Assembly (NCBI RefSeq): GCF_018131105.1
Contig: NZ_JAFCJI010000001.1
Span: 1,550,001-1,614,000 of the forward strand
Reading direction: 5' to 3'
DNA: 64,000 bases
Source: Bradyrhizobium manausense
GTDB lineage: Bacteria > Pseudomonadota > Alphaproteobacteria > Rhizobiales > Xanthobacteraceae
Positions 1 through 64,000 of this stretch are shown here, in pieces. The notes under the pieces are model-generated. The model did not search any database and was not told where the DNA came from. It worked only from the letters and a program-made list of their open reading frames with translations. The number at the start of each line of letters is the position of its first letter. Within the stretch, counting starts at the first letter, position 1. Both the position numbers and the translations under genes were made by a program.

Positions 1-274
1 GGCCGCCACGCGCCTGCCGATCGTGCTCGGTGGCGCGCCGGACGAATTGAACGCGATCGACTATCTCGCCGGCCAGCGCGTGCGCATCGCACTTCAGGGC
101 CATGCCCCGATCGCAGCCGCCACGCAGGCCGTCTACGATGTTCAGAAAGCGCTGCGTGAAGGCACTGCGCCGAAAGCGTTGAAGGGATTGCCGTCTGCGG
201 AGCTGACAAATCGCGTCATGCGCGAGGCCGATGTCAAAGCGCGCAGCGCCGATCTCCTCGGATTGAAAAAATGA
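1..274 (+). CDS. Isocitrate lyase/PEP mutase family protein, C-terminal fragment
   Basis: The reading frame is already open at base 2, so the gene begins outside the window and only about 90 C-terminal residues are seen. They read [16 protein letters not shown], then [15 protein letters not shown], then an Ala-rich helix with [12 protein letters not shown]. This matches the tail of the carboxyvinyl-phosphonate mutase/methylisocitrate lyase/oxaloacetate decarboxylase branch of the isocitrate lyase superfamily, enzymes that make or break C-C or C-P bonds next to an enolate. The catalytic barrel residues are not in view, so the substrate cannot be read. The stop overlaps the start of the acylphosphatase gene by 4 bases (ATGA), which points to co-translation. 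Confidence 0.6.
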
Positions 275-570
275 GCCGCGCGATTCTCCAGGTCATGATC
301 CGAGGGCGCGTGCAGGGCGTCGGCTATCGGGCCTGGGTCGAGTCCCAGGCGGCCGCCTGTGGGCTCGAAGGCTGGGTCCGCAACCGCCGCGACGGCAGTG
401 TCGAGGCGCTGTTCGCGGGCACGCCGAAACTCGTCGCCGACATGGTCGCACTGTGCCGCCACGGGCCGCCGTCTTCGCATGTCGATAGTGTGACCAGCGA
501 AACCGCCAGTGTCGATGAGTTGAACCTGCGCGGGGCCGGCGAGAAGTTCTCGGTATTGCCGACGATTTAG
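271..570 (+). CDS. acyP: Acylphosphatase
   Basis: 99 residues, the usual length for this small cytosolic enzyme that hydrolyses acyl phosphates such as acetyl phosphate or carbamoyl phosphate. The family signature GRVQGVGYR lies at residues 12-20, so the phosphate-binding catalytic arginine is Arg20. The second signature [12 protein letters not shown] at 34-45 supplies the catalytic asparagine, Asn38. The ATG overlaps the stop of the preceding PEP-mutase-like gene by 4 bases, so the two probably share a transcript. Both active-site residues are present and nothing suggests degeneration. Confidence 0.93.
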
Positions 571-583
571 CCTCAGAAAGGAT

Positions 584-708
584 CGTCATGCCGAGGCTTG
601 TCCCGCCTGCGCGGCCGAAGTCGCCTCGGCGAGGCGAAAGCCCGGGCATCCACGTTGTTCCTGCTGCGTGGCTAGGCGTGGATGGCCGGGTCAAGCCCGG
701 CCATGACG
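584..708. repeat. Nested inverted-repeat element in intergenic DNA
   Basis: CGTCATG at 584-590 is mirrored by CATGACG at 702-708. Inside it CATCCACG at 647-654 is mirrored by CGTGGATG at 677-684, and GGCCGGG/CCCGGCC forms a tight hairpin at 684-702. The pieces CGTCATGCC and GGATGGCCGGGTCAAGCCC are, from memory, common in Bradyrhizobium intergenic DNA. It sits between the convergent acylphosphatase and sensor-kinase genes, where a folded transcript end could also help termination. No protein is supported here. Confidence 0.6.
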
Positions 709-733
709 ACGTAGGCGGGGCGAGACGAATAGC

Positions 734-2254
734 TCACCGCGGCAGCTTCGAGATCGCTTCGCTCAGCTCGTGGATCTCATACGGCTTGCGCAGGATCGGG
801 AAGTCGCCGCGCACGCCGGCGGCGGCTTCACTATAGCCGCTGGCGAGCAGGATCGGCAGGTCGGGGCGGATCTGGCGGAGGCGGTGGGCGAGGCCGAGTC
901 CGTCCATCTTGCCGGGCATGACGATGTCGGAGAAGACGAAGTCGACGCCATTGTGCTCAAGCTCGCGTAGCGCGGACTCCGCATCCGCAACCCGGCGCAC
1001 GTGATAGCCGAGCTGTTCCAGGAGACCGATGCTGACGAGGGCGACGTCAGGATTGTCTTCAACCAGCAGCACCGTGCCGCTGCCGCGCGCCGGTGTCGCC
1101 TCGACGGTCTCGCTCGGCGCGATCGCGGTCGAGCGCGGCAGCAGAATGGTGAAGATGGTGCCCTTGCCGAGCTCACTGGCAACCTTGATCGTGCCGCCGG
1201 CCTGGTGGGCAAAGCCGTGCACCTGGGACAGGCCGAGACCGGTGCCTTTTCCGACTGGCTTGGTCGTGAAGAACGGCTCGAAGATCTTGTCGACGACGTC
1301 GGGGGGGATGCCGAGCCCGGTATCGGCGACGGTGACCGCGACGAATTCGCCGCTGTGGAACGGATCGTCCAGGACGATGTTGTGCGCGCCGATCGTGACC
1401 GTGCCACCGTCGGGCATGGCATCGCGCGCGTTGATGACGAGATTGAGCAGGCCCGTCTCGAGCTCGGAGACATCGGCCCTGACCGGCCAGACGTCGCGCT
1501 CGATCTCGAAGGCGAGGCGAACAGCGCTGCCGACGCCGGCGTGAAGCACCTCGCGGATTGCCTCGATGCGATCGCCGAAACGGATCGCCTGCGGATTGAC
1601 GCTCTGCCGCCGCGCGAAGGTCAATAGCTGTCCCGTCAGCGCGGCGCCGCGCTTGGCGGCGGTTTCGATCGCCAGGACCGCGCGCTGGAACTTGGAATCG
1701 TCGGGGTCGGCCTTCTTCAGGATGTGAAGGCTGCCGGTGATGATCATCAGCAAATTGTTGAAGTCGTGCGCGACGCCGCCGGTGAGCTGGCCGAGCGCAT
1801 CGAACTTCTGCGACTCCGCAAGCTGGGTCTGCATCGCCTCGAGCTTCACTTGCGTGTTGCGGCGCTCGGTGATGTCGCGTGTGATCTTGGCAAAGCCGAC
1901 CAGCGCCCCGTCCTCGTAGATCGGGTCGATCACCACGCTCGCCCAGAAGAAGGTGCCGTCCTTGCGGACGCGCCAGCCTTCCTCCTCGTAGCGGCCTTGA
2001 TCGCGCGCGATGCCGAGCGCGCGGGCAGGCTTGCCATTGGCCCGGTCGGTCTCGGTATAGAAGCGCGAGAAATGCTGGCCGAGGATCTCCTCGGGCGAAT
2101 AGCCCTTGATCCGCTCGCCGCCGATGTTCCAGCTCGTGATGATCCCGCTGGGATCGAGCATATAAAGCGCGTAGTCCGCGACTCCTTCAACCAACAGCCG
2201 GAAACTCCGCTCGCTTTCGAACAAGTCTCTCTGTTGACTGGACTTTTTGACCAT
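734..2254 (-). CDS. PAS-domain hybrid histidine kinase with C-terminal receiver
   Basis: 506 residues from the ATG at 2254. This start leaves about 150 bp for promoters shared with the divergent MarR gene; a longer in-frame start at 2476 would run across that gene and its operator. Order: PAS domain about 15-130; HisKA helix with GGVAHDFNNLL carrying phospho-acceptor His163; HATPase with N-box NLVINARDAM (271-280), G1 box DTGLGIP (311-317) and G2 box GKGTGLGL (336-342); receiver from about 393 with acceptor Asp443 and conserved Lys490. There is no transmembrane segment, so it is a cytoplasmic kinase sensing through PAS. The kinase-plus-receiver layout means it either relays to an unseen HPt protein or regulates itself. 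The signal is unknown. Confidence 0.9.
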   Translation of the reverse strand: MVKKSSQQRDLFESERSFRLLVEGVADYALYMLDPSGIITSWNIGGERIKGYSPEEILGQHFSRFYTETDRANGKPARALGIARDQGRYEEEGWRVRKDGTFFWASVVIDPIYEDGALVGFAKITRDITERRNTQVKLEAMQTQLAESQKFDALGQLTGGVAHDFNNLLMIITGSLHILKKADPDDSKFQRAVLAIETAAKRGAALTGQLLTFARRQSVNPQAIRFGDRIEAIREVLHAGVGSAVRLAFEIERDVWPVRADVSELETGLLNLVINARDAMPDGGTVTIGAHNIVLDDPFHSGEFVAVTVADTGLGIPPDVVDKIFEPFFTTKPVGKGTGLGLSQVHGFAHQAGGTIKVASELGKGTIFTILLPRSTAIAPSETVEATPARGSGTVLLVEDNPDVALVSIGLLEQLGYHVRRVADAESALRELEHNGVDFVFSDIVMPGKMDGLGLAHRLRQIRPDLPILLASGYSEAAAGVRGDFPILRKPYEIHELSEAISKLPR

Positions 2255-2370
2255 TCCGGACCCCGCCTCAACGGGGGCAAACGCCCTGAAAGGCGTTTGG
2301 TTCCCGATCTCTGGGACGTTTTTAGGCAAATTGAGCGGACGGTATGCAAGAGGCAAGGCGATTACGGCAC

Positions 2371-2417
2371 TTGACACGCCATCGTAAGCGTCAGATATTT
2401 CTGTCATGACAGAAATA
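2371..2417 (+). promoter_or_regulatory. Promoter and palindromic operator over the marR start codon
   Basis: TTGACA at 2371-2376, a 17-base spacer and GATATT at 2394-2399 form a good sigma-70 type promoter. The predicted transcription start falls at about 2405-2406, exactly at the ATG (2406), so the message would be leaderless. A perfect 22-bp palindrome, half-site TATTTCTGTCA, spans 2396-2417, is centred on the start codon and covers the -10 box. A repressor bound here would block its own promoter, the normal arrangement for MarR-family autoregulation. The promoter and symmetry are read directly; the binding protein is inferred. Confidence 0.75.
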
Positions 2418-2963
2418 ACCGGAAAGAAGAAACTCCCCGCTGCCGTCGAGCGCTTCATCCTGCATTGGGGAGACATGGGGGATCAGTGGGGCGTCAACCG
2501 CTCGGTCAGCCAGATCCACGGGCTGCTCTATCTGGCCGAGGCGCCGATGACGGCGGAGGACATCGCCGACACGCTCGGTATGGCGCGCTCCAATGTCTCG
2601 AACTCTCTCAAGGAGCTGCTCGCATGGAACCTGATCCGGCGGGTGCCGATCCTCGGCGACCGTCGTGATCATTACGAGGCGGAAACCGACATCTGGGAGG
2701 TCGCAGCCCGGATCGCGGCACGGCGCAAGGAGCGGGAACTCGATCCGGCGATCACGGCGCTCAGGGCCTGCGTCACCGATGCCGCCGACGATCCGACCAT
2801 CAATCCGGTCGCCAGCAAACGGCTGAAGGAGATGCTCGCCTTCACCGAGCTCGCCGATCACTGGTTCATGCAGATGCTGAAAGTGCCGCGGCCGCGGCTG
2901 GTCGCCTTGATGCGGCTTGGCGAGAAGATCGCCAACCTGCTGCCGCTGGGCAAGGCCAAATAG
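2406..2963 (+). CDS. GbsR/MarR family transcriptional regulator
   Basis: 185 residues. The N-terminus VERFILHWGDMG followed by WGVNRSVSQIHGLLYL is typical of the GbsR branch of MarR repressors. The winged-helix recognition part reads IADTLGMARSNVSNSLKEL at about 57-75, then the wing GDRRDHYEA. No Shine-Dalgarno sequence precedes the ATG, in keeping with the promoter geometry that predicts a leaderless transcript. It heads an operon with a DUF4166 gene and a membrane-epimerase fusion gene, which it likely represses together with itself through the 22-bp palindrome at its start. The ligand is unknown. Confidence 0.9.
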   Translation: MTEITGKKKLPAAVERFILHWGDMGDQWGVNRSVSQIHGLLYLAEAPMTAEDIADTLGMARSNVSNSLKELLAWNLIRRVPILGDRRDHYEAETDIWEVAARIAARRKERELDPAITALRACVTDAADDPTINPVASKRLKEMLAFTELADHWFMQMLKVPRPRLVALMRLGEKIANLLPLGKAK

Positions 2964-2979
2964 CGTTGAGGAGGGTGTG

Positions 2980-3645
2980 ATGACGTCGGCGAGATTATCA
3001 GGCTCCAACGCACCGACCTCCGCCCACATCAGACTGCTCGACGACCGCCGTTTCCGCGCACTGCTGTCGGACGAGGATTGGGGCCGCCTGCCGCTCGCGA
3101 CCTGGCGGCGCTTTTCCAAGCGCGTCGCCGACGGTGACAGCGTGGTTTATGTCGGCGTCGTCGACGAGGTCTCCTTCAGCGACATCGGCTGGTGGTTCGC
3201 GCAAGCCGCGCGCCTGATTGGCGGGCCGCTGCCCGCGGGGCGCGACATCGGCGTGCCCATGATCGTGACCGTCACCGAGGACGCCGCGACCGGCGGCCAG
3301 ACCTGGACCCGCATCTGCGCGCGCAAGCGCGGCTTTCCGCAAGTGATCCATTCGGCAAAGCGTTTCGCCGGCCCGACCGGGCTCGAAGAGTATGTCGGCT
3401 TCGGCGTCTGCATGGCGCTGCGTATCTCGGTCGAGGACCAGGCGCTGACGTTTCGCAGCGCCGGTTACGGTCTGCAACTCGGCGGCTTCTGGATCCCGTT
3501 GCCGCAATGGCTCACACCCGGCGATCTCACCGTGACGCATCGCGATCTCGGCGAGGGCGCCTTCCGCTTCACCCTCGATGTCACTCACCCGCGTTTCGGT
3601 GTGCTGATCCACCAGTCCGCCGTGTTCAGGGAGGCCGTATCATGA
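2980..3645 (+). CDS. DUF4166 domain protein
   Basis: 221 residues from the ATG at 2980, which follows a strong GAGGAGG ribosome site; a longer frame opening inside marR was rejected. The chain fits the DUF4166 family, a domain of unknown function with a globular beta-rich look (motifs FSDIGWWFAQAARLIGGP, GFGVCMALRI, and the C-terminal VTHPRFGVLIHQ). No signal peptide or membrane segment is visible, so it should be cytosolic. Its end overlaps the next gene by 4 bases, so the two products are probably translated together and may form one enzyme system with the TIGR01777-type oxidoreductase that follows. Confidence 0.7.
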   Translation: MTSARLSGSNAPTSAHIRLLDDRRFRALLSDEDWGRLPLATWRRFSKRVADGDSVVYVGVVDEVSFSDIGWWFAQAARLIGGPLPAGRDIGVPMIVTVTEDAATGGQTWTRICARKRGFPQVIHSAKRFAGPTGLEEYVGFGVCMALRISVEDQALTFRSAGYGLQLGGFWIPLPQWLTPGDLTVTHRDLGEGAFRFTLDVTHPRFGVLIHQSAVFREAVS

Positions 3646-5078
3646 CGCCGCTGTTGTGGACCCTCATCGCCATCCAGATCGTGATGGGCGTGTTCGACAC
3701 TTTCTATCACCACGAATTCACCGAGCGGCTGGCCTGGCGGCCATCGCAGCGCTTCGAGCTGAAACTGCACGGCATCCGCAACATGCTCTATGCGCTGCTG
3801 TTCCTGCTCCTCGGCTGGCTCGAGGTCTACGGCGTGCTGGCGCTCGCGATCGTTGCGGTGCTGGTTGCGGAGATCGTCATTACCCTGATGGATTTCGTCG
3901 AGGAGGATCTGAGCCGGAAACTGCCGCCGAGCGAGCGGATCAATCACACGCTGCTCGCGATCAATTACGGCGCCATCCTGGTGCTGTTGCTTCCGGTGCT
4001 GATCGATTGGGCGATGCAGCCATTTGGTGTGACGGTCGTGCGTCAGGGCCTGCTCAGCATCACCGCAACGGCCTGCGCCGTTGGCGCTGCGCTCTGCGGC
4101 ATCAGGGATTTTGCCGCGATGCGTCGGCTGGGCCGCATGAAGAGCGTTCCTGCACACGGGCTGGTCGAGAAAATCCCCGGCCGCAAGACCGTGCTGATCA
4201 CGGGCGCGACCGGTTTTATCGGCAGCCGCCTTGCGGCGAGCCTGGGCGGGGCAGGGCACAACGTCATCGCGCTGATACGCAATCCAGCGAAGTCCGAGAT
4301 GCTGCCGCCGCCGGTGACGCTGATCACCAGCCTCGATCAGCTCGCCCCGGATACGCCAATCGACGCCATCGTCAATCTCGCGGGCGAGCCGATCGGTAAC
4401 GGCCTGTGGACCGAGGCGAAGCGGGCGAAGATCATCGGCTCCCGCGTCGACATGACCGGTGAGATCGTCAAATTGATCGCGCGGCTCGAGCGCAAGCCCG
4501 AGGTGCTCGTCAGCGGCTCCGCGATCGGCTGGTACGGTCTGTGGGCCGACCAGGTGCTGACCGAGTCGGCCAAGTCTCACGCCTGCTTCAGCCACGAGCT
4601 CTGCGCGGCCTGGGAGAAGGCGGCGCGGCCGGCGGAAGAGCTTGGCGTCCGCGTGGTCAACCTGCGCATCGGCCTCGTGCTCGGGACCGAAGGCGGCTTC
4701 GTCACACGCTTGCTGACGCCGTTCGAGTTCGGGCTCGGCGGTCCCATCGGCACCGGCCGGCAGTGGATGTCCTGGATCGAGCGCGACGATCTGATCCGGC
4801 TGATCGCCTATGTGATGGCGACGCCCGATCTTGCCGGACCCGTCAACGCGACCGCGCCGATCCCCGTCACCAACGCAAAGTTCACCGAGGAGCTTGGCCG
4901 CTGCCTGCACCGTCCCGCGGTGTTACGCATTCCCGGCGGCCTGTTGCGCCGGATCGGTGGCGGCTTTGCCGATGAGCTCCTGCTCGGCGGCCAGCGCGTG
5001 CTGCCGAACAAGGCGCTGAGCCGCGGATTTGTGTTCCGGCACGAGACGCTGCGCAGTGCGTTCGAGGCGATCCTGTGA
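3642..5078 (+). CDS. Fusion of a four-helix membrane domain to a TIGR01777-type NAD(P)-dependent epimerase
   Basis: 478 residues. Residues 1-160 hold about four hydrophobic helices carrying conserved-looking polar residues: His23-His24-Glu25, His43, Asp84/Glu87-Glu88-Asp89 and His102. From about 182 comes an extended SDR domain with the nucleotide-binding loop GATGFIG (188-194) and the TIGR01777 signatures NLAGEPI, GSAIGWYG and the WISWIERDD-like MSWIERDDLIRLI, ending in a DUF1731-like tail. TIGR01777 proteins (E. coli YfcH relatives) have no firmly known substrate. The start ATG overlaps the DUF4166 stop by 4 bases. The fusion anchors the oxidoreductase at the inner membrane; the His/acid pattern of the anchor hints at metal binding, which is inference. 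Confidence 0.85.
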   Translation: MTPLLWTLIAIQIVMGVFDTFYHHEFTERLAWRPSQRFELKLHGIRNMLYALLFLLLGWLEVYGVLALAIVAVLVAEIVITLMDFVEEDLSRKLPPSERINHTLLAINYGAILVLLLPVLIDWAMQPFGVTVVRQGLLSITATACAVGAALCGIRDFAAMRRLGRMKSVPAHGLVEKIPGRKTVLITGATGFIGSRLAASLGGAGHNVIALIRNPAKSEMLPPPVTLITSLDQLAPDTPIDAIVNLAGEPIGNGLWTEAKRAKIIGSRVDMTGEIVKLIARLERKPEVLVSGSAIGWYGLWADQVLTESAKSHACFSHELCAAWEKAARPAEELGVRVVNLRIGLVLGTEGGFVTRLLTPFEFGLGGPIGTGRQWMSWIERDDLIRLIAYVMATPDLAGPVNATAPIPVTNAKFTEELGRCLHRPAVLRIPGGLLRRIGGGFADELLLGGQRVLPNKALSRGFVFRHETLRSAFEAIL

Positions 5079-5082
5079 GACG

Positions 5083-5937
5083 TCAGGTGGTGGCGACACT
5101 TCGAAATGTTGCCGCCACCGCACGCAGCGCCGCGAGTTTTGCGGGATCGCTGACCTTCGAATGCAGCATCACTTTCGAGCTGCCGAGTTTGGGTAGCTTG
5201 AGCGAGGGTCCGATGTCGACCAGACCGGGAGGTGCGATCCGTCGCGCCAGCGGCGCAATCGCAAGTCCGGCAAGTGCGGCTGCCACCACGGCGGTGACAC
5301 CACCGCCGACAAAGCGCTCGCGCCAGGCGATGCCGGCCCTGTCGAGCGCGCGCACGGCGACGGCGCGGACGCCGCAGGGCGGGGCGAGAGTTGCGAGCGA
5401 CAAACGCTCGCCCTTCGGCAGCGTGAAGCGCCGCGCTGCGAACCAGCCGAACTCGTCCTCGGTCAGCTTCTCGCCGCCGCGGCGGCTGCCTTCCTGGCGG
5501 ACGATCACCGCGTCGAACTCGCCGGCGTCATAAGCATCCTGCATCTCGCGCGAAAAACCGATGGTGACGGCAAGCGTCAGGCTTGACGACGTCGCGTGCA
5601 GCCGTTCGAGCAGCGGCACCAGTTCAGGGCCCGCCGCGTGATCAGAGATCCCGAGCGAGAGCGATTGCGCCGCCGGCGCTTCGCCCGACAGCGCGCGGTC
5701 ATGCGCCGCCATCAGCGCGCGGGCGCGATCGAGGAAGCTGGCGCCCTCGGCCGTGAGGCGGACCGCGCGCGGCGAGCGTTCGACGAGGCGTTTGCCCAGC
5801 AATGTCTCCAGCCGCTGCAACTTGAGGCTGACGGCTGCCTGCGTCGTGCCGAGCGCTTCGGCGGCGCGGGTAAAACTCTGGAGGTCGGCAACCAGGAGGA
5901 AAGCCTGGATCGTGGCGATGTCGAGGGTGGCTGTCAT
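5083..5937 (-). CDS. LysR family transcriptional regulator
   Basis: 284 residues. The N-terminal winged helix reads TIQAFLLVADLQSFTRAAE, then TQAAVSLKLQRLE and LGKRLVERS, the classical LysR DNA-binding pattern over residues 9-60, followed by a periplasmic-binding-like effector domain. It is transcribed away from a tautomerase gene, with a perfect TGGTATC-N11-GATACCA box between them. LysR proteins normally bind such T-N11-A boxes next to a divergently transcribed target, so the tautomerase is its likely target. The effector is unknown. Confidence 0.93.
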   Translation of the reverse strand: MTATLDIATIQAFLLVADLQSFTRAAEALGTTQAAVSLKLQRLETLLGKRLVERSPRAVRLTAEGASFLDRARALMAAHDRALSGEAPAAQSLSLGISDHAAGPELVPLLERLHATSSSLTLAVTIGFSREMQDAYDAGEFDAVIVRQEGSRRGGEKLTEDEFGWFAARRFTLPKGERLSLATLAPPCGVRAVAVRALDRAGIAWRERFVGGGVTAVVAAALAGLAIAPLARRIAPPGLVDIGPSLKLPKLGSSKVMLHSKVSDPAKLAALRAVAATFRSVATT

Positions 5938-5953
5938 TTTAAATGGTTATCAC

Positions 5954-5978
5954 TGGTATCATCAGAGATAAGATACCA
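5954..5978. promoter_or_regulatory. LysR-type operator between lysR and tautomerase gene
   Basis: TGGTATC at 5954-5960 and GATACCA at 5972-5978 are perfect inverted arms separated by 11 bases, the T-N11-A form of LysR binding sites. The box lies 17 bases upstream of the lysR start and 71 bases upstream of the tautomerase start. A second weaker pair, TTATC at 5947-5951 and GATAA at 5967-5971, overlaps it and may be the neighbouring activation half-site. Confidence 0.75.
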
Positions 5979-6048
5979 AAATGATGAAGCAAGGTCTAGT
6001 TTCTCACCAACGCCGCGCAAACAGCGCGACATCTTGAGGAGAACGACA

Positions 6049-6471
6049 ATGCCCCTGATCACCGTGTCCTACACCTCGTCCCGCCAGTCGCCCTCGCTGA
6101 AGGCCGACATCGCGAGCGCGGTGTCCGAGCTCACAGCAAAGATCCTGCACAAGGATCCCAAGGTCACCGCCATCATCGTGAAGTCGGTCGATGCGAGCGA
6201 CTGGTTCGCCGGCGGCAAGTCACTCGCCGACGAGAGGCTCGCCAGCTACTGGATCGACATCCACATCACCGAAGGCACCAACACCAAGGACGAGAAGGCC
6301 GCCTATCTCGCCGCGATGTTCAAGCGCATGGCCGAGGTTTTGGGCCCGCTGCATCCCGAGACCTACCTGCACGTCGACGAGGTCAAGGGCGACGCCTACG
6401 GCTTTGGCGGCCTGACCCAGGAGCGCCGCTACATCGCCGGCAAGCTCGAGGTGCCGCTGAAGGCCGCGTGA
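6049..6471 (+). CDS. Tautomerase family protein (4-oxalocrotonate tautomerase-like)
   Basis: 140 residues from the ATG at 6049, preceded by TTGAGGAGA. The chain starts Met-Pro-Leu-Ile-Thr-Val; after Met removal the N-terminal proline is the general base of tautomerase-superfamily enzymes. It is about twice the length of the 4-oxalocrotonate tautomerase monomer, as expected for the fused-domain or MIF-like group. The motif VTAIIVKSVDASDWFAGG resembles the central beta strand seen in these proteins. Divergent from a LysR regulator with a perfect LysR box, so expression is likely effector-controlled. The natural substrate cannot be told. Confidence 0.82.
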   Translation: MPLITVSYTSSRQSPSLKADIASAVSELTAKILHKDPKVTAIIVKSVDASDWFAGGKSLADERLASYWIDIHITEGTNTKDEKAAYLAAMFKRMAEVLGPLHPETYLHVDEVKGDAYGFGGLTQERRYIAGKLEVPLKAA

Positions 6472-6478
6472 GGCTTTT

Positions 6479-6510
6479 GAGCCGCGGGCGAGCCGTCTCG
6501 CCCGCGGCTC
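6479..6510. terminator. Perfect GC-rich hairpin between convergent genes
   Basis: GAGCCGCGGGCGAG at 6479-6492 pairs perfectly with 6497-6510 across a CCGT loop. It lies between the stop of the tautomerase gene and the stop of the convergent ATPase gene, so it could end both transcripts. There is no run of T on either side, so it is not a textbook Rho-independent terminator. Confidence 0.5.
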
Positions 6511-6515
6511 GTTCG

Positions 6516-7229
6516 TCAGCTCGCGGCCCGGAACTGGACTTCGGAATTGTTCAGGAAGCAGGTCTTGTCGAACAGCCTGAGGTCCAGCGGGTTCGGCAGC
6601 CTGACGTCGCTGAGATCAGGGCAGGGCTTGATGGCGGGATCATAGGACCGGTCGATCTGCGAGATGAAAACGACGATCAGTCCCTTGTCGCGCGCGAAAG
6701 ATTTCAACGCCCGCACCTGGACCGTGAGATCAGGGCTTTCCCGCCGCTGGTCGAGCAGTTGCAGATAGTCGATCACGACGACGGTGCCGCGCGGCGCAGC
6801 AGCCATCTGCTTGACGATGTAATCGGCGCTGATCGCGTCGGAGCAGTCGATCTCGAACAGCCTGTCGAACTGCGCCGGCTCCGCGCCGATCGCGCGCAAG
6901 CGGTCCAGCACGTCTTTCTCGGTGTATTCGAGTGAGAAGAACGCCGCGCGACGACCTGATTTCATGGCCTCCACGGCGAGCTCGAGGCTCATCAGCGTCT
7001 TGCCCTGGCCGGGACGGGCGCCGACCAGCACCAGATCGCCAGGCTGGAATTGCGGGAACAGCTTATTCGCCGGCGTGAGCGCTGCGGCCTTCGCCGCGAG
7101 CATGCTCCAGGCGGAAAACCCTTCCGTCGCGGCGATGCAGTCGAGCGCATCGTGGAGCGGAATGCCTTGCTCGCGGGACAGTCGCTTTGCTCTTCGCTTG
7201 AGATGATAGATCGGGGCCGACAGTTTCAT
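6516..7229 (-). CDS. Small DnaB-like (RecA-fold) ATPase
   Basis: 237 residues from the ATG at 7229, which has an ideal AGGAGG ribosome site; an in-frame start at 7370 was rejected. Residues 1-47 form a basic helical region (LHDALDCIAATEGFSAWSML) like the helical domain found beside some glyoxalase-superfamily proteins. From 60 on it is a DnaB C-terminal-type ATPase: Walker A GARPGQGKT at 70-78, the FFSLEY strand at 98-102, Walker B VVVIDYLQLLD at 150-160 and SQIDR at 190-194. It lacks the DnaB N-terminal domain and is half the length of replicative DnaB, so it is not the main helicase. Single gene, no linked partner; function unknown. Confidence 0.8.
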   Translation of the reverse strand: MKLSAPIYHLKRRAKRLSREQGIPLHDALDCIAATEGFSAWSMLAAKAAALTPANKLFPQFQPGDLVLVGARPGQGKTLMSLELAVEAMKSGRRAAFFSLEYTEKDVLDRLRAIGAEPAQFDRLFEIDCSDAISADYIVKQMAAAPRGTVVVIDYLQLLDQRRESPDLTVQVRALKSFARDKGLIVVFISQIDRSYDPAIKPCPDLSDVRLPNPLDLRLFDKTCFLNNSEVQFRAAS

Positions 7230-7428
7230 GGTCAGAACCTCCTGATGCGAGCAGAAAGCGCATTCCCTCCTTATGCCCAATGCTCGAACAGTCGGTCCGA
7301 TGGTCTCATCGCCCGACATGATTTCTGCTTTCCCGGCGGAGGGGGGAGGCGTGGGCGACACCTGACGCAAGCGTAACCGATTCCACGCTCGCCAGGAACG
7401 CGATCAGATGTCTCCAACAGGATTTGAA

Positions 7429-8178
7429 TCAGGCGGCAGCTTCCGGCAGCAGTGCGCGGGTCGGCCCGAACAGCTCTTCAAAGGCCTGCCGAAGCGCGAC
7501 GTCGACGTCTTCCATGGTTACGAGCTGGCCGAGATCGACCAGCGAGGTGACGCCATAGCGGGGATCGGCAACGCCGCAAGGAACGATCCCGGCGAAATGC
7601 TCGAGCTCCGGCTCGACATTGATGGCGATGCCGTGGAACGAGACCCAGCGCTTCAGCCGCACGCCGATCGCGGCGATCTTGTCCTCGTGCTCGGGCCCTT
7701 TATCGGCGCGCTTCACCCAGACTCCGACCCGGTCCTCGCGCCGCTCGCCGCGGACGTTGAAGGCGGCGAGCGTCTTCAGGATCAGTTCCTCGAGGCTTGC
7801 GACATAGGCGCGGACATCGGGCCGGCGGCGCTTGAGGTCGAGCATGATGTAGGCCACGCGCTGGCCGGGGCCGTGATAGGTGAGCTGCCCGCCGCGCCCC
7901 GTCGCGAACGTCGGGAATCGGGGATCGAGCAGATCGGTCTCCTTGCCCGATGTCCCGGAGGTGTAGAGCGGGGGGTGCTCGAGCAGCCAGACCAGCTCCG
8001 GCGCATGGCCCGCCGCGATCGCGGCGACCCGCGCTTCCATTTCGGCGACGGCCTCCGGATAGGGCACCGGCGCGTCCGAGATTCGCCACTCGACGGGCTC
8101 GCCGCCGGCGACGGAAAACGACGTCAAATCGAGCTCTTGACGCTGGTTTTGGCGGGGGTTTTGAGGCGGATTAACCAT
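7429..8178 (-). CDS. lipB: Octanoyltransferase LipB
   Basis: 249 residues. It transfers octanoyl groups from acyl carrier protein to lipoyl domains, the first step of lipoate-cofactor assembly. The family signature [12 protein letters not shown] lies at 95-106. The catalytic pair is visible as Lys167 in [10 protein letters not shown] and Cys201 in [16 protein letters not shown]. Length and both catalytic residues fit an active cytosolic enzyme. It is divergently arranged with the FliN-domain gene, leaving about 80 bases of shared upstream DNA. Confidence 0.96.
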
Positions 8179-8259
8179 TGGCTAACCATAACGTGGTGAT
8201 GATCGGAGGCGCAAATGCCAAGTCCCTTGGTTTAGTCTCCAGTTGCGGCGGTGCTGACA

Positions 8260-8502
8260 GTGCCTACTCTCGATAAAGTCACCGTGGATCTCATGGTCGT
8301 CCTCGGGACGACCACCATGCCGATCCATCAAGTATTACGTCTTTCCCGCGGCGCCATCATCGAGCTGGACGCAACCGAGGCCGACGAGGTCAAGGTCCTC
8401 GCCAACAATCTGCCGGTGGCTTCCGGCGTCGTGCTGGTCGATCGCAACCGGATCGCGGTCGAGGTCAAGCAGATGCTGCCGCGGACGCCGGGCACGCGGT
8501 AG
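8260..8502 (+). CDS. FliN/FliM-domain (SpoA) small protein
   Basis: About 80 residues covering one SpoA (FliN C-terminal) domain: DKVTVDLMVVLGTTTMPIHQVLRLSRGAII at the N-terminus, then VLVDRNRIAVEV. FliN proteins form the flagellar motor switch; the type III secretion homologue is YscQ. There is no ATG at the N-terminus; GTG at 8260 gives a start MPTLDKV and GTG at 8251 would add three residues. No other flagellar gene is in the window, so it is an isolated copy. Its stop codon lies inside a 19-bp tandem repeat. Confidence 0.75.
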   Translation: MPTLDKVTVDLMVVLGTTTMPIHQVLRLSRGAIIELDATEADEVKVLANNLPVASGVVLVDRNRIAVEVKQMLPRTPGTR

Positions 8503-8544
8503 CGGCCGGGGCACGCGGTAGCGGCCCGGGCACGCAGTAGTGGT
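8488..8544. repeat. Three tandem copies of a 19-bp repeat across a stop codon
   Basis: Units begin at 8488, 8507 and 8526. Copies one and two differ at one base; copy three carries four changes. Core: GGGCACGCGGTAGCGG. The TAG that ends the FliN-domain gene is in copy one. Since 19 is not a multiple of three, gain or loss of a unit after the stop leaves the protein unchanged, but slippage upstream of the stop would alter its C-terminus. Confidence 0.85.
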
Positions 8545-8699
8545 CGGCCCGTCCGATAGGGCCGATCCGGGCAGGGACGCGACTTTCCTGCCAGGCTTGT
8601 GGAATTCAGAGCCTTTGCAGGCTTGTATCCCCCTGATGGATTTGTTAGATCGGCGACCGCTGATCCGGCCAGCCAACGACCTCAGGCCGGTATCTTCTT

Positions 8700-8784
8700 G
8701 CGCTCGTGGCGGAATTGGTAGACGCGCTGCCTTGAGGTGGCAGTGGGTAACACCGTGGGGGTTCGAGTCCCTCCGAGCGCACCA
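8700..8784 (+). tRNA. tRNA-Leu (anticodon GAG)
   Basis: 85 bases including an encoded CCA end. Acceptor stem GCGCTCG (8700-8706) pairs with CGAGCGC (8774-8780). The D arm contains GGAATTGGTAGACGC. The anticodon stem CTGCC/GGCAG holds the loop TTGAGGT, giving anticodon GAG, which reads CUC and CUU leucine codons. A long variable arm (TGGGTAACACCGT) and the T arm GGGGGTTCGAGTCCCTCC complete a class II leucine tRNA. Confidence 0.97.
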
Positions 8785-8829
8785 CCTCTCAAATTTCATC
8801 GCTGGAAGCTGACGGTCCGCACGGGTCCC

Positions 8830-9087
8830 TCAGCCATATTCCTCGCCGATCCCGTATTCCCGGTAGATCTCGAGCGGATCGAGGTCGGGGAACAGGCGGC
8901 ATTTGGCCTGGGCGAGGTGCAAGCTCACCGCGTTCGGCTCCTTGCCGTGCGACAGCATCTTGCGGATGTCGTCCATATGCGCGCTGGGCTGGTGCTTCGC
9001 CTCGAGTTGCTCCAGTGCGACCAGGGCGGTCGCAAGCGCCTCGGTCAGAACCCAGTCGTCGTGCCCCGTGATTCCCTTCTTCGGCAT
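8830..9087 (-). CDS. Conserved hypothetical small protein
   Basis: 85 residues, acidic to neutral, mostly helical in appearance (LTEALATALVALEQLEAKH, HMDDIRKMLSHG, LDPLEIYREYGIG). No signal peptide, membrane segment or metal motif. The codon use matches its neighbours and the frame is free of rare codons, which argues for a real gene. It lies tail-to-tail with tRNA-Leu. I do not recognise a function. Confidence 0.6.
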   Translation of the reverse strand: MPKKGITGHDDWVLTEALATALVALEQLEAKHQPSAHMDDIRKMLSHGKEPNAVSLHLAQAKCRLFPDLDPLEIYREYGIGEEYG

Positions 9088-9318
9088 CGGCAGACCCCAA
9101 TCCGCAGACTTCGCCCGTGGCGGCGGCAGCAGTCTACCGTAGCTTGTCTCGAATCTCCATCGAGCCGCGGTGCGTGGAACAAGGCGAGGCGCCGCGCGCT
9201 CGCTTGCATTATGGCGGCGCGTGGCTAAAAGGCGGCGGCGCGCGGGGGCGACGGTATCCTTCTTGAAACAAAGTTGGCGTAGACGGACCTCGCGCGACCT
9301 CTCTCGGCTGGAGCCAGC

Positions 9319-9693
9319 ATGGTCTTTCTAAGCTTCGTCTATCGCTTCCTGACCAACTTCGCATTCATGGCGCTGGTCTATTTCAGCCTGAACTTCATGG
9401 AGAAGTATCAGAACCGGGCGATCCTCGCGATCCTGGTGCTGATCTATAGCGGCATGCGCGCGGCCTCGACATTGCGTGCGTTCTACTTCTTCCAGAAGAT
9501 CGAGAAGCTCGAGGCCGAGACCAAGCGGCTCCAGGCGCCGATCAATGACGGCTCGGGCGGAACCAGCGCGCGCAAGCAGGTCGTGGCCGACGTGGCGCGG
9601 ATGCGCCGTGACGGCGAGCTCAAGTCCTATATGGATCTGTTCTTCCTGGCGCTGATCGTGCTGCTCTGCGTCGCCAACATCATGCGGCAGTAA
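9319..9693 (+). CDS. Hypothetical membrane protein with coiled-coil segment
   Basis: 124 residues. Two hydrophobic helices at about 5-28 and 31-48 near the N-terminus, a charged stretch FFQKIEKLEAETKRLQAP that could form a short coiled coil, and a third hydrophobic helix LFFLALIVLLCVANIM at the C-terminus. This is a small inner-membrane protein with a cytosolic or periplasmic loop of about 55 residues. No enzyme motif is visible and the function is unknown. It is convergent with the longer NodB-type gene. Confidence 0.7.
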   Translation: MVFLSFVYRFLTNFAFMALVYFSLNFMEKYQNRAILAILVLIYSGMRAASTLRAFYFFQKIEKLEAETKRLQAPINDGSGGTSARKQVVADVARMRRDGELKSYMDLFFLALIVLLCVANIMRQ

Positions 9694-9704
9694 CGGCGCT
9701 TAAC

Positions 9705-10967
9705 TCACGCGCGCTTCTTGACGCTGGTGGCGAGACGGGTCGGGCGGGACGCTGTGCTCTTCGCTTGAGCCGAGTGCTTCGGCCCTGTGTGCGCAGCCGT
9801 TCGCCGGGCGTTGATCTTCCCAGCCTTGCCCTTGCCGCGATGCGGCCCTTCGGTTGCCATCGCGATCCGCGTCGCGGCGCGCCGCGACAAGGTCGTCGAG
9901 AGCAGCACCTCGATCGACCCCTCGGGGATCGCGAAGAGATCGCGGTCGGGCGCGGCCAAGGTGGATGCGATATCCGCCTGCGCCATGGTCTTGCGCGGCA
10001 GCAGCTGCGGTTGGTGCGCGGTCTGCGTGTTGAGATCGGCGAGGCCGGGAGCCGGCAGCGTTTTGGTCTGCGTGAACACGAAATTCGGCACAGTCGGCCA
10101 GCGCGCGATCCGCGTCGTTTCCGTCGGCGGATGCAACAGCCACTCCACCGGCGTGGTCGGCGTCGCCGGACGGTCGGCGGTCGCGGGCACCACATGCACG
10201 ATGCGATAGCCGCGCGCCTTCAGGTCGCGAATGATCTTCGGCAGCGCCGCCACCGTGCGGGCCTGGATGTCGTGCAGCAGCAGGATGCCCTTGCCCTTGG
10301 CCTCCAGCCGCTGGATCGCCAGCTGATAGACGCGGTCCGACGAGATGTGGCGCCAGTCGTCGGCCGGGAAGTCGGCGCTCCACACCTGGATGCCGCGCGA
10401 GATCAGATAATTCTCAACGGCGTCGGCGCGCATCAGCCCGGGGATGCGGAAGAACGGCGCGAGCTTGGACGGATCGGTCATTGCCGCCGACGTCCACTCG
10501 ATGCCGCCGTTGATCTCGGCCTCGGCCTTCTCCATCGGCATCCTGTTCATCGTCAGGGGATGGGTCATGCTATGCGTGCCGACGGTGTGGCCCGCCGCGA
10601 TCAGCTTGCGCACGCCTTCCGGGTTCGCCTTGGCCTGGTCGCCGATCTCGAAGAACGTCGCCTTGATGCACTCGTTGGCGAGAATCTGAAGCACCTGGTT
10701 GGAGTATTTCGGCAGCGGACCGTCGTCGAAGGTGAGGACGACCTCGTGGTCCTTCAGCGGCAGCGTCTCGCGGTACTGCATGGTGCCGATGCGCGGATGC
10801 TCGCGCGGGTCGACGACGAGTGTGCGGGAGGTGCCGAGCGCGTCGGGATGTCCCGGGCATTCTGCGGCAAGGGCCGCCGGCGGCGCCGCGGTCAGCAACC
10901 CCGGGAGCAGGACAGCCAGCAAGACGGCCCACGATCGCGTCCGGACAACAACGCTAGTACCGATCAT
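9705..10967 (-). CDS. Secreted polysaccharide deacetylase (NodB domain) with basic C-terminal tail
   Basis: 420 residues. A signal peptide ends near Ala34-Ala35 (AALAAEC). The NodB domain starts with the metal motif TFDDGP at 79-84 and continues with THSMTHP, giving the zinc ligands Asp82, His132 and His136. Such carbohydrate esterase family 4 enzymes remove N-acetyl groups from chitin-like or peptidoglycan sugars. After about residue 265 there is a 150-residue low-complexity tail, rich in Thr, Ala, Lys and Arg, ending SVKKRA, likely to bind wall or acidic polymers. The next gene upstream is a shorter paralogue with the same leader pattern (CP..DALGTSR), so the pair arose by duplication. Confidence 0.9.
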   Translation of the reverse strand: MIGTSVVVRTRSWAVLLAVLLPGLLTAAPPAALAAECPGHPDALGTSRTLVVDPREHPRIGTMQYRETLPLKDHEVVLTFDDGPLPKYSNQVLQILANECIKATFFEIGDQAKANPEGVRKLIAAGHTVGTHSMTHPLTMNRMPMEKAEAEINGGIEWTSAAMTDPSKLAPFFRIPGLMRADAVENYLISRGIQVWSADFPADDWRHISSDRVYQLAIQRLEAKGKGILLLHDIQARTVAALPKIIRDLKARGYRIVHVVPATADRPATPTTPVEWLLHPPTETTRIARWPTVPNFVFTQTKTLPAPGLADLNTQTAHQPQLLPRKTMAQADIASTLAAPDRDLFAIPEGSIEVLLSTTLSRRAATRIAMATEGPHRGKGKAGKINARRTAAHTGPKHSAQAKSTASRPTRLATSVKKRA

Positions 10968-11146
10968 GAACCCTGTAAGCCTTCATCTGCGACTGTCGCC
11001 ATAGTAGGTCGGAGACATCAGCAAACGGTTCAGGCGCAAAGGCCGTTCCCGCCGATGATCCCCCCGGATCATTGCATGGCGTAGCATGAACAGAGTGTTA
11101 ATAGGGCGCAAATCACCCCATTTTGGTCAGCCGTGACTTTCCGGCA

Positions 11147-11953
11147 TCAATGCGCGTCGGCGTTCTTCCGTGATGCGTCCGCCGGCACGATGTGGACCAC
11201 GTGAAAGCCGTTCTCCCGCAAAAATCGCAGGAAGGCGGGCATCATGGCCGCCGTACGCGCCTGGGCATCGTGGAACAGGATGATACCCTTGCCGGCGGCG
11301 GTGATACGCTCGGTGATGAGCTTCAATTCCTGATCCGGCGTGATGTCGTTCCAGTCGCTGGCCCAGAGATCGGCGCCGAACACGACGATGCCGCGCTGCT
11401 CGAGCACGTCGAGCTGGGCCGGCGTGGATTCGAAATAGGGGAAGCGGAAGAACGGCGTCGACGGCGTCGTCGTCGCGACCCCGTGCAGCGCCTTCTCGTC
11501 GGCGGCGATGCCGTGGTCGATCTCGTATTTCGCCGCGCCGGCCGGGATCCGTGCCATGTAGGGATGTGACCAGGTGTGGTGGCCGATGGTGTGACCCTCG
11601 CGGGCGATGCGCTTGACCATGTCTGGAAATTCGGCGGCGCTCCGGCCGACCAGGAAGAACGTTGCGCGCACGCATTCCTGCGCCAGCGCCGCCAGCACCT
11701 TGGACGTCGACTGCGGACGCGGGCCGTCGTCGAAGGTCAGCACCACCTCATGATCGGCAAGCGGCAGCGTCTGCGGAAAGCTCTTCAACCCGACACGCGG
11801 CGTGGTCTCGGCATCGACGCGCATGACCCGCGAGGTGCCGAGCGCATCGCTCCGCGGGCAATCCGCGGCCTTCACTGAGCCGATCGCGGTGAGGGTGGCG
11901 AGAGCCAGGCCCATCGTGATCGAGGTCCATTTCGGCCGCTGCATCTTTGCCAT
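11147..11953 (-). CDS. Secreted polysaccharide deacetylase (NodB domain), short paralogue
   Basis: 268 residues with a signal peptide ending near Ala30 (VKAADCP). TFDDGP at 73-78 and HTWSHP at 126-131 provide the Asp-His-His metal site (His126 and His130), and RFPYFEST and IILFHDAQART give the later catalytic motifs. It shares with the downstream paralogue the opening CPRSDALGTSR, the block LPLADHEVVLTFDDGP and the ending HVVHIVPA, but lacks the basic tail. The two genes run in the same direction about 180 bases apart. Periplasmic or cell-surface role in trimming N-acetylated polysaccharide is inferred from the family. Confidence 0.92.
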   Translation of the reverse strand: MAKMQRPKWTSITMGLALATLTAIGSVKAADCPRSDALGTSRVMRVDAETTPRVGLKSFPQTLPLADHEVVLTFDDGPRPQSTSKVLAALAQECVRATFFLVGRSAAEFPDMVKRIAREGHTIGHHTWSHPYMARIPAGAAKYEIDHGIAADEKALHGVATTTPSTPFFRFPYFESTPAQLDVLEQRGIVVFGADLWASDWNDITPDQELKLITERITAAGKGIILFHDAQARTAAMMPAFLRFLRENGFHVVHIVPADASRKNADAH

Positions 11954-12029
11954 TGCGCTCCCGATTGCCTTGTGGGTATTGCCTGCCCGTCAGCCCAAAT
12001 TATCAACCTGTGAAACGGCGAGGCGTACC

Positions 12030-13451
12030 ATGGATGAACATATGGATAGCGCTGCCTCCGCCGAGGCATTGGTACTCGACCACGTCCCGATGCGCAACGA
12101 AGACGGCGAAATCAGGCAGGAATTCGTCGAGGAAATCGCCCATGCGATCGAGGCCGCCGACAGTGCCGCGCTGCGCGCCTGCGTTGCCGACCTGCACGAG
12201 GCCGACCTCGGCGATCTCATCGCGGCGCTCGCGCCCGACGACCGCGTCCGCCTGGTCGAGCTGACCGGCGCCGACTTCGACTTCTCCGCGCTGAACGAGG
12301 TCGACGAGAGCGTCCGCGAGGAGATCCTCGACGAGCTGCTGCCCGAAACGGTCGCCGAGGGCGTCCGGGAACTGGAATCCGACGACGCGGTCGAGCTGCT
12401 CGAAACGCTCGACGAGGAGGAACAGGAAGAGATCCTCGAAAAGCTGCCGCTCCAGGAGCGCGTCGCGCTCGAGCGCAGCCTGTTGTATCCGGAAAACTCG
12501 GCCGGCCGGCGGATGCAGACCGAGTTCATCGCCGTGCCGCAGGATTTCACGGTCGGTCAGGCGATCGACTACATGCGCGATACGCCCGATCTGCCTGACC
12601 GCTTCTACGAGATCTACGTCATCGACAAGGACCAGCACTGGCTGGGTGCGGTTCCGCTCGACGTGCTGTTGCGCGCGCGCCGTCCGGTGCCGCTCACCGA
12701 GCTGACCGACGAGGATCGCCGCCGCGTCTCCGTCCTGGAGGACCAGGAGGAGGTGGCGCGCATGTTCGGCAAGTACAACCTCGTCGCCGCACCCGTGCTC
12801 GACACCCAGGACCGGCTCGTCGGCGTCATCACGGTGGACGATGTGGTCGACGTCATCGAGGAAGAGGCGGACGAGGACCTCAAGGCGCTCGGCGGCGTCA
12901 CCAGCGACGAAGAGCTGTCGGACACGTTTCTCACCATTGCGCGCGGCCGCTTCAACTGGCTGCTGATCAATCTCGCCACCGCCTTCCTGGCGTCATCGGT
13001 GCTCGGCCTGTTCGAAGGTCAGCTCGAACAGATGGTGGCGCTCGCCGTGCTGGCGCCGATCGTCGCGAGCCAGGGCGGCAACGCCGCGACCCAGACCATG
13101 ACGGTTGCGGTGCGCGCGCTCGCGACCCGCGAGCTCGGCTCTTCCAACGCCTGGCGCGTGGTCGTCCGCGAGGCGCTGGTCGGCCTCATCAACGGCGTTG
13201 CCTTTGCCGTGATCACAGGCATCGCCGCGGTCGCCTGGTTCAAGATCCCGGGCCTCGGCATCGTCATCGGGCTTGCGATGATCTGCAACCTCATCGCCGG
13301 CGCGCTCGGCGGCATCCTGATCCCGATGGCGCTCGAACGCGTCAGGGCCGACCCGGCAGTGGCCTCGGGCACGTTCGTGACGACGGTGACCGATGTCGTC
13401 GGCTTCTTCTCCTTCCTCGGCATCGCGACGCTGTGGTTCGGGTTGAAGTAG
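12030..13451 (+). CDS. mgtE: Magnesium transporter MgtE
   Basis: 473 residues from the ATG at 12030. Order: acidic MgtE N-domain of superhelical repeats (30-140, many Glu/Asp pairs such as LDEEEQEEILEKLP), two CBS domains (about 145-265, including GVITVDDVVDVI), then a C-terminal five-helix channel with VLAPIVASQGGNAATQT, the family's ion-selectivity segment. MgtE dimers let Mg2+ enter along the gradient and close when the cytosolic N and CBS domains bind Mg2+. Length and all domains are normal. It is divergent from the short NodB paralogue; no riboswitch is apparent in the short 76-base gap. Confidence 0.95.
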   Translation: MDEHMDSAASAEALVLDHVPMRNEDGEIRQEFVEEIAHAIEAADSAALRACVADLHEADLGDLIAALAPDDRVRLVELTGADFDFSALNEVDESVREEILDELLPETVAEGVRELESDDAVELLETLDEEEQEEILEKLPLQERVALERSLLYPENSAGRRMQTEFIAVPQDFTVGQAIDYMRDTPDLPDRFYEIYVIDKDQHWLGAVPLDVLLRARRPVPLTELTDEDRRRVSVLEDQEEVARMFGKYNLVAAPVLDTQDRLVGVITVDDVVDVIEEEADEDLKALGGVTSDEELSDTFLTIARGRFNWLLINLATAFLASSVLGLFEGQLEQMVALAVLAPIVASQGGNAATQTMTVAVRALATRELGSSNAWRVVVREALVGLINGVAFAVITGIAAVAWFKIPGLGIVIGLAMICNLIAGALGGILIPMALERVRADPAVASGTFVTTVTDVVGFFSFLGIATLWFGLK

Positions 13452-13686
13452 GGTGCGCGGCAACTACACACTGGTGTCCCGGCGCGCTGCAACGCCCTTC
13501 GCGTTGCTGCGCAGAACCGAGACCCAGGAGGCGGCATACTCTGTGGCTAGATGGGCCACGGCTCAGCGGCGCACCGCGAAGGCGCGCCGCGCCGCGTCCG
13601 GGGCACGAGACCGCGTACGTGCGGCGTTATCTTTAATCCGACCTTAAGCGACCTCCCGCATGATCGCTCCGCTTGGGGGAATGAGC

Positions 13687-13992
13687 ATGCGGTTGCGGCT
13701 GAAGGCGGACGGACGGGTCGTTGAGTTGCGGGACGGGCAAGAGTGTCCTGTCCAGCCGGTTCAGCCTGCAGTCGAAGCTTCGCCGGCCGAGGCCGGCTCG
13801 CTCGCGGTGCGCGATTTGCGCCGGCGCGCCTGTCTCACCCAGATGGAGTTCGCCGCCAAGCTTGGCGTGCCCGTCGAGACCATCCGCAACTGGGAACAGG
13901 GCAAGCGCGCTCCGCGCGGACCCGCCCGCGCGCTGCTGGCCGTGATCGCGCATGCGCCCGACATGGTCTTCCAGGCGCTCGCCAAAGCCTGA
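13687..13992 (+). CDS. XRE-type helix-turn-helix DNA-binding protein
   Basis: 101 residues from the ATG at 13687, chosen because GGGGGA stands at the right distance; in-frame ATGs at 13681 and 13660 are possible. The helix-turn-helix spans about 47-75: VRDLRRRACLTQMEFAAKLGVP then VETIRNWEQGKRAPRG, the pattern of plasmid-antitoxin and phage-Cro type regulators. The first 40 residues contain a short Pro/Val/Gln-rich stretch. No toxin gene is next to it, so it is a solitary regulator of unknown target. Confidence 0.82.
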   Translation: MRLRLKADGRVVELRDGQECPVQPVQPAVEASPAEAGSLAVRDLRRRACLTQMEFAAKLGVPVETIRNWEQGKRAPRGPARALLAVIAHAPDMVFQALAKA

Positions 13993-14125
13993 CGTCAAGG
14001 CCTGACCTGCGAACCTCCCGTTAGCTTTGCGGCTGAAGATCCGCATCCGCGGCCGGCGTCGTCCGTTGCACTCTTGCAGACCGGGTCCATAATGACATGA
14101 GGGGCCGCAACGGAGAGGATTCCTC

Positions 14126-14944
14126 ATGCTGTTCGTCGAGGCCAATGGCGCCAAAATCCCGGCGATCGGACTCGGGACCTGGGAGCTGAGCGGCCGCACC
14201 TGCGCCCGTGTGGTCGAGCAGGCGCTGCGGCTCGGCTACCGTCACATCGATACCGCCCAGGTCTATGAGAATGAGCGTGAGGTCGGCGACGGATTGCGCG
14301 CCTCCGGCGTCCGCCGCGACGATGTCTTCGTCACCACGAAGGTCTGGACCAACCATTTCGCGCCTCACGATCTCGAACGCTCGGTCAAGGAGAGCCTGGT
14401 GCAACTGCGGCTTCCCGCCGTCGACCTGGTGTTGCTGCACTGGCCCAATCCACACGTGCCGCTTGAGGAGACGCTGGGCGCGCTGGCGCATGCCAGGCGC
14501 ATGGGGCTGACGCGCCACATCGGCGTCTCCAATTTCACGGTGGCGCTGATGGAGCAGGCGGTCTCGCTGTCGGGCGAGCCGCTGGTCTGCAATCAGGTCG
14601 AATATCATCCCTATCTCGACCAGGAGAAGGTGAGGGCGGCTTGCGACCAGCACGGGATGGCGCTCGTTGCCTACAGCCCGATCGCCAAGGGCCGCATCAA
14701 GGCCGACCAGACGCTCGCGGCCATCGGTCGCGCCCATCACAAGACGGCGGCGCAGGTTGGGCTGCGCTGGCTGGTGCAGCAGAATGTATCTGCAATTCCC
14801 AGAACGTCGCGCGTCGAGCGCCTGTCGGAAAACATCGAGATCTTCGATTTCGAGCTCTCGGATGACGAGATGGGGCAGATCGCTGCGCTGGCCAGCCCCA
14901 AGGGTCGCCTGACCGATTTCGGCTTCGCGCCGAAATGGGATTGA
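14126..14944 (+). CDS. Aldo/keto reductase
   Basis: 272 residues, the typical size of the bacterial DkgA/DkgB-like group. The catalytic tetrad is complete: Asp42 and Tyr47 in HIDTAQVYENE, Lys72 in TTKVW, and His105 in LLHWPNP. The NADPH-binding C-terminal motif is IPRTSRVERLSENI. It reduces aldehydes or keto sugars to alcohols in the cytosol; the preferred substrate cannot be told. A purine-rich CGGAGAGGA lies upstream of the ATG. Confidence 0.9.
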   Translation: MLFVEANGAKIPAIGLGTWELSGRTCARVVEQALRLGYRHIDTAQVYENEREVGDGLRASGVRRDDVFVTTKVWTNHFAPHDLERSVKESLVQLRLPAVDLVLLHWPNPHVPLEETLGALAHARRMGLTRHIGVSNFTVALMEQAVSLSGEPLVCNQVEYHPYLDQEKVRAACDQHGMALVAYSPIAKGRIKADQTLAAIGRAHHKTAAQVGLRWLVQQNVSAIPRTSRVERLSENIEIFDFELSDDEMGQIAALASPKGRLTDFGFAPKWD

Positions 14945-14993
14945 GGGGGAACTTGGGTATGCTAGGAGCAGGACGGCAACCCAAGATCGGGCG

Positions 14994-15860
14994 ATGGAAC
15001 CGCGGAAGCTCATACGGACGGACATTGCGGCGTCAGCGATCGCGCATCTGACGCTGGTGGCGCTGATCATCGTGATCAGCGAGGTCCATCCATTTCATGC
15101 CGCGCCGCCCGAGACCGTTGCGGTCGATATCGTCACGCCGGAGCAGGTGAAGCAGGAAGAGGCGAAGGCGGAGGAGAAAGCCCAGGAGGAGAAGCCGCCC
15201 GAGCCGCTCCCCGACTTCAAGCTGCCGAAGCTCGACGTCGCCGACAATGACAAGCCGGACCCATCACCCAAGTCTGCGGCCAAAGAGAAGCCGGCGCCGC
15301 AACAGAAGCAGGCCCAGCCGTCACAGGCGGCGAAGCAGCAAGAGGTCAACGCGCAGCCGCAACCCCAGCAAACTCAAGCGCAACAGCCGCCTGCGATGCC
15401 GCAGCCGCAGGCCACGCCTCCGGCCTACCGGGTGCCGGAGCCTGATATCACCATGAAATACGGCGTGATGCTGGGCCTGCCTCCCGAAATGCCGCCCCCG
15501 CCGAAAGACGCGCCCAAGGATGACGGCGGCGATGCCAAGGATTCCATCGCCGCCAAGCTGCCGCCCGAGGTGATTGCCGAGCTTCGCCGTCACCTGAGGA
15601 GCTGCTCGAAACTGCCCGCGGGGGTCGCGGCGAGCGATGCCGTGCGCATCCGGCTGCGTGCGGTGATGGCCACCGACGGCACGCTGGCGCGCGCGCCGAT
15701 CCTGATCGAGGCGCCACCGTCCGCGAAAGGCGTTGCCATCGTGAAATCAGCGATGAGCGCGCTCCAGGCCTGCCAGCCCTACAAGATGCTGCCCGCGGAC
15801 AAATACGCGGAATGGAGCGTGATGGATCTTTCCTTCACGCCCCAGGATTTCGGATCGTAG
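14994..15860 (+). CDS. TonB/TolA-like cell envelope protein
   Basis: 288 residues. A single membrane-spanning helix (about 12-29) is followed by a long periplasmic linker (40-150) rich in Pro, Lys, Glu and Gln, as in TonB and TolA, then a folded C-terminal domain from about 190 with two cysteines (LRSCSKLPAG and LQACQPYK). TonB/TolA proteins span the periplasm to pass proton-motive energy to the outer membrane. No exbB/exbD or tolQR genes lie nearby, so the energising partner must be encoded elsewhere. The Cys pair may form a disulfide. Confidence 0.7.
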   Translation: MEPRKLIRTDIAASAIAHLTLVALIIVISEVHPFHAAPPETVAVDIVTPEQVKQEEAKAEEKAQEEKPPEPLPDFKLPKLDVADNDKPDPSPKSAAKEKPAPQQKQAQPSQAAKQQEVNAQPQPQQTQAQQPPAMPQPQATPPAYRVPEPDITMKYGVMLGLPPEMPPPPKDAPKDDGGDAKDSIAAKLPPEVIAELRRHLRSCSKLPAGVAASDAVRIRLRAVMATDGTLARAPILIEAPPSAKGVAIVKSAMSALQACQPYKMLPADKYAEWSVMDLSFTPQDFGS

Positions 15861-15889
15861 AGGGGGCCACGGTGCCACAATCCTCTGTG

Positions 15890-16560
15890 TTGCCCGACGG
15901 GCAAAACACCGCGAACGCTGTCAATCTGTCTCCGTAAAAATATTCCACTTTACCGAAATTCGGAAATGGCGTAGATATCGCTCATCCCGGCTCATCCTTG
16001 AGGGGCGATCGTACGTCGTCACGATTTGCGAGCCGGGCTTGCGGTGGACGCGGCAGCGTCGGCACGAGGGGTGCGGGCAGGGCGGGTAGTCCCTGTGAGT
16101 CCGAGACCGCGTGCGGACGAACGGCGCTGTGAAGTTCGTCGCGCCAACATGTTTCCCGTAACGTCGACAGCGCGGGATGACCCTGTGGCGCCAACGAACG
16201 CGCGTACGGCAAAACCGTGTGGTCCCGGCCGTCGTCGCTACGGTCAAGCTTTCGTGGAGGTGTGGAGCGTCCAACCGGATCAACCACATCGTCAATTCGC
16301 GGGGCGAGGGAGGCCAGAAGGAATTCGGCTCCCGGGAGAGCACGGCATAAGCCGTCAACCCATCGCGCAGGGAAGGCCGTGTGTTGGGCTTCACCTGTAT
16401 GCTGCTGTGCGGTCTTTCACTGCGCTACATCTCGCGCGGCGGACCGCGGGTGCCAGCCGGCACCCGGCCTTCCCTGCGCCCTCTTGGACAAAGAGGGTGA
16501 AGAGATCAAGCAAAGCTCGGGCGAATTGCGTCGCGAGAGCGCGAAAGCGTGGCCGTGACC
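15890..16560. repeat. Long non-coding structured repeat element
   Basis: No gene is supported in this stretch. It opens with a palindrome TTGCCCG-A-CGGGCAA (15890-15904). Near its end a perfect 15-bp inverted repeat (16365-16379 with 16465-16479, core GCGCAGGGAAGG) encloses a perfect GGGTGCC/GGCACCC hairpin (16448-16465). From memory, sequences with the same order of pieces (a GGGAGAGCACG-type stretch, then CGCGCAGGGAA, then CCTTCCCTGCGCCCTCTT) recur in Bradyrhizobium chromosomes; this recollection was not checked. Open frames across it are rich in Arg, Pro and Ser and lack a ribosome site. It may be a dispersed element and may give a folded RNA. Confidence 0.6.
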
Positions 16561-16594
16561 GCAGGATGGGTAGAGCGAAGCGAAACCATCCTGC
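16561..16594. repeat. Short palindromic repeat
   Basis: GCAGGATGG at 16561-16569 is a perfect inverted copy of 16586-16594, with GTAGAGCGAAGCGAAA between. The GGGTAGAGCGAAGCG core is, from memory, a very common small repeat in Bradyrhizobium intergenic DNA. It abuts the long structured element and lies just downstream of the DUF599 gene stop. Confidence 0.65.
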
Positions 16595-16621
16595 AAGATG
16601 ACGATGCGGAAAGAGCCAACC

Positions 16622-17338
16622 TCAACGCCCGCGCTTCAACCCCTCGTCGCCCGCCATCACCTCCGGCGCCATCGCGGACCAGGCACTCGACGCGAATTGC
16701 CGCCGCCAGGTCACGACCACCACGGCCGCGGTGGTCACGAACAGCACCCACGGGCTGACGAACCAGCCGAGATAGCCGAGCGCGAAGAAGAAGGCGCGCT
16801 GACCGCGGTTGAAGTGACGGCCGGCGGATTCGAACACGCGCGAGGTGCGGAGGACATGGGCCTCAGCTTCGGGCGTGTCGCGCATCGAGGACGGCGGCAT
16901 GCCGCCGAACAGGATCGCGACATAGTTGAACAGGCGATAGGCCCAGGCGAATTTGAAGAAGGCGTAGACGCAGATCAGCACGAGGCCGACGCATTTCAGC
17001 TCCCACAGCGCGGGCGAAGGGCTGAGGTCGATCGGCAGCTTGCCGAGAATGGCGATGGCGTCGTTGGTCGCATGCAGCAGCGCCAGCGCGCCGCCGAGCG
17101 CGAACAGGCTGGTGGAGGCAAAGAAGGCGGTGCCGTTCTGGAGCGAGGCCATGATCTGCATATCGACCATGCGCGCATCGCGATCGAGCAGTCGGCGCAC
17201 CCAGACTTCGCGGTAGCGGTTCATCCGCGCCGACAGGCTGTCGCGGCCATAGGCGGAGTGCTCGAGCGTGGCGGCATAGACCAGCCATTCGATGATGAAG
17301 AAGCCGACGGCAGTGATGTCGACCCAATGCCTGCCCAT
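16622..17338 (-). CDS. DUF599 family membrane protein
   Basis: 238 residues with about four hydrophobic helices: 8-24 (AVGFFIIEWLVYAATL), about 73-91, 110-138 (VGLVLICVYAFFKFAWAYRLFNYVAILF) and 188-210. The pattern YREVWVRRLLDRDARMVDMQIMASLQNGTAFFAST matches DUF599, an inner-membrane family of unknown role that occurs widely in Proteobacteria. The C-terminus is short and cytosolic. It is divergent from a glutathione S-transferase gene with about 125 bases between. Confidence 0.82.
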   Translation of the reverse strand: MGRHWVDITAVGFFIIEWLVYAATLEHSAYGRDSLSARMNRYREVWVRRLLDRDARMVDMQIMASLQNGTAFFASTSLFALGGALALLHATNDAIAILGKLPIDLSPSPALWELKCVGLVLICVYAFFKFAWAYRLFNYVAILFGGMPPSSMRDTPEAEAHVLRTSRVFESAGRHFNRGQRAFFFALGYLGWFVSPWVLFVTTAAVVVVTWRRQFASSAWSAMAPEVMAGDEGLKRGR

Positions 17339-17463
17339 GTCTTTGTCTCTCCTCGCGAGGCATCACGATTGCCATGCGTGGTCGGGTGCGGCAACGATTG
17401 ATTGGCGGCAGGCGATGGCGTTAAAAGCAGCCGCACAGACGGACTTACGGAAGGACCAGTGAC

Positions 17464-18126
17464 ATGGCAGCGCTCAAGCTCGCGATCGGCAACAAGAACT
17501 ACTCGTCATGGTCGATGCGGCCCTGGCTCGCGCTCCGCGCCAACGACATCCCGTTCGTTGAGACCGTGATTCCGCTCTACACCGACAATCCCGCCGACAA
17601 GGAGCAGATCCTGTCCTTCAGCCGCGCCGGCAAGGTGCCGGTGCTGGTCGACGGCGACATCACGGTGTGGGATTCGCTTGCCATCATCGAGTACATCGCC
17701 GAGCGCTTTCCCGAGAAGAAGCTGTGGCCCGACGACGTCGCGGCCCGCGCCCTTGCCCGTTCGGTGTGCGCCGAGATGCATTCCGGATTCATGGCCTTGC
17801 GCAATGAATGCGGCATGAACCTGCACCGTCCGGTGCGGCCCGTGACGCTGTCGGCGGACGCCAAGGCCAACATCGCGCGCGTGCAGGAGATCTGGCACAT
17901 ATGCCGGACCCGCTACGGAGCCGGCGGACCGTTCCTGTTCGGCCGCTTCGGTGCGGCGGACGCGATGTACGCGCCGGTCGTGCATCGCTTCCGCACTTAT
18001 GCCATCGAGGTCACGCCCGAGACCAACGCCTATATGGATACGATGATGGCGATGCCGGCGTTCGACGAATGGACCCGCGACGGCCTCGCCGAAACGCTTG
18101 TCATCGAAAAGTTCGAGAACGTGTGA
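17464..18126 (+). CDS. Glutathione S-transferase family protein
   Basis: 220 residues. The thioredoxin-like N-domain starts LKLAIGNKNYSSWSMRPWLAL, with serines at 14-16 in the position used to bind glutathione thiolate, then KVPVLVDGDITVWDSLAIIEYI with the cis-proline and the Asp-Ser pair that holds the gamma-glutamyl group. An all-helical C-domain follows. The group resembles the bacterial YfcF/maleylacetoacetate-isomerase-like branch. Cytosolic detoxification or isomerisation is likely; the electrophile is unknown. Confidence 0.9.
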   Translation: MAALKLAIGNKNYSSWSMRPWLALRANDIPFVETVIPLYTDNPADKEQILSFSRAGKVPVLVDGDITVWDSLAIIEYIAERFPEKKLWPDDVAARALARSVCAEMHSGFMALRNECGMNLHRPVRPVTLSADAKANIARVQEIWHICRTRYGAGGPFLFGRFGAADAMYAPVVHRFRTYAIEVTPETNAYMDTMMAMPAFDEWTRDGLAETLVIEKFENV

Positions 18127-18265
18127 GCGAGCATGATCCGGCAAAATGGACACTGGTTCTCCGATGGGACCGTGCTCACTTGAAAATGTAATGAGCGCCG
18201 CTTGACGGCATGCTGGCTCGCGGCGCTCAATCAGGGGAAGTGACGGCTCAGGAGAGGGGACGGCA

Positions 18266-18634
18266 ATGGGAATTCTGGACTCGCTGGAGAACAATCCCGC
18301 ACTGCGTAGCGCGCTCGGTCAGCTCGGCGCCGCCGTTCTGCCGGCCGTGCTGGGCGAGGTGATGGGCAACAACAACCAGGGCGGCCTCGGTGCGATCGTC
18401 GCAAAGCTCCAGCAGGCGGGCTTCGGCGACCAGGTGAAGTCCTGGCTTGGCAACGGCCACAATCTGCCGATCTCGGCCGACCAGCTCCGTGCGGTGCTTG
18501 GCAGCGACACCGTCCGCCAGCTTGCCGCGCGCTACAACATCCCGGTCGACCAGCTCGGCGAGATCCTGGCCCAGGAGCTGCCCAAGGCGGTGGACCAGGC
18601 GAGTCCGGAGGGCCACCTCCCGCAGGGCGCCTGA
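18266..18634 (+). CDS. YidB family protein (DUF937)
   Basis: 122 residues. MGILDSLENNP, a Gly/Ala helix with VLGEVMGNNNQGG, and LVAKLQQAGFGDQVKSWLGNG-like wording (AIVAKLQQAGFGDQVKSW) match the YidB/DUF937 family of small soluble proteins of unknown function. The second half (ISADQLRAVLGSDTVRQLAAR) is the family's repeated helical unit. No signal peptide is evident. It stands alone between the GST gene and a short hypothetical gene. Confidence 0.85.
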   Translation: MGILDSLENNPALRSALGQLGAAVLPAVLGEVMGNNNQGGLGAIVAKLQQAGFGDQVKSWLGNGHNLPISADQLRAVLGSDTVRQLAARYNIPVDQLGEILAQELPKAVDQASPEGHLPQGA

Positions 18635-18839
18635 GGCCTCCGGTTCCGGCGGTATTGCAGGCCGCCTGGTTCCCCAGTTATCACCCTGAAAACGTTGCGG
18701 GATTGGCGCGGCTGCCATGGCTGTATACTGCTGGCCAAAACGCCGCAGCGCGTGCTATAGGTCACACCGGGTTTTCAGCCGGTCCGTCGCAGTGGGACCC
18801 TGGGCACGGCCGGCGCTGTTTGAGTGATGGAGATGGGCG

Positions 18840-19031
18840 TTGAAGCATAAATTCCCCGTGGGGACGCGCGTATTGTTCACTGCCAGCAACGTCGCGCGCC
18901 CGGCTGCGAGTGGGGCGTACGAGATCATTCGTCTGCTGCCGACGGAAGGCGATGACTGTCAGTATCGGATCAAGAGCTCGACCGAAGCCTTTGAACGGGT
19001 TGCCAAGGAAAGCCAGCTCGCGCAGTCCTGA
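18840..19031 (+). CDS. Conserved hypothetical small protein
   Basis: 63 residues beginning at a TTG at 18840, with GGAG seven bases upstream; no in-frame ATG is available. The sequence MKHKFPVGTRVLFT...SGAYEIIRLLPTEGDD..YRIKSS..AFERVAKESQL suggests a small SH3-like beta barrel: a binding loop followed by strands. Such short proteins often bind nucleic acid or partner proteins, but that is only a guess. Codon use matches neighbouring genes. Confidence 0.65.
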   Translation: MKHKFPVGTRVLFTASNVARPAASGAYEIIRLLPTEGDDCQYRIKSSTEAFERVAKESQLAQS

Positions 19032-19179
19032 CGGCGCGTGACATCGACGACGCGGACGAACTCGCTTCGCCCGCCGTCAAAAGGCCCGCTTCGCCTCGGC
19101 AAGGTGGGCCGGGGGCAGTTGCCGACTCGCGGTGCTCGCTTGACCATCAGCTCTTTGCTCGCGTGAGGGGACATCGCGC

Positions 19180-20160
19180 ATGAACTGGGCTTGGGCCTCG
19201 TCGCTCGACCAAATCTGGCGCTCACCGGCCTTCCCGATGTGGATGACGCTGGCTGCTGCCGGCTTCTTCGGATTGATCCTGCTGATCACGCTCGTGCGTG
19301 CCGAGAAATCGGTCGCCAACGGCGCCCTGACCGTCATCACGCTGCTCTCGATCGGCATCGCGGTGGCCGCCACCATGCGCATCTATGGGCCGGTGGGGCA
19401 CGAAACCTCGACTGCGGAAGCCCGCACGCAAGCCACGGTGACCGCGACCCTGCCGGCGCTGGCCTGCCTCGACGATCTCGCCGGTGATGCCGTGGCCATC
19501 GGGTGCGAGAAGGCGCTGTTCGGTACACCCGATGCCGCTGCAGCCGCCGTTGCCTATACGGCGGCCCGGATCGACCGGCTGACCGCGCTCGGCGATGCCG
19601 CGACTGCGGATCAGAGCCTGACGCTCGACACGAAGGTGCTGCGCAAGGCGCTGGAGCACGATCGCTACGGCCTCGTGGCTCAGGTGCTGGTCGCGCGCGA
19701 TGGCTGCACCCAGTTCGATTGCGCCGCGTTCCGCTCGCTGACGGATCAGCAGCAGGTCGCTGCCAACATGGATTCTCATCTCTATGATCAGCTGGTCGCG
19801 CGCTACGCGCCGACCTGGAATACGCCCGCAGCGGCGCCGGGAGGGTTGCCGCCGAACGCGATTGCCGTGTTGCCGCCATCGATGCCGACGGGCAAGCCGA
19901 CCAATGCCGAGTTCCCGAGTGCCTCGTCGACCCCGCCGGTGAGCATCATGACTCCGGAGCCGCCGACGGCAGCCACGCGCCAGGCGCCGTCCGCCAACGC
20001 GGCGGCAGCACCGGCGCCACGCGCGCCGGCCTCGGCTCAGGCCACAGCACCGGCGGCAAAGAGGCCACCCGCGCCGAAGGCTGCCCGCGCACCGGTCGCT
20101 CCGCCGGTTCCGCTGACGCCGCCGCCGGGCTCGGCTCCCGCGGCTGCGGATAACAACTAG
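19180..20160 (+). CDS. Hypothetical membrane-anchored protein with proline-rich tail
   Basis: 326 residues. Two hydrophobic helices at about 19-40 and 47-67, then a globular region of about 150 residues with three or four cysteines (LACLDDL, AIGCEKAL, RDGCTQFDCAAF) that may form disulfides in the periplasm, then a 110-residue Ala/Pro-rich tail. The layout suggests an inner-membrane anchor with a periplasmic domain and a flexible end. I do not recognise a family. It is followed 42 bases later by a DUF1489 gene in the same direction. Confidence 0.7.
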   Translation: MNWAWASSLDQIWRSPAFPMWMTLAAAGFFGLILLITLVRAEKSVANGALTVITLLSIGIAVAATMRIYGPVGHETSTAEARTQATVTATLPALACLDDLAGDAVAIGCEKALFGTPDAAAAAVAYTAARIDRLTALGDAATADQSLTLDTKVLRKALEHDRYGLVAQVLVARDGCTQFDCAAFRSLTDQQQVAANMDSHLYDQLVARYAPTWNTPAAAPGGLPPNAIAVLPPSMPTGKPTNAEFPSASSTPPVSIMTPEPPTAATRQAPSANAAAAPAPRAPASAQATAPAAKRPPAPKAARAPVAPPVPLTPPPGSAPAAADNN

Positions 20161-20202
20161 TTCGGCTTTGAAAAGCTGCGCATGGCCCGCTAATGCTGGG
20201 CC

Positions 20203-20643
20203 ATGCCACTCCATCTGATCAAGCTTGCCGTCGGCTGCGACTCCGTCAAGGAATTGAAGGGGTGGATCGCCGAACGGATGCAGACGGCCAAGAAAAAGGG
20301 CCTGCCGCAACACCACATCCACGTCACCCGCATGGTGCCGAAGCGCGACGCCGAGATCCTGGCGGGCGGATCGCTCTACTGGGTCATCAAGGGTGAGGTC
20401 GCCGCACGTGAAAAGATCATCGGCATCGAGCCGTTCCGCGACAAGGACGGTATCGGTCGCTGCCGGATCGTGATGCAGCCAAAGGTGATCTCGGTGTCGC
20501 CGCGGCCGATGCGCCCGTTCCAGGGCTGGCGCTATCTCACCGACGATTCCGTGCCGATCGATCTCGGCAAGTCCGCTGCCGGCTCCATCGCGGCGATGCC
20601 GGAGCCGATGCGGCGCGAGCTGCGCGATCTCGGGCTGCTCTAG
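20203..20643 (+). CDS. DUF1489 family protein
   Basis: 146 residues. The block HIHVTRMVPKRDAEIL followed by GGSLYWVIKGEVAAREKI and ending LPEPMRRELRDLGLL-like wording (MPEPMRRELRDLGLL) is the DUF1489 family, restricted to Alphaproteobacteria and of unknown function. It is a compact soluble cytosolic protein with no transmembrane segment. Length is normal for the family. Confidence 0.88.
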   Translation: MPLHLIKLAVGCDSVKELKGWIAERMQTAKKKGLPQHHIHVTRMVPKRDAEILAGGSLYWVIKGEVAAREKIIGIEPFRDKDGIGRCRIVMQPKVISVSPRPMRPFQGWRYLTDDSVPIDLGKSAAGSIAAMPEPMRRELRDLGLL

Positions 20644-20902
20644 ACCGCGATATCGTCGATCAGCCGCGCAGCCGGCTAACCTTAATAAGCGCCGGTCGTG
20701 GACGCCGTGCATCGACATCGGGCACAGCATCCTGTGCTGCGAGGTTGTCGCATCATCGTCTGTTGAGTCACCGACGCGACACCACGACGCGATTCATGAT
20801 GACCATCAGCCCACCCGCGATTTCGTCATCCTGACACGCATTTCACTTGACCGCAGACGCGGCCAATTCGAAGATATTGCTTAAGGGGTGTTGAGGATCG
20901 CC

Positions 20903-21826
20903 ATGCTTGTGCAGGCCAGCCAAAGCCAATCCGGCTCGGCGCATGTCGTCGTGCTCGGCAATGAAAAGGGCGGCTCCGGCAAATCGACCACCGCCTTGCA
21001 CATTGCAGTTGCGCTCCTGAAGGCCGGTCAGCGCGTCGCCACCATCGACCTCGACTGCCGCCAGCAAAGCTTCACGCGCTACATCACCAACCGCTCCGCC
21101 TGGGCGCGCCGCACCAGGCTCGATCTCGAGTTGCCGACGCATCGCTGCATCAAGCTCGGCGAGACCATGCAGGTCGCAGAGAACGAGAATTCCGAGTTCC
21201 TTCAGTTCATGGAGGCGGTCTCGGCGGTGGAGAGCAGCTTCGACTTCATCGTCATCGATACGCCCGGCACCGACAGCTACCTGATGCGGCTGGCCCATTC
21301 GATGGCCGACACGCTGGTCACGCCGATCAACGACAGCTTTCTCGACTTCGACGTGCTCGGCACCGTCGATCCGGCCAATTACGCGGTAACAGGTGAAAGC
21401 CACTACGCCGAGATGGTGCGCGACGTCAGGCGCAAGCGCCGTCAACTCGACGGCTCGACCACCGACTGGATCGTGGTGCGCAACCGCCTGTCGATGCTCG
21501 GTTCGCGCAACAAGCAGCTCGTCGCCGAAGGGCTCAAGGATCTGTCGCTGCGGCTCGGCTTCCGATACGTCGACGGCTTCGCCGAGCGCGTCGTCTATCG
21601 CGAGTTCTTCCCGCGCGGCCTGACGGCGCTCGACGAGATCGACGAGACCACGCTGGGGATGCGGCCCAATCTGGGCCATCTCACTGCGCGGGAAGAGGTG
21701 ACGAGCCTGCTGCGCCAGCTCAAGCTGCCGCTCGATGAGCGCGGCCGGCGCCGTGCGGCAAATCGCGCCGAATGGTTCAGCCAGGTCGACAAGCCGCTCG
21801 AGGTTCACGACATCCTCGGGGCTTAG
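20903..21826 (+). CDS. mipZ: MipZ-like ParA-family ATPase (division plane positioning)
   Basis: 307 residues from the ATG at 20903, which has GAGG six bases upstream; GTG at 20888 is a less likely start. The deviant Walker A GNEKGGSGKST (19-29) and the switch/Walker B IVIDTPGTDSYL are ParA/MinD type. The long C-terminal part (LSMLGSRNKQLVAEGL, FAERVVYREFFPRGLTALD) is typical of MipZ, which in Caulobacter forms a gradient from the ParB-bound origin and blocks FtsZ assembly near the poles. Here it is a single gene. The assignment rests on motif order and length; another ParA orphan is the alternative. Confidence 0.85.
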   Translation: MLVQASQSQSGSAHVVVLGNEKGGSGKSTTALHIAVALLKAGQRVATIDLDCRQQSFTRYITNRSAWARRTRLDLELPTHRCIKLGETMQVAENENSEFLQFMEAVSAVESSFDFIVIDTPGTDSYLMRLAHSMADTLVTPINDSFLDFDVLGTVDPANYAVTGESHYAEMVRDVRRKRRQLDGSTTDWIVVRNRLSMLGSRNKQLVAEGLKDLSLRLGFRYVDGFAERVVYREFFPRGLTALDEIDETTLGMRPNLGHLTAREEVTSLLRQLKLPLDERGRRRAANRAEWFSQVDKPLEVHDILGA

Positions 21827-22003
21827 GCGGTACGCGGCTACTTCCGGTCGATCATGACATCCCGGCTCCGGTGGGAACCCGGCGTACCTGAAGTCGTTTT
21901 CACCTGGCATTCACCGTAAAATTGAACCCGTTCGTGACGGGTTGCGTCAGATGGTCATCTGCACCCGGACGTAGCGGTATCAGAACAGGGTGCCCACCAA
22001 ACG

Positions 22004-22071
22004 TGTGCGTCGCACAACGAAAGGGCTGCCGGTTCACAATATTTAGCCTTTCTGTCACGCCCCTGTGACAT
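22004..22071 (+). promoter_or_regulatory. Two inverted repeats upstream of the alpha/beta hydrolase gene
   Basis: The 340-base gap at 21827-22166 holds no gene. It contains TGTGCGTCGCACA at 22004-22016, identical over 13 bases to the box at 28112-28124 upstream of the phasin gene, and a second dyad TGTCAC-N6-GTGACA at 22054-22071. The first resembles TGC-N3-GCA sites bound by PhaR, the polyhydroxyalkanoate regulator. A smaller stem AACCCGT/ACGGGTT occurs at 21925-21943. No clear -35/-10 pair is evident. Confidence 0.55.
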
Positions 22072-22166
22072 ATATTAGGGAATAGGCGCGAAGGGGCCGA
22101 AGAGCTCCTCGAACAACACGATTTTCAACAGGGATCAGGTCGCAAGACCTGAGGCTGAGGACGAAA

Positions 22167-23027
22167 ATGAAGCGTGGAATTGCCGTTCTGGTTTCGGTCG
22201 GTGCGCTCTGCGGTGTCGCCTATTTCACGGCGAGCAAGTGGGCCATCAGGCACGAGACCATCACCTTCTACGATGCTTCGCGCGACAATCGTCCCGTGCC
22301 TGTCGACATCGCCGTCCGCCGTGACAAGGAAATGCAGGCCGACGCCGGCATGATCACGCTTCCGGTTGCGGTGATCAATCACGGCAACACCGTCAAGAAC
22401 ACCGAGTACGGCTTCCTCGCCAACATCTTCGCTGCGCGCGGCTATTTGGTCGTGAGTCCGCAGCATGATCTGCCGACCGATCCGCCGATGGTGACCAAGC
22501 CCGGCGAGCTCTATGTCGGCCGTCTCCCGCAGATCCTGCGCGGTGTCGCCAACATTCATCTTGCGATGCAAGAGATGAAGAAGGTTCAGCCCAACGCCGA
22601 CTACTCCAAGGTGACGATGGTCGGTCATTCCATGGGCGGCGACATCACCATGTATTTCGCCAAGCAGTATCCGGACGAGGTCAAGAAGGTCGTCACGCTG
22701 GACAATCTTCGCGTGCCTTTCGTCACTGCAGGCAAGTTCAAGATCCTGTCGTTCCGTTCTCATGATCCGCAGTTCAAGACCGATCCGGGCGTGATCCCGA
22801 CGGACGAGGAATGCGAGAAGGCCGGAATTCAGGTCGTGAAGACCGATTTCCAGCACAACGACATGCGTGACACCGGTCCGGATGACGCCAAGAACTCGAT
22901 CCAGGGCATGCTGGATAAATTCCTGAGCGATACCGACAGCGCGATCGCGCCGGTCGATACCCGTTCGGCTCCGCCCAAAATCCTGGAGCCTGGTCCGGTC
23001 GCTCTGATGTCGCCGGCCAAGAGCTGA
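22167..23027 (+). CDS. Alpha/beta hydrolase, membrane-anchored or secreted
   Basis: 286 residues. An N-terminal hydrophobic segment (4-21) is a signal anchor. The nucleophile elbow GHSMGG puts the catalytic Ser at 155; NHGNT (71-75) is the oxyanion-hole region and FQHNDMRDTG near 230 offers the catalytic histidine. Acidic residue in KVVTLDN is a candidate for the triad. The fold is clear but the substrate is not. An upstream 13-base palindrome shared with the phasin promoter raises the possibility that it belongs to the polyhydroxybutyrate regulon. A terminator hairpin follows the stop. Confidence 0.85.
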   Translation: MKRGIAVLVSVGALCGVAYFTASKWAIRHETITFYDASRDNRPVPVDIAVRRDKEMQADAGMITLPVAVINHGNTVKNTEYGFLANIFAARGYLVVSPQHDLPTDPPMVTKPGELYVGRLPQILRGVANIHLAMQEMKKVQPNADYSKVTMVGHSMGGDITMYFAKQYPDEVKKVVTLDNLRVPFVTAGKFKILSFRSHDPQFKTDPGVIPTDEECEKAGIQVVKTDFQHNDMRDTGPDDAKNSIQGMLDKFLSDTDSAIAPVDTRSAPPKILEPGPVALMSPAKS

Positions 23028-23057
23028 TCCGCTCCGCGGTAACCGGAAACAAGTCTT

Positions 23058-23091
23058 AAAGCCTCCGCTGGCTCCCGCCCGCGGAGGCTTT
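23058..23091 (+). terminator. Hairpin terminator after the hydrolase gene
   Basis: AAAGCCTCCGC at 23058-23068 pairs perfectly with GCGGAGGCTTT at 23081-23091 across a 12-base loop. The stem ends in TTT, a short U-tract, so termination may be partial. It stands 31 bases after the hydrolase stop and before the VWA-domain gene. Confidence 0.7.
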
Positions 23092-23152
23092 GCACATTGA
23101 CCGGGCAGGCCGCGCTATCCACATTGGTGACAGACACCAAATGTGAGCCCAG

Positions 23153-23908
23153 ATGCCCGGCGATTCCATCAAACCGCGCGATAGCGATGCCGTCTCGGCG
23201 AAAGCCGACAGTGACGGCGCGTTGCCACGGGCAACGACCTCGACTTCGGAGGACGTCGCCGCCTTCGTCGCCAAGGCGCATGCGCTGTCGCCGCATGCGC
23301 CCGGTGCGAAGGGCCGCATGATCTTCGCGCTGGATGCGACAATGAGCCGGCAGCCGACATGGGACATGGCCTGCGCACTTCAGGCCGACATGTTTCGCGA
23401 AGCCGCGTCCCTTGGCAGCCTCGACATCCGGCTCGTCTACTACCGCGGCTACAACGAATGTCGCGCCACGGGATGGATTTCGGACAGCGGCAAGCTTGCG
23501 ACGTTGATGAGCAAGATCGATTGCCGCGGCGGCGACACCCAGATCGGCCGGGTGCTGACCGACGCGCGCCGCGAGGCGGTTGCATCAGGCGTGCGTGCCG
23601 TGGTCTTCGTCGGCGACGCCATGGAAGAGAAGGTCGATGCGCTCTGCGCCAAGGCTGGCGAACTCGGGATGCTGAAGGTGCCGGTGTTCCTGTTTCAGGA
23701 AGGCCATGATGCGGTCGCCGAACAGGCGTTTCGCGAGATCGCGCGTCTGACCGGCGGTGCCTGGTGCCGGTTCGATCCGGGCGCGGCGGCGCAACTGCGT
23801 GACCTGCTCCGAGCCGCCGCAGCCTATGCCGCTGGCGGCCGCGAGGCGCTGCTGAGATTGGCGAAGACGGCGAGCGGCGCGGCGCAACTCATTGGGCAGA
23901 TGAAATAG
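23153..23908 (+). CDS. VWA-domain protein
   Basis: 251 residues. After an unstructured N-terminus of about 45 residues a von Willebrand A fold begins: RMIFALDATMS carries the metal-ion site DxTxS, a variant of the common DxSxS, and VRAVVFVGDAMEE is the later strand. Middle wording YYRGYNECRATGWISDSGKL and DTQIGRVLTDARREA is typical of the soluble alphaproteobacterial VWA group. No signal peptide, so probably cytosolic; partner unknown. It ends 4 bases before the convergent tehA-like gene. Confidence 0.8.
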   Translation: MPGDSIKPRDSDAVSAKADSDGALPRATTSTSEDVAAFVAKAHALSPHAPGAKGRMIFALDATMSRQPTWDMACALQADMFREAASLGSLDIRLVYYRGYNECRATGWISDSGKLATLMSKIDCRGGDTQIGRVLTDARREAVASGVRAVVFVGDAMEEKVDALCAKAGELGMLKVPVFLFQEGHDAVAEQAFREIARLTGGAWCRFDPGAAAQLRDLLRAAAAYAAGGREALLRLAKTASGAAQLIGQMK

Positions 23909-23912
23909 TGCG

Positions 23913-24908
23913 TCAAGCCGGCGCGGCTTGCGCCGGAGACGGAGCCGCAACTGGCTGCGGCAGCAGGCGTCGCTGTACTATCAGGCGCAGCGTGCCGAGC
24001 GCGATTAGCCCGACCACGATATTGGCCGCCGCGAACAGGTAGGGCGCAAGCATCGCAATCGCGCCGGTGTCGCCGTGGCCAACCATGCGGATCGGAGCGA
24101 TCGCGAGCGCGGTGGCACCGAAGGTGAAGCCCCAATAGGACACCGAGAATGGCTGCTCCATGATCCAGGGCAAGAGACGAAGCAGCAGAAGCGCCATCAT
24201 CAACCCGTATCCGATGAGGATATGCGCGAACATGTCGGGGATGCCGCCATTGATTGCGAGATAGGCGACCGTGCCGACCACGGGCGGTGCGAGCTGAATG
24301 CCGAGCGTCGGCCGCAGCGCGACGGGCAGGGTCTCGACCGTATAGAGACGGTGCAGCAGCACGGACTCGATGGCGAGCCAGGAGAACAGCGCAACGCCGA
24401 ACGCGAGCTGCCCCCAATCGGGGTAGCCGAGCGCCCCCGAGACGCCGGCCGCAACGAAGCCGCCTGCAACGGTCGGCAAATAGAGGACTGGTGTTGTTGC
24501 GGTGTGATCGCGGTTGCCGCGCCACAACAGCCCCGTTCGCCATAGCGCGAAACCGAGCGTGAACGCCAAGCCGACCCCGAACAGGCTGATGCCGGCACGG
24601 TGCGAATAGGGCTCTACGGCGAGCGCGATCAGCATTGTAGCGACGCCGGCGAGGCCAATGAAGCAGCACTGTACGGGATGATGGGCTTCAGCGAGCGACT
24701 CGGCACGCGCGAAAATCCAGCGCAGCGCAAAGAGTACGATCAGCGCAGCCCAGACGACGCAGGCGAGACCGAGAATGATTTCGCCGATGATCGCTGGAAA
24801 ATGCCAGACTTGGTGCGCGGCACGCCAGGCATTGCCGAGACCTGCGAGGCCAAGGACGATACCGAAGAAAGCGGCCGGTACGATCGGTGGCTTGAATCCG
24901 TTGCTCAT
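23913..24908 (-). CDS. tehA: SLAC1/TehA family transporter (TDT)
   Basis: 331 residues with about ten hydrophobic helices (for example PAAFFGIVLGLAGLGNAW at 11-28 and GEIILGLACVVWAALIVLFALRW), the TehA/TDT layout. These channels carry small anions or C4-dicarboxylates; E. coli TehA is named after tellurite resistance. PAAFFGIVLGLAGLGNAWR carries the conserved first-helix motif with the trimeric channel's glycine pattern. No tehB methyltransferase accompanies it, so a tellurite role is not supported; anion transport is the safer reading. Confidence 0.85.
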   Translation of the reverse strand: MSNGFKPPIVPAAFFGIVLGLAGLGNAWRAAHQVWHFPAIIGEIILGLACVVWAALIVLFALRWIFARAESLAEAHHPVQCCFIGLAGVATMLIALAVEPYSHRAGISLFGVGLAFTLGFALWRTGLLWRGNRDHTATTPVLYLPTVAGGFVAAGVSGALGYPDWGQLAFGVALFSWLAIESVLLHRLYTVETLPVALRPTLGIQLAPPVVGTVAYLAINGGIPDMFAHILIGYGLMMALLLLRLLPWIMEQPFSVSYWGFTFGATALAIAPIRMVGHGDTGAIAMLAPYLFAAANIVVGLIALGTLRLIVQRRLLPQPVAAPSPAQAAPA

Positions 24909-25062
24909 CGTTCCCCCAAAAACCTCACCGGCACTCCCTACGATAGTGAGGTCCGTCGTTACCGCCGAGAGTGCCGGAGTTGAACCTCTCGTGTCACCTT
25001 CCGATCGTGGACGGAGGGAAGGACACCATGCTTTTTGACAAGAGGCCGACTATATTCCCGCC

Positions 25063-25788
25063 ATGACCCTGATCGCTGGCCTCGTCGCCGTTATCACACT
25101 TTATCTGTTGCTCCAGATGTTCCGCGCCGCCAATCCGGCGGTGTTGGCGCGTGCCATCAAGGTGGGCGGCGGCGTGGTCGCGCTCGCGGTGGCCGCCTTC
25201 ACGGGCTTGAAGGGCGAATTGGCAGTCGCGATCCCGCTCGGTTTGTTCGGCGCCGGATTGCTGGGCTGGGCACCGTTGGCGAACGCGGGGTTCGGCAATA
25301 TCGGAGGCATGTTCGGCGGCGGCGCGGCACGCTCTCCCGGCCAGAGCTCGCGCGTGCGCTCGCAATTCCTGGACATGCGGCTCGATCATGAGACAGGCCA
25401 GCTCTCTGGGCAGATCGTTGCCGGGCCTTACGCGGGGCGTAGCCTCGACGAGTTCGATCTAGCGAGCCTGCTGGCGATGGTCCCGGCGTTCGACGCCGAG
25501 AGCGTGGCCTTACTTGAAAGCTATCTGGACCGCCGGTTTCCCGCCTGGCGTCAGGACGCGCAGGGCAACGCGACAGGGGGGCAGCGCCGCACGGCGGCGA
25601 GCGGCAAAATGACGACGGAGGAGGCCTATCAGATCCTTGGCTTGCAGCCGGGGGCGGGGCGCGACGACATCAGCCGGGCGCACAAATCCCTCATGAAGAA
25701 ACTGCATCCCGACCAGGGGGGCTCGACGTATCTCGCTGCCCGGGTAAACGAGGCCAAGGATACTCTGCTTCGTACGCATAACGGCTAA
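25063..25788 (+). CDS. Membrane-anchored DnaJ-domain protein
   Basis: 241 residues. Two hydrophobic segments (1-20 and 35-70) are followed by a Gly-rich linker and a middle domain with LDHETGQLSGQIVAGPYAGR. The C-terminal J domain starts EEAYQILGLQPGAGRDDISRAH and holds the HPD tripeptide at 215-217 needed to stimulate DnaK ATPase. The layout (membrane anchor, C-terminal J) resembles Tim14/Pam18-like co-chaperones and is common in Alphaproteobacteria. It probably recruits DnaK to the inner membrane. Confidence 0.88.
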   Translation: MTLIAGLVAVITLYLLLQMFRAANPAVLARAIKVGGGVVALAVAAFTGLKGELAVAIPLGLFGAGLLGWAPLANAGFGNIGGMFGGGAARSPGQSSRVRSQFLDMRLDHETGQLSGQIVAGPYAGRSLDEFDLASLLAMVPAFDAESVALLESYLDRRFPAWRQDAQGNATGGQRRTAASGKMTTEEAYQILGLQPGAGRDDISRAHKSLMKKLHPDQGGSTYLAARVNEAKDTLLRTHNG

Positions 25789-25965
25789 CTCCGGCACCAC
25801 GCTACAAACGCCCGTACCGCGTGAGCTCCGCTTGCTCTGTCTGACGTCGCCCCGATGCCCGCCGTTGTCGGCGTGGTCGATCCCTTGAGTAAAGTTTTAA
25901 CCGTAAATCCTTGACGAGAGGTTGTCGTGGAACAGCCTCCAGCGCCACAGCATCCCCGAAAACAA

Positions 25966-25993
25966 AAATGCCCGCGCAACCGCGCGGGCATTT
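25966..25993 (-). terminator. Rho-independent terminator of the D,D-carboxypeptidase gene
   Basis: AAATGCCCGCGC at 25966-25977 pairs with GCGCGGGCATTT at 25982-25993 over a 4-base loop. Read on the minus strand the stem is followed by TTTTTGTTTTC. It lies just 3' of the gene that stops at 26016 on the minus strand. Confidence 0.9.
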
Positions 25994-26015
25994 CGATTTG
26001 GAAGGCTAGGAGAGG

Positions 26016-27827
26016 TCAGTTGCGGACGGTCATGCAGGAAATGTCGGCGCGCTTCAGCGTCCGGCACACCGCCTCGGCCTGGTCCCGCTCGAGCCCGGCG
26101 AAGCGGGCGCGGTAGAGCTTGCGATTGTCCCTGGCGACGACAGGCTCGGTGAACGGATCGGCCCTGCTGAGCAGGCCGCGGGCCGAGCTGCGGGCCGCTT
26201 CGATGCGCTGCTGGGCTTCACTCTCGCTCTCGAGTGCGCCGACCTGGACGATCCAGCCGCTATGGGTGACCGCGGGCTTGGTGGTGGCGCTCATCTGGAT
26301 CGGCTGCGGGGCCGGATCGGCGGAGGCAAGCCTGGCGACCGGGGCGGGGGGCGCAGCGGCGGTGGCCGCCGGCAGCACGCCGAGGATGCCGTTGCCGGTG
26401 CCGAAGCCCGCCGGCTGTTGCGGCATTTCGGTCCGGGCGACCTCGGCCCTGGCGGGCTCCGGCTTGTTGATGATGTCGGCCCGGGCGACAACGGCGCCGG
26501 AGGTCTCGGCGACATCGTTGCGTGACGAAATCGTGTTGGTAACCTGCGGGGCGACCTGTGTCGGGGCGGCGGATGCAACCTTCACAGCGCCGGCCTTGAC
26601 CTGAACCGTCTTGACCCGGACCGGCTTCATCGGCTCGGACGAGCCCGGAATGAGGGAGAGCGGCTGGCTCGCGATCACGCCATTGGTCAGCGGAGCGGGC
26701 TCGATCTTGGACTCCATGGGCCTGACTTCAGGCTTGGGCTGAGCCGGCGGCATTGCGGCGGTCGCAGCTGCAAGGGCCGACAGACGCGAGGCGAGACGCG
26801 ACGCGGCTGGCTCGGGGGTAGGAGCGACCTGAGCCTGCGGAACGGGGCGGGCCGGGGTATCCGACGCGTCGGCGACCTCGGCGGCGGCGTCAGCGCCGTT
26901 GCGCTCGGTCACGGCAGCAACGGTATGGGTGGTCGCGCCCTTTTCGAGATTCTCCGCGAGCAGGTTGCGCATGATGGCGTCGCGCGAGCCGCCGCTGCGG
27001 CCGCCCATCACCACGCCGATCAGATGGCGGTTGCCGCGGCGCATCGAAGTCACGAGATTGAAGCCGGAGGAGCGGGTATAGCCGGTCTTGATGCCGTCCA
27101 CGCCCTCGACGCTGCCGAGGAGGTGATTGTGGTTGCGGATCTGCTCACCGCGCCACGTGAACGAGGTGGTCGAGAAGTAGCGATAATAGCGCGGGAAGCG
27201 CTCCTGGATGGCGCGGCCGAGCGTGGCCTGGTCGCGCGCGGTGGTGACCTGCTCGTCGTTCGGCAGGCCGTTGGCATTGCGGTAGATCGTCCTGGACATG
27301 CCGAGCGCGCGCGCCTTGCGCGTCATCATCGCGGCGAAGTCGTCCTCGTCGCCGCCGATCGCTTCCGCGATCACGACAGCGGCGTCATTGGCGGAGCGGG
27401 TGACGAGACCCTTGATCGCGTCTTCGACGCGGATGGTCTGGCCGGCATGCAAATTGAGCTTGGTCGGATCCTGGTCGGCGGCGTGCTGAGACACCGGCAT
27501 CTCGGTGTCGAGCTTGATCTTGCCGGATTCGAGACGCTCGAACAGCAGATAGAGCGTCATGATCTTGGTCAGCGAAGCGGGGTGACGCAGTCCGTCAGGG
27601 CTTGTTGACTGGAGCACCGCGCCGGAATTGGCGTCGACGATGATCGACGCGAATTTCGGGCTGGAGCTCTCGGACGCTTCGCGCTGGACCCGATGGTGCG
27701 CGTAGTGGCGCCGGGAGCGCCGCGCATCGGCAGCATCGGTCGTGAAGATGACGGCTGTGGTGACCGTGAGAAGCCCGAAAACGCCAACCCGCGCCAAGCG
27801 CGAGGAAGACCAGTTGTTACGAAGCAT
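26016..27827 (-). CDS. D-alanyl-D-alanine carboxypeptidase (S11) with SPOR domain
   Basis: 603 residues. A signal peptide ends near residue 35. The penicillin-binding motifs are complete: SLTK at 85-88 (Ser85 nucleophile), SAN at 145-147 and KTG at 247-249, so this is an active DacA/DacF-type enzyme that removes the terminal D-Ala from stem peptides. Residues 300-520 are a Pro/Ala-rich linker, and 525-603 form a SPOR domain (WIVQVGALESESEAQQRI), which binds denuded glycan and recruits proteins to the septum. The upstream region is shared with the divergent phasin gene. A strong terminator follows. Confidence 0.93.
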   Translation of the reverse strand: MLRNNWSSSRLARVGVFGLLTVTTAVIFTTDAADARRSRRHYAHHRVQREASESSSPKFASIIVDANSGAVLQSTSPDGLRHPASLTKIMTLYLLFERLESGKIKLDTEMPVSQHAADQDPTKLNLHAGQTIRVEDAIKGLVTRSANDAAVVIAEAIGGDEDDFAAMMTRKARALGMSRTIYRNANGLPNDEQVTTARDQATLGRAIQERFPRYYRYFSTTSFTWRGEQIRNHNHLLGSVEGVDGIKTGYTRSSGFNLVTSMRRGNRHLIGVVMGGRSGGSRDAIMRNLLAENLEKGATTHTVAAVTERNGADAAAEVADASDTPARPVPQAQVAPTPEPAASRLASRLSALAAATAAMPPAQPKPEVRPMESKIEPAPLTNGVIASQPLSLIPGSSEPMKPVRVKTVQVKAGAVKVASAAPTQVAPQVTNTISSRNDVAETSGAVVARADIINKPEPARAEVARTEMPQQPAGFGTGNGILGVLPAATAAAPPAPVARLASADPAPQPIQMSATTKPAVTHSGWIVQVGALESESEAQQRIEAARSSARGLLSRADPFTEPVVARDNRKLYRARFAGLERDQAEAVCRTLKRADISCMTVRN

Positions 27828-28110
27828 GGAACCCCGTCCCCGTTTGTGACTTGATCACCGGCTCGTGAGGCGAAATTGTGCCCTGCGGACCCGGGATCAT
27901 TACCTGCTCAGGCTGTCCCTCCGCTGGTGCTCGCCGCGGGGGACGTTGGGCCTGAACCGCTGTTCTGGCTAAGGTGATGTTCTCAAACGGCTTTTGACCG
28001 CTTGCGGAAGGTGAACACGTCCAGGGAATCAGGGTAGGGCGCTGCGGTTTCCAAAAGCTTAAGGAACCCTTGCGGGAAACCCCGGGAATCTCCGCAACAT
28101 GCATCTATTT

Positions 28111-28158
28111 TTGTGCGTCGCACAAGATTCTTGACTTTTTTGTGCATTGCACTATTCT
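28111..28158 (+). promoter_or_regulatory. Phasin promoter with two PhaR-type boxes
   Basis: In the 388-base gap 27828-28215, TTGTGC-GTC-GCACAA at 28111-28125 is a perfect dyad. TTGTGC-ATT-GCACTA at 28140-28154 is a one-mismatch copy. Between and over them is a promoter: TTGACT at 28131-28136, 16 bases, TATTCT at 28153-28158. The second box covers the spacer and -10, so a bound repressor blocks polymerase. TGC-N3-GCA dyads at phasin promoters are the known target of PhaR in Paracoccus and Rhodobacter. Confidence 0.75.
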
Positions 28159-28215
28159 TGGGCAGAGTCAGGGAGCCGGGGCTTCCGGACAAGAGCCAGG
28201 GAAAAGGATTCCAAG

Positions 28216-28554
28216 ATGTTCAAGGTTGAAGACTTCCAGAACTACGGGAAAGAGCATTTCGAGACGTGCGTTGCTTCCGCGACCTCGGTGCAGCACGGCC
28301 TCCAGGCGATCGCCAGCGCTTATGGCGACTACACCAAGAAGTCCTTTGAAGACACCAAGTCCTTCGTCGAGAAGCTGTCCGGCGTGAAGTCGCTGGACAA
28401 GGCGGTGGAAGCTCAGACCGATTTCGCACGGTCCGCCTACGAGACCTTCGTTGCGGAATCGCAGAAGATCGCCGGTCTCTACAGCGACCTCGCCAAGCAG
28501 GCGTTCAAGCCGGTCGAGACGGTCGTGTCGAAGTTCACCCCGGCGGCCCAGTAA
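28216..28554 (+). CDS. Phasin family protein
   Basis: 112 residues from the ATG at 28216; an in-frame ATG at 28147 falls inside the promoter and was rejected. The sequence is amphipathic helix throughout with the phasin pattern YDYTKKSFEDTKSFVEKL-like GDYTKKSFEDTKSFVEKLSG, then AVEAQTDFARSAYETFVAESQKIAGLYSDLA. Phasins coat polyhydroxybutyrate granules and control their number and size. The gene sits behind PhaR-like boxes, which fits granule-linked control, and ends in a strong terminator. No other pha gene is in the window. Confidence 0.92.
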   Translation: MFKVEDFQNYGKEHFETCVASATSVQHGLQAIASAYGDYTKKSFEDTKSFVEKLSGVKSLDKAVEAQTDFARSAYETFVAESQKIAGLYSDLAKQAFKPVETVVSKFTPAAQ

Positions 28555-28575
28555 TTCTCTAGGCTCCTGGAATCG

Positions 28576-28608
28576 AAAAGCCCGGCTGAACCAGCCGGGC
28601 TTTTTTTT
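28576..28608 (+). terminator. Rho-independent terminator of the phasin gene
   Basis: AAAAGCCCGGCTG (28576-28588) pairs with CAGCCGGGCTTTT across AAC, and runs into eight T residues from 28601. This is a textbook strong terminator, 22 bases after the phasin stop. Confidence 0.93.
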
Positions 28609-28627
28609 GTTTGTTGGGATGGCGTCG

Positions 28628-29983
28628 TTAGCGTGCCACGCGCAGCTTCGACAGCGACGTTCCGATGTCCTTGAACACCGACACGGTCTGGCTTGCTGAC
28701 GTTACCAGATAGAACTTGTCGGTACCGCTCGCGCAATATTGCAGCACGGTCGACGTCGGGTCGCTGCCCGTGTTCACCTGCACCGTATAGATCGTGATGT
28801 TGGCTGCCTTTGCGTTGTCACACAGCTTCTTCTGCCGCGCGTCGATCTGGGAGGCGCTGGTGTACCAGCGGTTCTGCGTGTTCAGACCGTCGGACAGCAA
28901 CACGATCGCGTCTTTGTTGGTGTAGTTGGTATCCTTGGCCGGCGCGTTCATGGGATCGCCAGTCGACAGCGTCTGCCAGCCCCATGCGAGGCCGATGCTC
29001 TGGTTGGTGTTGCCCGTCGGGGTCAACTTGCCGATGAGTGTCTTCAGAGACGCCCAGTCGTAGCTCAGCGGCATGATCGGTTGGATGTAGGCCGAACTGG
29101 CGGAATTGCAGTACGAGTATTGTTCGGCCGGGAACAGCGTCGACGAATTGCTGGCCGTGGGGGTCGTGTTCTTGGTGTCGTAGTCCTGGTCGCGGTCCGT
29201 TGCGCAGCCGTTCCAGGTGTTGTGGTTCTTGGGTGTCCACGTCTTGCCAGCGTTCACACAGCTCGACTGCTTGGAATAGCTGGTGTTGCTGCATGAGCCG
29301 TTCACAGCATCCCAGTCGGCCCAGTCGATCCAATACTTGCTGTAGTTGGTACTTCCGGCGTTGACGTCCTTGGAGAAGGGGACGATCGAGATGTAGACGT
29401 CGCCGTCGTTCTTGGCGAGCGCGCTCAGTTGATCGACGAGGTTCTTGGCGGCGGTCTGCATCGCCGGCATCTTGCCGTCGTCGGCCATCGATCCCGTGAC
29501 GTCGAGCACCATGGCCACGCGCATGCGCACGAGACCCCAGGCGCTGGTCGACGTCGTGTTGACGTCGAGCGTCGGGAAGCCGGCGATTTTCATGAAAGTG
29601 GTTGTGAAGTTGCCGTCACCGGTGAGCTGGATGGTCGAGCCCATTGACGTGCTCGCCGTGTAGCTCGCGGTGACCGTCACGTTCGGCAGTGCGCTGGTGT
29701 CGGTGAACAGCCCATTGAAATAGGCGGTTGCCTTCGTGCTGAGCTGCGACGTGGTGATGGCGCCGGAGGACAGGTCCTTCGACAGCATCAGCGCTGCGGA
29801 GTCGAGGGCGGCCTGCATTGAGGAGCGCGCCTGGACGGCACGGCTGTAATCCACCGCCGCACCGACGAAGCTCAGGATCGGGACGAGGGCGATGGCGAAG
29901 ATCACGGCAATATTGCCTTGCTCGGCCCGGGCGAAACGGGCGAGTTGTCGTCCAATTCGATTGACAACGGGTAGGCAAGACAT
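28628..29983 (-). CDS. TadG-like secreted/membrane protein with VWA domain
   Basis: 451 residues. An N-terminal helix (EQGNIAVIFAIALVPILSFVGAAVDYSRA, 21-49) is the TadE/TadG pseudopilin-like segment of Flp pilus systems. A VWA domain follows with the metal site DVTGS in VAMVLDVTGSMADDGK near 160. Inside it is an insert rich in Asn, Ser, Thr and Cys (from about 225 to 290). No tad ATPase, secretin or flp pilin is present here, so it is an orphan TadG. It likely sits in the inner membrane with a periplasmic VWA domain. Terminates next to the phasin terminator. Confidence 0.83.
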   Translation of the reverse strand: MSCLPVVNRIGRQLARFARAEQGNIAVIFAIALVPILSFVGAAVDYSRAVQARSSMQAALDSAALMLSKDLSSGAITTSQLSTKATAYFNGLFTDTSALPNVTVTASYTASTSMGSTIQLTGDGNFTTTFMKIAGFPTLDVNTTSTSAWGLVRMRVAMVLDVTGSMADDGKMPAMQTAAKNLVDQLSALAKNDGDVYISIVPFSKDVNAGSTNYSKYWIDWADWDAVNGSCSNTSYSKQSSCVNAGKTWTPKNHNTWNGCATDRDQDYDTKNTTPTASNSSTLFPAEQYSYCNSASSAYIQPIMPLSYDWASLKTLIGKLTPTGNTNQSIGLAWGWQTLSTGDPMNAPAKDTNYTNKDAIVLLSDGLNTQNRWYTSASQIDARQKKLCDNAKAANITIYTVQVNTGSDPTSTVLQYCASGTDKFYLVTSASQTVSVFKDIGTSLSKLRVAR

Positions 29984-30406
29984 GGCGATCCCCGGGATCT
30001 GTGGTTTTGCCGGATTTCACGCCACATCCTTCAACGGCGGGTAAATTGGACCCTACAAAAACGGAGGAATCCCGGGGCAAACCGACGCGGCTGTGTCCAA
30101 GTCAGGTTCCTGGTCAACACGTTCTGAACAGGTTGATGGGAAATTTTGTCAAATCGGCCCGGATTGATTAACCTTGTCCAGGATCGCCCGGACCGGGAAT
30201 CGGGACCGCCGCGGCCGCATCGGCTGGACCGTTGCAAGCTTGCGGCGGGCCTGGGGCGGGCCCATATTCCATGCAGTCGATCCGGGTTTGACCGGACCGG
30301 TGGGAAGCGGCGATCCAACAAGGCGGTGCGCCAGTGCGAGGTCCCGGGATTGGGGCCGCGTGGTGGACCGTCATACGCTTCCGTGGGGAATTTGAACGCC
30401 TGAGCC
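29984..30406. other. Non-coding gap upstream of clpS
   Basis: 423 bases with no supported gene. Frames crossing it are short, Arg/Pro rich and without ribosome sites. No palindrome or -35/-10 pair stands out, although the clpS promoter and that of the divergent TadG-like gene must lie here. Confidence 0.6.
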
Positions 30407-30793
30407 ATGCCGCAACTGACTTCCAGACTCGACCTGTCCGCCACCGCCAACGCTCCCCGGATGAGCAATGACGAGAACCGTTCCGGAAGCCCGGCGGGTC
30501 CGAACACGTCTGTCATCACCAAGGTCAAACCGAAAACCAAGCGGCCGAACCTCTACCGTGTGCTGATCCTGAACGACGACTACACGCCGATGGAATTCGT
30601 CGTCCATGTGCTGGAGAAGTTCTTCCAGAAGGACGTCGAAGCAGCGACCAAGATCATGCTGCATGTCCACCATCACGGTATTGGCGAGTGCGGCGTGTTC
30701 ACCTACGAGATTGCCGAGACCAAAGTGACGCAGGTGATGGATTTCGCCCGCAAGCATCAGCACCCGTTACAATGTGTGATGGAAAAGAAGTAG
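30407..30793 (+). CDS. clpS: ATP-dependent Clp protease adaptor ClpS
   Basis: 128 residues as drawn from 30407; ATG at 30461 (MSNDENRSG) is an equally good start giving 110 residues. The core [25 protein letters not shown] and [24 protein letters not shown] is the ClpS fold: the acidic DDYT loop binds the N-terminal residue of N-degron substrates, and the basic face docks on ClpA. The next gene is clpA, about 290 bases on, as in most Alphaproteobacteria. It hands N-end-rule substrates to ClpAP. Confidence 0.95.
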
Positions 30794-31086
30794 GGCGCGT
30801 TCGAATCCCGAGTTCTTTAGAGTCGTTCTGTTCGCGCGATGTGTGATGTCAGCGCTATATCGCTGCATGCTCCGGCGAAAATCAGTGTTGACGTCAATCC
30901 TGCCCAAATGGGTAGTTTTGCCCAAATCGGAACGGGTTTTGCATCGAGAGTGCGATGGGCGCGTATTGCCCATCGAGTCGCGGAACCGGTCTTTTGCCGC
31001 GGTCTTGTATAACTATATGTGACAAAGGTTGTTGTTGCCTGACCGGGCGATGGCGATCATGATGGTGGGGGCCATAGAGGACGCGA

Positions 31087-33498
<2,412 letters not shown>

Positions 33499-33516
33499 TC
33501 GCCGCGTCATGAATCG

Positions 33517-33545
33517 AAAAGGCCGGCTGAAAAGCCGGCCTTTTT
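33517..33545 (+). terminator. Rho-independent terminator of clpA
   Basis: AAAAGGCCGGCT (33517-33528) pairs with AGCCGGCC (33533-33540) around GAAA and ends in TTTTT. It follows the clpA stop by about 20 bases. Confidence 0.92.
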
Positions 33546-33573
33546 GTTGGCCCGCATCGCAAATTGTCTGACG

Positions 33574-34995
33574 TTATTCGCCGCGCAGGCGCTGGTCGTC
33601 CTGCACACGGACCTGTTCGGCGCCACGCGCGCCCGCGGGGGACAGTCGCAGCATGCTCAGCATGGCGCCGCAGAGGGCAAATCCGACGCCGGTGAGAAGC
33701 GCGATCCGCGTTCCCTCAATCGGATAGCGTCCGAGGAACAGCGCGACCAGCGCAGCCCCCGTGGTCTGGCCGAGCAGGCGCGCCGTGCCCAGCATGCCGC
33801 TGGCACCGCCGGCGCGCTCGCGCGGTGCGGCCGCGATCATGGTGCGGTTGTTGGGGGTCTGGAACAGGCCGAAGCCGACACCCGCCAGCGCCATCCGCCA
33901 GACGATGTCGAGCGGCGTGGGGTTCGAGGGCAGGAAAGCGAGCGAGGCAAGGCCACAGGCGAACAGCGTCAGCCCGATACCGCCGAGCAGGCCGGCCGGA
34001 TAATGCTCGACCAGGCGACCTGCCAGGGGGGCTGCGAACGCCACTGCGATCGGCCATGGGGTGATCAGGAGGCCCATATGCACGGCCGAATAGCCGAAGC
34101 GGCTCTGCAGGTAGAAGGGGATCGCAACGAAGGCCAGCATCTGCCCGCAGAACGAGGCGATCGAGGTCGCGATCGACAGTCCGAACACCGGGATGCGCAA
34201 CAGGTCGACTGGCAGCAGCGGCGACTTCATGTGGGTTTCGCGATAAATCAGCAACGCGCCAGCGGCGATCGCGACGGCGAACTGGATGAGGCAGGTCATT
34301 GTCGCCTCGCCGTGACCGACGCTGTCGATTGCAGCGATACCGACGCCGAAGGTGATCGCCGAGAGCCCCGCGCTTTGCCAGTCGAAGGAATGGCTCGCCT
34401 GAATCGTATGCGGCAGACTGCGCAGGCCGAGGACGAGGGTAATTGCGCCGAGCGGGACGTTGATGGCGAAGAGCCAGGGCCAGCTCCCAAACGCCAGGAT
34501 GCCGGCGGCGAGCGTCGGTCCTACCGCAGCGGAAAAGGCGACGACGAGGGCGTTGAGCCCGATGCCGCGGCCGAGCAGGCTGCGCGGATAGGTGAAGCGG
34601 ACCAGCGCCGAGTTGACGCTCATGATGCCAGCCGCGCCGAAGCCCTGGATGATCCGCGCGATCGTCAGCAGCGGCAGCGTATGCGCCAGCGCGCAGAATG
34701 CGGATGCGAGCGTGAACAGTACGAGGCCGACCAGATAGACGCGGCGATATCCGACGATCTCGCCGAGCGACGCCAGCGGCAACAGCGAGATCGTGATGGC
34801 GAGCTGATAGCCGTTGACGATCCAGATCGAGAAGGCCGGGCTCGCGTTCAGGTCAGCCGCGATGGTCGGCAGCGCGACGTTGGCGATGGCGCTGTCGACG
34901 ACGGCCATGATGATGCCGAGCGCAATGGTCAGAACCGCAAGGTTGCGCTGCGGCTGCGGCAGTCCGTCGGCATGCTCGATCGGGACAGACGACAT
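33574..34995 (-). CDS. MFS transporter, DHA2 (EmrB/QacA) type
   Basis: 473 residues from the ATG at 34995 (MSSVPIEHADG); the frame stays open to 35061. Fourteen hydrophobic helices can be counted, the DHA2 hallmark. Helix-one motif MAVVDSAIANVALPTIAADL, the motif A LASLGEIVGYRRVYLVG and the motif C-like IQGFGAAGIMSVNSALVR are all present. Such pumps expel drugs or metabolites using the proton gradient. No linked membrane-fusion protein is seen, so it probably works alone. Confidence 0.88.
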   Translation of the reverse strand: MSSVPIEHADGLPQPQRNLAVLTIALGIIMAVVDSAIANVALPTIAADLNASPAFSIWIVNGYQLAITISLLPLASLGEIVGYRRVYLVGLVLFTLASAFCALAHTLPLLTIARIIQGFGAAGIMSVNSALVRFTYPRSLLGRGIGLNALVVAFSAAVGPTLAAGILAFGSWPWLFAINVPLGAITLVLGLRSLPHTIQASHSFDWQSAGLSAITFGVGIAAIDSVGHGEATMTCLIQFAVAIAAGALLIYRETHMKSPLLPVDLLRIPVFGLSIATSIASFCGQMLAFVAIPFYLQSRFGYSAVHMGLLITPWPIAVAFAAPLAGRLVEHYPAGLLGGIGLTLFACGLASLAFLPSNPTPLDIVWRMALAGVGFGLFQTPNNRTMIAAAPRERAGGASGMLGTARLLGQTTGAALVALFLGRYPIEGTRIALLTGVGFALCGAMLSMLRLSPAGARGAEQVRVQDDQRLRGE

Positions 34996-35176
34996 GGTGT
35001 AGGCGTGCTTGATTCGAGCCGTGATGATCCCCGGATTAGGAAATTGTACCGTCCATCGCAACCCGGCAGGACGCGGGCAGTTCCTGTGTCGGAAGCAGGT
35101 CTCCCGGCGCCGCGGACATAAGTCGCACGGCTCGGCTTGATGTGATCCAAGCCGGGCCGCGTTGAAGGTCCGCTCT

Positions 35177-36202
35177 TTACACGGGCGGCGGATTGCGGTC
35201 GGAGAAGGTCCCGCGCTGGTGCCAGTACGGATAGGGCAGCGTCACCTTGCTCGCGGCATCGAGCTTGTCGATATGGTCCTTGGTCAGGGACCATCCAACC
35301 GCGCCGAGATTTTCGCGCAGCTGCACTTCGTTGCGCGCCCCGATGATCAGCGTCGAAACGGTCGGACGCTGGAGCAGCCAGTTCAGCGCGATCTGCGAGA
35401 CGCTCTTGCCGGTCTCCTTGGCCACCTCGTCGATGGCATCGACGACGCGATAGACGTGTTCGTCGGGCACGGGCGGCCCGAAATCGGCAGTCTTGGGCAG
35501 GCGGCTCACTTCCGGCTTGGGCTGGCCGCGGCGAATCTTTCCGGTCAGGCGACCCCATCCGAGCGGCGACCAGACCACGGCGCCGAGCCCCTGATCGAGG
35601 CCAAGCGGCATCAGCTCCCACTCATAGTCGCGTCCGACCAGCGAGTAATAGGTTTGGTTGGCGACATAGCGCGGGAAGCCGTGCTTGTCGGCAACGCCGA
35701 GCGACTTCATCAGGTGCCAGCCCGAGAAATTCGAGACGCCGACATAACGGATCTTGCCGGCACGCACGAGCACATCGAGGGTGCTGAGCACTTCTTCCGG
35801 CGGCGTCATGGCGTCAAAGCCATGGAGCTGGAAAAGGTCGATATAGTCGGTGCCGAGGCGGCTCAGCGAACTGTCGATCGCTGCGAGCAAATGCTGCCGC
35901 GACGAGCCGATGTCGTTGGGGCCGTCGCCGAAGCGGAAGGTGGCCTTGGTCGAGACCAGCACCTTGTCGCGGCGGCCCTTGATGGCTTCGCCGAGGACGC
36001 GTTCGGACTCGCCGAGCGAATAGACGTTGGCGGTGTCGAACATCGACACGCCGGCCTCGAGACAAATGTCCAGAAGGCGCCGTGCTTCCGTGGCATCGGT
36101 CGTCCCCCATGCCGCGAGGCGGCCGACGCCGCCGAACGTGCCCGTGCCAAGGCTCAAAGCGGGCACCATGAGGCCGGATCGGCCCAAGCGTCGGTATTCC
36201 AT
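35177..36202 (-). CDS. Aldo/keto reductase, second copy
   Basis: 341 residues, larger than the 14.1-kb aldo/keto reductase and of the YghZ/YajO-like subclass. Catalytic Asp56 and Tyr61 in FDTANVYS, Lys86 in STKATF and His127 in QLHGFD complete the tetrad. The nucleotide part reads IIGARNEVQLRENLGAVGW, typical of NADP binding. Cytosolic oxidoreductase of unknown substrate. It is not adjacent to an obvious partner gene. Confidence 0.9.
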   Translation of the reverse strand: MEYRRLGRSGLMVPALSLGTGTFGGVGRLAAWGTTDATEARRLLDICLEAGVSMFDTANVYSLGESERVLGEAIKGRRDKVLVSTKATFRFGDGPNDIGSSRQHLLAAIDSSLSRLGTDYIDLFQLHGFDAMTPPEEVLSTLDVLVRAGKIRYVGVSNFSGWHLMKSLGVADKHGFPRYVANQTYYSLVGRDYEWELMPLGLDQGLGAVVWSPLGWGRLTGKIRRGQPKPEVSRLPKTADFGPPVPDEHVYRVVDAIDEVAKETGKSVSQIALNWLLQRPTVSTLIIGARNEVQLRENLGAVGWSLTKDHIDKLDAASKVTLPYPYWHQRGTFSDRNPPPV

Positions 36203-36316
36203 CGAACTGCTCCTCGCGACCGCTGATTGATTGACGCGGCCTTGGAGGAAGATCGTAGTGCAAGCAGCCGCGTTGTCCTATCGCGCACCGACATACCGGC
36301 CTTGCTCGGGAATGGC

Positions 36317-36547
36317 CTAGTCGTGCAATCGCATGTCATCGAAGACCGCATCCGCGACGGGCGCACCGATCGCTGTCACAGCAGGTTGCGCTTCGCTCCT
36401 CACCGCGGACCAAGGAACGCAGGCGGGTTCGTGGGCGTGCTGCGGCAGGAGCGTCAAGCCCCAGCCCACCAGGACCAGCACCGCGAGCCGGATTGCGATC
36501 ACACTCAGCACCAGCTCCGAGCCCGATATCGTCGCGTGAGTCCTCAT
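36317..36547 (-). CDS. Hypothetical small membrane protein
   Basis: 76 residues from ATG at 36547 (an in-frame ATG at 36601 would add 18). A single hydrophobic helix (LVLSVIAIRLAVLVLVGWGL, about 12-31) precedes a short hydrophilic tail with one cysteine. No family is recognised. The frame lies in the 450-base gap between two minus-strand genes and has weak ribosome-site support, so it may not be real. Nothing else in the gap is supported. Confidence 0.4.
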   Translation of the reverse strand: MRTHATISGSELVLSVIAIRLAVLVLVGWGLTLLPQHAHEPACVPWSAVRSEAQPAVTAIGAPVADAVFDDMRLHD

Positions 36548-36651
36548 GCGCGCCAGCCTGATGCAGGTCGCACAACGTGACAATCTGGAATTGGCGAGCA
36601 TGGCCTTCGCCTGGCGCGAAGGCTTGGAGTGATAGCTGAGTGGAATGGATG

Positions 36652-37608
36652 TCAGTGCCGTAGTTGGCTCTGCCTGAAGTCGCGTGGCGACATCCCGAAA
36701 TGGTCGCGGAAGGCCCGGCCGAAATGCGACACGTCGTTAAAGCCCCAGGCAAACGCGATCTCGCTGATGTGGCGATGGGCGAGCACGGGCGAGGCGAGGT
36801 CGCGTTTGCATTGCGCGAGACGCTCGGCGAGCACATGGCGCTGGAACGAGGTGTCCTCGTCGGCGAGGAGATCGTTGATGTAGCGCGAGGAGATGCCGAG
36901 CGCGGCGGCGGTCTCGGCCAGCGAGAGTTCGGGATCGGCGAGGCGCGCGCGGATATGCGCCTTGAGCCGGTAGAGCAGGGCGGAGCGATGGGTCGAGGAT
37001 GGCAGCGACGCTCCGCCGAGCCGTTCGCTCAGCGCCATCGCGAGCAAGTCGACGGCCTGCTCGGAAAGGGTGGCGGCGCTATTGGGCGCGAGCCGGTCCG
37101 CGCTCTGGCAAAGCCTGAAGATGAAATCATAGGCGAGCCGTTCGAGCGGCGCATCGGCCCCAAACGTGATCGCCGTCAGCGTCTCGGTGCCGCCGAGCCG
37201 GCGCTGCAACATCTCGCGGGGTACCTTGAAGATGGTCTGGGCGAAGGTGTCCCTGAACTTCAGCTCATAGGGACGCGTGGTGTCGTAAAGCGCGAACTCG
37301 CCGGGATGGATCACGGTCTCGCGGCCGTCCTGTACCACGCCGCCATCGCCACGATTGCCGAGAGCGACCAGAACGTAATCCTGATCCGAGCGCGCGATAC
37401 GCGAGGGCGTGCGGAAAACATGCTGACGGTCGGAACAGACCTCGGAGCAAACGGCCTTGCCGAGCCCGACTTGCGTGACCGAGCCGTGAAAAGCGCTGCC
37501 GAGGTCGGACTTGCAGTCAAGCCCGACGAAGACGTCGCAGACGATGTCCTGCCAGAGGGCAAGCCGCCGGTAGCCGGGGCTGCCGTCTGTCGTGAACTGG
37601 ATTGTCAT
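36652..37608 (-). CDS. AraC family transcriptional regulator of the nitrilase cluster
   Basis: 318 residues. The N-terminal half is an AraC-binding-2 cupin-like domain (HPGEFALYDTTRPYELKF), the C-terminal half a double helix-turn-helix (SLAETAAALGISSRYINDLLADE and HISEIAFAWGFNDVSHFGRAFR). This arrangement is the NitR/FeaR group. It is divergent from a nitrilase gene 194 bases away, and the NitR proteins of Rhodococcus are known to activate nitrilase in response to a nitrile or lactam. Control of the nitrilase and aldoxime dehydratase genes is therefore likely. Confidence 0.92.
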   Translation of the reverse strand: MTIQFTTDGSPGYRRLALWQDIVCDVFVGLDCKSDLGSAFHGSVTQVGLGKAVCSEVCSDRQHVFRTPSRIARSDQDYVLVALGNRGDGGVVQDGRETVIHPGEFALYDTTRPYELKFRDTFAQTIFKVPREMLQRRLGGTETLTAITFGADAPLERLAYDFIFRLCQSADRLAPNSAATLSEQAVDLLAMALSERLGGASLPSSTHRSALLYRLKAHIRARLADPELSLAETAAALGISSRYINDLLADEDTSFQRHVLAERLAQCKRDLASPVLAHRHISEIAFAWGFNDVSHFGRAFRDHFGMSPRDFRQSQLRH

Positions 37609-37802
37609 CGGCAGGCCTCCCTCTCACGTCAAGCAAAGCGCTTGGTGGCGCAGATCCGGCCTGATTGCAGGCAAGTTCCGTACCGGGCGCGATTCCTTCC
37701 AGTCGACTTTTTGTTCCGCCGTGGTCGAGCGCGCGACCGCCCGGCTTGGCCCAATAGACTGCATCGGACGTGGTCTTGGATCAACCGGCAATGGAGGCGG
37801 CA

Positions 37803-38819
37803 ATGGGCATTGAACATCCGAAATACAAGGTCGCGGTGGTGCAGGCGGCGCCCGCCTGGCTCGATCTCGACGCCTCGATCGACAAATCGATCGCCCTGAT
37901 CAGGGAGGCCGCCGAGAAGGGCGCCAAGCTGATTGCATTCCCGGAGGCTTTTATCCCGGGCTACCCCTGGCATATCTGGATGGACTCGCCGGCCTGGGCG
38001 ATCGGCCGCGGTTTCGTGCAGCGCTATTTCGACAATTCGTTGTCCTACGACAGCCCGCAGGCCGAGCGACTGCGCGACGCCGTCCGGAAGGCCAAGCTCA
38101 CCGCCGTGTTCGGTCTGTCCGAGCGCGATGGCGGCAGCCTTTATCTGGCGCAATGGCTGATCGGGCCCGACGGCGAGACCATCGCCAGGCGCCGCAAGCT
38201 GCGGCCGACCCATGCCGAGCGCACAGTCTATGGCGAGGGCGACGGCAGTGATCTTGCGGTCCACGCACGCCCCGACATCGGCCGCATCGGCGCGCTGTGC
38301 TGTTGGGAGCATCTTCAGCCGCTGTCGAAATATGCGATGTACGCCCAGAACGAGCAGGTTCACATCGCCGCATGGCCAAGCTTCTCGCTGTACGATCCCT
38401 TTGCGCCGGCACTCGGCGCCGAGGTCAACAACGCCGCCTCGCGCGTCTATGCAGTCGAAGGCTCCTGCTTCGTGCTTGCGCCTTGCGCGACGGTGTCGCA
38501 GGCGATGATCGATGAGCTCTGCGACCGGCCGGACAAGAATGCGCTGCTGCACGTGGGCGGTGGCTTTGCCGCCATCTACGGGCCCGACGGCAGCCAGATT
38601 GGTGACAAGCTTGCGCCGGATCAGGAGGGGCTGCTGATCGCCGAGATCGACCTCGGCGCTATCGGCGTCGCCAAGAACGCCGCAGATCCCGCCGGGCATT
38701 ATTCGCGGCCCGACGTCACGCGGTTGCTGCTCAACAAGAAGCCGTACAAGCGCGTCGAGCAGTTCGCGCTGCCGGTGGATACCATTGAGCCTACGGACAT
38801 CAACGCTGCTGCAAGCTGA
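37803..38819 (+). CDS. Nitrilase
   Basis: 338 residues from the ATG at 37803, preceded by GGAGG. The catalytic triad is visible: Glu48 in IAFPEAFIPGYP, Lys132 in RRKLRPTHAER and Cys167 in LCCWEH. This is the true nitrilase branch, which hydrolyses organic nitriles directly to acids plus ammonia; the GYPWHIW motif fits arylaceto-nitrilases and indole/phenylacetonitrile converters. The next gene is an aldoxime dehydratase (start 21 bases after the stop), so the nitrile is made in situ from an aldoxime. The AraC gene upstream is divergent. Confidence 0.94.
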   Translation: MGIEHPKYKVAVVQAAPAWLDLDASIDKSIALIREAAEKGAKLIAFPEAFIPGYPWHIWMDSPAWAIGRGFVQRYFDNSLSYDSPQAERLRDAVRKAKLTAVFGLSERDGGSLYLAQWLIGPDGETIARRRKLRPTHAERTVYGEGDGSDLAVHARPDIGRIGALCCWEHLQPLSKYAMYAQNEQVHIAAWPSFSLYDPFAPALGAEVNNAASRVYAVEGSCFVLAPCATVSQAMIDELCDRPDKNALLHVGGGFAAIYGPDGSQIGDKLAPDQEGLLIAEIDLGAIGVAKNAADPAGHYSRPDVTRLLLNKKPYKRVEQFALPVDTIEPTDINAAAS

Positions 38820-38840
38820 TCGCCGGGATCAAGGGAGGAC

Positions 38841-39878
38841 ATGATCATGGAATCCGCAATTCCCCTGCAACTTGAAACTCAGCGCACGCGCCATAAGCGC
38901 GTGCCGGACGATTACCAGCCGCCATATCCGTCGTTCGTGGCGCGCTATAAGCCCGCGGTCAATCGTGTGGTGATGGCTTATTTCGGCGTTCAGCATCGTG
39001 CGGCGGCTCCGACACAAGCGCTCGCTGAAATCGCGGATTTGTTCGCTGGCGAGGGCGGTCCCATGCACTGGGACCGTGCGCATTATGTCGATCAGGCCGG
39101 CCACACGAACATCGTCTCGGTGGCCTATTGGGACGACATCGCGCGCTTCGACGCCTGGTTTGCGCCGGCAAGGGAGGCGTGGACCGGCAAGCAGCGTGAC
39201 GGCATCGGCACTTTCATCGAGGTGCTGCGTCCCACCGTGGCGCGGCACGAGACGCTGTTCTCTTCGCTCGGTAGACCCGAAGGTGTCGCTGTGATTGCAG
39301 AGGGCATGAGCGGCGAGGTGCAGGAGCATGCCTATTGGGGAGGGATGCGCGATCGCATTCCGCTGTCGCAGACCGACCCGATGTCGCCGGCTGGCAACCC
39401 CGAGCTGATCCGTGACGGTGCACGGCTGCGCGTGAAGGCGCACGACAATCTTTGCCTGATCCGTTCCGGCCAGGATTGGAGTGATACTGAGACGTCCGAG
39501 CGAAAGCTCTATCTCGACGACGTCGAGCCGGTGCTGCGCGAGGGCATGGATTTCTTGCGCGACGACGGCCTTGCGATCGGTTGCTATGCCAACCGCTACA
39601 TGCAAGTGCTCTCGGCTGACGGCAAGGCGAGCGAAAAATCCTACGGGCAGAGCTGGTGGAGGAGTTTGGCCGCGCTGGAGCGCTGGGCTGAATCGCATCC
39701 GACCCACGTCAAGATCTTCGGCGCAGCGATGAAATATCTCTCGACGCTGGGGCCGTCAGCGAAGCTGCGGCTCTATCACGAGGTTACGGTGGCGGCCGCC
39801 GATGAACAGTTCTTCGAATATCTGAACTGCCACTCCGGGACCGGTATGCTGGCGGCGGTGGAGACCGTCGGCGCCTAG
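38841..39878 (+). CDS. oxd: Aldoxime dehydratase (heme enzyme)
   Basis: 345 residues. The family turns aldoximes into nitriles by dehydration on a ferrous b-type heme. Segment HPTHVKIFG supplies the likely axial His289, and NCHSGTG holds His331, which aligns with the catalytic histidine of the Rhodococcus enzyme; the conserved serine is in LIRSGQDWS (Ser209). Length agrees with OxdA/OxdRE (about 350). It forms a unit with the preceding nitrilase and ends overlapping the stop of the convergent HAD gene. Histidine assignments are by motif, not alignment. Confidence 0.92.
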   Translation: MIMESAIPLQLETQRTRHKRVPDDYQPPYPSFVARYKPAVNRVVMAYFGVQHRAAAPTQALAEIADLFAGEGGPMHWDRAHYVDQAGHTNIVSVAYWDDIARFDAWFAPAREAWTGKQRDGIGTFIEVLRPTVARHETLFSSLGRPEGVAVIAEGMSGEVQEHAYWGGMRDRIPLSQTDPMSPAGNPELIRDGARLRVKAHDNLCLIRSGQDWSDTETSERKLYLDDVEPVLREGMDFLRDDGLAIGCYANRYMQVLSADGKASEKSYGQSWWRSLAALERWAESHPTHVKIFGAAMKYLSTLGPSAKLRLYHEVTVAAADEQFFEYLNCHSGTGMLAAVETVGA

Positions 39879-40513
39879 GCGAGGCAGTGACCAAGCACAT
39901 CCGGGTGCGCGGCGCAGATGTGATGCGCGCCGGCGTCCCTGAGCTCGGCCTCGCTGCCATAGCCATAGAGCACGCCGATGGCCGTCATGCCGTTGGTCCG
40001 GGCGCCGACCACGTCGTGGCTGCGGTCGCCGATCATGATCGCTTGCCGCGGATCGACTTCGGCCTCGGCAAGCGCGTAGCGCAGCAGGTCGCGCTTGTCG
40101 ACGCGGGTGCCGTCGAGCTCGGAGCCGAACACGCGCTCGAAATACGGCTTCAGGCCGAAATGATCGACGATACGGCTGGCGTAGACTGCCGGCTTGCTGG
40201 TCGCGACGAAGAGTCGCGCGCCGCTAGCGGCGATCGCCGCGAGCGTGTCGTGGATGCCCGGATAGGGTGAGTTCTCGAACAGCCCAACCTCGGAAAACCG
40301 GTCGCGGTAGAGCAGGAGCGCCTGGTCGGCCAATGCGTCGGTTCCGGTCAGCGCCTTCAGGCTCGCATGCAGGGGCGGCCCGATGCACCAGGTCAATTCA
40401 TCCTGGCTTGGGACCGACTTGCCAAGTTTTTTCAGGGCATACTGGATCGAACCGGTGATCCCCGGCTTTGGATCGGTCAGCGTGCCGTCGAGATCAAAAT
40501 AGATTGTCCGCAT
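39875..40513 (-). CDS. HAD-superfamily phosphatase, phosphoglycolate-phosphatase-like
   Basis: 212 residues. HAD motif I FDLDGTLTD (6-14) includes nucleophile Asp7, motif II is VATSKPA, motif III/IV IMIGDRSHDVVGA. The small helical cap sits between motifs I and II, as in GpH phosphatases. It likely dephosphorylates small sugar phosphates such as 2-phosphoglycolate. Its end overlaps the aldoxime dehydratase end by 4 bases in a convergent manner, so the two are on separate transcripts. Confidence 0.9.
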   Translation of the reverse strand: MRTIYFDLDGTLTDPKPGITGSIQYALKKLGKSVPSQDELTWCIGPPLHASLKALTGTDALADQALLLYRDRFSEVGLFENSPYPGIHDTLAAIAASGARLFVATSKPAVYASRIVDHFGLKPYFERVFGSELDGTRVDKRDLLRYALAEAEVDPRQAIMIGDRSHDVVGARTNGMTAIGVLYGYGSEAELRDAGAHHICAAHPDVLGHCLA

Positions 40514-40595
40514 TTCGGCCGGGCTCAGCGTTGCTAAATTCGGCCGTTGCTAGTTGCCTTGGGGCCCGAGATCAAGGGCCGATATTGGGAGCGAC

Positions 40596-41558
40596 ATGGC
40601 GTTCGTCCGGGCTCAGAGGCTGATCTGGTGGGTGCTTGCGGCGGCGTTCGTTTTCACGCCGGTGCTTGCCGAGGATGCTCCGGTCCCTCCTACGCAACTT
40701 GGGCCCGAGGCGCCGGCAAAGCCGGCGGCCGGCGAACCTGTGCGCGAGAGCGACACACGGGAGTCGATCTGCCTGATCGTTGAGGCCGCGGCGCGCGATG
40801 CCAATCTGCCACTGGAATTTTTCGCCCGCGTCATCTGGCAGGAGAGTCGTTTCCAGGCCGATGCGGTGGGTCCGACGACGCGCAGCGGCGAGCACGCGCA
40901 GGGGATCGCGCAGTTCATGCCGGGCACTGCAAGCGAGCGGGGGCTGCTCAATCCATTCAATCCGGTCCAGGCGCTGCCGAAATCGGCCGAGTTCTTGAAC
41001 GAGCTTCGCAACCAGTTCGGCAATCTCGGCCTCGCCGCGGCCGCCTACAATGCCGGTCCCCGGCGGGTGCAGGAATGGCTCGCCGGCACTGGTGGCATGC
41101 CGGAGCAAACGCGCAACTACGTCTACGTCATCACCGGCGCGACGATCGATGCATGGGCCAAGGCCGGCAGCACCGGCAAGGGGCCGCCGAGTTCACCGCC
41201 GACAAGTTGCCGTGACCTGATGGCGCTGCTGAAGCGCGCGCCGAACCCGTTCGTCGCCGAACTCGAGCAGCATGTCGAGTTTGCCGCCGCGAAGATCTGG
41301 GGTGTTCAGCTCGCCGCCGGCTTCGACCGCAACAAGGCGCTGGCAATGTACTCACGCGCCGTGACGCGGCTCAGCGCCGTGATCGGCGAGCGCGATCCCA
41401 GCCTGTTGAGCTCGGTGGTGCGCAGTCGCGGTTCGCACGCCTTCTACCAGGTGCGCATCGGCGCAGATACGCGAAATGAGGCTGACGATCTCTGCAACCG
41501 TATCCGGAAGGCGGGGGGCGCCTGCTTTGTGCTGAAGAACCGGGGCGTCCGCGGGTAG
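40596..41558 (+). CDS. Soluble lytic transglycosylase with SPOR-like tail
   Basis: 320 residues from ATG at 40596 (GGGAGCG upstream). A signal peptide ends near Ala25. The SLT domain has the catalytic glutamate Glu83 in IWQESRFQ, followed by AQGIAQFMPGTASERG and AAAYNAGPRRVQEWL, the normal goose-lysozyme-like motifs. After it, GSHAFYQVRIGADTRNEADDLC is a SPOR-like domain. It cleaves peptidoglycan glycan strands in the periplasm and may be targeted to the septum by the tail. Confidence 0.93.
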   Translation: MAFVRAQRLIWWVLAAAFVFTPVLAEDAPVPPTQLGPEAPAKPAAGEPVRESDTRESICLIVEAAARDANLPLEFFARVIWQESRFQADAVGPTTRSGEHAQGIAQFMPGTASERGLLNPFNPVQALPKSAEFLNELRNQFGNLGLAAAAYNAGPRRVQEWLAGTGGMPEQTRNYVYVITGATIDAWAKAGSTGKGPPSSPPTSCRDLMALLKRAPNPFVAELEQHVEFAAAKIWGVQLAAGFDRNKALAMYSRAVTRLSAVIGERDPSLLSSVVRSRGSHAFYQVRIGADTRNEADDLCNRIRKAGGACFVLKNRGVRG

Positions 41559-41688
41559 GGCGGCGCGCTGCTCACACACGCTGTCATTCCCGGGCGCGCC
41601 GCTTAGGGGCGCCCGGACCGGCCAGGGTATCGAGTGCATGCCAGCCCCGCCGCGAGCTTCCTTGACGGGGCCGTCCACATTGCCCGTT

Positions 41689-42465
41689 ATGCAGGCAAGA
41701 TTCCTCACCGCCGGCCAAGCTCTCGTGGCGCTCCCTCCGCTCGATTCACCTCAATGGCAAAGTCCGTGGCGCGCCTTTGCCTGGGGGCTGCGCTCGATCA
41801 CGCAGACGATCCTCACGCTCGTTCTTTTTGCGACCTATCTCGGCATCGGCGCGCTCGCCCATGACAGCCATTTCAGCCTGGTCTGGGCGCTCGCTTCGAC
41901 GCTGTTCGTGTGGGCCGGACCGGCGCAGATCATTTTGATCACGACGCTCGGCGCAGGCGCGACCATCATCCAGTCGGCGATCGCGGTCACCGTCAGTGCT
42001 GTCAGGCTGTTTCCAATGGTGGTCTCGGTGCTGCCGCTGATGCGCACACCAACAACCAAGCGGCGCGAACTGTTCTTCGCAGCCCATCTCACGGCGGTGA
42101 CGCTGTGGGTCGAATGCCATCGCTTCCTGCCGCTTGTGCCGCGCGAGCGGCGGATCGCCTTCGTCAACGGTCTCGGCTTTGGCTTGGTCTCGGTGTGTCT
42201 CACAGCCAACACGGTCGGCTATTTCCTCGCTGCCAACCTGACGCAGACATTTGGCGCCGCGATCCTGCTGCTCACGCCGCTGTCCTTTCTGTTCTCGACC
42301 GCGCGCAACAGCCGCGAGGCCGCAGACGTGGTCGCACTTGCGCTCGGGATTTTGCTCTATCCTCTGGCCGCGAGGATGAACACCGGTCTCGACATTCTCG
42401 TCAGCGGCGCAGCGGCCGGCACCATTGCCTATGGCGTGCATTGGTGGCGGGAGGTGCGCGCATGA
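41689..42465 (+). CDS. azlC: Branched-chain amino acid exporter subunit AzlC
   Basis: About 258 residues; ATG at 41689 fits best, with 41638 as alternative. Seven or so hydrophobic helices, with the family pattern FVWAGPAQIILITTLGAGATIIQSAIAVTVSAVRLFPMVVSVLP. AzlC is the larger of two membrane subunits that export leucine, isoleucine and valine. Its end overlaps azlD by 4 bases, so the two are translated together. Confidence 0.85.
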   Translation: MQARFLTAGQALVALPPLDSPQWQSPWRAFAWGLRSITQTILTLVLFATYLGIGALAHDSHFSLVWALASTLFVWAGPAQIILITTLGAGATIIQSAIAVTVSAVRLFPMVVSVLPLMRTPTTKRRELFFAAHLTAVTLWVECHRFLPLVPRERRIAFVNGLGFGLVSVCLTANTVGYFLAANLTQTFGAAILLLTPLSFLFSTARNSREAADVVALALGILLYPLAARMNTGLDILVSGAAAGTIAYGVHWWREVRA

Positions 42466-42812
42466 GCGCTGCGCAACTGATCGGCGACTGGCACGCACTC
42501 GTCGTGCTGTTCGTCGCCGGCGTCATTCCCAACCAGGTATGGCGCATGCTCGGCCTGTGGTTCGGCGGTGGCATCGACGAGGGCTCCGAGCTGCTGGTCT
42601 GGGTGAGGGCGGTCGCGACCGCGATCCTGGCCGGCGTCATCGCCCAGATCCTCGTCGAGCCGCCCGGCGCGCTCGCCGGTGTGCCGGATGGCCTGCGTTA
42701 TGGCGCGGTGGCCGCCGGCCTTGTCGTGTTCCTGCTGACCCGTCGCTCGATCTTCGCGGGCGTTGTCGCCGGCGAAGTCTTCATGCTGGCCGGTACGTGG
42801 TGGTTGGGCTAA
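42462..42812 (+). CDS. azlD: Branched-chain amino acid exporter subunit AzlD
   Basis: 116 residues with four hydrophobic helices, among them VVLFVAGVIPNQVWRMLGLWF and YGAVAAGLVVFLLTRRSI. It is the small AzlD partner of AzlC. The ATG overlaps the azlC stop by 4 bases (ATGA). Together they probably export branched-chain amino acids through the inner membrane; no regulator such as lrp is nearby. Confidence 0.88.
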   Translation: MSAAQLIGDWHALVVLFVAGVIPNQVWRMLGLWFGGGIDEGSELLVWVRAVATAILAGVIAQILVEPPGALAGVPDGLRYGAVAAGLVVFLLTRRSIFAGVVAGEVFMLAGTWWLG

Positions 42813-42845
42813 AACCGCCTCCGAACAGTCAAGGAACTCAGAAAT

Positions 42846-43337
42846 ATGGTTCGCGAAAACGAGCTCCGCGAGGGCGAGGTCGCCATCGAGCTGCCGTCGA
42901 CGAAGGATGCCGGCCTCGTCTTCATCGGCCGCATCCGCACGCCCTGGACGTCGCGCCTGGAGACGCCGCGGCAGGGCCGTGCCGACGGTCCGGTCTGCCG
43001 GCTCGAGATCTTCGAGGCCTTCGCGCCGGCCATCAAGGGCGTCGATTTCTACAGCAATCTCGAAGTGCTCTACTGGCTCGACAGGTCGCGCCGCGACATC
43101 GTCCTGCAAAGCCCGAAGAACAACGAGAAAACCCGCGGCACGTTTTCGCTGCGCTCGCCGGTCCGGCCCAATCCGATCGGCACTTCGATCGTCAAGCTCG
43201 TCGGCATCGAGGGCAACACAATCCTGGTGCGGGGCCTCGACTGCCTCGACAATACGCCCCTGATCGACATCAAGCCGGATCGCTGTGAGTTCACGCCGCT
43301 GGCTGCGCCGCAGGCTGGGGACTTTCAGACGGAATGA
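42846..43337 (+). CDS. trmO: tRNA (N6-threonylcarbamoyladenosine-37) methyltransferase TrmO
   Basis: 163 residues. The sequence VFIGRIRTPWTSRLETPRQG near the start and RGTFSLRSPVRPNPIGTSIVKLV in the middle are the conserved TrmO/YaeB (VirR/UPF0066) blocks, with the S-adenosylmethionine-binding fold unique to the family. It N-methylates t6A37 of tRNAs reading ACY codons. It starts 33 bases after azlD in the same direction. Confidence 0.92.
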   Translation: MVRENELREGEVAIELPSTKDAGLVFIGRIRTPWTSRLETPRQGRADGPVCRLEIFEAFAPAIKGVDFYSNLEVLYWLDRSRRDIVLQSPKNNEKTRGTFSLRSPVRPNPIGTSIVKLVGIEGNTILVRGLDCLDNTPLIDIKPDRCEFTPLAAPQAGDFQTE

Positions 43338-43356
43338 GGAGCGTCCGCTCTAACCC

Positions 43357-43443
43357 CGTCATTGCGAGGGGCTCTTGCGACGAAGCAAACCAGACTGTCG
43401 CTACGGAAGCAGTCTGGATTGCTTCGCTCCGCTCGCAATGACG
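43357..43443. repeat. Palindromic repeat of CGTCATTGCGAG type
   Basis: CGTCATTGCGAG (43357-43368) is inverted in CTCGCAATGACG (43432-43443). Inside, an inner arm CGAAGCAA-A-CCAGACTG (43381-43397) pairs with its near-perfect inverse at 43410-43426. The element separates convergent trmO and the HIT gene. Its core, TCTGGATTGCTTCG...CTCGCAATGACG, recurs at 59577-59615 in this window and, from memory, very widely in Bradyrhizobium. Confidence 0.85.
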
Positions 43444-43454
43444 AGTGGAGAGAT

Positions 43455-43886
43455 CTAGCCTGCCTTCAGCGCCGCGATCAGCTTGGTCGCATTCTCTTCG
43501 AGCACCTTGACGTCTTCCTTGCGGCTCGCGGGCGGCAGCATCGCCACGCCATCGTGGCGAGGCAACACGTGCGTGTGGAGATGAAACACCACCTGGCCGC
43601 CGGCGGGCTCATTGAACTGCTGCACGGTGATGCCATCGGCCTTGAACGCCTTCATTGCGGCGGCCGCGATCTTGTGCGCACCGCGGGCGACGTGGGCGTA
43701 GTCGTCGGGCTTGATGTCGAGGATGTTGCGGGCAGGGGCCTTCGGGATCACCAGCGTATGACCGGGCACGCGCGGCATGATGTCGAGAAAGGCGAAGACA
43801 TGCTCATCTTCGTAGATCTTGTGACAGGGCAGTTCGCCGCGCAGGATCTTTGCGAAGATGTTGTTGGTGTCGTAGGCGGTCATCAC
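43455..43886 (-). CDS. HIT family hydrolase/transferase
   Basis: 143 residues. The HIT signature HLHTHVLPR near 103-111 gives the His-x-His-x-His triad that acts on nucleoside phosphoramidates (HINT-like group). N-terminal NNIFAKILRGELPCHKIYEDEHVFAFLDI is the usual opening of bacterial HINT proteins. Two ATGs stand at the start (MMTAYD); the first is drawn. Cytosolic AMP-lysine or phosphoramidate hydrolase role is inferred from the family. Confidence 0.92.
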   Translation of the reverse strand: MMTAYDTNNIFAKILRGELPCHKIYEDEHVFAFLDIMPRVPGHTLVIPKAPARNILDIKPDDYAHVARGAHKIAAAAMKAFKADGITVQQFNEPAGGQVVFHLHTHVLPRHDGVAMLPPASRKEDVKVLEENATKLIAALKAG

Positions 43887-43948
43887 GGGGCTCCCAAGAG
43901 CTTAGCACCTAGAGTTTTGCGTCTACTGTCACCAGCGACGGCAAACCG

Positions 43949-45190
43949 TCAAGGCGCCTCGTCGATGCCTTTCCGGAACGGGCCGAGCTCGGCCAGTTCC
44001 CGACCGGCTTCGGCAACATAAGTGCGCTCGCGCTTGAGGTAATCATCGATGGCGCGGCGCAGGCCGGGATCGGCGATGAAATGCGCGGAGTGGGTGGTCC
44101 GCGGCAGGTAGCCGCGCGCGATCTTGTGCTCGCCCTGCGCACCGGCCTCGACATGGGTGAGACCGCGTTTGATCGCGAAATCGATCGCCTGGTAATAGCA
44201 GACCTCGAAATGCAGGAACGGATGATGCTCGACCGCGCCCCAGTTGCGGCCGAACAGCGTGTCCGAGCCGATGAAATTGATGGCGCCCGCGATCCAGCGG
44301 TTGTTGCGGCGGGCCATCACCAGCAGCACGTCCTCGCTCATGGTCTCGCCGATCAGCGAGAAAAATTCGCGCGTGAGATACGGCCGGCCCCATTTGCGCG
44401 AGCCGGTCTCCATGTAGAATTCGAAGAAGGCGTCCCACGCGTCTTCGGTGATGTCCTTGCCCGTGAGCCAGTGGATGGTGACGCCGTTAGCCAATGCATC
44501 GCGCCGTTCGCGCTTGATCGACTTGCGGTGGCGTGAGTTCAGCGTTGCCAGGAAATCGTCGAAGCTGGCAAAACCCTCATTCCGCCAATGGAACTGCTGG
44601 TCGGTGCGCTGCAGGAAGCCGTGCTGGGCGAGCAGCTTCCACTCCGCCTCACGGGCGAAGGTGACATGCACAGAGGAAGCCTTGCTGACGCCGCACAGCG
44701 CCACCAGCCCGCTCGCCAGGGCCTCGGTGATACGCGCGTGGTCGACGCCGTCACGAACCAGCAGCCGCGGCCCCGTCGCCGGCGTAAAGGGAACAGAGAC
44801 CTGAAGCTTGGGATAATAGCGGCCGCCGGCGCGCTCATAGGCATCCGCCCATCCGCGGTCGAAGACGTATTCGCCCTGGCTGTGCGATTTCAGATAGCAG
44901 GGCACGACTCCGGCGACGCGATCACCGATCTTGGCGACGAGGTGGCGCGGTCCCCAGCCGGTGCGGATCGTGGCCGAACCCGATTTCTCGGCAGCCGAAA
45001 GAAAGGCGTGCGAGACGAACGGGTTATAGGCGGGCTTTAACAGGCCGAGCGAATCGCCTGGGAGCCCGGATGAGGTTCCCAGTCCGTGCCCATTGCAGAC
45101 CTTGCCAGGATTGGCGCAGGCGTCCCAATCTTCCGGCGAGACTTCGCCAATGGACGGTACCGCCTCCAGCGTGATGTCGGATGATGCCAT
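43949..45190 (-). CDS. FemAB-like GNAT acyltransferase (DUF482/PF04339)
   Basis: 413 residues from ATG at 45190; an in-frame ATG at 45226 is possible. Wording PAYNPFVSHAFLSAAEKSGSA, YVFDRGWADAYERAGGRYYPKLQ and GAQGEHKIARGYLPRTTHSAHFI is characteristic of PF04339, an acyltransferase fold related to FemAB and GNAT enzymes, frequent in Proteobacteria and of unknown substrate; FemAB relatives add amino acids to cell-wall peptides. Cytosolic, no membrane segment. Confidence 0.85.
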   Translation of the reverse strand: MASSDITLEAVPSIGEVSPEDWDACANPGKVCNGHGLGTSSGLPGDSLGLLKPAYNPFVSHAFLSAAEKSGSATIRTGWGPRHLVAKIGDRVAGVVPCYLKSHSQGEYVFDRGWADAYERAGGRYYPKLQVSVPFTPATGPRLLVRDGVDHARITEALASGLVALCGVSKASSVHVTFAREAEWKLLAQHGFLQRTDQQFHWRNEGFASFDDFLATLNSRHRKSIKRERRDALANGVTIHWLTGKDITEDAWDAFFEFYMETGSRKWGRPYLTREFFSLIGETMSEDVLLVMARRNNRWIAGAINFIGSDTLFGRNWGAVEHHPFLHFEVCYYQAIDFAIKRGLTHVEAGAQGEHKIARGYLPRTTHSAHFIADPGLRRAIDDYLKRERTYVAEAGRELAELGPFRKGIDEAP

Positions 45191-45244
45191 TGCGCCCAAG
45201 ATCGTGCATTGCAGCAGCGACTTCAAGGGTCGGGACCATCAAGC

Positions 45245-45991
45245 TTACGGGACGAAGCCCTCAAAGATCATCTGGTCGGCATACTGCCCGATCCGCGTCC
45301 GCTGCTCGGGCGTACGGACGGTCCAACCGAGCAGGGCGCAGCCCAAGACGTTGCGCGCGATCCAAGGGGCGGGCGCCGGCAGGTGGTCGACTTTGAAGGC
45401 GACGAAATGCGGTTGGGTTTGGAAGCCGTGGCGCAGGTACAGCATGCTGTCGCGCTGCTCCTGGGTCAGGTAGGCCCAGTATTCGTCCTCATAGCTCCGC
45501 TGCGCGACGATGCCGCGCGGGCGGGAGGGCAGCAGCTCCCGTAGCGCCAGTACCTGGTCGGGATCGAACGACATGCCGACCGCCTGCCCCTGATAGGACG
45601 CCAGCACCTCGGCCATCCGCTTCACGAGCTTGCGGTCGCCGTCGAAATGGCTTTTCACCTCGATCACCAGCGGCACGCGGCCGGCCACCATGGTGCAGAG
45701 GTCGCTGAGCGACATCATCCGCTCGGGCGTGTCCTTGAACGTGATGGCTCTCAGCTCCGCCGCGGTCTTCGCGACCAGCGGTCCGGTGGCCTCGGTGAGG
45801 CGGCCAAGCGCATGGTCATGATGGACCATGGCCTCGCCGTCAGCCGAGAGCTGGATATCGACCTCGATCGCAAAATTTCCCGCAACCGCCGCCTGCACCG
45901 CGCCCGGCATGTTTTCCACGACGCCACGCGAAATGTCATGCAGGCCGCGATGGGCGACCGGCCGCGCTGTCAGCCAATCCGGAGCACGCAC
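45245..45991 (-). CDS. Glycerophosphodiester phosphodiesterase family protein
   Basis: 248 residues from a GTG at 45991, which lies 10 bases after the RidA-like gene stop and has GAGGTCAGC upstream; longer frames overlap that gene. The GDPD hallmark is HRG at 14-16 (ARPVAHRGLHD), with IEVDIQLSADGEAMVHHDH and LVIEVKS providing the Glu/Asp/Lys metal-site residues. It cleaves glycerophosphodiesters to glycerol-3-phosphate and an alcohol. No signal peptide. Same-strand pair with the RidA gene upstream. Confidence 0.9.
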   Translation of the reverse strand: MRAPDWLTARPVAHRGLHDISRGVVENMPGAVQAAVAGNFAIEVDIQLSADGEAMVHHDHALGRLTEATGPLVAKTAAELRAITFKDTPERMMSLSDLCTMVAGRVPLVIEVKSHFDGDRKLVKRMAEVLASYQGQAVGMSFDPDQVLALRELLPSRPRGIVAQRSYEDEYWAYLTQEQRDSMLYLRHGFQTQPHFVAFKVDHLPAPAPWIARNVLGCALLGWTVRTPEQRTRIGQYADQMIFEGFVP

Positions 45992-46001
45992 GATGCTGAC
46001 C

Positions 46002-46469
46002 TCAGGCGACCTCGAACACGCCTTCGACCTCGACCGCCGCATCCGCGGGCAGCGAGGCGACGCCGACGGTGGTGCGGGCGTGGCGGCCCTTGTCACCGAA
46101 GGCCGCGACCATCAGGTCGGACGCGCCGTTGAGAACCTTCGGCCCGTCCAGGAAGTCCGGTGCCGAATTGATGAAGCCGCCGAGACGAACCACGCGCACG
46201 ACCTTGTCGAGGTCGCCAAGCGCTGCCTTGACTTGCGCGAGCAGGTTGACGGCACAGCCGCGCGCGGCCGCCGCGCCGTCTTCGAGCGAGACGCCGGCGC
46301 CGAGCTTGCCCTTGGCGATCAGCTTGCCGGCGGGATCGAAGCAGACCTGACCCGAGATGAACAGGAGATTGCCGGTGCGCACGAACGGCACGTAGTTGGC
46401 GACGGGGGTGGGGGCTTCGTGCAGCTTGATGCCCTGTTCCGCCAGTTTCTGCTCGACCGTGCCCGCCAT
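46002..46469 (-). CDS. RidA family protein (YjgF/enamine deaminase-like), longer form
   Basis: 155 residues from ATG at 46469. Family features: VRTGNLLFISGQVCFDPAGK, a DLDKVVRVVRLGGFINSAPDF segment and VGVASLPADAAVEVEGVFEV at the end. The RidA active-site arginine is not in the usual place, so it may belong to the Rid4-7 subgroup rather than archetypal RidA, and deaminase activity is unproven. It precedes the GDPD gene on the same strand. Cytosolic trimer expected. Confidence 0.83.
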   Translation of the reverse strand: MAGTVEQKLAEQGIKLHEAPTPVANYVPFVRTGNLLFISGQVCFDPAGKLIAKGKLGAGVSLEDGAAAARGCAVNLLAQVKAALGDLDKVVRVVRLGGFINSAPDFLDGPKVLNGASDLMVAAFGDKGRHARTTVGVASLPADAAVEVEGVFEVA

Positions 46470-46616
46470 GTTCGACCTCGTTGTCCAGAAATTCATCCGC
46501 CCGAGCGCGTCCCGGAGGACACTGGGCGGCGCCCTGTTTCGCCCATTGGGCCGCCACATGCAAGCAACCGGCAGGGCTGCAATTTGTTGAGGGAGGGCAG
46601 GCGGTTCAAAGCGCAT

Positions 46617-46656
46617 GCCGCAACTTTACGTGAAACGGCCTCAGTTGCGGCGCAAC
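46617..46656. promoter_or_regulatory. GTTGC inverted repeats upstream of the EipB-family gene
   Basis: GCCGCAACT at 46617-46625 is a perfect inverse of AGTTGCGGC at 46643-46651, with 17 bases between. The second arm runs on into GCGCAAC, so GTTGC-GGC-GCAAC forms another palindrome (46645-46657). The block lies about 65 bases upstream of the EipB start and 150 bases upstream of the RidA start, in the divergent gap 46470-46718. A protein-binding site is inferred, not identified. Confidence 0.5.
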
Positions 46657-46718
46657 GGAACGGTCAGTAAAATGTCGAATCTGCGCTTTCCCCAGGGAAG
46701 CATCCTCAAGGAACAGAT

Positions 46719-47564
46719 ATGGTGCACCTTTTCCGGACCTCCCTCGGTGTGATGGCGCTCGCGGCGGCCACTTTCGGCCCCGGTGGCGGGGTCCACGCGG
46801 CCAGCGGTCCATTCCTCGCGCATCAGGCGCTGTATGACCTCAGCCTCGTCAAATCGCGCTCCAGCTCGATCAACAGCGCGCGCGGCCGCATCCTCTACAA
46901 TTTCACAGGAAGCTCCTGCGAAGGCTATACGTCCGAATTCCGCCAGGTCTCCGAGCTCGACAGCGGCGAGGGTAAGGTCACCCTCAGCGACCTCCGCTCC
47001 AATTCCTGGGAGGATGCCGCGGGAAAAAGCTATCGCTTCAAGATCGAGACGCGGATGAACGAGACCGCGTCCGGCCTCGTCGACGGCTCGGCGGTGCGCG
47101 ACGGCGACCACATCAACGTCAAGCTGAAGCTGCCGGCGCCGAAGAATTTCACTCTCGACGGCAAGATCGTGTTTCCGACCGAGCAGATCCAGCGCATCAT
47201 TGCAGCCGCCAAGGAAGGCAAATCGCTCCTCGAGCTGTCCGTCTATGACGGCTCCGACGATGGTCAGAAAGTCTACAACACGCTGACCGTGATCGGTCAG
47301 CCGATCCCCGCCGATCGCACGGCTTCGCCCGATCCGGCGACAGCGGACGAGCACATGAAAACGCTAACGCGCTGGCCCGTGACCGTGAGCTATTTCGACC
47401 GCGACGTTAAGCAGAAGGAAGGCGAGCAGACGCCTGTGTATGCGATGTCGTTCGAGCTTTATGAAAATGGCGTCTCCCGCCAGCTCGTGCTCGATTACAA
47501 CGATTTTGTGATCTCGGGCGCGATGGGCAAGTTCGACGTCAAGGACAGCAAGCCCTGCAATTGA
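46719..47564 (+). CDS. EipB family (DUF1849) periplasmic protein
   Basis: 281 residues with a signal peptide ending at about Ala28 (VHAAS). DUF1849 proteins such as Brucella EipB are periplasmic beta-spiral proteins needed for envelope integrity. Wording ALYDLSLVKSRSSSINSARGRI, FPTEQIQRIIAAAKEGKSL and PVYAMSFELYENGVSRQLVLDY is typical. The conserved disulfide partners are present as Cys67 and Cys280, the next-to-last residue. Transcribed divergently from the RidA/GDPD pair. Confidence 0.9.
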   Translation: MVHLFRTSLGVMALAAATFGPGGGVHAASGPFLAHQALYDLSLVKSRSSSINSARGRILYNFTGSSCEGYTSEFRQVSELDSGEGKVTLSDLRSNSWEDAAGKSYRFKIETRMNETASGLVDGSAVRDGDHINVKLKLPAPKNFTLDGKIVFPTEQIQRIIAAAKEGKSLLELSVYDGSDDGQKVYNTLTVIGQPIPADRTASPDPATADEHMKTLTRWPVTVSYFDRDVKQKEGEQTPVYAMSFELYENGVSRQLVLDYNDFVISGAMGKFDVKDSKPCN

Positions 47565-47635
47565 ACGGCGAGGCTGGTCCTCGGCACCGTCTTTCGCTAC
47601 GCTCCCTTCCAATAACAAATGTCGGGAGACAGCCC

Positions 47636-48037
47636 ATGCCCAAGCTCGATCATCTCCGCCCCAGCGGACTGCATCACAATCCCGCTTATTCGCATGTCGT
47701 CACCGCCTCCGGCGCGCGCACGATCTACATCTCCGGCCAGGTGTCGGTGGACGAGGAGGGACGGATCGTCGGCGAGGGCGATCTCGCGGCGCAGACCACG
47801 CAGGTGATGCAGAATCTCGGCCACGCGCTGAAGGCGGCCGGTGCGGGCTACGCCAACATCGTCAAGATCACGACCTTCGTCGTCGGCTACAAGCCGGAGC
47901 TGCGCCCGATCATCGGCAAGGCCCGCTCGGTGTTCTTCGAAGGCATGGAGCCGCCGGCCTCCACCCTCGTCGGCGTGTCCGCGCTTGCCGCGCCGGAATG
48001 GCTGATCGAGATCGAGGCGATCGCGGTTGCGGATTGA
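47636..48037 (+). CDS. RidA family protein
   Basis: 133 residues from ATG at 47636 (GGGAG upstream); an in-frame start at 47561 was rejected as it overlaps the preceding stop. Family wording: TIYISGQVSVDEEGRIVGEGDLAAQT, VMQNLGHALKAAGAGYANIVKITTFV, and PPASTLVGVSALAAPEWLIEIEAIAV. Members hydrolyse reactive imines/enamines or act as related chaperones. It is a second, unlinked Rid paralogue; no operon partner. Confidence 0.9.
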   Translation: MPKLDHLRPSGLHHNPAYSHVVTASGARTIYISGQVSVDEEGRIVGEGDLAAQTTQVMQNLGHALKAAGAGYANIVKITTFVVGYKPELRPIIGKARSVFFEGMEPPASTLVGVSALAAPEWLIEIEAIAVAD

Positions 48038-48055
48038 GGACGGACCGCGCCGGCC

Positions 48056-48166
48056 CGTCATCCCGCAAAAAGTGAAAAACAACCCCATGCACAGTAGAAG
48101 CGCAGTCCGGCGCGGATTTCGCCTTTAGCGAATTCAATTTGACGCGTCGGGCAAAACAGTGGCATG
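48056..48166. repeat. Dispersed repeat segment next to ACT-domain gene
   Basis: Gap DNA between the RidA gene and the convergent ACT gene. It includes AACAACCCCATGCACAGTAG and GACGCGTCGGGCAAAACAG. The 11-mer CGGGCAAAACA here is shared with the start of the long structured repeat at 15898-15908. From memory the same pieces (GTTGTTTTnnn, TGCCCGACGCGTCAAAT on the other strand) occur repeatedly in Bradyrhizobium intergenic DNA. No gene is supported. Confidence 0.5.
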
Positions 48167-48217
48167 ATGCCATGCTGGCATTTTTCGAAAAGACAGGTTT
48201 TCCGGCTTGCGCTTCGG

Positions 48218-48625
48218 CTACAAGGCGTTCGTTTTGGATATCGCTTGCAGAATGGCCATCGCCTCGTCGGCGCGCTCCGCTGGCACGAAGAGATGATCGT
48301 GATGAAAGGCCGACACGGCGTTCACGCTGATCCCGGCTGCGGCGAGACGTGCGGTGATGGCTGCCAGGAAACCTACGGCATCGAGCGCCGAGTGAACCGT
48401 CAGCGTGATCAGGCGCGACGGGAATGCGCAACGTAGTCCTGTCGCTTCGGCGTCCTCGCGCAATACGACCAACGTGGTCCCCTCCTGCTCGCGAAACGTC
48501 AGCAGCGGATGGAGTGCTGCGGGAATGCTCTCGCTCGCCGCGATCGTGCAGAAGACGAAGATGCCTGGCTGCATCTCCGGCTTCATGTGTCTCAGCAGCA
48601 CGGCGGGATCGCCTTCGGCGGTCAT
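48218..48625 (-). CDS. ACT-domain protein
   Basis: 135 residues containing two ACT-like halves: VFCTIAASESIPAALHPLL...GTTLVVLREDAEA, then LITLTVHSALDAVGFLAAITARLAAAGISVNAVSAFHHDHLFVPAER. ACT domains bind amino acids and tune metabolic enzymes; here no catalytic domain is fused, so it is a stand-alone sensor of unknown partner. Its ATG shares one base with the dinB stop (TAATG), so translation is coupled. Confidence 0.85.
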   Translation of the reverse strand: MTAEGDPAVLLRHMKPEMQPGIFVFCTIAASESIPAALHPLLTFREQEGTTLVVLREDAEATGLRCAFPSRLITLTVHSALDAVGFLAAITARLAAAGISVNAVSAFHHDHLFVPAERADEAMAILQAISKTNAL

Positions 48626-49914
48626 TACTCCTGCGCCTTCTCCGGTCCGTCATAGGCGATACCGCGAATGACGGCGGCATTGCCGAATTTCTTGCGCAGG
48701 CTGTCGACCGCGCGCTCGGCATGCGCGGCGCGGCGGTCGAGCATGTCGGTGTCGTCGGCGGGAGAGCCGTCGCGTAGCGCGCTGACGCCGGCGCCCATCA
48801 GGCGGAAGGCGGTACCGTCGATCTCTTTCGCCAGCATCTCGCGGCAGATCGAGAAGATCTTTGCGGCAAGCTGCGTCGGCGCCGCGATCGACTGCGAGCG
48901 GGTGCGCTGGCGGAAGTCGGCGGTCTTCAGCTTCAGCGTGACGGTCGAGCCGGCAAGTTCGCCGCTCTTGAGCCGCGACGACGTCTTCTCGCAAAGCCGC
49001 CACAGGATCTTCTCCAGCGAGGCGAAATCGCGGATGTCGGTCTCGAAGGTGGTTTCACTCGAGATCGTCTTGGCCCCGCGATCGGCCTCGACGCGGCGGT
49101 CGTCGATGCCACGGGCGAGCCGCCACAGCCGTCGGCCGTCGCTCGGAAATTGCCGCATCATCTCGATCTCGTCGGCCTTTTGCAGGTCGGCGATGATACG
49201 GAAGCCGCGCTGAATCAGCCGTTCCTGCGTTGCCGGCCCGACGCCAAAGATGAAGCCGACCGGCTTCTCGGCGAGCATCATGCGCGCTTCCTCCTGATCG
49301 AGCGCGGCAAAGCCGCGCGGCTTGTCGAGATCGGAGGCGATCTTGGCCAGAAACTTGTTGCAGGAGAGGCCGACCGAGACCGAGATGCCGACGTCGCGCT
49401 CGACCTCGCGAGCAAAGCGCGCCAGCACCTTTGCCGGGATCATGCCGTGCACGCGCTCGGTGCCGGAGAGATCGAGAAAGGCCTCGTCGATCGAGAGCGG
49501 CTCGACCAGCGGCGTCAGCGCCTGCATGGCCTGCCGCACCTCGCGACCGACCCGGACATACTTCGCCATGTCGGGCGGGATCACCGTCGCATGCGGGCAG
49601 GCTTCGAGTGCCTTGAACATCGGCATCGCCGAGCGCACGCCATAGGTCCGCGCGATGTAGCAGGCGGCCGACACGACGCCGCGTTTTCCCCCGCCGATGA
49701 TGACGGGCTTGTCGGCGATATCAGGATTGTCGCGCTTCTCGACCGTCGCATAGAACGCGTCGCAGTCGATATGGGCGATGGTCAGTGCGGAGAGCGCGCG
49801 GTGGCGGACGAGGCGAGGGGAACCGCAGGCGGAACAGCGCCGCACGCCCATATCCACATCGGCCAGACAATCCCGGCAAAAGCAGCGGGGCCCGGCCGGG
49901 TCGGGGACGCTCAC
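48625..49914 (-). CDS. dinB: DNA polymerase IV (DinB) with N-terminal zinc-ribbon
   Basis: 429 residues. Y-family polymerase: IAHIDCDAFYATVEKRDNP (Asp50), PLSIDEAFLDLSG with the catalytic Asp-Glu pair, SVGLSCNKFLAKIASDLDKP and a helix-hairpin-helix IFGVGPATQERL. Translesion synthesis enzyme. Unusual: residues 11-33 are CFCRDCLADVDMGVRRCSACG, five cysteines forming a probable zinc ribbon before the palm. Its start ATG overlaps the DUF3572 stop (ATGA) and its stop overlaps the ACT gene start (TAATG): a tightly packed operon. No LexA box found by eye. Confidence 0.95.
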   Translation of the reverse strand: MSVPDPAGPRCFCRDCLADVDMGVRRCSACGSPRLVRHRALSALTIAHIDCDAFYATVEKRDNPDIADKPVIIGGGKRGVVSAACYIARTYGVRSAMPMFKALEACPHATVIPPDMAKYVRVGREVRQAMQALTPLVEPLSIDEAFLDLSGTERVHGMIPAKVLARFAREVERDVGISVSVGLSCNKFLAKIASDLDKPRGFAALDQEEARMMLAEKPVGFIFGVGPATQERLIQRGFRIIADLQKADEIEMMRQFPSDGRRLWRLARGIDDRRVEADRGAKTISSETTFETDIRDFASLEKILWRLCEKTSSRLKSGELAGSTVTLKLKTADFRQRTRSQSIAAPTQLAAKIFSICREMLAKEIDGTAFRLMGAGVSALRDGSPADDTDMLDRRAAHAERAVDSLRKKFGNAAVIRGIAYDGPEKAQE

Positions 49915-50222
49915 GGCACGTCGCGCTCCCAGGTCCGGTCGCCAAGCGCATCGCCCAGCACCTGCCGCGCTGCGGCAACGTTGGTCGGATGCAGTTCCGT
50001 GGCCTTGGCAAAGGCCTTCACGGTGTCGTCATCGCGCAGCACGAAATCGAGCACGCTGAGCAGGAAATTCGGGTCCGAGGCGGCGGTCCGGAGCGACCCC
50101 GGGCCGACTCCTGTCTCGGCGAGAAACAGGCCCAGCCGTTCAGGCTCGCCAGCCACGAAGGACAATGCCTGAATCGCAACGATTTCAGCGACTTCGCGAG
50201 GGTTGTGAACAGGCTTTTTCAC
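49911..50222 (-). CDS. DUF3572 family protein
   Basis: 103 residues from a GTG at 50222 (MKKPVHNPREVAEIVAIQALSF). Longer in-frame starts would run across the GANTC-rich promoter region. The pattern GEPERLGLFLAETGVGPGSLR and FLLSVLDFVLRDDDTVKAFAKATELHP is the DUF3572 family, small helical soluble proteins found in Alphaproteobacteria. It leads the dinB operon, overlapping dinB by 4 bases, so it may be linked to DNA repair. Function is unknown. Confidence 0.82.
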   Translation of the reverse strand: MKKPVHNPREVAEIVAIQALSFVAGEPERLGLFLAETGVGPGSLRTAASDPNFLLSVLDFVLRDDDTVKAFAKATELHPTNVAAARQVLGDALGDRTWERDVP

Positions 50223-50274
50223 GGGCCCGGTTTGCCTTTCCGTTAACTTTCGGTGTCTACTTTGGACTATGCCC

Positions 50275-50398
50275 GAGTCTTGAGACTGAGTCTCGGACGT
50301 GAGTCTCGCGGCCTCCGACAAGCAACTGGAAACCACATCGCAGAAAGTGGCCCCTCGGGTTTAACGAAACTCAAGCGAATCTGAAGCTAGTTTGAATC
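50275..50398. promoter_or_regulatory. Cluster of GANTC (CcrM) sites upstream of divK
   Basis: Five GANTC sites lie within 124 bases: GAGTC at 50275, 50288 and 50301, and GAATC at 50377 and 50394. The first three are set 13 bases apart and include the palindrome GAGAC-TGA-GTCTC (50282-50294). GANTC is the CcrM adenine-methylation target in Alphaproteobacteria; clustering in front of cell-cycle genes is a known way to tie expression to replication. A GTTAAC-type element lies at 50242-50247, a CtrA half-site-like core, but no second half is seen. Confidence 0.7.
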
Positions 50399-50473
50399 CA
50401 GTTTTCGAAGCGCCGGAAAGCGGCGCCTGAGTTGTCACATGCATCGGTCTTTGGGACCAAACAGGAGGGCGGG

Positions 50474-50839
50474 ATGGCTAAGACCGTCCTGATCGTGGAA
50501 GACAACGAGCTTAACATGAAGCTCTTCCGCGACCTGTTGGAGGCGCACGGCTACCAGACTTCCGGCACCAGCAATGGCTACGAGGCGCTCGACCTCGTTC
50601 GCAAGATGCGGCCCGACCTGGTGCTGATGGATATCCAGTTGCCGCAGGTCTCGGGGCTGGAGGTGACGCGCTGGATCAAGGACGATCCGGAGCTGCGCGC
50701 CATTCCCGTCGTCGCGGTCACGGCGTTCGCGATGAAGGGCGACGAAGAGCGCATCCGCGAGGGCGGTTGCGAAGCCTATTTGTCCAAGCCGATCTCGGTC
50801 GGCAAATTCATTGAGACGGTCCGGCGTTTTATCGGATAG
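50474..50839 (+). CDS. divK: Response regulator DivK
   Basis: 121 residues from ATG at 50474, with AGGAGGGCGGG upstream. Single receiver domain: VEDNELN at the acidic pocket, phospho-acceptor Asp53 in LMDIQLP, and YLSKP with the conserved Lys. In Caulobacter DivK is phosphorylated by DivJ, dephosphorylated by PleC and signals through DivL/CckA to control CtrA. The adjacent pleD and the shared promoter with GANTC sites support DivK over another single-domain receiver. Confidence 0.95.
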
Positions 50840-50853
50840 GAAGTGAGTTCAAA

Positions 50854-52227
50854 GTGTCCGCGCGTATCCTTGTCGTCGATGACGTCCCTGCCAACGTCAA
50901 ACTGCTAGAGGCCCGTCTCTCCGCCGAATATTTCGACGTGATGACCGCCTCGAACGGCACCGAGGCTCTGGCGCTGGCCCGCCGCGCCGAATGCGACATC
51001 ATCCTGCTCGACGTGATGATGCCCGACATGGACGGCTTCGAAGTCTGCCGCCGGCTGAAGACCGATCCGGCCACGCACCACATTCCCGTCGTGATGGTCA
51101 CCGCGCTCGACAGCCCCTCCGATCGCAACCGCGGCCTCGAAGCCGGCGCCGACGATTTCCTGACCAAGCCCGTGTCCGACGTCGTGCTGATCGCGCGCGT
51201 GCGCTCGCTGACCCGGCTCAAGATGATGACCGATGAGCTGCGCATGCGCGCCATCACCTCGCTCGAGATCGGAATGCAGGCGCCCGAGCGCACCGCCATC
51301 GCCGATGCCGGCAAGGGCGGCCGCATCCTGCTGGTCGACGACCGGCAGTCGTCCTATGAACGGCTGGCGACCATCCTCGCTGCCGAGCACACCATCGACG
51401 TCGAGCCCAATCCGACCGAAGCGCTGTTCCACGCGGCCGAAGGCAATTACGATCTCCTGATCGTCTCGCTCGATCTGAACAATTTCGACGGGCTGCGGCT
51501 GTGCAGCCAGGCCCGCTCGCTGGAGCGCACGCGCCACGTGCCGATCCTCGCGATCGCGGAAGCGGAAAACTCGACGCGGCTGCTCCGCGGCCTCGAGATC
51601 GGCGTCAACGACTATCTGCTCCGTCCGATCGACAAGACCGAGCTGCTGGCGCGCGCCCGCACGCAAATCCGCCGCCGCCGCTACACCGACCATCTGCGCG
51701 ACAACGTGCAGAATTCGATCGAGATGGCGATCACCGACGCACTCACCGGGCTGCACAATCGCCGCTACATGGAGAGCCATCTGGCAACGCTCGCCGAGCA
51801 GGCCTCCACCCGCGGCAAGCCGCTGGCGCTGATGATCCTCGACATCGACTATTTCAAGTCGATCAACGACAATTACGGCCACGACGCCGGTGACGACGTG
51901 CTGCGCGAATTTGCGGTGCGCGTACGCAAGTCGATTCGCGGCATCGATCTGGCCTGCCGCTACGGCGGCGAGGAGTTCGTCATCGTGATGCCGGAGACGG
52001 ATCTGCACGTTGCCGGCATGGTCGCCGAGCGGCTGCGCCGCTCGATCGCGGGCGAGCCGTTCGCCGTCCACAAGGGCACCAAGCGCATCGAGGTCACGAT
52101 CTCCATCGGGCTCACCACGCTCGAGCAGAAGGGCGAGGCGGTGGCCGACGTCCTCAAGCGCGCCGACACGGCGCTCTACCGCGCCAAGCACGACGGACGC
52201 AATCGCGTGGTGTCGCAGGCGGCGTGA
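50854..52227 (+). CDS. pleD: Response regulator diguanylate cyclase PleD
   Basis: 457 residues from GTG at 50854. Order: receiver 1 (Asp53 in LLDVMMPDMDG), a second degenerate receiver (150-275, VSLDLNNFDG in place of the usual acceptor), then a GGDEF domain with active-site GGEEF at 371-375 and an inhibitory I-site R362-x-x-D365. Active PleD makes cyclic di-GMP, and the I-site allows product inhibition. It follows divK by 14 bases. In Caulobacter PleD localises to the stalked pole and drives motility-to-sessile change. Confidence 0.96.
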   Translation: MSARILVVDDVPANVKLLEARLSAEYFDVMTASNGTEALALARRAECDIILLDVMMPDMDGFEVCRRLKTDPATHHIPVVMVTALDSPSDRNRGLEAGADDFLTKPVSDVVLIARVRSLTRLKMMTDELRMRAITSLEIGMQAPERTAIADAGKGGRILLVDDRQSSYERLATILAAEHTIDVEPNPTEALFHAAEGNYDLLIVSLDLNNFDGLRLCSQARSLERTRHVPILAIAEAENSTRLLRGLEIGVNDYLLRPIDKTELLARARTQIRRRRYTDHLRDNVQNSIEMAITDALTGLHNRRYMESHLATLAEQASTRGKPLALMILDIDYFKSINDNYGHDAGDDVLREFAVRVRKSIRGIDLACRYGGEEFVIVMPETDLHVAGMVAERLRRSIAGEPFAVHKGTKRIEVTISIGLTTLEQKGEAVADVLKRADTALYRAKHDGRNRVVSQAA

Positions 52228-52300
52228 GGCGGCTGCGGTAGCAGCACGATGGCGCCATCGCTTGTTGGCTGTTGGTGAGTGACAGCGCCTCATGTTCAGT

Positions 52301-52421
52301 GTCGTCCCGGCGGAGGCCGGGACCCATAACCCCAGGGAGGGGTTATGGAGCGAACTGGTAACTCCTAGTCTTCGCAAAACTGTTGCTGCGGCGTATGGGT
52401 CCCGGCCTTCGCCGGGACGAC
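52301..52421. repeat. Large palindromic repeat after pleD
   Basis: A 28-base arm (52301-52328, GTCGTCCCGGCGGAGGCCGG plus eight more bases) is inverted at 52394-52421 with a single mismatch. Between them CATAACCCC and GGGGTTATG make an inner hairpin. It separates convergent pleD and tetR and could terminate both. From memory the same GTCGTCCCGGCGAAGGCCGGGACCC arms are abundant in Bradyrhizobium. Confidence 0.88.
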
Positions 52422-52423
52422 AG

Positions 52424-53032
52424 TTATGATTGTGGCGAGCGCTTGCCCTTCACAAGCGCCGGCTTCGCATCATCCCCCACATCCACTCCCGCATTCCGCA
52501 GCAGCACCTTCGCCGCTTCCTTGGCGGCGCGCGCCATCGCGGGGTCATCACGGACGAGGTCCTGCGCGATCGAGCCGTCGACCAGCAGCACCAGCTGCGT
52601 TGCGAGCGCGTCCGCGCCCGCAACACCCAGCTCGGTCAGCCGTTCACGAAACCAGACGCGGCGGCTTTCCTTGAACGCGACCGCGATCTTTTTCACGGCG
52701 CGGTCGGAGGGGCCGAGCTCGGCGACCGCATTCACGAACGGGCAGCCGCGAAAATCCTTCGCCGCAAAACGCCGCTCCAGCGAATCGAAGGTGCCGAGAA
52801 TCTGCTCGGCCGGCGGTTTGTCGGAGGGGCGGGCGTGAACGAAGCGGCGCTCCAGATAGGCCGCGATCAGCGCGTCCTTGGAGGGAAAGTGGTTGTAGAG
52901 CGTTCGCTTTGAGATGCCGATCTCGGCTGCAATGGTGTCGACGCCGATGGCGCGAATGCCCTGCAGATAGAACAGCTTGTCGGCGGTCTCGAGGATCCGT
53001 TCCTTCATGTCGGATTTTTCGGCGGACGGCAT
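52424..53032 (-). CDS. TetR family transcriptional repressor
   Basis: 202 residues. The helix-turn-helix is ADKLFYLQGIRAIGVDTIAAEIGISKRTLYNHFPSKDAL (17-55). The C-terminal ligand domain is all-helical with FRGCPFVNAVAELG. The ATG at 53032 lies just below an ACACAG-AC-CTGTGT palindrome and has no clear ribosome site, so the transcript may be leaderless. Divergent from an MFS transporter gene, which it likely represses along with itself. Confidence 0.93.
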   Translation of the reverse strand: MPSAEKSDMKERILETADKLFYLQGIRAIGVDTIAAEIGISKRTLYNHFPSKDALIAAYLERRFVHARPSDKPPAEQILGTFDSLERRFAAKDFRGCPFVNAVAELGPSDRAVKKIAVAFKESRRVWFRERLTELGVAGADALATQLVLLVDGSIAQDLVRDDPAMARAAKEAAKVLLRNAGVDVGDDAKPALVKGKRSPQS

Positions 53033-53033
53033 A

Positions 53034-53103
53034 ACACAGACCTGTGTAACATGCGCCTTGACAGCGCTCGTTACCTATAGACTAATTACACAGGTCTGTG
53101 TAA
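53034..53103. promoter_or_regulatory. Twin TetR operators and the transporter promoter
   Basis: ACACAG-AC-CTGTGT at 53034-53047 abuts the tetR start codon. TTACACAG-GT-CTGTGTAA at 53086-53103 is a second, longer copy with eight-base arms. Between them TTGACA at 53058-53063, a 17-base spacer and ACTAAT at 53081-53086 make a plausible promoter for the transporter, so the second operator covers its start point. A dimer at each box would shut both genes. Confidence 0.85.
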
Positions 53104-53164
53104 CCAAAATCCGAACGAATTGCAGATGCCGGCGCGTGTGCCGCGCCCACAAGGGAGAAGAAAA

Positions 53165-54403
53165 ATGCCCCTGTTGCAGGTCCTGCGTCCGACATTGCCG
53201 ATCCTGATCGGCGCCTCGATCATGCTGACGCTGAGCATGGGGCTGCGGCAGTCGCTCGGCATCTTCATGCAGCCGCTGACGCATGACATTCACCTCTCGG
53301 TGTCGGACTTCACGCTGGCGCTTGCCGTGCAGAACCTCGCCTGGGGCTTTCTCCAGCCGCTGGCGGGCGCGATGACCGTGCGCTTCGGCTTTCGTCCCAT
53401 CATGGTCGCGGGCGCGCTGATGTACATCGCAGGCCTCGCCTTGATGGCGACCGCGAGCGGGCTCGTCAGCATCATGATCGGCGCGGGCGTGCTGATCGGC
53501 ACCTCGCTCGCCTGCACCGCAAACGCGATCGCGATGTCGGTGGCCACGCGCGCGGTGCCGGCAACGGTCCGCTCCACCGTGCTCGGCCTTGTCTCCGGCG
53601 CTGGTTCGCTCGGCGCGCTGCTGTCGGCGCCGATCGGCCAGATGCTCAACGAGGGTTTCGGCTGGCGCATCGGTCTTGCCGGCTTCGTTGTGATGTCGGT
53701 GCTGATGATCCCGGCCGCCTTGTACGCCGGCAGCGTCGACAAGATTCCGCTGCCGAAGCCGACACCTGATGACATCGGCGATGCCAGTGCGACGTCTGTT
53801 GCCAAGGCGGCGTTCGGCAACGCCTCTTTCGTGGTGATGACCTGCGCCTATCTCGTCTGCGGCATGCAGCTCGTCTTCCTCACCACGCATCTGCCGTCGT
53901 ATCTGGCGATCTGCGGCCTCGATCCGATGCTGAGCGCGCAGACGCTCGGCATGATCGGCGGCTTCAACGTGCTGGGCTCGCTGTTCTTCGGCTGGGCCGG
54001 CCAGCGCTGGAACAAGCTCGCGCTGCTGGGCGGCATCTACATCGTCCGTTCGATCGCGCTCGCCTGGTACTTCATGCTGCCGGCGACGCCGGCATCGACG
54101 CTGCTGTTCGGCGCCATCATGGGCTTCCTCTGGATGGGCGTCGGCCCGCTGGTCGCAGGTGCCGTCGCCGAGATGTTCGGCCTGCGCTGGCAGGCCATGA
54201 TCCAGGGCCTCGCCTTCATGAGCCACCAGCTCGGCAGCTTCCTCGGCGCGTACGGAGGAGGGGTGATCTACGACGCGCTCGGCTCCTACAGCATGGCCTG
54301 GCGCATCGGTGTGGCACTGGGCCTTGCCGGCGGCATCATCCAGGTTGCGTTCGCGTTGATCCGGCCGTCGCAGCCGCCGGCGCCGGTGTTGCGGACGGCG
54401 TAG
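53165..54403 (+). CDS. MFS transporter
   Basis: 412 residues from ATG at 53165 (GGGAGAAGAAAA upstream); starts at 53120 or earlier fall in or near the operator. Twelve hydrophobic helices, first one ILIGASIMLTLSMGLRQSLG. Motif A-like FGFRPIMVAGALMY lies between helices 2 and 3, and the family resembles the oxalate/formate antiporter or YbfB-like subgroup (QNLAWGFLQPLAG). Regulated by the divergent TetR. Substrate not identifiable. Confidence 0.9.
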   Translation: MPLLQVLRPTLPILIGASIMLTLSMGLRQSLGIFMQPLTHDIHLSVSDFTLALAVQNLAWGFLQPLAGAMTVRFGFRPIMVAGALMYIAGLALMATASGLVSIMIGAGVLIGTSLACTANAIAMSVATRAVPATVRSTVLGLVSGAGSLGALLSAPIGQMLNEGFGWRIGLAGFVVMSVLMIPAALYAGSVDKIPLPKPTPDDIGDASATSVAKAAFGNASFVVMTCAYLVCGMQLVFLTTHLPSYLAICGLDPMLSAQTLGMIGGFNVLGSLFFGWAGQRWNKLALLGGIYIVRSIALAWYFMLPATPASTLLFGAIMGFLWMGVGPLVAGAVAEMFGLRWQAMIQGLAFMSHQLGSFLGAYGGGVIYDALGSYSMAWRIGVALGLAGGIIQVAFALIRPSQPPAPVLRTA

Positions 54404-54695
54404 GCGGGCATGCCGAGGCAACGATGAGGCGTAGCCCTCGTCCTGACGCGGAGTGCTGCGTTTCCGACGCTTTCTCCGTACGGGAAAATCTGGCACAATC
54501 TGCATAGTTGCGCTGTCGTATGCGGACTAAGGTCCAGCGATGGGCAACGAGCTACTGGCACGCGGTTGCCGTTGCGGCGGGCGTTTTCACCGTGGCCGCC
54601 GGCTCCCTTCTTTTGTTTGTTTATTGACACGGTACGCGCCCAGGTTGGCGGCCTGCTTTCAAGGGAGCCGCTTTCGCAATGTCGTGCCGTTCCAG

Positions 54696-54709
54696 TTGAT
54701 CTGGGTCAA
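54696..54709 (+). promoter_or_regulatory. FixK/FNR-type box upstream of small secreted protein gene
   Basis: TTGAT-CTGG-GTCAA matches the FixK2 consensus TTG-N8-CAA with a perfect TTGA-N6-TCAA core. It lies in the 388-base gap 54404-54791, 83 bases upstream of the ATG at 54792. If it acts as a class II site the transcript would start near 54744. FixK2 drives low-oxygen expression in Bradyrhizobium. No other feature is supported in the gap; frames crossing it lack ribosome sites. Confidence 0.6.
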
Positions 54710-54791
54710 CATCATCCCTTTCGTGCCGCGCACACTAGGTTCGACCGCAGCGTCGCAGCTTGTTTCAGTTCGCGAGTTTGAGGAGGATTGC

Positions 54792-55055
54792 ATGCGTCGA
54801 GCGAAGCGTCTTTCGATCAGGTCGACGACCGTCACCGGAATTATAGCCAGCGCTCTGTTCGGGCTCGCGGGGGTCACTCTTGGTCCGGCCCCCGCTCACG
54901 CGGTGATCTACTGCACCTATGTTGGCTATCCCGCAGGCTGTGTCGCGCGGGCCGGTGTCGTGCTCAGACCTCGACCCGTGGCACGAGCCGCCGTTCGTCA
55001 CAACGCCGGTGGCAACTTGAACGGCGGCGTCAATCGCGTCGGGGCGCGACGCTGA
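54792..55055 (+). CDS. Small secreted protein behind a FixK-type box
   Basis: 87 residues from ATG at 54792, with GAGGAGG five bases upstream; a longer in-frame start at 54540 covers the putative promoter and is unlikely. A signal peptide (TTVTGIIASALFGLAGVTL, about 12-30) ends near AHA-V. The mature part of about 45 residues has two cysteines (VIYCTYVGYPAGCVAR) and a basic C-terminus rich in Arg and Asn. No family is recognised; it looks like a small exported protein, possibly induced at low oxygen. Confidence 0.65.
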   Translation: MRRAKRLSIRSTTVTGIIASALFGLAGVTLGPAPAHAVIYCTYVGYPAGCVARAGVVLRPRPVARAAVRHNAGGNLNGGVNRVGARR

Positions 55056-55129
55056 TGCCATCCTGCTGCTCACGCGCGGAGCATTTTCACGCAAGGCAGT
55101 TGTGCGACCCGTTGAATTTTGAGCAATCG

Positions 55130-55396
55130 ATGAGGCACACTTGGTACGTAACTTTCGAGGTGCCGCGTCGCGGGATTTTGCCGAAGGCAAGGCATCCTCG
55201 ACTGACCAGAACCTTTGAAACAGAGGCGGACGCCAAGCTCTTCGCAAAAGAGAAACTTGAGCAAGGATTGGTCGTGACAGCCGGCACTCTCAATCCGCAC
55301 GTACCCAGGCAAGTTATTCCGTCCAGCGCCATGGCGATCTGGCTTGGGAACGAGCGGGATGAAAGCGCGGAACGGGTTGACGATCTGGATCACTAG
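55130..55396 (+). CDS. Hypothetical small protein
   Basis: 88 residues from ATG at 55130. It reads WYVTFEVPRRGILPKARHPRLTRTFETEADAKLFAKEKLEQGLVVTAGTLNPH, a beta-alpha-beta arrangement, with an acidic C-terminal tail. It resembles small soluble proteins common in rhizobia; no motif is known to me. The base composition is lower in G+C than the window average. It ends overlapping a convergent short gene by 4 bases. Confidence 0.6.
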   Translation: MRHTWYVTFEVPRRGILPKARHPRLTRTFETEADAKLFAKEKLEQGLVVTAGTLNPHVPRQVIPSSAMAIWLGNERDESAERVDDLDH

Positions 55397-55575
55397 GCTG
55401 AAAGACGTGGACCTTCCTCCATAGCGCTCTCCACATCGCTAGCCAGTTGGGTCAGGTGATCCGCTAGTTTGGCAAAGAACTCGCGCTTCGTCGCGTCGGT
55501 AGATAAATCACGGATCAATGCGCATTCGATGGCCTCGATCCGCAACGCTTCAAGTTGTTCGCTCAACGCTCGCAT
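55393..55575 (-). CDS. Hypothetical short helical protein
   Basis: 60 residues: LSEQLEALRIEAIECALIRDLSTDATKREFFAKLADHLTQLASDVESAME. It is predicted to be two amphipathic helices with heptad-like leucines, typical of a coiled-coil or partner-binding peptide. No signal peptide. Its frame is well supported by codon pattern but the start has no strong ribosome site. It is in the lower G+C stretch and its stop overlaps the convergent gene at 55396. The gap to 55858 holds nothing clear. Confidence 0.5.
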   Translation of the reverse strand: MRALSEQLEALRIEAIECALIRDLSTDATKREFFAKLADHLTQLASDVESAMEEGPRLSA

Positions 55576-55858
55576 CGTTGTGCCCCATGCTTGCAGAACA
55601 GCATCACGCGCCAGTCATTTCACAATCGGTCGCGCGGCCAACTCAAACAATTGTCCTTTGGGGAATTTGCCTCTTTGGCAATGATTCATTCATGCGCATC
55701 CTGGACTGTGCGGGTCGCATGCGCTCCGATTTTCAACACCACATACAACCGAGCCACTCACGGGTTTATTTTCAGAAGCGTTGATCTGAATCAGCGCAGC
55801 CACATCGTCACGGACTAGGCGTCTGCCGTTAGTTCTCTTTTACGAAAGGAGAAAGTCC

Positions 55859-56353
55859 ATGACGTACGTAAGTAAGACTGCCCTAGCTTCTTGCGCATTT
55901 GTGTGTGCGACACTGTTCTCCATCGGGAGCTTAGAGCAAGGCACTCTATCGCTTTCAGTTGAGAGCGCTCAGGCTCGGGTCGGCAATCCGCTGACCCCAG
56001 TGAGTGTTGCGGGTGTTGCCCGTCGTCATCATCGGCGCGCAGCGTACGGATACGGGTATGGTGCAGGCGTCGCAGGTGCCGCCGCAGTCGGCACGGTTGC
56101 CGCCGTCGGCACGGCTGCTGCCGTCGCCGCTTCCCCCAATTGGGGATGGGGCAGCAACACCTGGACCAACTCTTACGCGGCCCAGACTGATCCTCACTTT
56201 GGGCAGCCGCTCTACGCTCACCGGGCCTACTACGGACATAGCCCTTACTATGGCTACACCGGTTGGGATGACTATTCGACTCGCAACAGCCTCAAGTGCC
56301 ACCCAGGAGGCACGATCAAGCTCGACGACGGCCATATGTACTCCTGCCAATAG
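55859..56353 (+). CDS. Secreted hypothetical protein, Gly/Ala/Tyr-rich
   Basis: 164 residues from ATG at 55859, preceded by AAAGGAGAAAG. A signal peptide runs to about residue 25-40. The middle is Gly/Ala/Val-rich (GYGYGAGVAGAAAVGTVAAVGTAAAVAAS), followed by an aromatic segment (YYGHSPYYGYTGWDDY) and one C-terminal Cys pair (LKCHPGGTIKLDDGHMYSCQ). The layout fits a periplasmic or surface-exposed low-complexity protein. No enzyme motif. A strong terminator follows. Confidence 0.72.
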   Translation: MTYVSKTALASCAFVCATLFSIGSLEQGTLSLSVESAQARVGNPLTPVSVAGVARRHHRRAAYGYGYGAGVAGAAAVGTVAAVGTAAAVAASPNWGWGSNTWTNSYAAQTDPHFGQPLYAHRAYYGHSPYYGYTGWDDYSTRNSLKCHPGGTIKLDDGHMYSCQ

Positions 56354-56395
56354 AACTCCCAATAGGCAAAGTACGAGTAGTCGATCCCGTCGATG

Positions 56396-56437
56396 GCGCG
56401 CGGCCCTCGGGTAATGCCGGGGCCGCGTGGTTTTTTT
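56396..56437 (+). terminator. Rho-independent terminator
   Basis: CGCGGCCC..CGG at 56398-56410 pairs with CCGG..GGCCGCG across a GTAATG loop with one bulge. Seven T residues follow from 56431. It ends the transcript of the secreted Gly/Tyr-rich protein gene. Confidence 0.85.
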
Positions 56438-56482
56438 GGGCGAACAGTTCCGCAAGCCGAGTGGAGGTCTCGCTCGTCAAAC

Positions 56483-56498
56483 TGTGATATAGATCACA
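56483..56498 (+). promoter_or_regulatory. CRP/FNR-type site upstream of caspase-like gene
   Basis: TGTGA-TATAGA-TCACA is a perfect copy of the CRP consensus TGTGA-N6-TCACA. It sits 83 bases before the ATG at 56581. Several rhizobial CRP-like regulators (for example Clr of Sinorhizobium) recognise TGT-N10-ACA, which this also satisfies. Whether the host regulator is cAMP- or cGMP-dependent cannot be told. Confidence 0.6.
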
Positions 56499-56580
56499 TA
56501 AATTGCGCGACTTCTTGCGCATTGTGATCGCCAGACTCAATGTTAGGGTCGGTTTTTATTGGCGATTTGGGACTCTGGGG

Positions 56581-58440
56581 ATGCGTTTCCTGCTCGGCCT
56601 ATTCGTGTCGGTCTGGCTTATTTTGCCGACAGGGCCTGCGCTGGCGGATAAGCGCGTGGCCCTCGTCATCGGCAATTCGACTTACCGCAACGTCGCCAAG
56701 CTCGGTAATCCCGTCAACGACGCGGCCGCCGTTGCGGCCATGTTCAAAGCCGCCGGATTCAGTTCGGTCGAGTCCAAGCTCAACCTGACCATCAGCGAAA
56801 TGCGCAAATCCTTGCGCGACTTCGGCAATGCCAGCCGCGATGCGGATGTCGCGGTCGTCTATTATGCGGGGCACGGGATCGAGCTGGACGGCACCAATTA
56901 TCTGATCCCGATCGACGCCACGCTCGAGACCGATACCGACGTTCTGGATGAGACGCTGTCGCTGGATCGCGTGCTGGTCGCGGTTGAATCGGCCAAGCAG
57001 TTGCGGCTGATCATCCTCGACGCCTGCCGCGACAATCCCTTTGCGAAGAACATGAAGCGGACGATGGCCTCGCGCGCGGTCGGTCGCGGTCTCGCCAAGG
57101 TCGAGCCCACGAGCCCGAATACGGTGATCGCGTTTGCTGCTAAGGCCGGATCGACCGCATCCGACGGCACCGGAAAGAACAGCCCGTTTGCAACGGCGCT
57201 GGTGGAGCATCTCGCCAAACCGGGCCTCGATCTGCAAAGGGCATTTCGCTATGTCCGCGATGACGTTCTGAAGGCGACCAACAACACGCAGGAGCCGTAC
57301 ACCTATACGTCGCTTGGCGGTGACGACGTTCCCCTTGTCGCCGCCGGCCCGGTCAAGCCTGTGGTTGCGTCACCTGCCGCCGCAGCTCCGGCTGACCAGA
57401 GCGCGACGATGCGGCGCGACTACGAGTTCGCCTTGCAGGTCGGCACAAAGCCGGCGTGGGACGCTTTCATCGAACAATATCCGACCGGATTCTTTACCTC
57501 GCTTGCGAAGGCCCAGCGCGACAAGCTGGCGGCCGAAGCGGCACAGGTCGAAGCCACCAACAAGGCCAAGGCCGCTCGCGACGAGCAGGCGCGGCTGGCT
57601 GCGGAGGGCGCCAAAGCTTCGGAGCAGGCCAAGGCCGCCGAACAGGCGAAAGCCGCCGAACGCGCACGCGTCACGGCGGAAGCGGCCAAGAAGGCCGAGG
57701 AGGCCAAGCTCGCCGAAGCCGAACGTGTCAAGGCGGCCGAAGCCGCCAAGGCGGAAGCCAAGGAGGCTGAACGCATCAAGGCGGCGGAAGCGGCCAATGT
57801 CACGCGAGAGGCAAAGCTGGTCGCGGATCAAAAGACCAGGGACGACAAGCAGGTGATCGAGCAAAAGTCGAAGGAGGACAAGCTGGCCGCGTTGACGCCT
57901 TCTGCCGACAAACCGGATGTTCCGGCTGCGGCGGATCTTCCGCGCGCGCTCCAGGCCGAACTTCGACGGGTCGGCTGCAACACCGGTGCGGTCGACGGCA
58001 TCTGGAATGCAGCCGCGCAGCGATCGCTCGATCTCTTCAACAAGCACGCCGGTATGAAATTGGATGTCAGGACGGCCAGCGCCGACGCGCTCGATGCCGT
58101 CAAGGGCAAGACCACACGCGTCTGTCCGCTGGCTTGCGATCACGGGTTCAGGGCCGATGGCGACCGCTGCACGAAGATTACGTGCCGCGCCGGATACGAA
58201 GTCGGCGACGACAATACGTGCGAAAAAATCGAGGTGAAGAAGCCGGTGGCCAAGCGCGACGATCAGAAGCGCGAGTCATCTGAACGGGCCAAAACGGAAG
58301 CTTCACCGGCTAAGCCGCAGGCTTCGGGCCAGATGTATTGCGGAGCGGCCGGATGCCGCCCCGTGGCGAAAGGGTGCCGGCTGGATACCGCAGCCCGCAA
58401 CGGCAACATCGTGACGTCGCCGCGCGAGATCTGCGATTGA
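56581..58440 (+). CDS. Caspase-like (C14) secreted protein
   Basis: 619 residues from ATG at 56581; an in-frame TTG at 56503 would add 26 residues but the signal peptide begins at 56581. Signal peptide ends near Ala22. Caspase-like domain 24-260 with the dyad His98 in YYAGHGIE and Cys149 in LDACRDNPF; the DACR motif fits orthocaspases/metacaspase-like proteins cutting after basic residues. Residues 320-450 are charged Ala/Lys/Glu repeats (coiled coil likely). The last 130 residues resemble a peptidoglycan-binding module (AVDGIWNAAAQRSLDLF) then a Cys-rich end (CRAGYEVGDDNTCEK). Exported, wall-linked protease of unknown target. Confidence 0.88.
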   Translation: MRFLLGLFVSVWLILPTGPALADKRVALVIGNSTYRNVAKLGNPVNDAAAVAAMFKAAGFSSVESKLNLTISEMRKSLRDFGNASRDADVAVVYYAGHGIELDGTNYLIPIDATLETDTDVLDETLSLDRVLVAVESAKQLRLIILDACRDNPFAKNMKRTMASRAVGRGLAKVEPTSPNTVIAFAAKAGSTASDGTGKNSPFATALVEHLAKPGLDLQRAFRYVRDDVLKATNNTQEPYTYTSLGGDDVPLVAAGPVKPVVASPAAAAPADQSATMRRDYEFALQVGTKPAWDAFIEQYPTGFFTSLAKAQRDKLAAEAAQVEATNKAKAARDEQARLAAEGAKASEQAKAAEQAKAAERARVTAEAAKKAEEAKLAEAERVKAAEAAKAEAKEAERIKAAEAANVTREAKLVADQKTRDDKQVIEQKSKEDKLAALTPSADKPDVPAAADLPRALQAELRRVGCNTGAVDGIWNAAAQRSLDLFNKHAGMKLDVRTASADALDAVKGKTTRVCPLACDHGFRADGDRCTKITCRAGYEVGDDNTCEKIEVKKPVAKRDDQKRESSERAKTEASPAKPQASGQMYCGAAGCRPVAKGCRLDTAARNGNIVTSPREICD

Positions 58441-58538
58441 GCGGCTGCGAATGCATTGGAAGCGTGATGGTGGCTGGCGACGTCATGCCGATGTTGGCGA
58501 CGTAGCCTGACGATTGCTGCGTGCCGCCGCGATCGCAC

Positions 58539-58799
58539 CTATCGCGGACGCGGGCCGCGATCCGGATGAGGCGGCTGCTGCTGCACATAAGGGTTCTGCA
58601 GGCACATGGCGGAAAGGCCCGCAGCGCTGGCTTTGCACTCTTCCCAGGTACTGTACTGGCACCGGATTGAGCTGGCACCGCCCCATTCCCACTTTTGCAG
58701 GCACACGGGAGCATTGCCGCCGAACCGCTGGGCTGCGGCCGGAGCGGGCGCCGACATGATGATCCCGACGATGAAGAGAAGGGGAAGCGCGCGCATCAT
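58539..58799 (-). CDS. DUF3551-like secreted cysteine-rich protein
   Basis: 86 residues from ATG at 58799; the frame stays open further upstream but without a signal peptide. Signal peptide MMRALPLLFIVGIIMSAPAP ends near Ala22-Ala25. The mature part has the DUF3551 layout, CLQKWEW..SIRCQYSTWEECKASAAGLSAMCLQNP, with four cysteines. DUF3551 is a family of small Bradyrhizobium-enriched exported proteins of unknown function. It follows a same-strand paralogue 2 bases away and forms a pair with it. Confidence 0.75.
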   Translation of the reverse strand: MMRALPLLFIVGIIMSAPAPAAAQRFGGNAPVCLQKWEWGGASSIRCQYSTWEECKASAAGLSAMCLQNPYVQQQPPHPDRGPRPR

Positions 58800-58801
58800 G
58801 A

Positions 58802-59032
58802 TCAACGCCCCCGCTGCGGAGCCAGTTGTTTGAACCTCACGCGCGGGTTCACATCGCAATAGGTGTTCCAACGTCCCGATGCTGACGCCAGGCACTGTTC
58901 TCGCGTCGAATACATGCATTCGCCGGGCGCGCCGAGCCCTCCGCCAAAGACGCACCACGGATAGTCACGTTCAGCATGTGCTGCGGGAGAAAACCCGATG
59001 ACCATGAAGACAATCAGTATGGCGATGCGCAT
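58802..59032 (-). CDS. DUF3551-like secreted protein, paralogue
   Basis: 76 residues from ATG at 59032, chosen because GGAG stands six bases before it; ATG at 59047 is the alternative. Signal peptide RIAILIVFMVIGFSPAAHAE ends near Ala21. The mature protein, WCVFGGGLGAPGECMYSTREQCLASASGRWNTYCDVNP, has four cysteines in the spacing of its neighbour. The two genes are separated by 2 bases on the minus strand, so they are co-transcribed. The pair suggests tandem duplication. Confidence 0.75.
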   Translation of the reverse strand: MRIAILIVFMVIGFSPAAHAERDYPWCVFGGGLGAPGECMYSTREQCLASASGRWNTYCDVNPRVRFKQLAPQRGR

Positions 59033-59254
59033 GCGATTCTCCATCACGTCAGCCGAACGGCGCCGGAAGCGCTGAGCGTTTGCAACATAGCCGGTCGCTG
59101 ATCACGGCTCAAGAATAGTTCCCTTCACGGCAAGCACAAAACCCCGTGTTGCGCGCCATCGTTCGCGTCGAACTGCGACAGCTTGTCATCGGTCTTTAGG
59201 AACGTCCGCGTGCAGCCTTCGGTTGACGAGCACACCATCAAACGGAGTTGAACT

Positions 59255-59545
59255 ATGCGGAAGACAATTTTCTCGGTGGCCATGTGCGCGTTGCTGGCCG
59301 GTGCGTCGATCGGTTTTGCTCACGCGCAGACGGGCGGCGCCGGTGCCGGCGGAGCGGGCGCAGGTGCCGGTGCTGGCGCTGGCGGCGCTGGTGTGGGAGG
59401 AGCCGGCGCGGCGGGCAGCGGAGCCAGCAGCGGCACGACCGGCATGGGCGGTGGTAGCAACGCAAGTTCCGGCACCAACAGCGGCCAAGGCGGCCCCCAG
59501 ACAAGTCATCCGGGCCGGAGGAGCCAGGATCCCACGGGTCGCTGA
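59255..59545 (+). CDS. Gly/Ala-rich exported low-complexity protein
   Basis: 96 residues. Signal peptide KTIFSVAMCALLAGASIGFAHAQ ends at about residue 24. The mature chain is almost wholly Gly/Ala/Ser (GAGAGGAGAGAGAGAGGAGVGG) and ends SHPGRRSQDPTGR. It could be a structural or loose matrix protein of the envelope. Codon use looks translated and an ATG with CGGAG upstream is present. Real gene likely, function unknown. Confidence 0.62.
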   Translation: MRKTIFSVAMCALLAGASIGFAHAQTGGAGAGGAGAGAGAGAGGAGVGGAGAAGSGASSGTTGMGGGSNASSGTNSGQGGPQTSHPGRRSQDPTGR

Positions 59546-59576
59546 TGTCTCGCTTGAGACTGAGAAGAACGAGGAG

Positions 59577-59615
59577 GTCTGGATTGCTTCGTCGCTAGAG
59601 CTCCTCGCAATGACG
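59577..59615. repeat. Second copy of the TCTGGATTGCTTCG repeat
   Basis: GTCTGGATTGCTTCG at 59577-59591 and CTCGCAATGACG at 59604-59615 are the same modules as at 43412-43443. The first arm of the palindrome is missing or degraded here, so this is a half copy. It lies between the Gly-rich gene and the rpmG terminator. Confidence 0.7.
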
Positions 59616-59645
59616 GCGTGAAGCGAGAGGGGGCTCAAACGAAAA

Positions 59646-59665
59646 CGGGGCCCGCAAGGGCCCCG
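59646..59665 (-). terminator. Rho-independent terminator of rpmG
   Basis: CGGGGCCC (59646-59653) pairs with GGGCCCCG (59658-59665) with a GCAA loop. On the minus strand it is followed by TTTTC and further T residues. It lies 28 bases downstream of the rpmG stop. Confidence 0.85.
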
Positions 59666-59693
59666 CAAAACTCTTCAACGCTTTTCGCCGATC

Positions 59694-59861
59694 TTACTTG
59701 ATCTTGGCTTCCTTGAACTCGACGTGCTTGCGCGCGACCGGGTCGTACTTCTTCTTGACCAGCTTGTCGGTCATGGTGCGCGAATTCTTCTTGGCGACGT
59801 AGTAGAAGCCGGTGTCGGCCGAGGACACGAGCTTGACCTTGATGGTGACCGCTTTGGCCAT
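59694..59861 (-). CDS. rpmG: 50S ribosomal protein L33
   Basis: 55 residues, below the usual size cut-off so easily missed. It reads [20 protein letters not shown], then [20 protein letters not shown], ending [15 protein letters not shown]. This is the cysteine-free form of L33, which does not bind zinc. Basic and lysine-rich as expected for a large-subunit protein near the E site. Ends in a strong terminator. It lies downstream of the flavin monooxygenase gene on the same strand with about 125 bases between, so it likely has its own promoter. Confidence 0.96.
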
Positions 59862-59985
59862 GTTCTGAACCTCAGAAATGAAGGGAATCTGGAGCCGGCC
59901 AAGCGGCCCGCGTTGGCCGGCAACCTAGCCAGAAACCGCCTGATGTCAAGGTTTTAGGGCTAGAAAACCACTCAAATCGGCCCGA

Positions 59986-61311
59986 TCAGGCCTCGAAGAA
60001 CCGGTTTTTCGGCCGGGGAAGGCCCAGATTCTCCCTCAAGGTGGCCCCTTCATACTCTTTCCGGAAAATCCCGCGCCGCTGCAGCTCGGGGACGACCTTG
60101 TCGACGAAATCGTCGAGGCCGGCCGGCAGGAACGGGAACATGATGTTGAAGCCGTCGGAGCCGCGCCCGACCAGCCATTCCTCCATCTGGTCGGCGATGG
60201 TCTTGGCCGTGCCGATGAAGGACAGCCCGCCGTAACCGCCGACGCGCTGGGCGAGCTGGCGCACGGTGAGCTTGTCGCGCCTGGCGAGATCGACCATGCG
60301 CTGCCGCCCGCTCTTGCTGGCGTTGGTCTCCGGGATCTCGGGCAGCTGTCCGTCCGGATCGAAGCCCGAAGCATCGGTGCCGAGGACCACCGAGAGCGAG
60401 GCGATGGCGCTCTCGTAATGCACGCGACTGTCGAGCAAGGCGCGCTTTTCCTTGGCCTCATCGACGCTGTCGCCGACCACGACGAAGGCGCCGGGAAGAA
60501 TCTTGAGGTGCTCGGGATCGCGACCGATCTTCTCCATGCGGCCCTTGATGTCGGCATAGAGTTTTTGTCCGTCGGCGAGGCTGCCACCGCCGGTGAAAAC
60601 GGCTTCCGCGGTCTCTGCCGCGAGCTGCCTGCCGTCTTCGGAGGCCCCGGCCTGCACGATCAGCGGCCAGCCCTGCACCGGGCGGGCGATGTTGAGGGGA
60701 CCGCGCACCTTCAAATATTTGCCGACGTGGTCGAGCACATGCATCTTCGAGGGATCGACGAACACGCCGCTTTCGACATCGCGCACGAAGGCGTCGTCGG
60801 CGAAGGAATCCCAGAGGCCGGTGACGACGTCGTAGAACTCGCGGGCGCGCTTGTATCGCTCGGCATGCTCCATGTGGTCGTCGAGGCCGAAATTCAGCGC
60901 CGCGTCCGGGTTCGAGGTGGTGACGATGTTCCACCCCGCACGCCCGCCGCTGAGATGGTCGAGCGAGGCGAAGCGGCGCGCGACGTGATAGGGCTCGTCG
61001 AACGTGGTCGATCCGGTCGCGATCAGGCCGATGCGCTCGGTGACGGCCGACAGCGCCGACAGCAGCGTAAACGGTTCGAACGAGGTCACGGTGTGACTGC
61101 GCTTGAGCGCATTGACGGGCATATTCAGCACGGCGAGGTGATCGGCCATGAAGAAGGCGTCGAACTTGCCGGCCTCGAGCTTCTGGATCAGCTGCTTGAT
61201 GTGGCCAAAGTTGAAGTTGGCGTCGGGCCAGGCCCCGGGATAGCGCCAGGCGCCGGTGTGGATGCTGATCGGGCGCATGAACGCGCCAAGCTTGAGTTGC
61301 CGTTGTGCCAT
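59986..61311 (-). CDS. LLM-class FMN-dependent monooxygenase (NtaA/SnaA/DszA-like)
   Basis: 441 residues from ATG at 61311. Signatures: LGAFMRPISIHTGAWRYPGAWPDANFNF, FFMADHLAVLNMP, IATGSTTFDEPYHVARRFASLDHLSGGRAGWNIVTTSNPDAALNFG and VQGWPLIVQAGASEDGR, all typical of the NtaA/DszA/SnaA group of flavin monooxygenases, which use FMNH2 from a partner reductase to oxidise sulfonates, nitrilotriacetate or sulfones. No flavin reductase or transporter gene lies beside it, so the substrate is open. Confidence 0.92.
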   Translation of the reverse strand: MAQRQLKLGAFMRPISIHTGAWRYPGAWPDANFNFGHIKQLIQKLEAGKFDAFFMADHLAVLNMPVNALKRSHTVTSFEPFTLLSALSAVTERIGLIATGSTTFDEPYHVARRFASLDHLSGGRAGWNIVTTSNPDAALNFGLDDHMEHAERYKRAREFYDVVTGLWDSFADDAFVRDVESGVFVDPSKMHVLDHVGKYLKVRGPLNIARPVQGWPLIVQAGASEDGRQLAAETAEAVFTGGGSLADGQKLYADIKGRMEKIGRDPEHLKILPGAFVVVGDSVDEAKEKRALLDSRVHYESAIASLSVVLGTDASGFDPDGQLPEIPETNASKSGRQRMVDLARRDKLTVRQLAQRVGGYGGLSFIGTAKTIADQMEEWLVGRGSDGFNIMFPFLPAGLDDFVDKVVPELQRRGIFRKEYEGATLRENLGLPRPKNRFFEA

Positions 61312-61515
61312 CGCGCCCAAAATCCCGTTCTGGTGTCGTTGCAGAAAGACATAGGGACGCCGGGGAACTCCGCCATTGGGGGAGGCGGGAAGAATTTTTT
61401 GTTTTTCGCCGTCTGGTCAGCACAATCCCGTCGATGATGGAGGAGGGGCGCCAATCGAACCAACCTGCCGTTCATGGCGACCAAGCCATGACCTTCGCTT
61501 CCGAGGAGATCTTCA

Positions 61516-62067
61516 GTGGCACGCGCAATGACGGTGGATGGCAACCTCATCCGCTTCGACTGGCCTGGGCAATGGATTGCGCGGGTGCTGTCGGTGCCGT
61601 TTCTCGCCGCCGGCGGCTATCTCCTATGGAACGTTGCGCTCGGCATGCGCAATGATTTTGCCGGCTTCGGCCGCCTGAGCGACGATCTGGTCCCGATCCT
61701 GGTGTTCTCCGGCATCGGCCTCGCGACGCTGATTCCAGGGCTCTATCTGGCGACCTATCGCTATTTCATCGAGCTCGACAAATCGCTGGCCGAAATCGTC
61801 GTGACGCGCGCATTCGGTCCGCTCAAGTTCAGAAGCCCGCGCCAGCTCGCCGACTTCCATTTCATCAGCATTACCGACCGTGGCGGCACCGACGAAGACG
61901 AGGCGACGCTGTTCCACGTCAATCTCTGCGGCAACAGGGGCACCGAGGCGATTGCGCTCTCGAGCTTCTCCAGCCGCGACGAGGCCAATGCGTTCGCCCG
62001 CGACCTCGGCCGCGCGCTCAAACTGCCGGCGCGCGATTATGTCGGCACCGAGCCGGACGCGGACTGA
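61516..62067 (+). CDS. Hypothetical membrane protein
   Basis: 183 residues from GTG at 61516, with GAGGAG seven bases upstream; an internal ATG at 61528 is the alternative. Two hydrophobic helices (about 24-44 and 59-81) are followed by a soluble C-terminal domain with strands LAEIVVTRAFGPLKFRSPRQLADFHFISITDRG. The layout, helix hairpin and then a small soluble domain, is like several DUF-type membrane proteins; I do not recognise a named family. Confidence 0.7.
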   Translation: MARAMTVDGNLIRFDWPGQWIARVLSVPFLAAGGYLLWNVALGMRNDFAGFGRLSDDLVPILVFSGIGLATLIPGLYLATYRYFIELDKSLAEIVVTRAFGPLKFRSPRQLADFHFISITDRGGTDEDEATLFHVNLCGNRGTEAIALSSFSSRDEANAFARDLGRALKLPARDYVGTEPDAD

Positions 62068-62817
62068 TCAGCCCAGCATATCCTTCTGCATCTTGCCGCC
62101 GTAGAAATGGAAGAACGGCACCGGTGCGTCGTGGCGCAGCGGACCGGTGGCAAGACGCGTGTGAAGCTCGTTGAGCACATTCCGTGTCATGGGATGCAGA
62201 TCTGCGAGCGGCTTTGAGCCGAGCTCGACCCAGACCAGCTCGACCAGCTCCGCATCGGCATGGATCACGCCTTCGACGTGATGGGTGATCGCGGAGGCAT
62301 CCGCCGTAAAGAAGCGGGTGTCGAACCGCTTGACGCGGCCGGGCGGGGTGATCGCGCGCGCGATCAGGAAAAGGCTGGACGGATCGGGCAGCAGGCCCGC
62401 ATCTGCGAACGGCTTCCAGGCACCTTCGAGCTTGGCTTTGCCCTCGCTCTTGCGGCCGAGGCAAAGACCGGTCTCCTCGCAGGCCTCGCGGATCGCGGCA
62501 ATCGCCAGCGATTTGGCGCGCGAGGCCGGCGTCTTCGGGCTGCCCTTGGCGAGATTGGCCTCCAGCTCCGCAGTCATGGGCGCCGCGACCGGCACGCGAT
62601 AATCGTCCTTGTCGACGCGGCCGCCGGGGAAGACGAATTTGCCGGGCATGAACACCACCTTGTCGTGGCGCTTGCCGACCAGCACCTTCGGAATGGCGCC
62701 GCTGCGATCGACCAGGATCAGGGTCGCCGCATCCCGTGGACGAAAATAGGGATGGTGGTCGGCTTCCTTTTCCTCGTGAACCCTGGCCTTTTCGGCCGTC
62801 TGCGCGGTATCGCTCAT
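62068..62817 (-). CDS. NUDIX hydrolase, NUDT19-like with interrupted Nudix box
   Basis: 249 residues. The fold opens with PRDAATLILVDRSG and FVFPGGRVD (62-69). The box element REACEETG is at 110-117, about 45 residues after the GG of the box; canonical Nudix boxes span 23 residues, so this one carries an insert, as in mammalian NUDT19-type enzymes that act on coenzyme A derivatives. Catalytic Glu114-Glu115 are present. It is the last gene of the rnr-DUF983-NUDIX group on the minus strand. Substrate unknown; CoA-type diphosphates possible. Confidence 0.85.
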   Translation of the reverse strand: MSDTAQTAEKARVHEEKEADHHPYFRPRDAATLILVDRSGAIPKVLVGKRHDKVVFMPGKFVFPGGRVDKDDYRVPVAAPMTAELEANLAKGSPKTPASRAKSLAIAAIREACEETGLCLGRKSEGKAKLEGAWKPFADAGLLPDPSSLFLIARAITPPGRVKRFDTRFFTADASAITHHVEGVIHADAELVELVWVELGSKPLADLHPMTRNVLNELHTRLATGPLRHDAPVPFFHFYGGKMQKDMLG

Positions 62818-62849
62818 ATCCTCACCCGAACCGTTCTTGCTTATTTTGC

Positions 62850-63281
62850 TTACACAGGCGGAATACCATCCGGCGGGTTCTCGTCAAACCCGTGCATGCG
62901 CAGAGCCCATTGCAAGCCGACCACAGCTCCCTTCACCGGCTGCAGCAGCCCGAGGGACGCAAAGAAGGTGAAGGGCAGGTAGGCGGCGAAAGTGAGCCAC
63001 GCGGGCGTCGTGTAGTTGGTCTCGATCCAGAGGATGGCCGGCACGGTGATGTGGCCGACGATGACGATCACGAGATAGGCGGGCAGATCGTCGGCGCGAT
63101 GCGGCGTGAAGTCGAGGCCGCAGGACGAGCAATTGTCCGCCGTCTTCAGGAAGGCGCGGAACAGCTTGCCTTGGCCGCAGCGCGGGCAGCGGCTGCGAAA
63201 GCCGCGCTTCATGGCCGCCCAGACGTCGCGTTTCTCGACGAGGCCGGTCTCGCGGGTCCAGATCTTGGGGGCCGTGCTCAT
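62850..63281 (-). CDS. DUF983 family membrane protein
   Basis: 143 residues from ATG at 63281 (an ATG at 63290 would overlap the rnr end). Two CxxC pairs, RCPRCGQGKLF and CSSCGLDF, form a zinc-ribbon of about 25 residues, followed by two hydrophobic helices (LVIVIVGHITVPAILWI and LPFTFFASLGLLQP). DUF983 proteins are small membrane proteins of unknown role in Alphaproteobacteria. The gene starts 2 bases after the rnr stop, so it is co-transcribed. Confidence 0.88.
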   Translation of the reverse strand: MSTAPKIWTRETGLVEKRDVWAAMKRGFRSRCPRCGQGKLFRAFLKTADNCSSCGLDFTPHRADDLPAYLVIVIVGHITVPAILWIETNYTTPAWLTFAAYLPFTFFASLGLLQPVKGAVVGLQWALRMHGFDENPPDGIPPV

Positions 63282-63283
63282 GG

Positions 63284-64000
63284 TCACCATGCCTTGCCCT
63301 TCTTGCCTTTGTTCTTGCCTTTGCCCTTCTTCGGCTTGCCGGACTTCGGCTTCGGTGGCTTGCGTTTTCTATCCGGGCTGCGGCCGGGATGCGCCTTGAG
63401 CGAAGGACGGCGTTGCGGGCCCGCTTGCCGGCGGTCGCGCGGGGCGGTTGTGCTATCCGACGACAGCAGCTCGAAACGCAGCGCGCCTGCGATAGGAGCT
63501 GCTTCGATCAGACGGACGTCAACCACGTCGCCGAGCTGGTACATGGTGCGGCTGCGCGTGCCGACGAGGGCATGGCGGCCCTCGTCATAGTTGAAATATT
63601 CCGTGCCGAGGGATCGGATCGGGATCAATCCGTCGGCGCCAGTTTCAGCTAGTTTGACAAAGAGCCCGGCACGGGTGACGCCGGAGACGCGGCCCTGGAA
63701 ACTCGAGCCGATGCGGTCGGCGAGGTGATGCGCGATCAGGCGGTCGACGGTCTCGCGTTCCGCTTTCATCGCACGCCGCTCTGTCAGCGAAATGTGCGCG
63801 GCGACTTCGGCGAGGGTTTCCGCCGTCTCGCTGTCGGGCAGGGCGCCTTCGCCAAGCCCAAGTGCGCGGACCAGGGCTCGGTGCACGACGAGGTCGGCAT
63901 AACGGCGGATCGGCGAGGTGAAATGCGCGTAGCGGCGCAGATTCAGGCCGAAATGCCCGTAGTTCTCCGACGAATATTCGGCCTGCGCCTGGGCGCGCAG
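63284..64000 (-). CDS. rnr: Ribonuclease R, C-terminal part
   Basis: The frame is open from the window edge (64000) to the stop at 63284, so the N-terminus is outside. Visible: the end of the RNB catalytic domain (SENYGHFGLNLRRYAHFTSPIRRYADLVVHRAL), the S1 RNA-binding domain (GSSFQGRVSGVTRAGLFVKLAETGADGLIPIRSL) and a long lysine-rich tail ending KKGKGKNKGKKGKAW. RNase R is a 3'-5' exonuclease able to degrade structured RNA; the basic tail helps hold duplex RNA. First gene of the DUF983/NUDIX group. Confidence 0.94.
   Translation of the reverse strand: MRAQAQAEYSSENYGHFGLNLRRYAHFTSPIRRYADLVVHRALVRALGLGEGALPDSETAETLAEVAAHISLTERRAMKAERETVDRLIAHHLADRIGSSFQGRVSGVTRAGLFVKLAETGADGLIPIRSLGTEYFNYDEGRHALVGTRSRTMYQLGDVVDVRLIEAAPIAGALRFELLSSDSTTAPRDRRQAGPQRRPSLKAHPGRSPDRKRKPPKPKSGKPKKGKGKNKGKKGKAW

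Follow-up and report, generated by a model that had tools for sequence, protein, structure and literature searches.

The window analysed here, 64,000 nucleotides of the Bradyrhizobium manausense contig NZ_JAFCJI010000001.1, holds a gene for a caspase-like protein behind a palindrome of the CRP type. The list of open reading frames (ORFs) also gives a longer, TTG-started form of this gene, from 56503, and we took the ATG at 56581 as the start because homologues begin at about its position. In window coordinates, the features of the locus are as follows.

56483 to 56498, no strand assigned: CRP-type palindrome TGTGATATAGATCACA, an exact match whose first base lies 98 bp upstream of the ATG
56499 to 56580, plus strand: leader, with stretches conserved in an alignment of five orthologues; inspection by eye gave no convincing -35/-10 elements
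56581 to 58440 (stop included), plus strand: caspase-like (Peptidase_C14) gene, 619 amino acids; Pfam PF00656 at E=1.6e-39, homologue starts in agreement
56581 to 56646, plus strand: residues 1-22, predicted signal peptide; the N terminus is hydrophobic, and A20 and A22 do not vary across 20 aligned sequences
56650 to 57312, plus strand: caspase domain, residues 24-244, from the Pfam match and the MALT1 fold match
56872 to 56874 and 57025 to 57027, plus strand: codons of His98 and Cys149, the dyad kept in 65 of 68 aligned rows
57490 to 57831, plus strand: long charged helix, coiled-coil-like, residues 304-417, from the AlphaFold model
57928 to 58110, plus strand: peptidoglycan-binding-like segment, residues 450-510; PG_binding_1 matches in relatives, window copy below the cut-off, SltB3 fold match
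58123 to 58434, plus strand: Cys-rich end, residues 515-618, with nine Cys, from a residue reading of the translation

The Pfam match to Peptidase_C14 (PF00656) spans residues 24-244 and model positions 1-227 of 233, scoring 136.5 bits against a cut-off of 21.4 (E=1.6e-39). An AlphaFold model of the full protein (17-row alignment, mean pLDDT 73.7, pTM 0.42) found its best fold match in the MALT1 paracaspase (Foldseek E 6e-15; Z 25.5, rmsd 3.3 over 218 residues). The complete His-Cys dyad that the first-pass annotation had read from the sequence is present under the same numbering, with H98 in the motif YYAGHG (94-99) and C149 in DACRDN (147-152). That annotation had let its proposal stand or fall with conservation of these two residues in homologues, and 65 of 68 aligned rows, among which the window protein counts twice, have both. 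The three exceptions (L007, L009 and L010, all from the window genome) have Tyr or Phe with Ser or Ala, substitutions known from Rhizobiales pseudo-orthocaspases as described in sections of PMC6426788. Two acids, D47 and D147, do not vary among 20 sequences that include the window's, and they align with two acids of MALT1. The latter, D365 and D462, presumably line its Arg-binding S1 pocket, and this alignment suggests that the window protein would most likely cleave after Arg or Lys.

Two of the features expected of an orthocaspase, a p20-type Peptidase_C14 domain and the His-Cys dyad, are found; orthocaspases are further defined by the absence of a p10 domain, set in PMC6426788 as a p10 HMM score under 30 bits. 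Despite the MALT1 best fold, Pfam at E<=1 picked up no Ig-like domain of the paracaspase kind, and an assignment to the EACC1-type caspases was rejected at 55.1 bits for NCBIfam NF047832, under its cut-off of 140. Signal peptides cut at an AXA motif carry its alanines at positions -3 and -1, here A20 and A22; because the N terminus is hydrophobic and both alanines are invariant, export of the caspase-like protein is likely, and the exported protein proposed earlier stands as a prediction.

C-terminal to the caspase domain, the charged coiled-coil region of the first reading reappears as helix 304-417 of the AlphaFold model, and its Cys-rich end is borne out by nine Cys (C515, 519, 530, 535, 547, 587, 592, 599 and 618), of which C515, C519, C530, C535 and C547 do not vary across an alignment of 17 sequences. 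This end is probably disulfide-stabilised; an EGF-like or antistasin identity was dropped, as the Pfam matches fell under the cut-off. The peptidoglycan-binding-like segment fared less evenly. PG_binding_1 (PF01471) matches 11 of 15 subfamily members at E<=1 (the window's included; best 8.8e-05) and the fold rows are of wall type, but the window copy, at 14.1 bits, does not reach the Pfam gathering cut-off of 23. When the C-terminal part was modelled alone (15 rows, mean pLDDT 72.3, pTM 0.46), Foldseek returned zero matches at E<=0.001 (best E 0.36, with unrelated proteins lower in the list), and a C-terminal profile matched nothing at E<=1 among PDB sequences. A second fold comparison gave 17 rows made up of wall enzymes, peptidoglycan-binding proteins and the protease CtpB, SleB and L,D-transpeptidases among them. 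Its top row was an SltB3 domain (Z 8.7, rmsd 2.2 over 60 residues, a modest Z for a small helical domain), and just two of the 17 rows, both SltB3, reached Z 8. From these models, segment 450-510 leans towards a peptidoglycan-binding domain, and wall binding of the caspase-like protein is uncertain.

The perfect CRP-type site reported by the first-pass annotation was confirmed: TGTGATATAGATCACA at 56483-56498 is exact, and it is conserved upstream of homologues, as expected of a member of a CRP regulon. The exact pattern TGTGANNNNNNTCACA occurs once in the window, where shuffling gives an expectation of 0.03 (it turned up in 3 of 100 shuffled versions). Tolerating up to 2 mismatches removes any excess (1 found against 1.10 expected; 9 against 15.4), and the case for the box therefore rests on its exactness and its conservation. 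TGTGA-N6-TCACA with at most 1 mismatch is found in 39 of 71 distinct 200-bp stretches upstream of homologues, 13 of them exact, and 89 control palindromes (permuted half-sites, gaps 5-7) had a mean of 0.22 and a maximum of 3 in the same 71 stretches; the homologous sequences are interrelated, so that these counts are not independent events. Among the 39 boxes the N6 takes 33 different forms, and 38 boxes have their first base 73-99 bp ahead of the called start, the remaining one at 194 bp; half-sites and position are thus kept and the spacer changes, except between close relatives, which have it in common. Such conservation points to selection on the box.

Of the 41 lead genes with the Cys-rich end, 34 are preceded by the core GTGA-N6-TCAC; so are 1 of the 5 genes that lie downstream in tandem arrays and 3 of the 17 remaining caspase homologues (lead genes vs remaining homologues, Fisher p 4.8e-6, an optimistic value since the sequences are related). 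A lead gene is here one not known as a downstream array member, by a tandem list made by hand, and the 68 rows became 63 once four that run off the edge of a locus were dropped, together with a truncated second entry for the window protein. The seven core-less lead genes (L050, L056, L057, L058, L034, L038 and L039) include all three labelled Afipia (L056-L058). The G060 orthologue differs in the outermost base on either side and reads CGTGA-N6-TCACG. Where caspase genes form arrays, the sole box with at most 1 mismatch precedes the first gene in five of them (L130-L134, 2-3 genes each); the contig ends within the first gene of a sixth array, L129, whose remaining two genes have no box, and L055 is an exception in that its second gene is preceded by a box too.

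The window genome (G000, 6.87 Mb) has 18 PF00656 matches, two of which are pieces of one split gene. A box with at most 1 mismatch stands before all four of its genes that fit the Cys pattern (L006, L008, L013 and the window gene) and upstream of a split caspase copy on contig C3. This last paralogue, at G000:C3:98416-99076 (L017, L018), carries the box CGTGATTGATGTCACA and is divided between two open frames, perhaps because the copy is decaying or because of an error in the assembly.

The caspase gene is flanked by an MFS-transporter-like and a monooxygenase-like gene (named by eye), both conserved in the genus. The spacer between these anchors, window 54404-59985, varies from 155 bp to 36.5 kb in the 44 genomes that, among the matches listed, have the two anchors on a single contig, and is shorter than the caspase gene in 12 of them; an orthologue at the same place, with 88% protein identity, is present in genome G060, among the matches listed. 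A 90% orthologue of the window protein comes from the same genus (G011:C18:58322-60178). DNA similarity between the window and the 90% orthologue L049 runs from 56478, five bases before the box, to 58440, and about 5 kb on each side of L049 shares nothing with window 50001-64000; in L021 and L051 the similarity starts at 56483, the first base of the box. Given these similarity limits at box and stop, the unshared flanks of L049 and the variable anchor spacer, caspase gene and box are accessory and seem to behave as a unit, and window 54404-59985 is likely a hotspot for small accessory genes. No mobile-element gene was seen among six nearby ORFs put to Pfam. Downstream of the caspase gene, two adjoining DUF3551 proteins are encoded at window 58539-59047 on the minus strand, and the G060 match spans them too. 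A 76% orthologue (L050) is carried by a 3.4 kb contig labelled Armatimonadetes (JACDEQ010000291.1), which is probably misplaced in its metagenome bin.

Genome-wide, exact TGTGAN6TCACA is found 20 times in the window genome and the reversed control pattern 0 times; all 40 of 40 genus genomes have 11-27 exact sites each, vs 0-3 for the reversed pattern. Three of the 20 sites lie near caspase genes. The others flank mixed genes and some are apparently inside ORFs, which makes regulon composition a weak functional hint; a function read from the 20 own-genome sites was accordingly given up, the mixed neighbours being too weak a basis for naming a pathway. At a Guanylate_cyc-domain ORF (L083, G000:C2:645952-647967, site at 1001), TGTGAN6TCACA lies 61 bp from the called start, and ORF and site are kept in two other genomes, an arrangement that would fit feedback on cyclic nucleotides.

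As to candidate regulators, HTH_Crp_2 has 25 matches in the window genome, 18 above the cut-off. We read 16 ORFs, one of which (L105) looks unrelated, and found a recognition helix of the form RE-x3-K/R in L095 and L101 only among the 15 CRP-family ORFs; the main CRP cluster has RE(T/M)VGR, as given in an excerpt of PMC10127613. FixK/FNR-type proteins were set aside as regulators of the box, as they lack the RE helix. In the PDB, L101 is closest to a putative cAMP-binding catabolite gene activator, and L095 finds its best match in the CRP/FNR-family regulator 3d0s (E=4.5e-41), which we take to be the CRP of M. tuberculosis. The ChIP motif of M. tuberculosis CRP resembles the E. coli pattern TGTGAN6TCACA, according to a passage of PMC4117774.

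Starting from the caspase fold, the conserved dyad, the export-type N terminus and the conserved box, we put the probability at roughly 0.5 that the locus encodes an exported, wall-associated envelope protease of the orthocaspase type, activated by cAMP-CRP. The product would be an exported single-chain protease, most likely cutting after Arg or Lys, and would be retained near peptidoglycan by the PG_binding_1-like segment on its long helical stalk. A CRP homologue that binds cAMP would act at the conserved palindrome to switch on its transcription, together with that of other genes bearing such a site, and envelope proteins would be trimmed or turned over as cyclic AMP rises; what this reading proposes is enzymatic activity, wall binding, which regulator acts, in which direction it acts, and what the substrates are. 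More speculatively, and in our estimate doubtful, wall-tethered caspase-type proteases may form a set that is found throughout Bradyrhizobium, duplicates readily and spreads as box-plus-gene units under cAMP-CRP. The cell envelope would then have a proteolytic layer under the control of cyclic AMP, of which we found no description in any bacterium.

With the same protein and a different signal, the box could be bound by another CRP/FNR-family regulator that is not cAMP-dependent, or be used for repression. The 25 HTH_Crp_2 matches (18 above the cut-off) offer many candidates, and a caspase paralogue on contig C5 has the end of one of them, L093, about 0.75 kb upstream of its box; however, L093 lacks the RE motif, which of the 15 CRP-family ORFs read marks L095 and L101 alone, and TGTGA is the half-site of E. 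coli CRP (in the relevant part of PMC4117774), so we consider such a regulator unlikely, though worth keeping in mind. Large and variable paralogue sets, tandem arrays and the accessory location would also suit a secreted effector or competition factor directed against the plant host or rival bacteria, its array diversification reflecting an arms race. The wall-binding-like segment argues instead for a protein that stays in the envelope of its producer, and we hold the effector reading to be distinctly improbable.

Caspase-like proteases occur in defence systems, and the first-pass annotation had considered that the protein might defend against phage or drive lysis. A generic PADLOC caspase model does match it (E=4.5e-11), but when the protein and 10 neighbours were compared with PADLOC, no known system model with partner genes nearby emerged, and two response-regulator-like proteins were the sole neighbours to give hits. 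The gene sits between transporter-like and monooxygenase-like genes and its product has an export-type N terminus, and a role as executor of phage defence or programmed lysis is accordingly very improbable. We give as little credence, or slightly less, to a non-proteolytic protein that retained its dyad by descent: pseudo-orthocaspases are common in Rhizobiales (from sections of PMC6426788) and three caspase homologues of the window genome have no dyad, yet dyad and both acids are invariant in the 17 and 20 aligned sequences.

Among solved structures, the closest fold to the window protein is that of the MALT1 paracaspase (Z 25.5), an animal signalling protein, from which it differs in having no Ig-domain match. 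With orthocaspases (MEROPS C14B; e.g. MaOC1) it shares the p20-type Peptidase_C14 domain, the His-Cys dyad and the presence of extra C-terminal domains, and it adds the export-type N terminus, a PG_binding-like and Cys-rich tail, and the CRP-type box. Characterised non-caspase members prefer basic P1 residues, as stated in parts of PMC5756287 and PMC6426788. A secreted Bradyrhizobium caspase, A5ECX2, described in 2012 (PMC3355149), likewise combines a signal peptide with PF00656, and its C terminus was proposed to bind peptidoglycan; by its description in portions of that paper, it is set apart by tandem YARHG domains and has no PG_binding_1-like or Cys-rich end. Eleven prokaryotic metacaspases in which a caspase domain is joined to a putative peptidoglycan-binding domain (excerpts of PMC3501461) are alike by description, and the available text on them contains neither 'promoter' nor 'CRP'. 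The earlier claim that export distinguishes the protein from metacaspases was thus overstated, since secreted and peptidoglycan-binding homologues were published in 2012, as far as the accessible sections of PMC3501461 and PMC3355149 go.

The protein class and its export are therefore already known, and what this analysis adds is the subfamily with its conserved box. In the open-licence literature we found no report of bacterial caspase homologues under CRP control. The one paper found to contain both 'metacaspase' and 'cAMP receptor protein' deals with UV-A in cyanobacteria (PMC3546692), a table in an NnrR paper lists the 'caspase family protein' bll3611 with a box of a different type (PMC6710368), and PMC11996625, in its available part, merely cites a paper on host caspase-1. 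Rhizobia are rich in caspase homologues (PMC3501461, in excerpt) whose roles are largely open, and a conserved site helps to work out when one subfamily is produced, as it points to possible inducing conditions (cAMP, carbon state), regulators and candidate co-regulated genes. If the envelope-protease reading is right, the question shifts from programmed cell death to envelope proteolysis.

CRP-type sites were also seen at other loci. A gene for an L,D-transpeptidase (YkuD) has one 264 bp upstream of its called start (L085, G000:C4:155877-157892). At another locus (L088, G000:C8:43905-45920), a single site is shared by two divergent genes, that of the caspase homologue L009, which lacks the dyad, and one of the metallo-beta-lactamase fold; the 16-mer of this site recurs in at least 2 other genomes.
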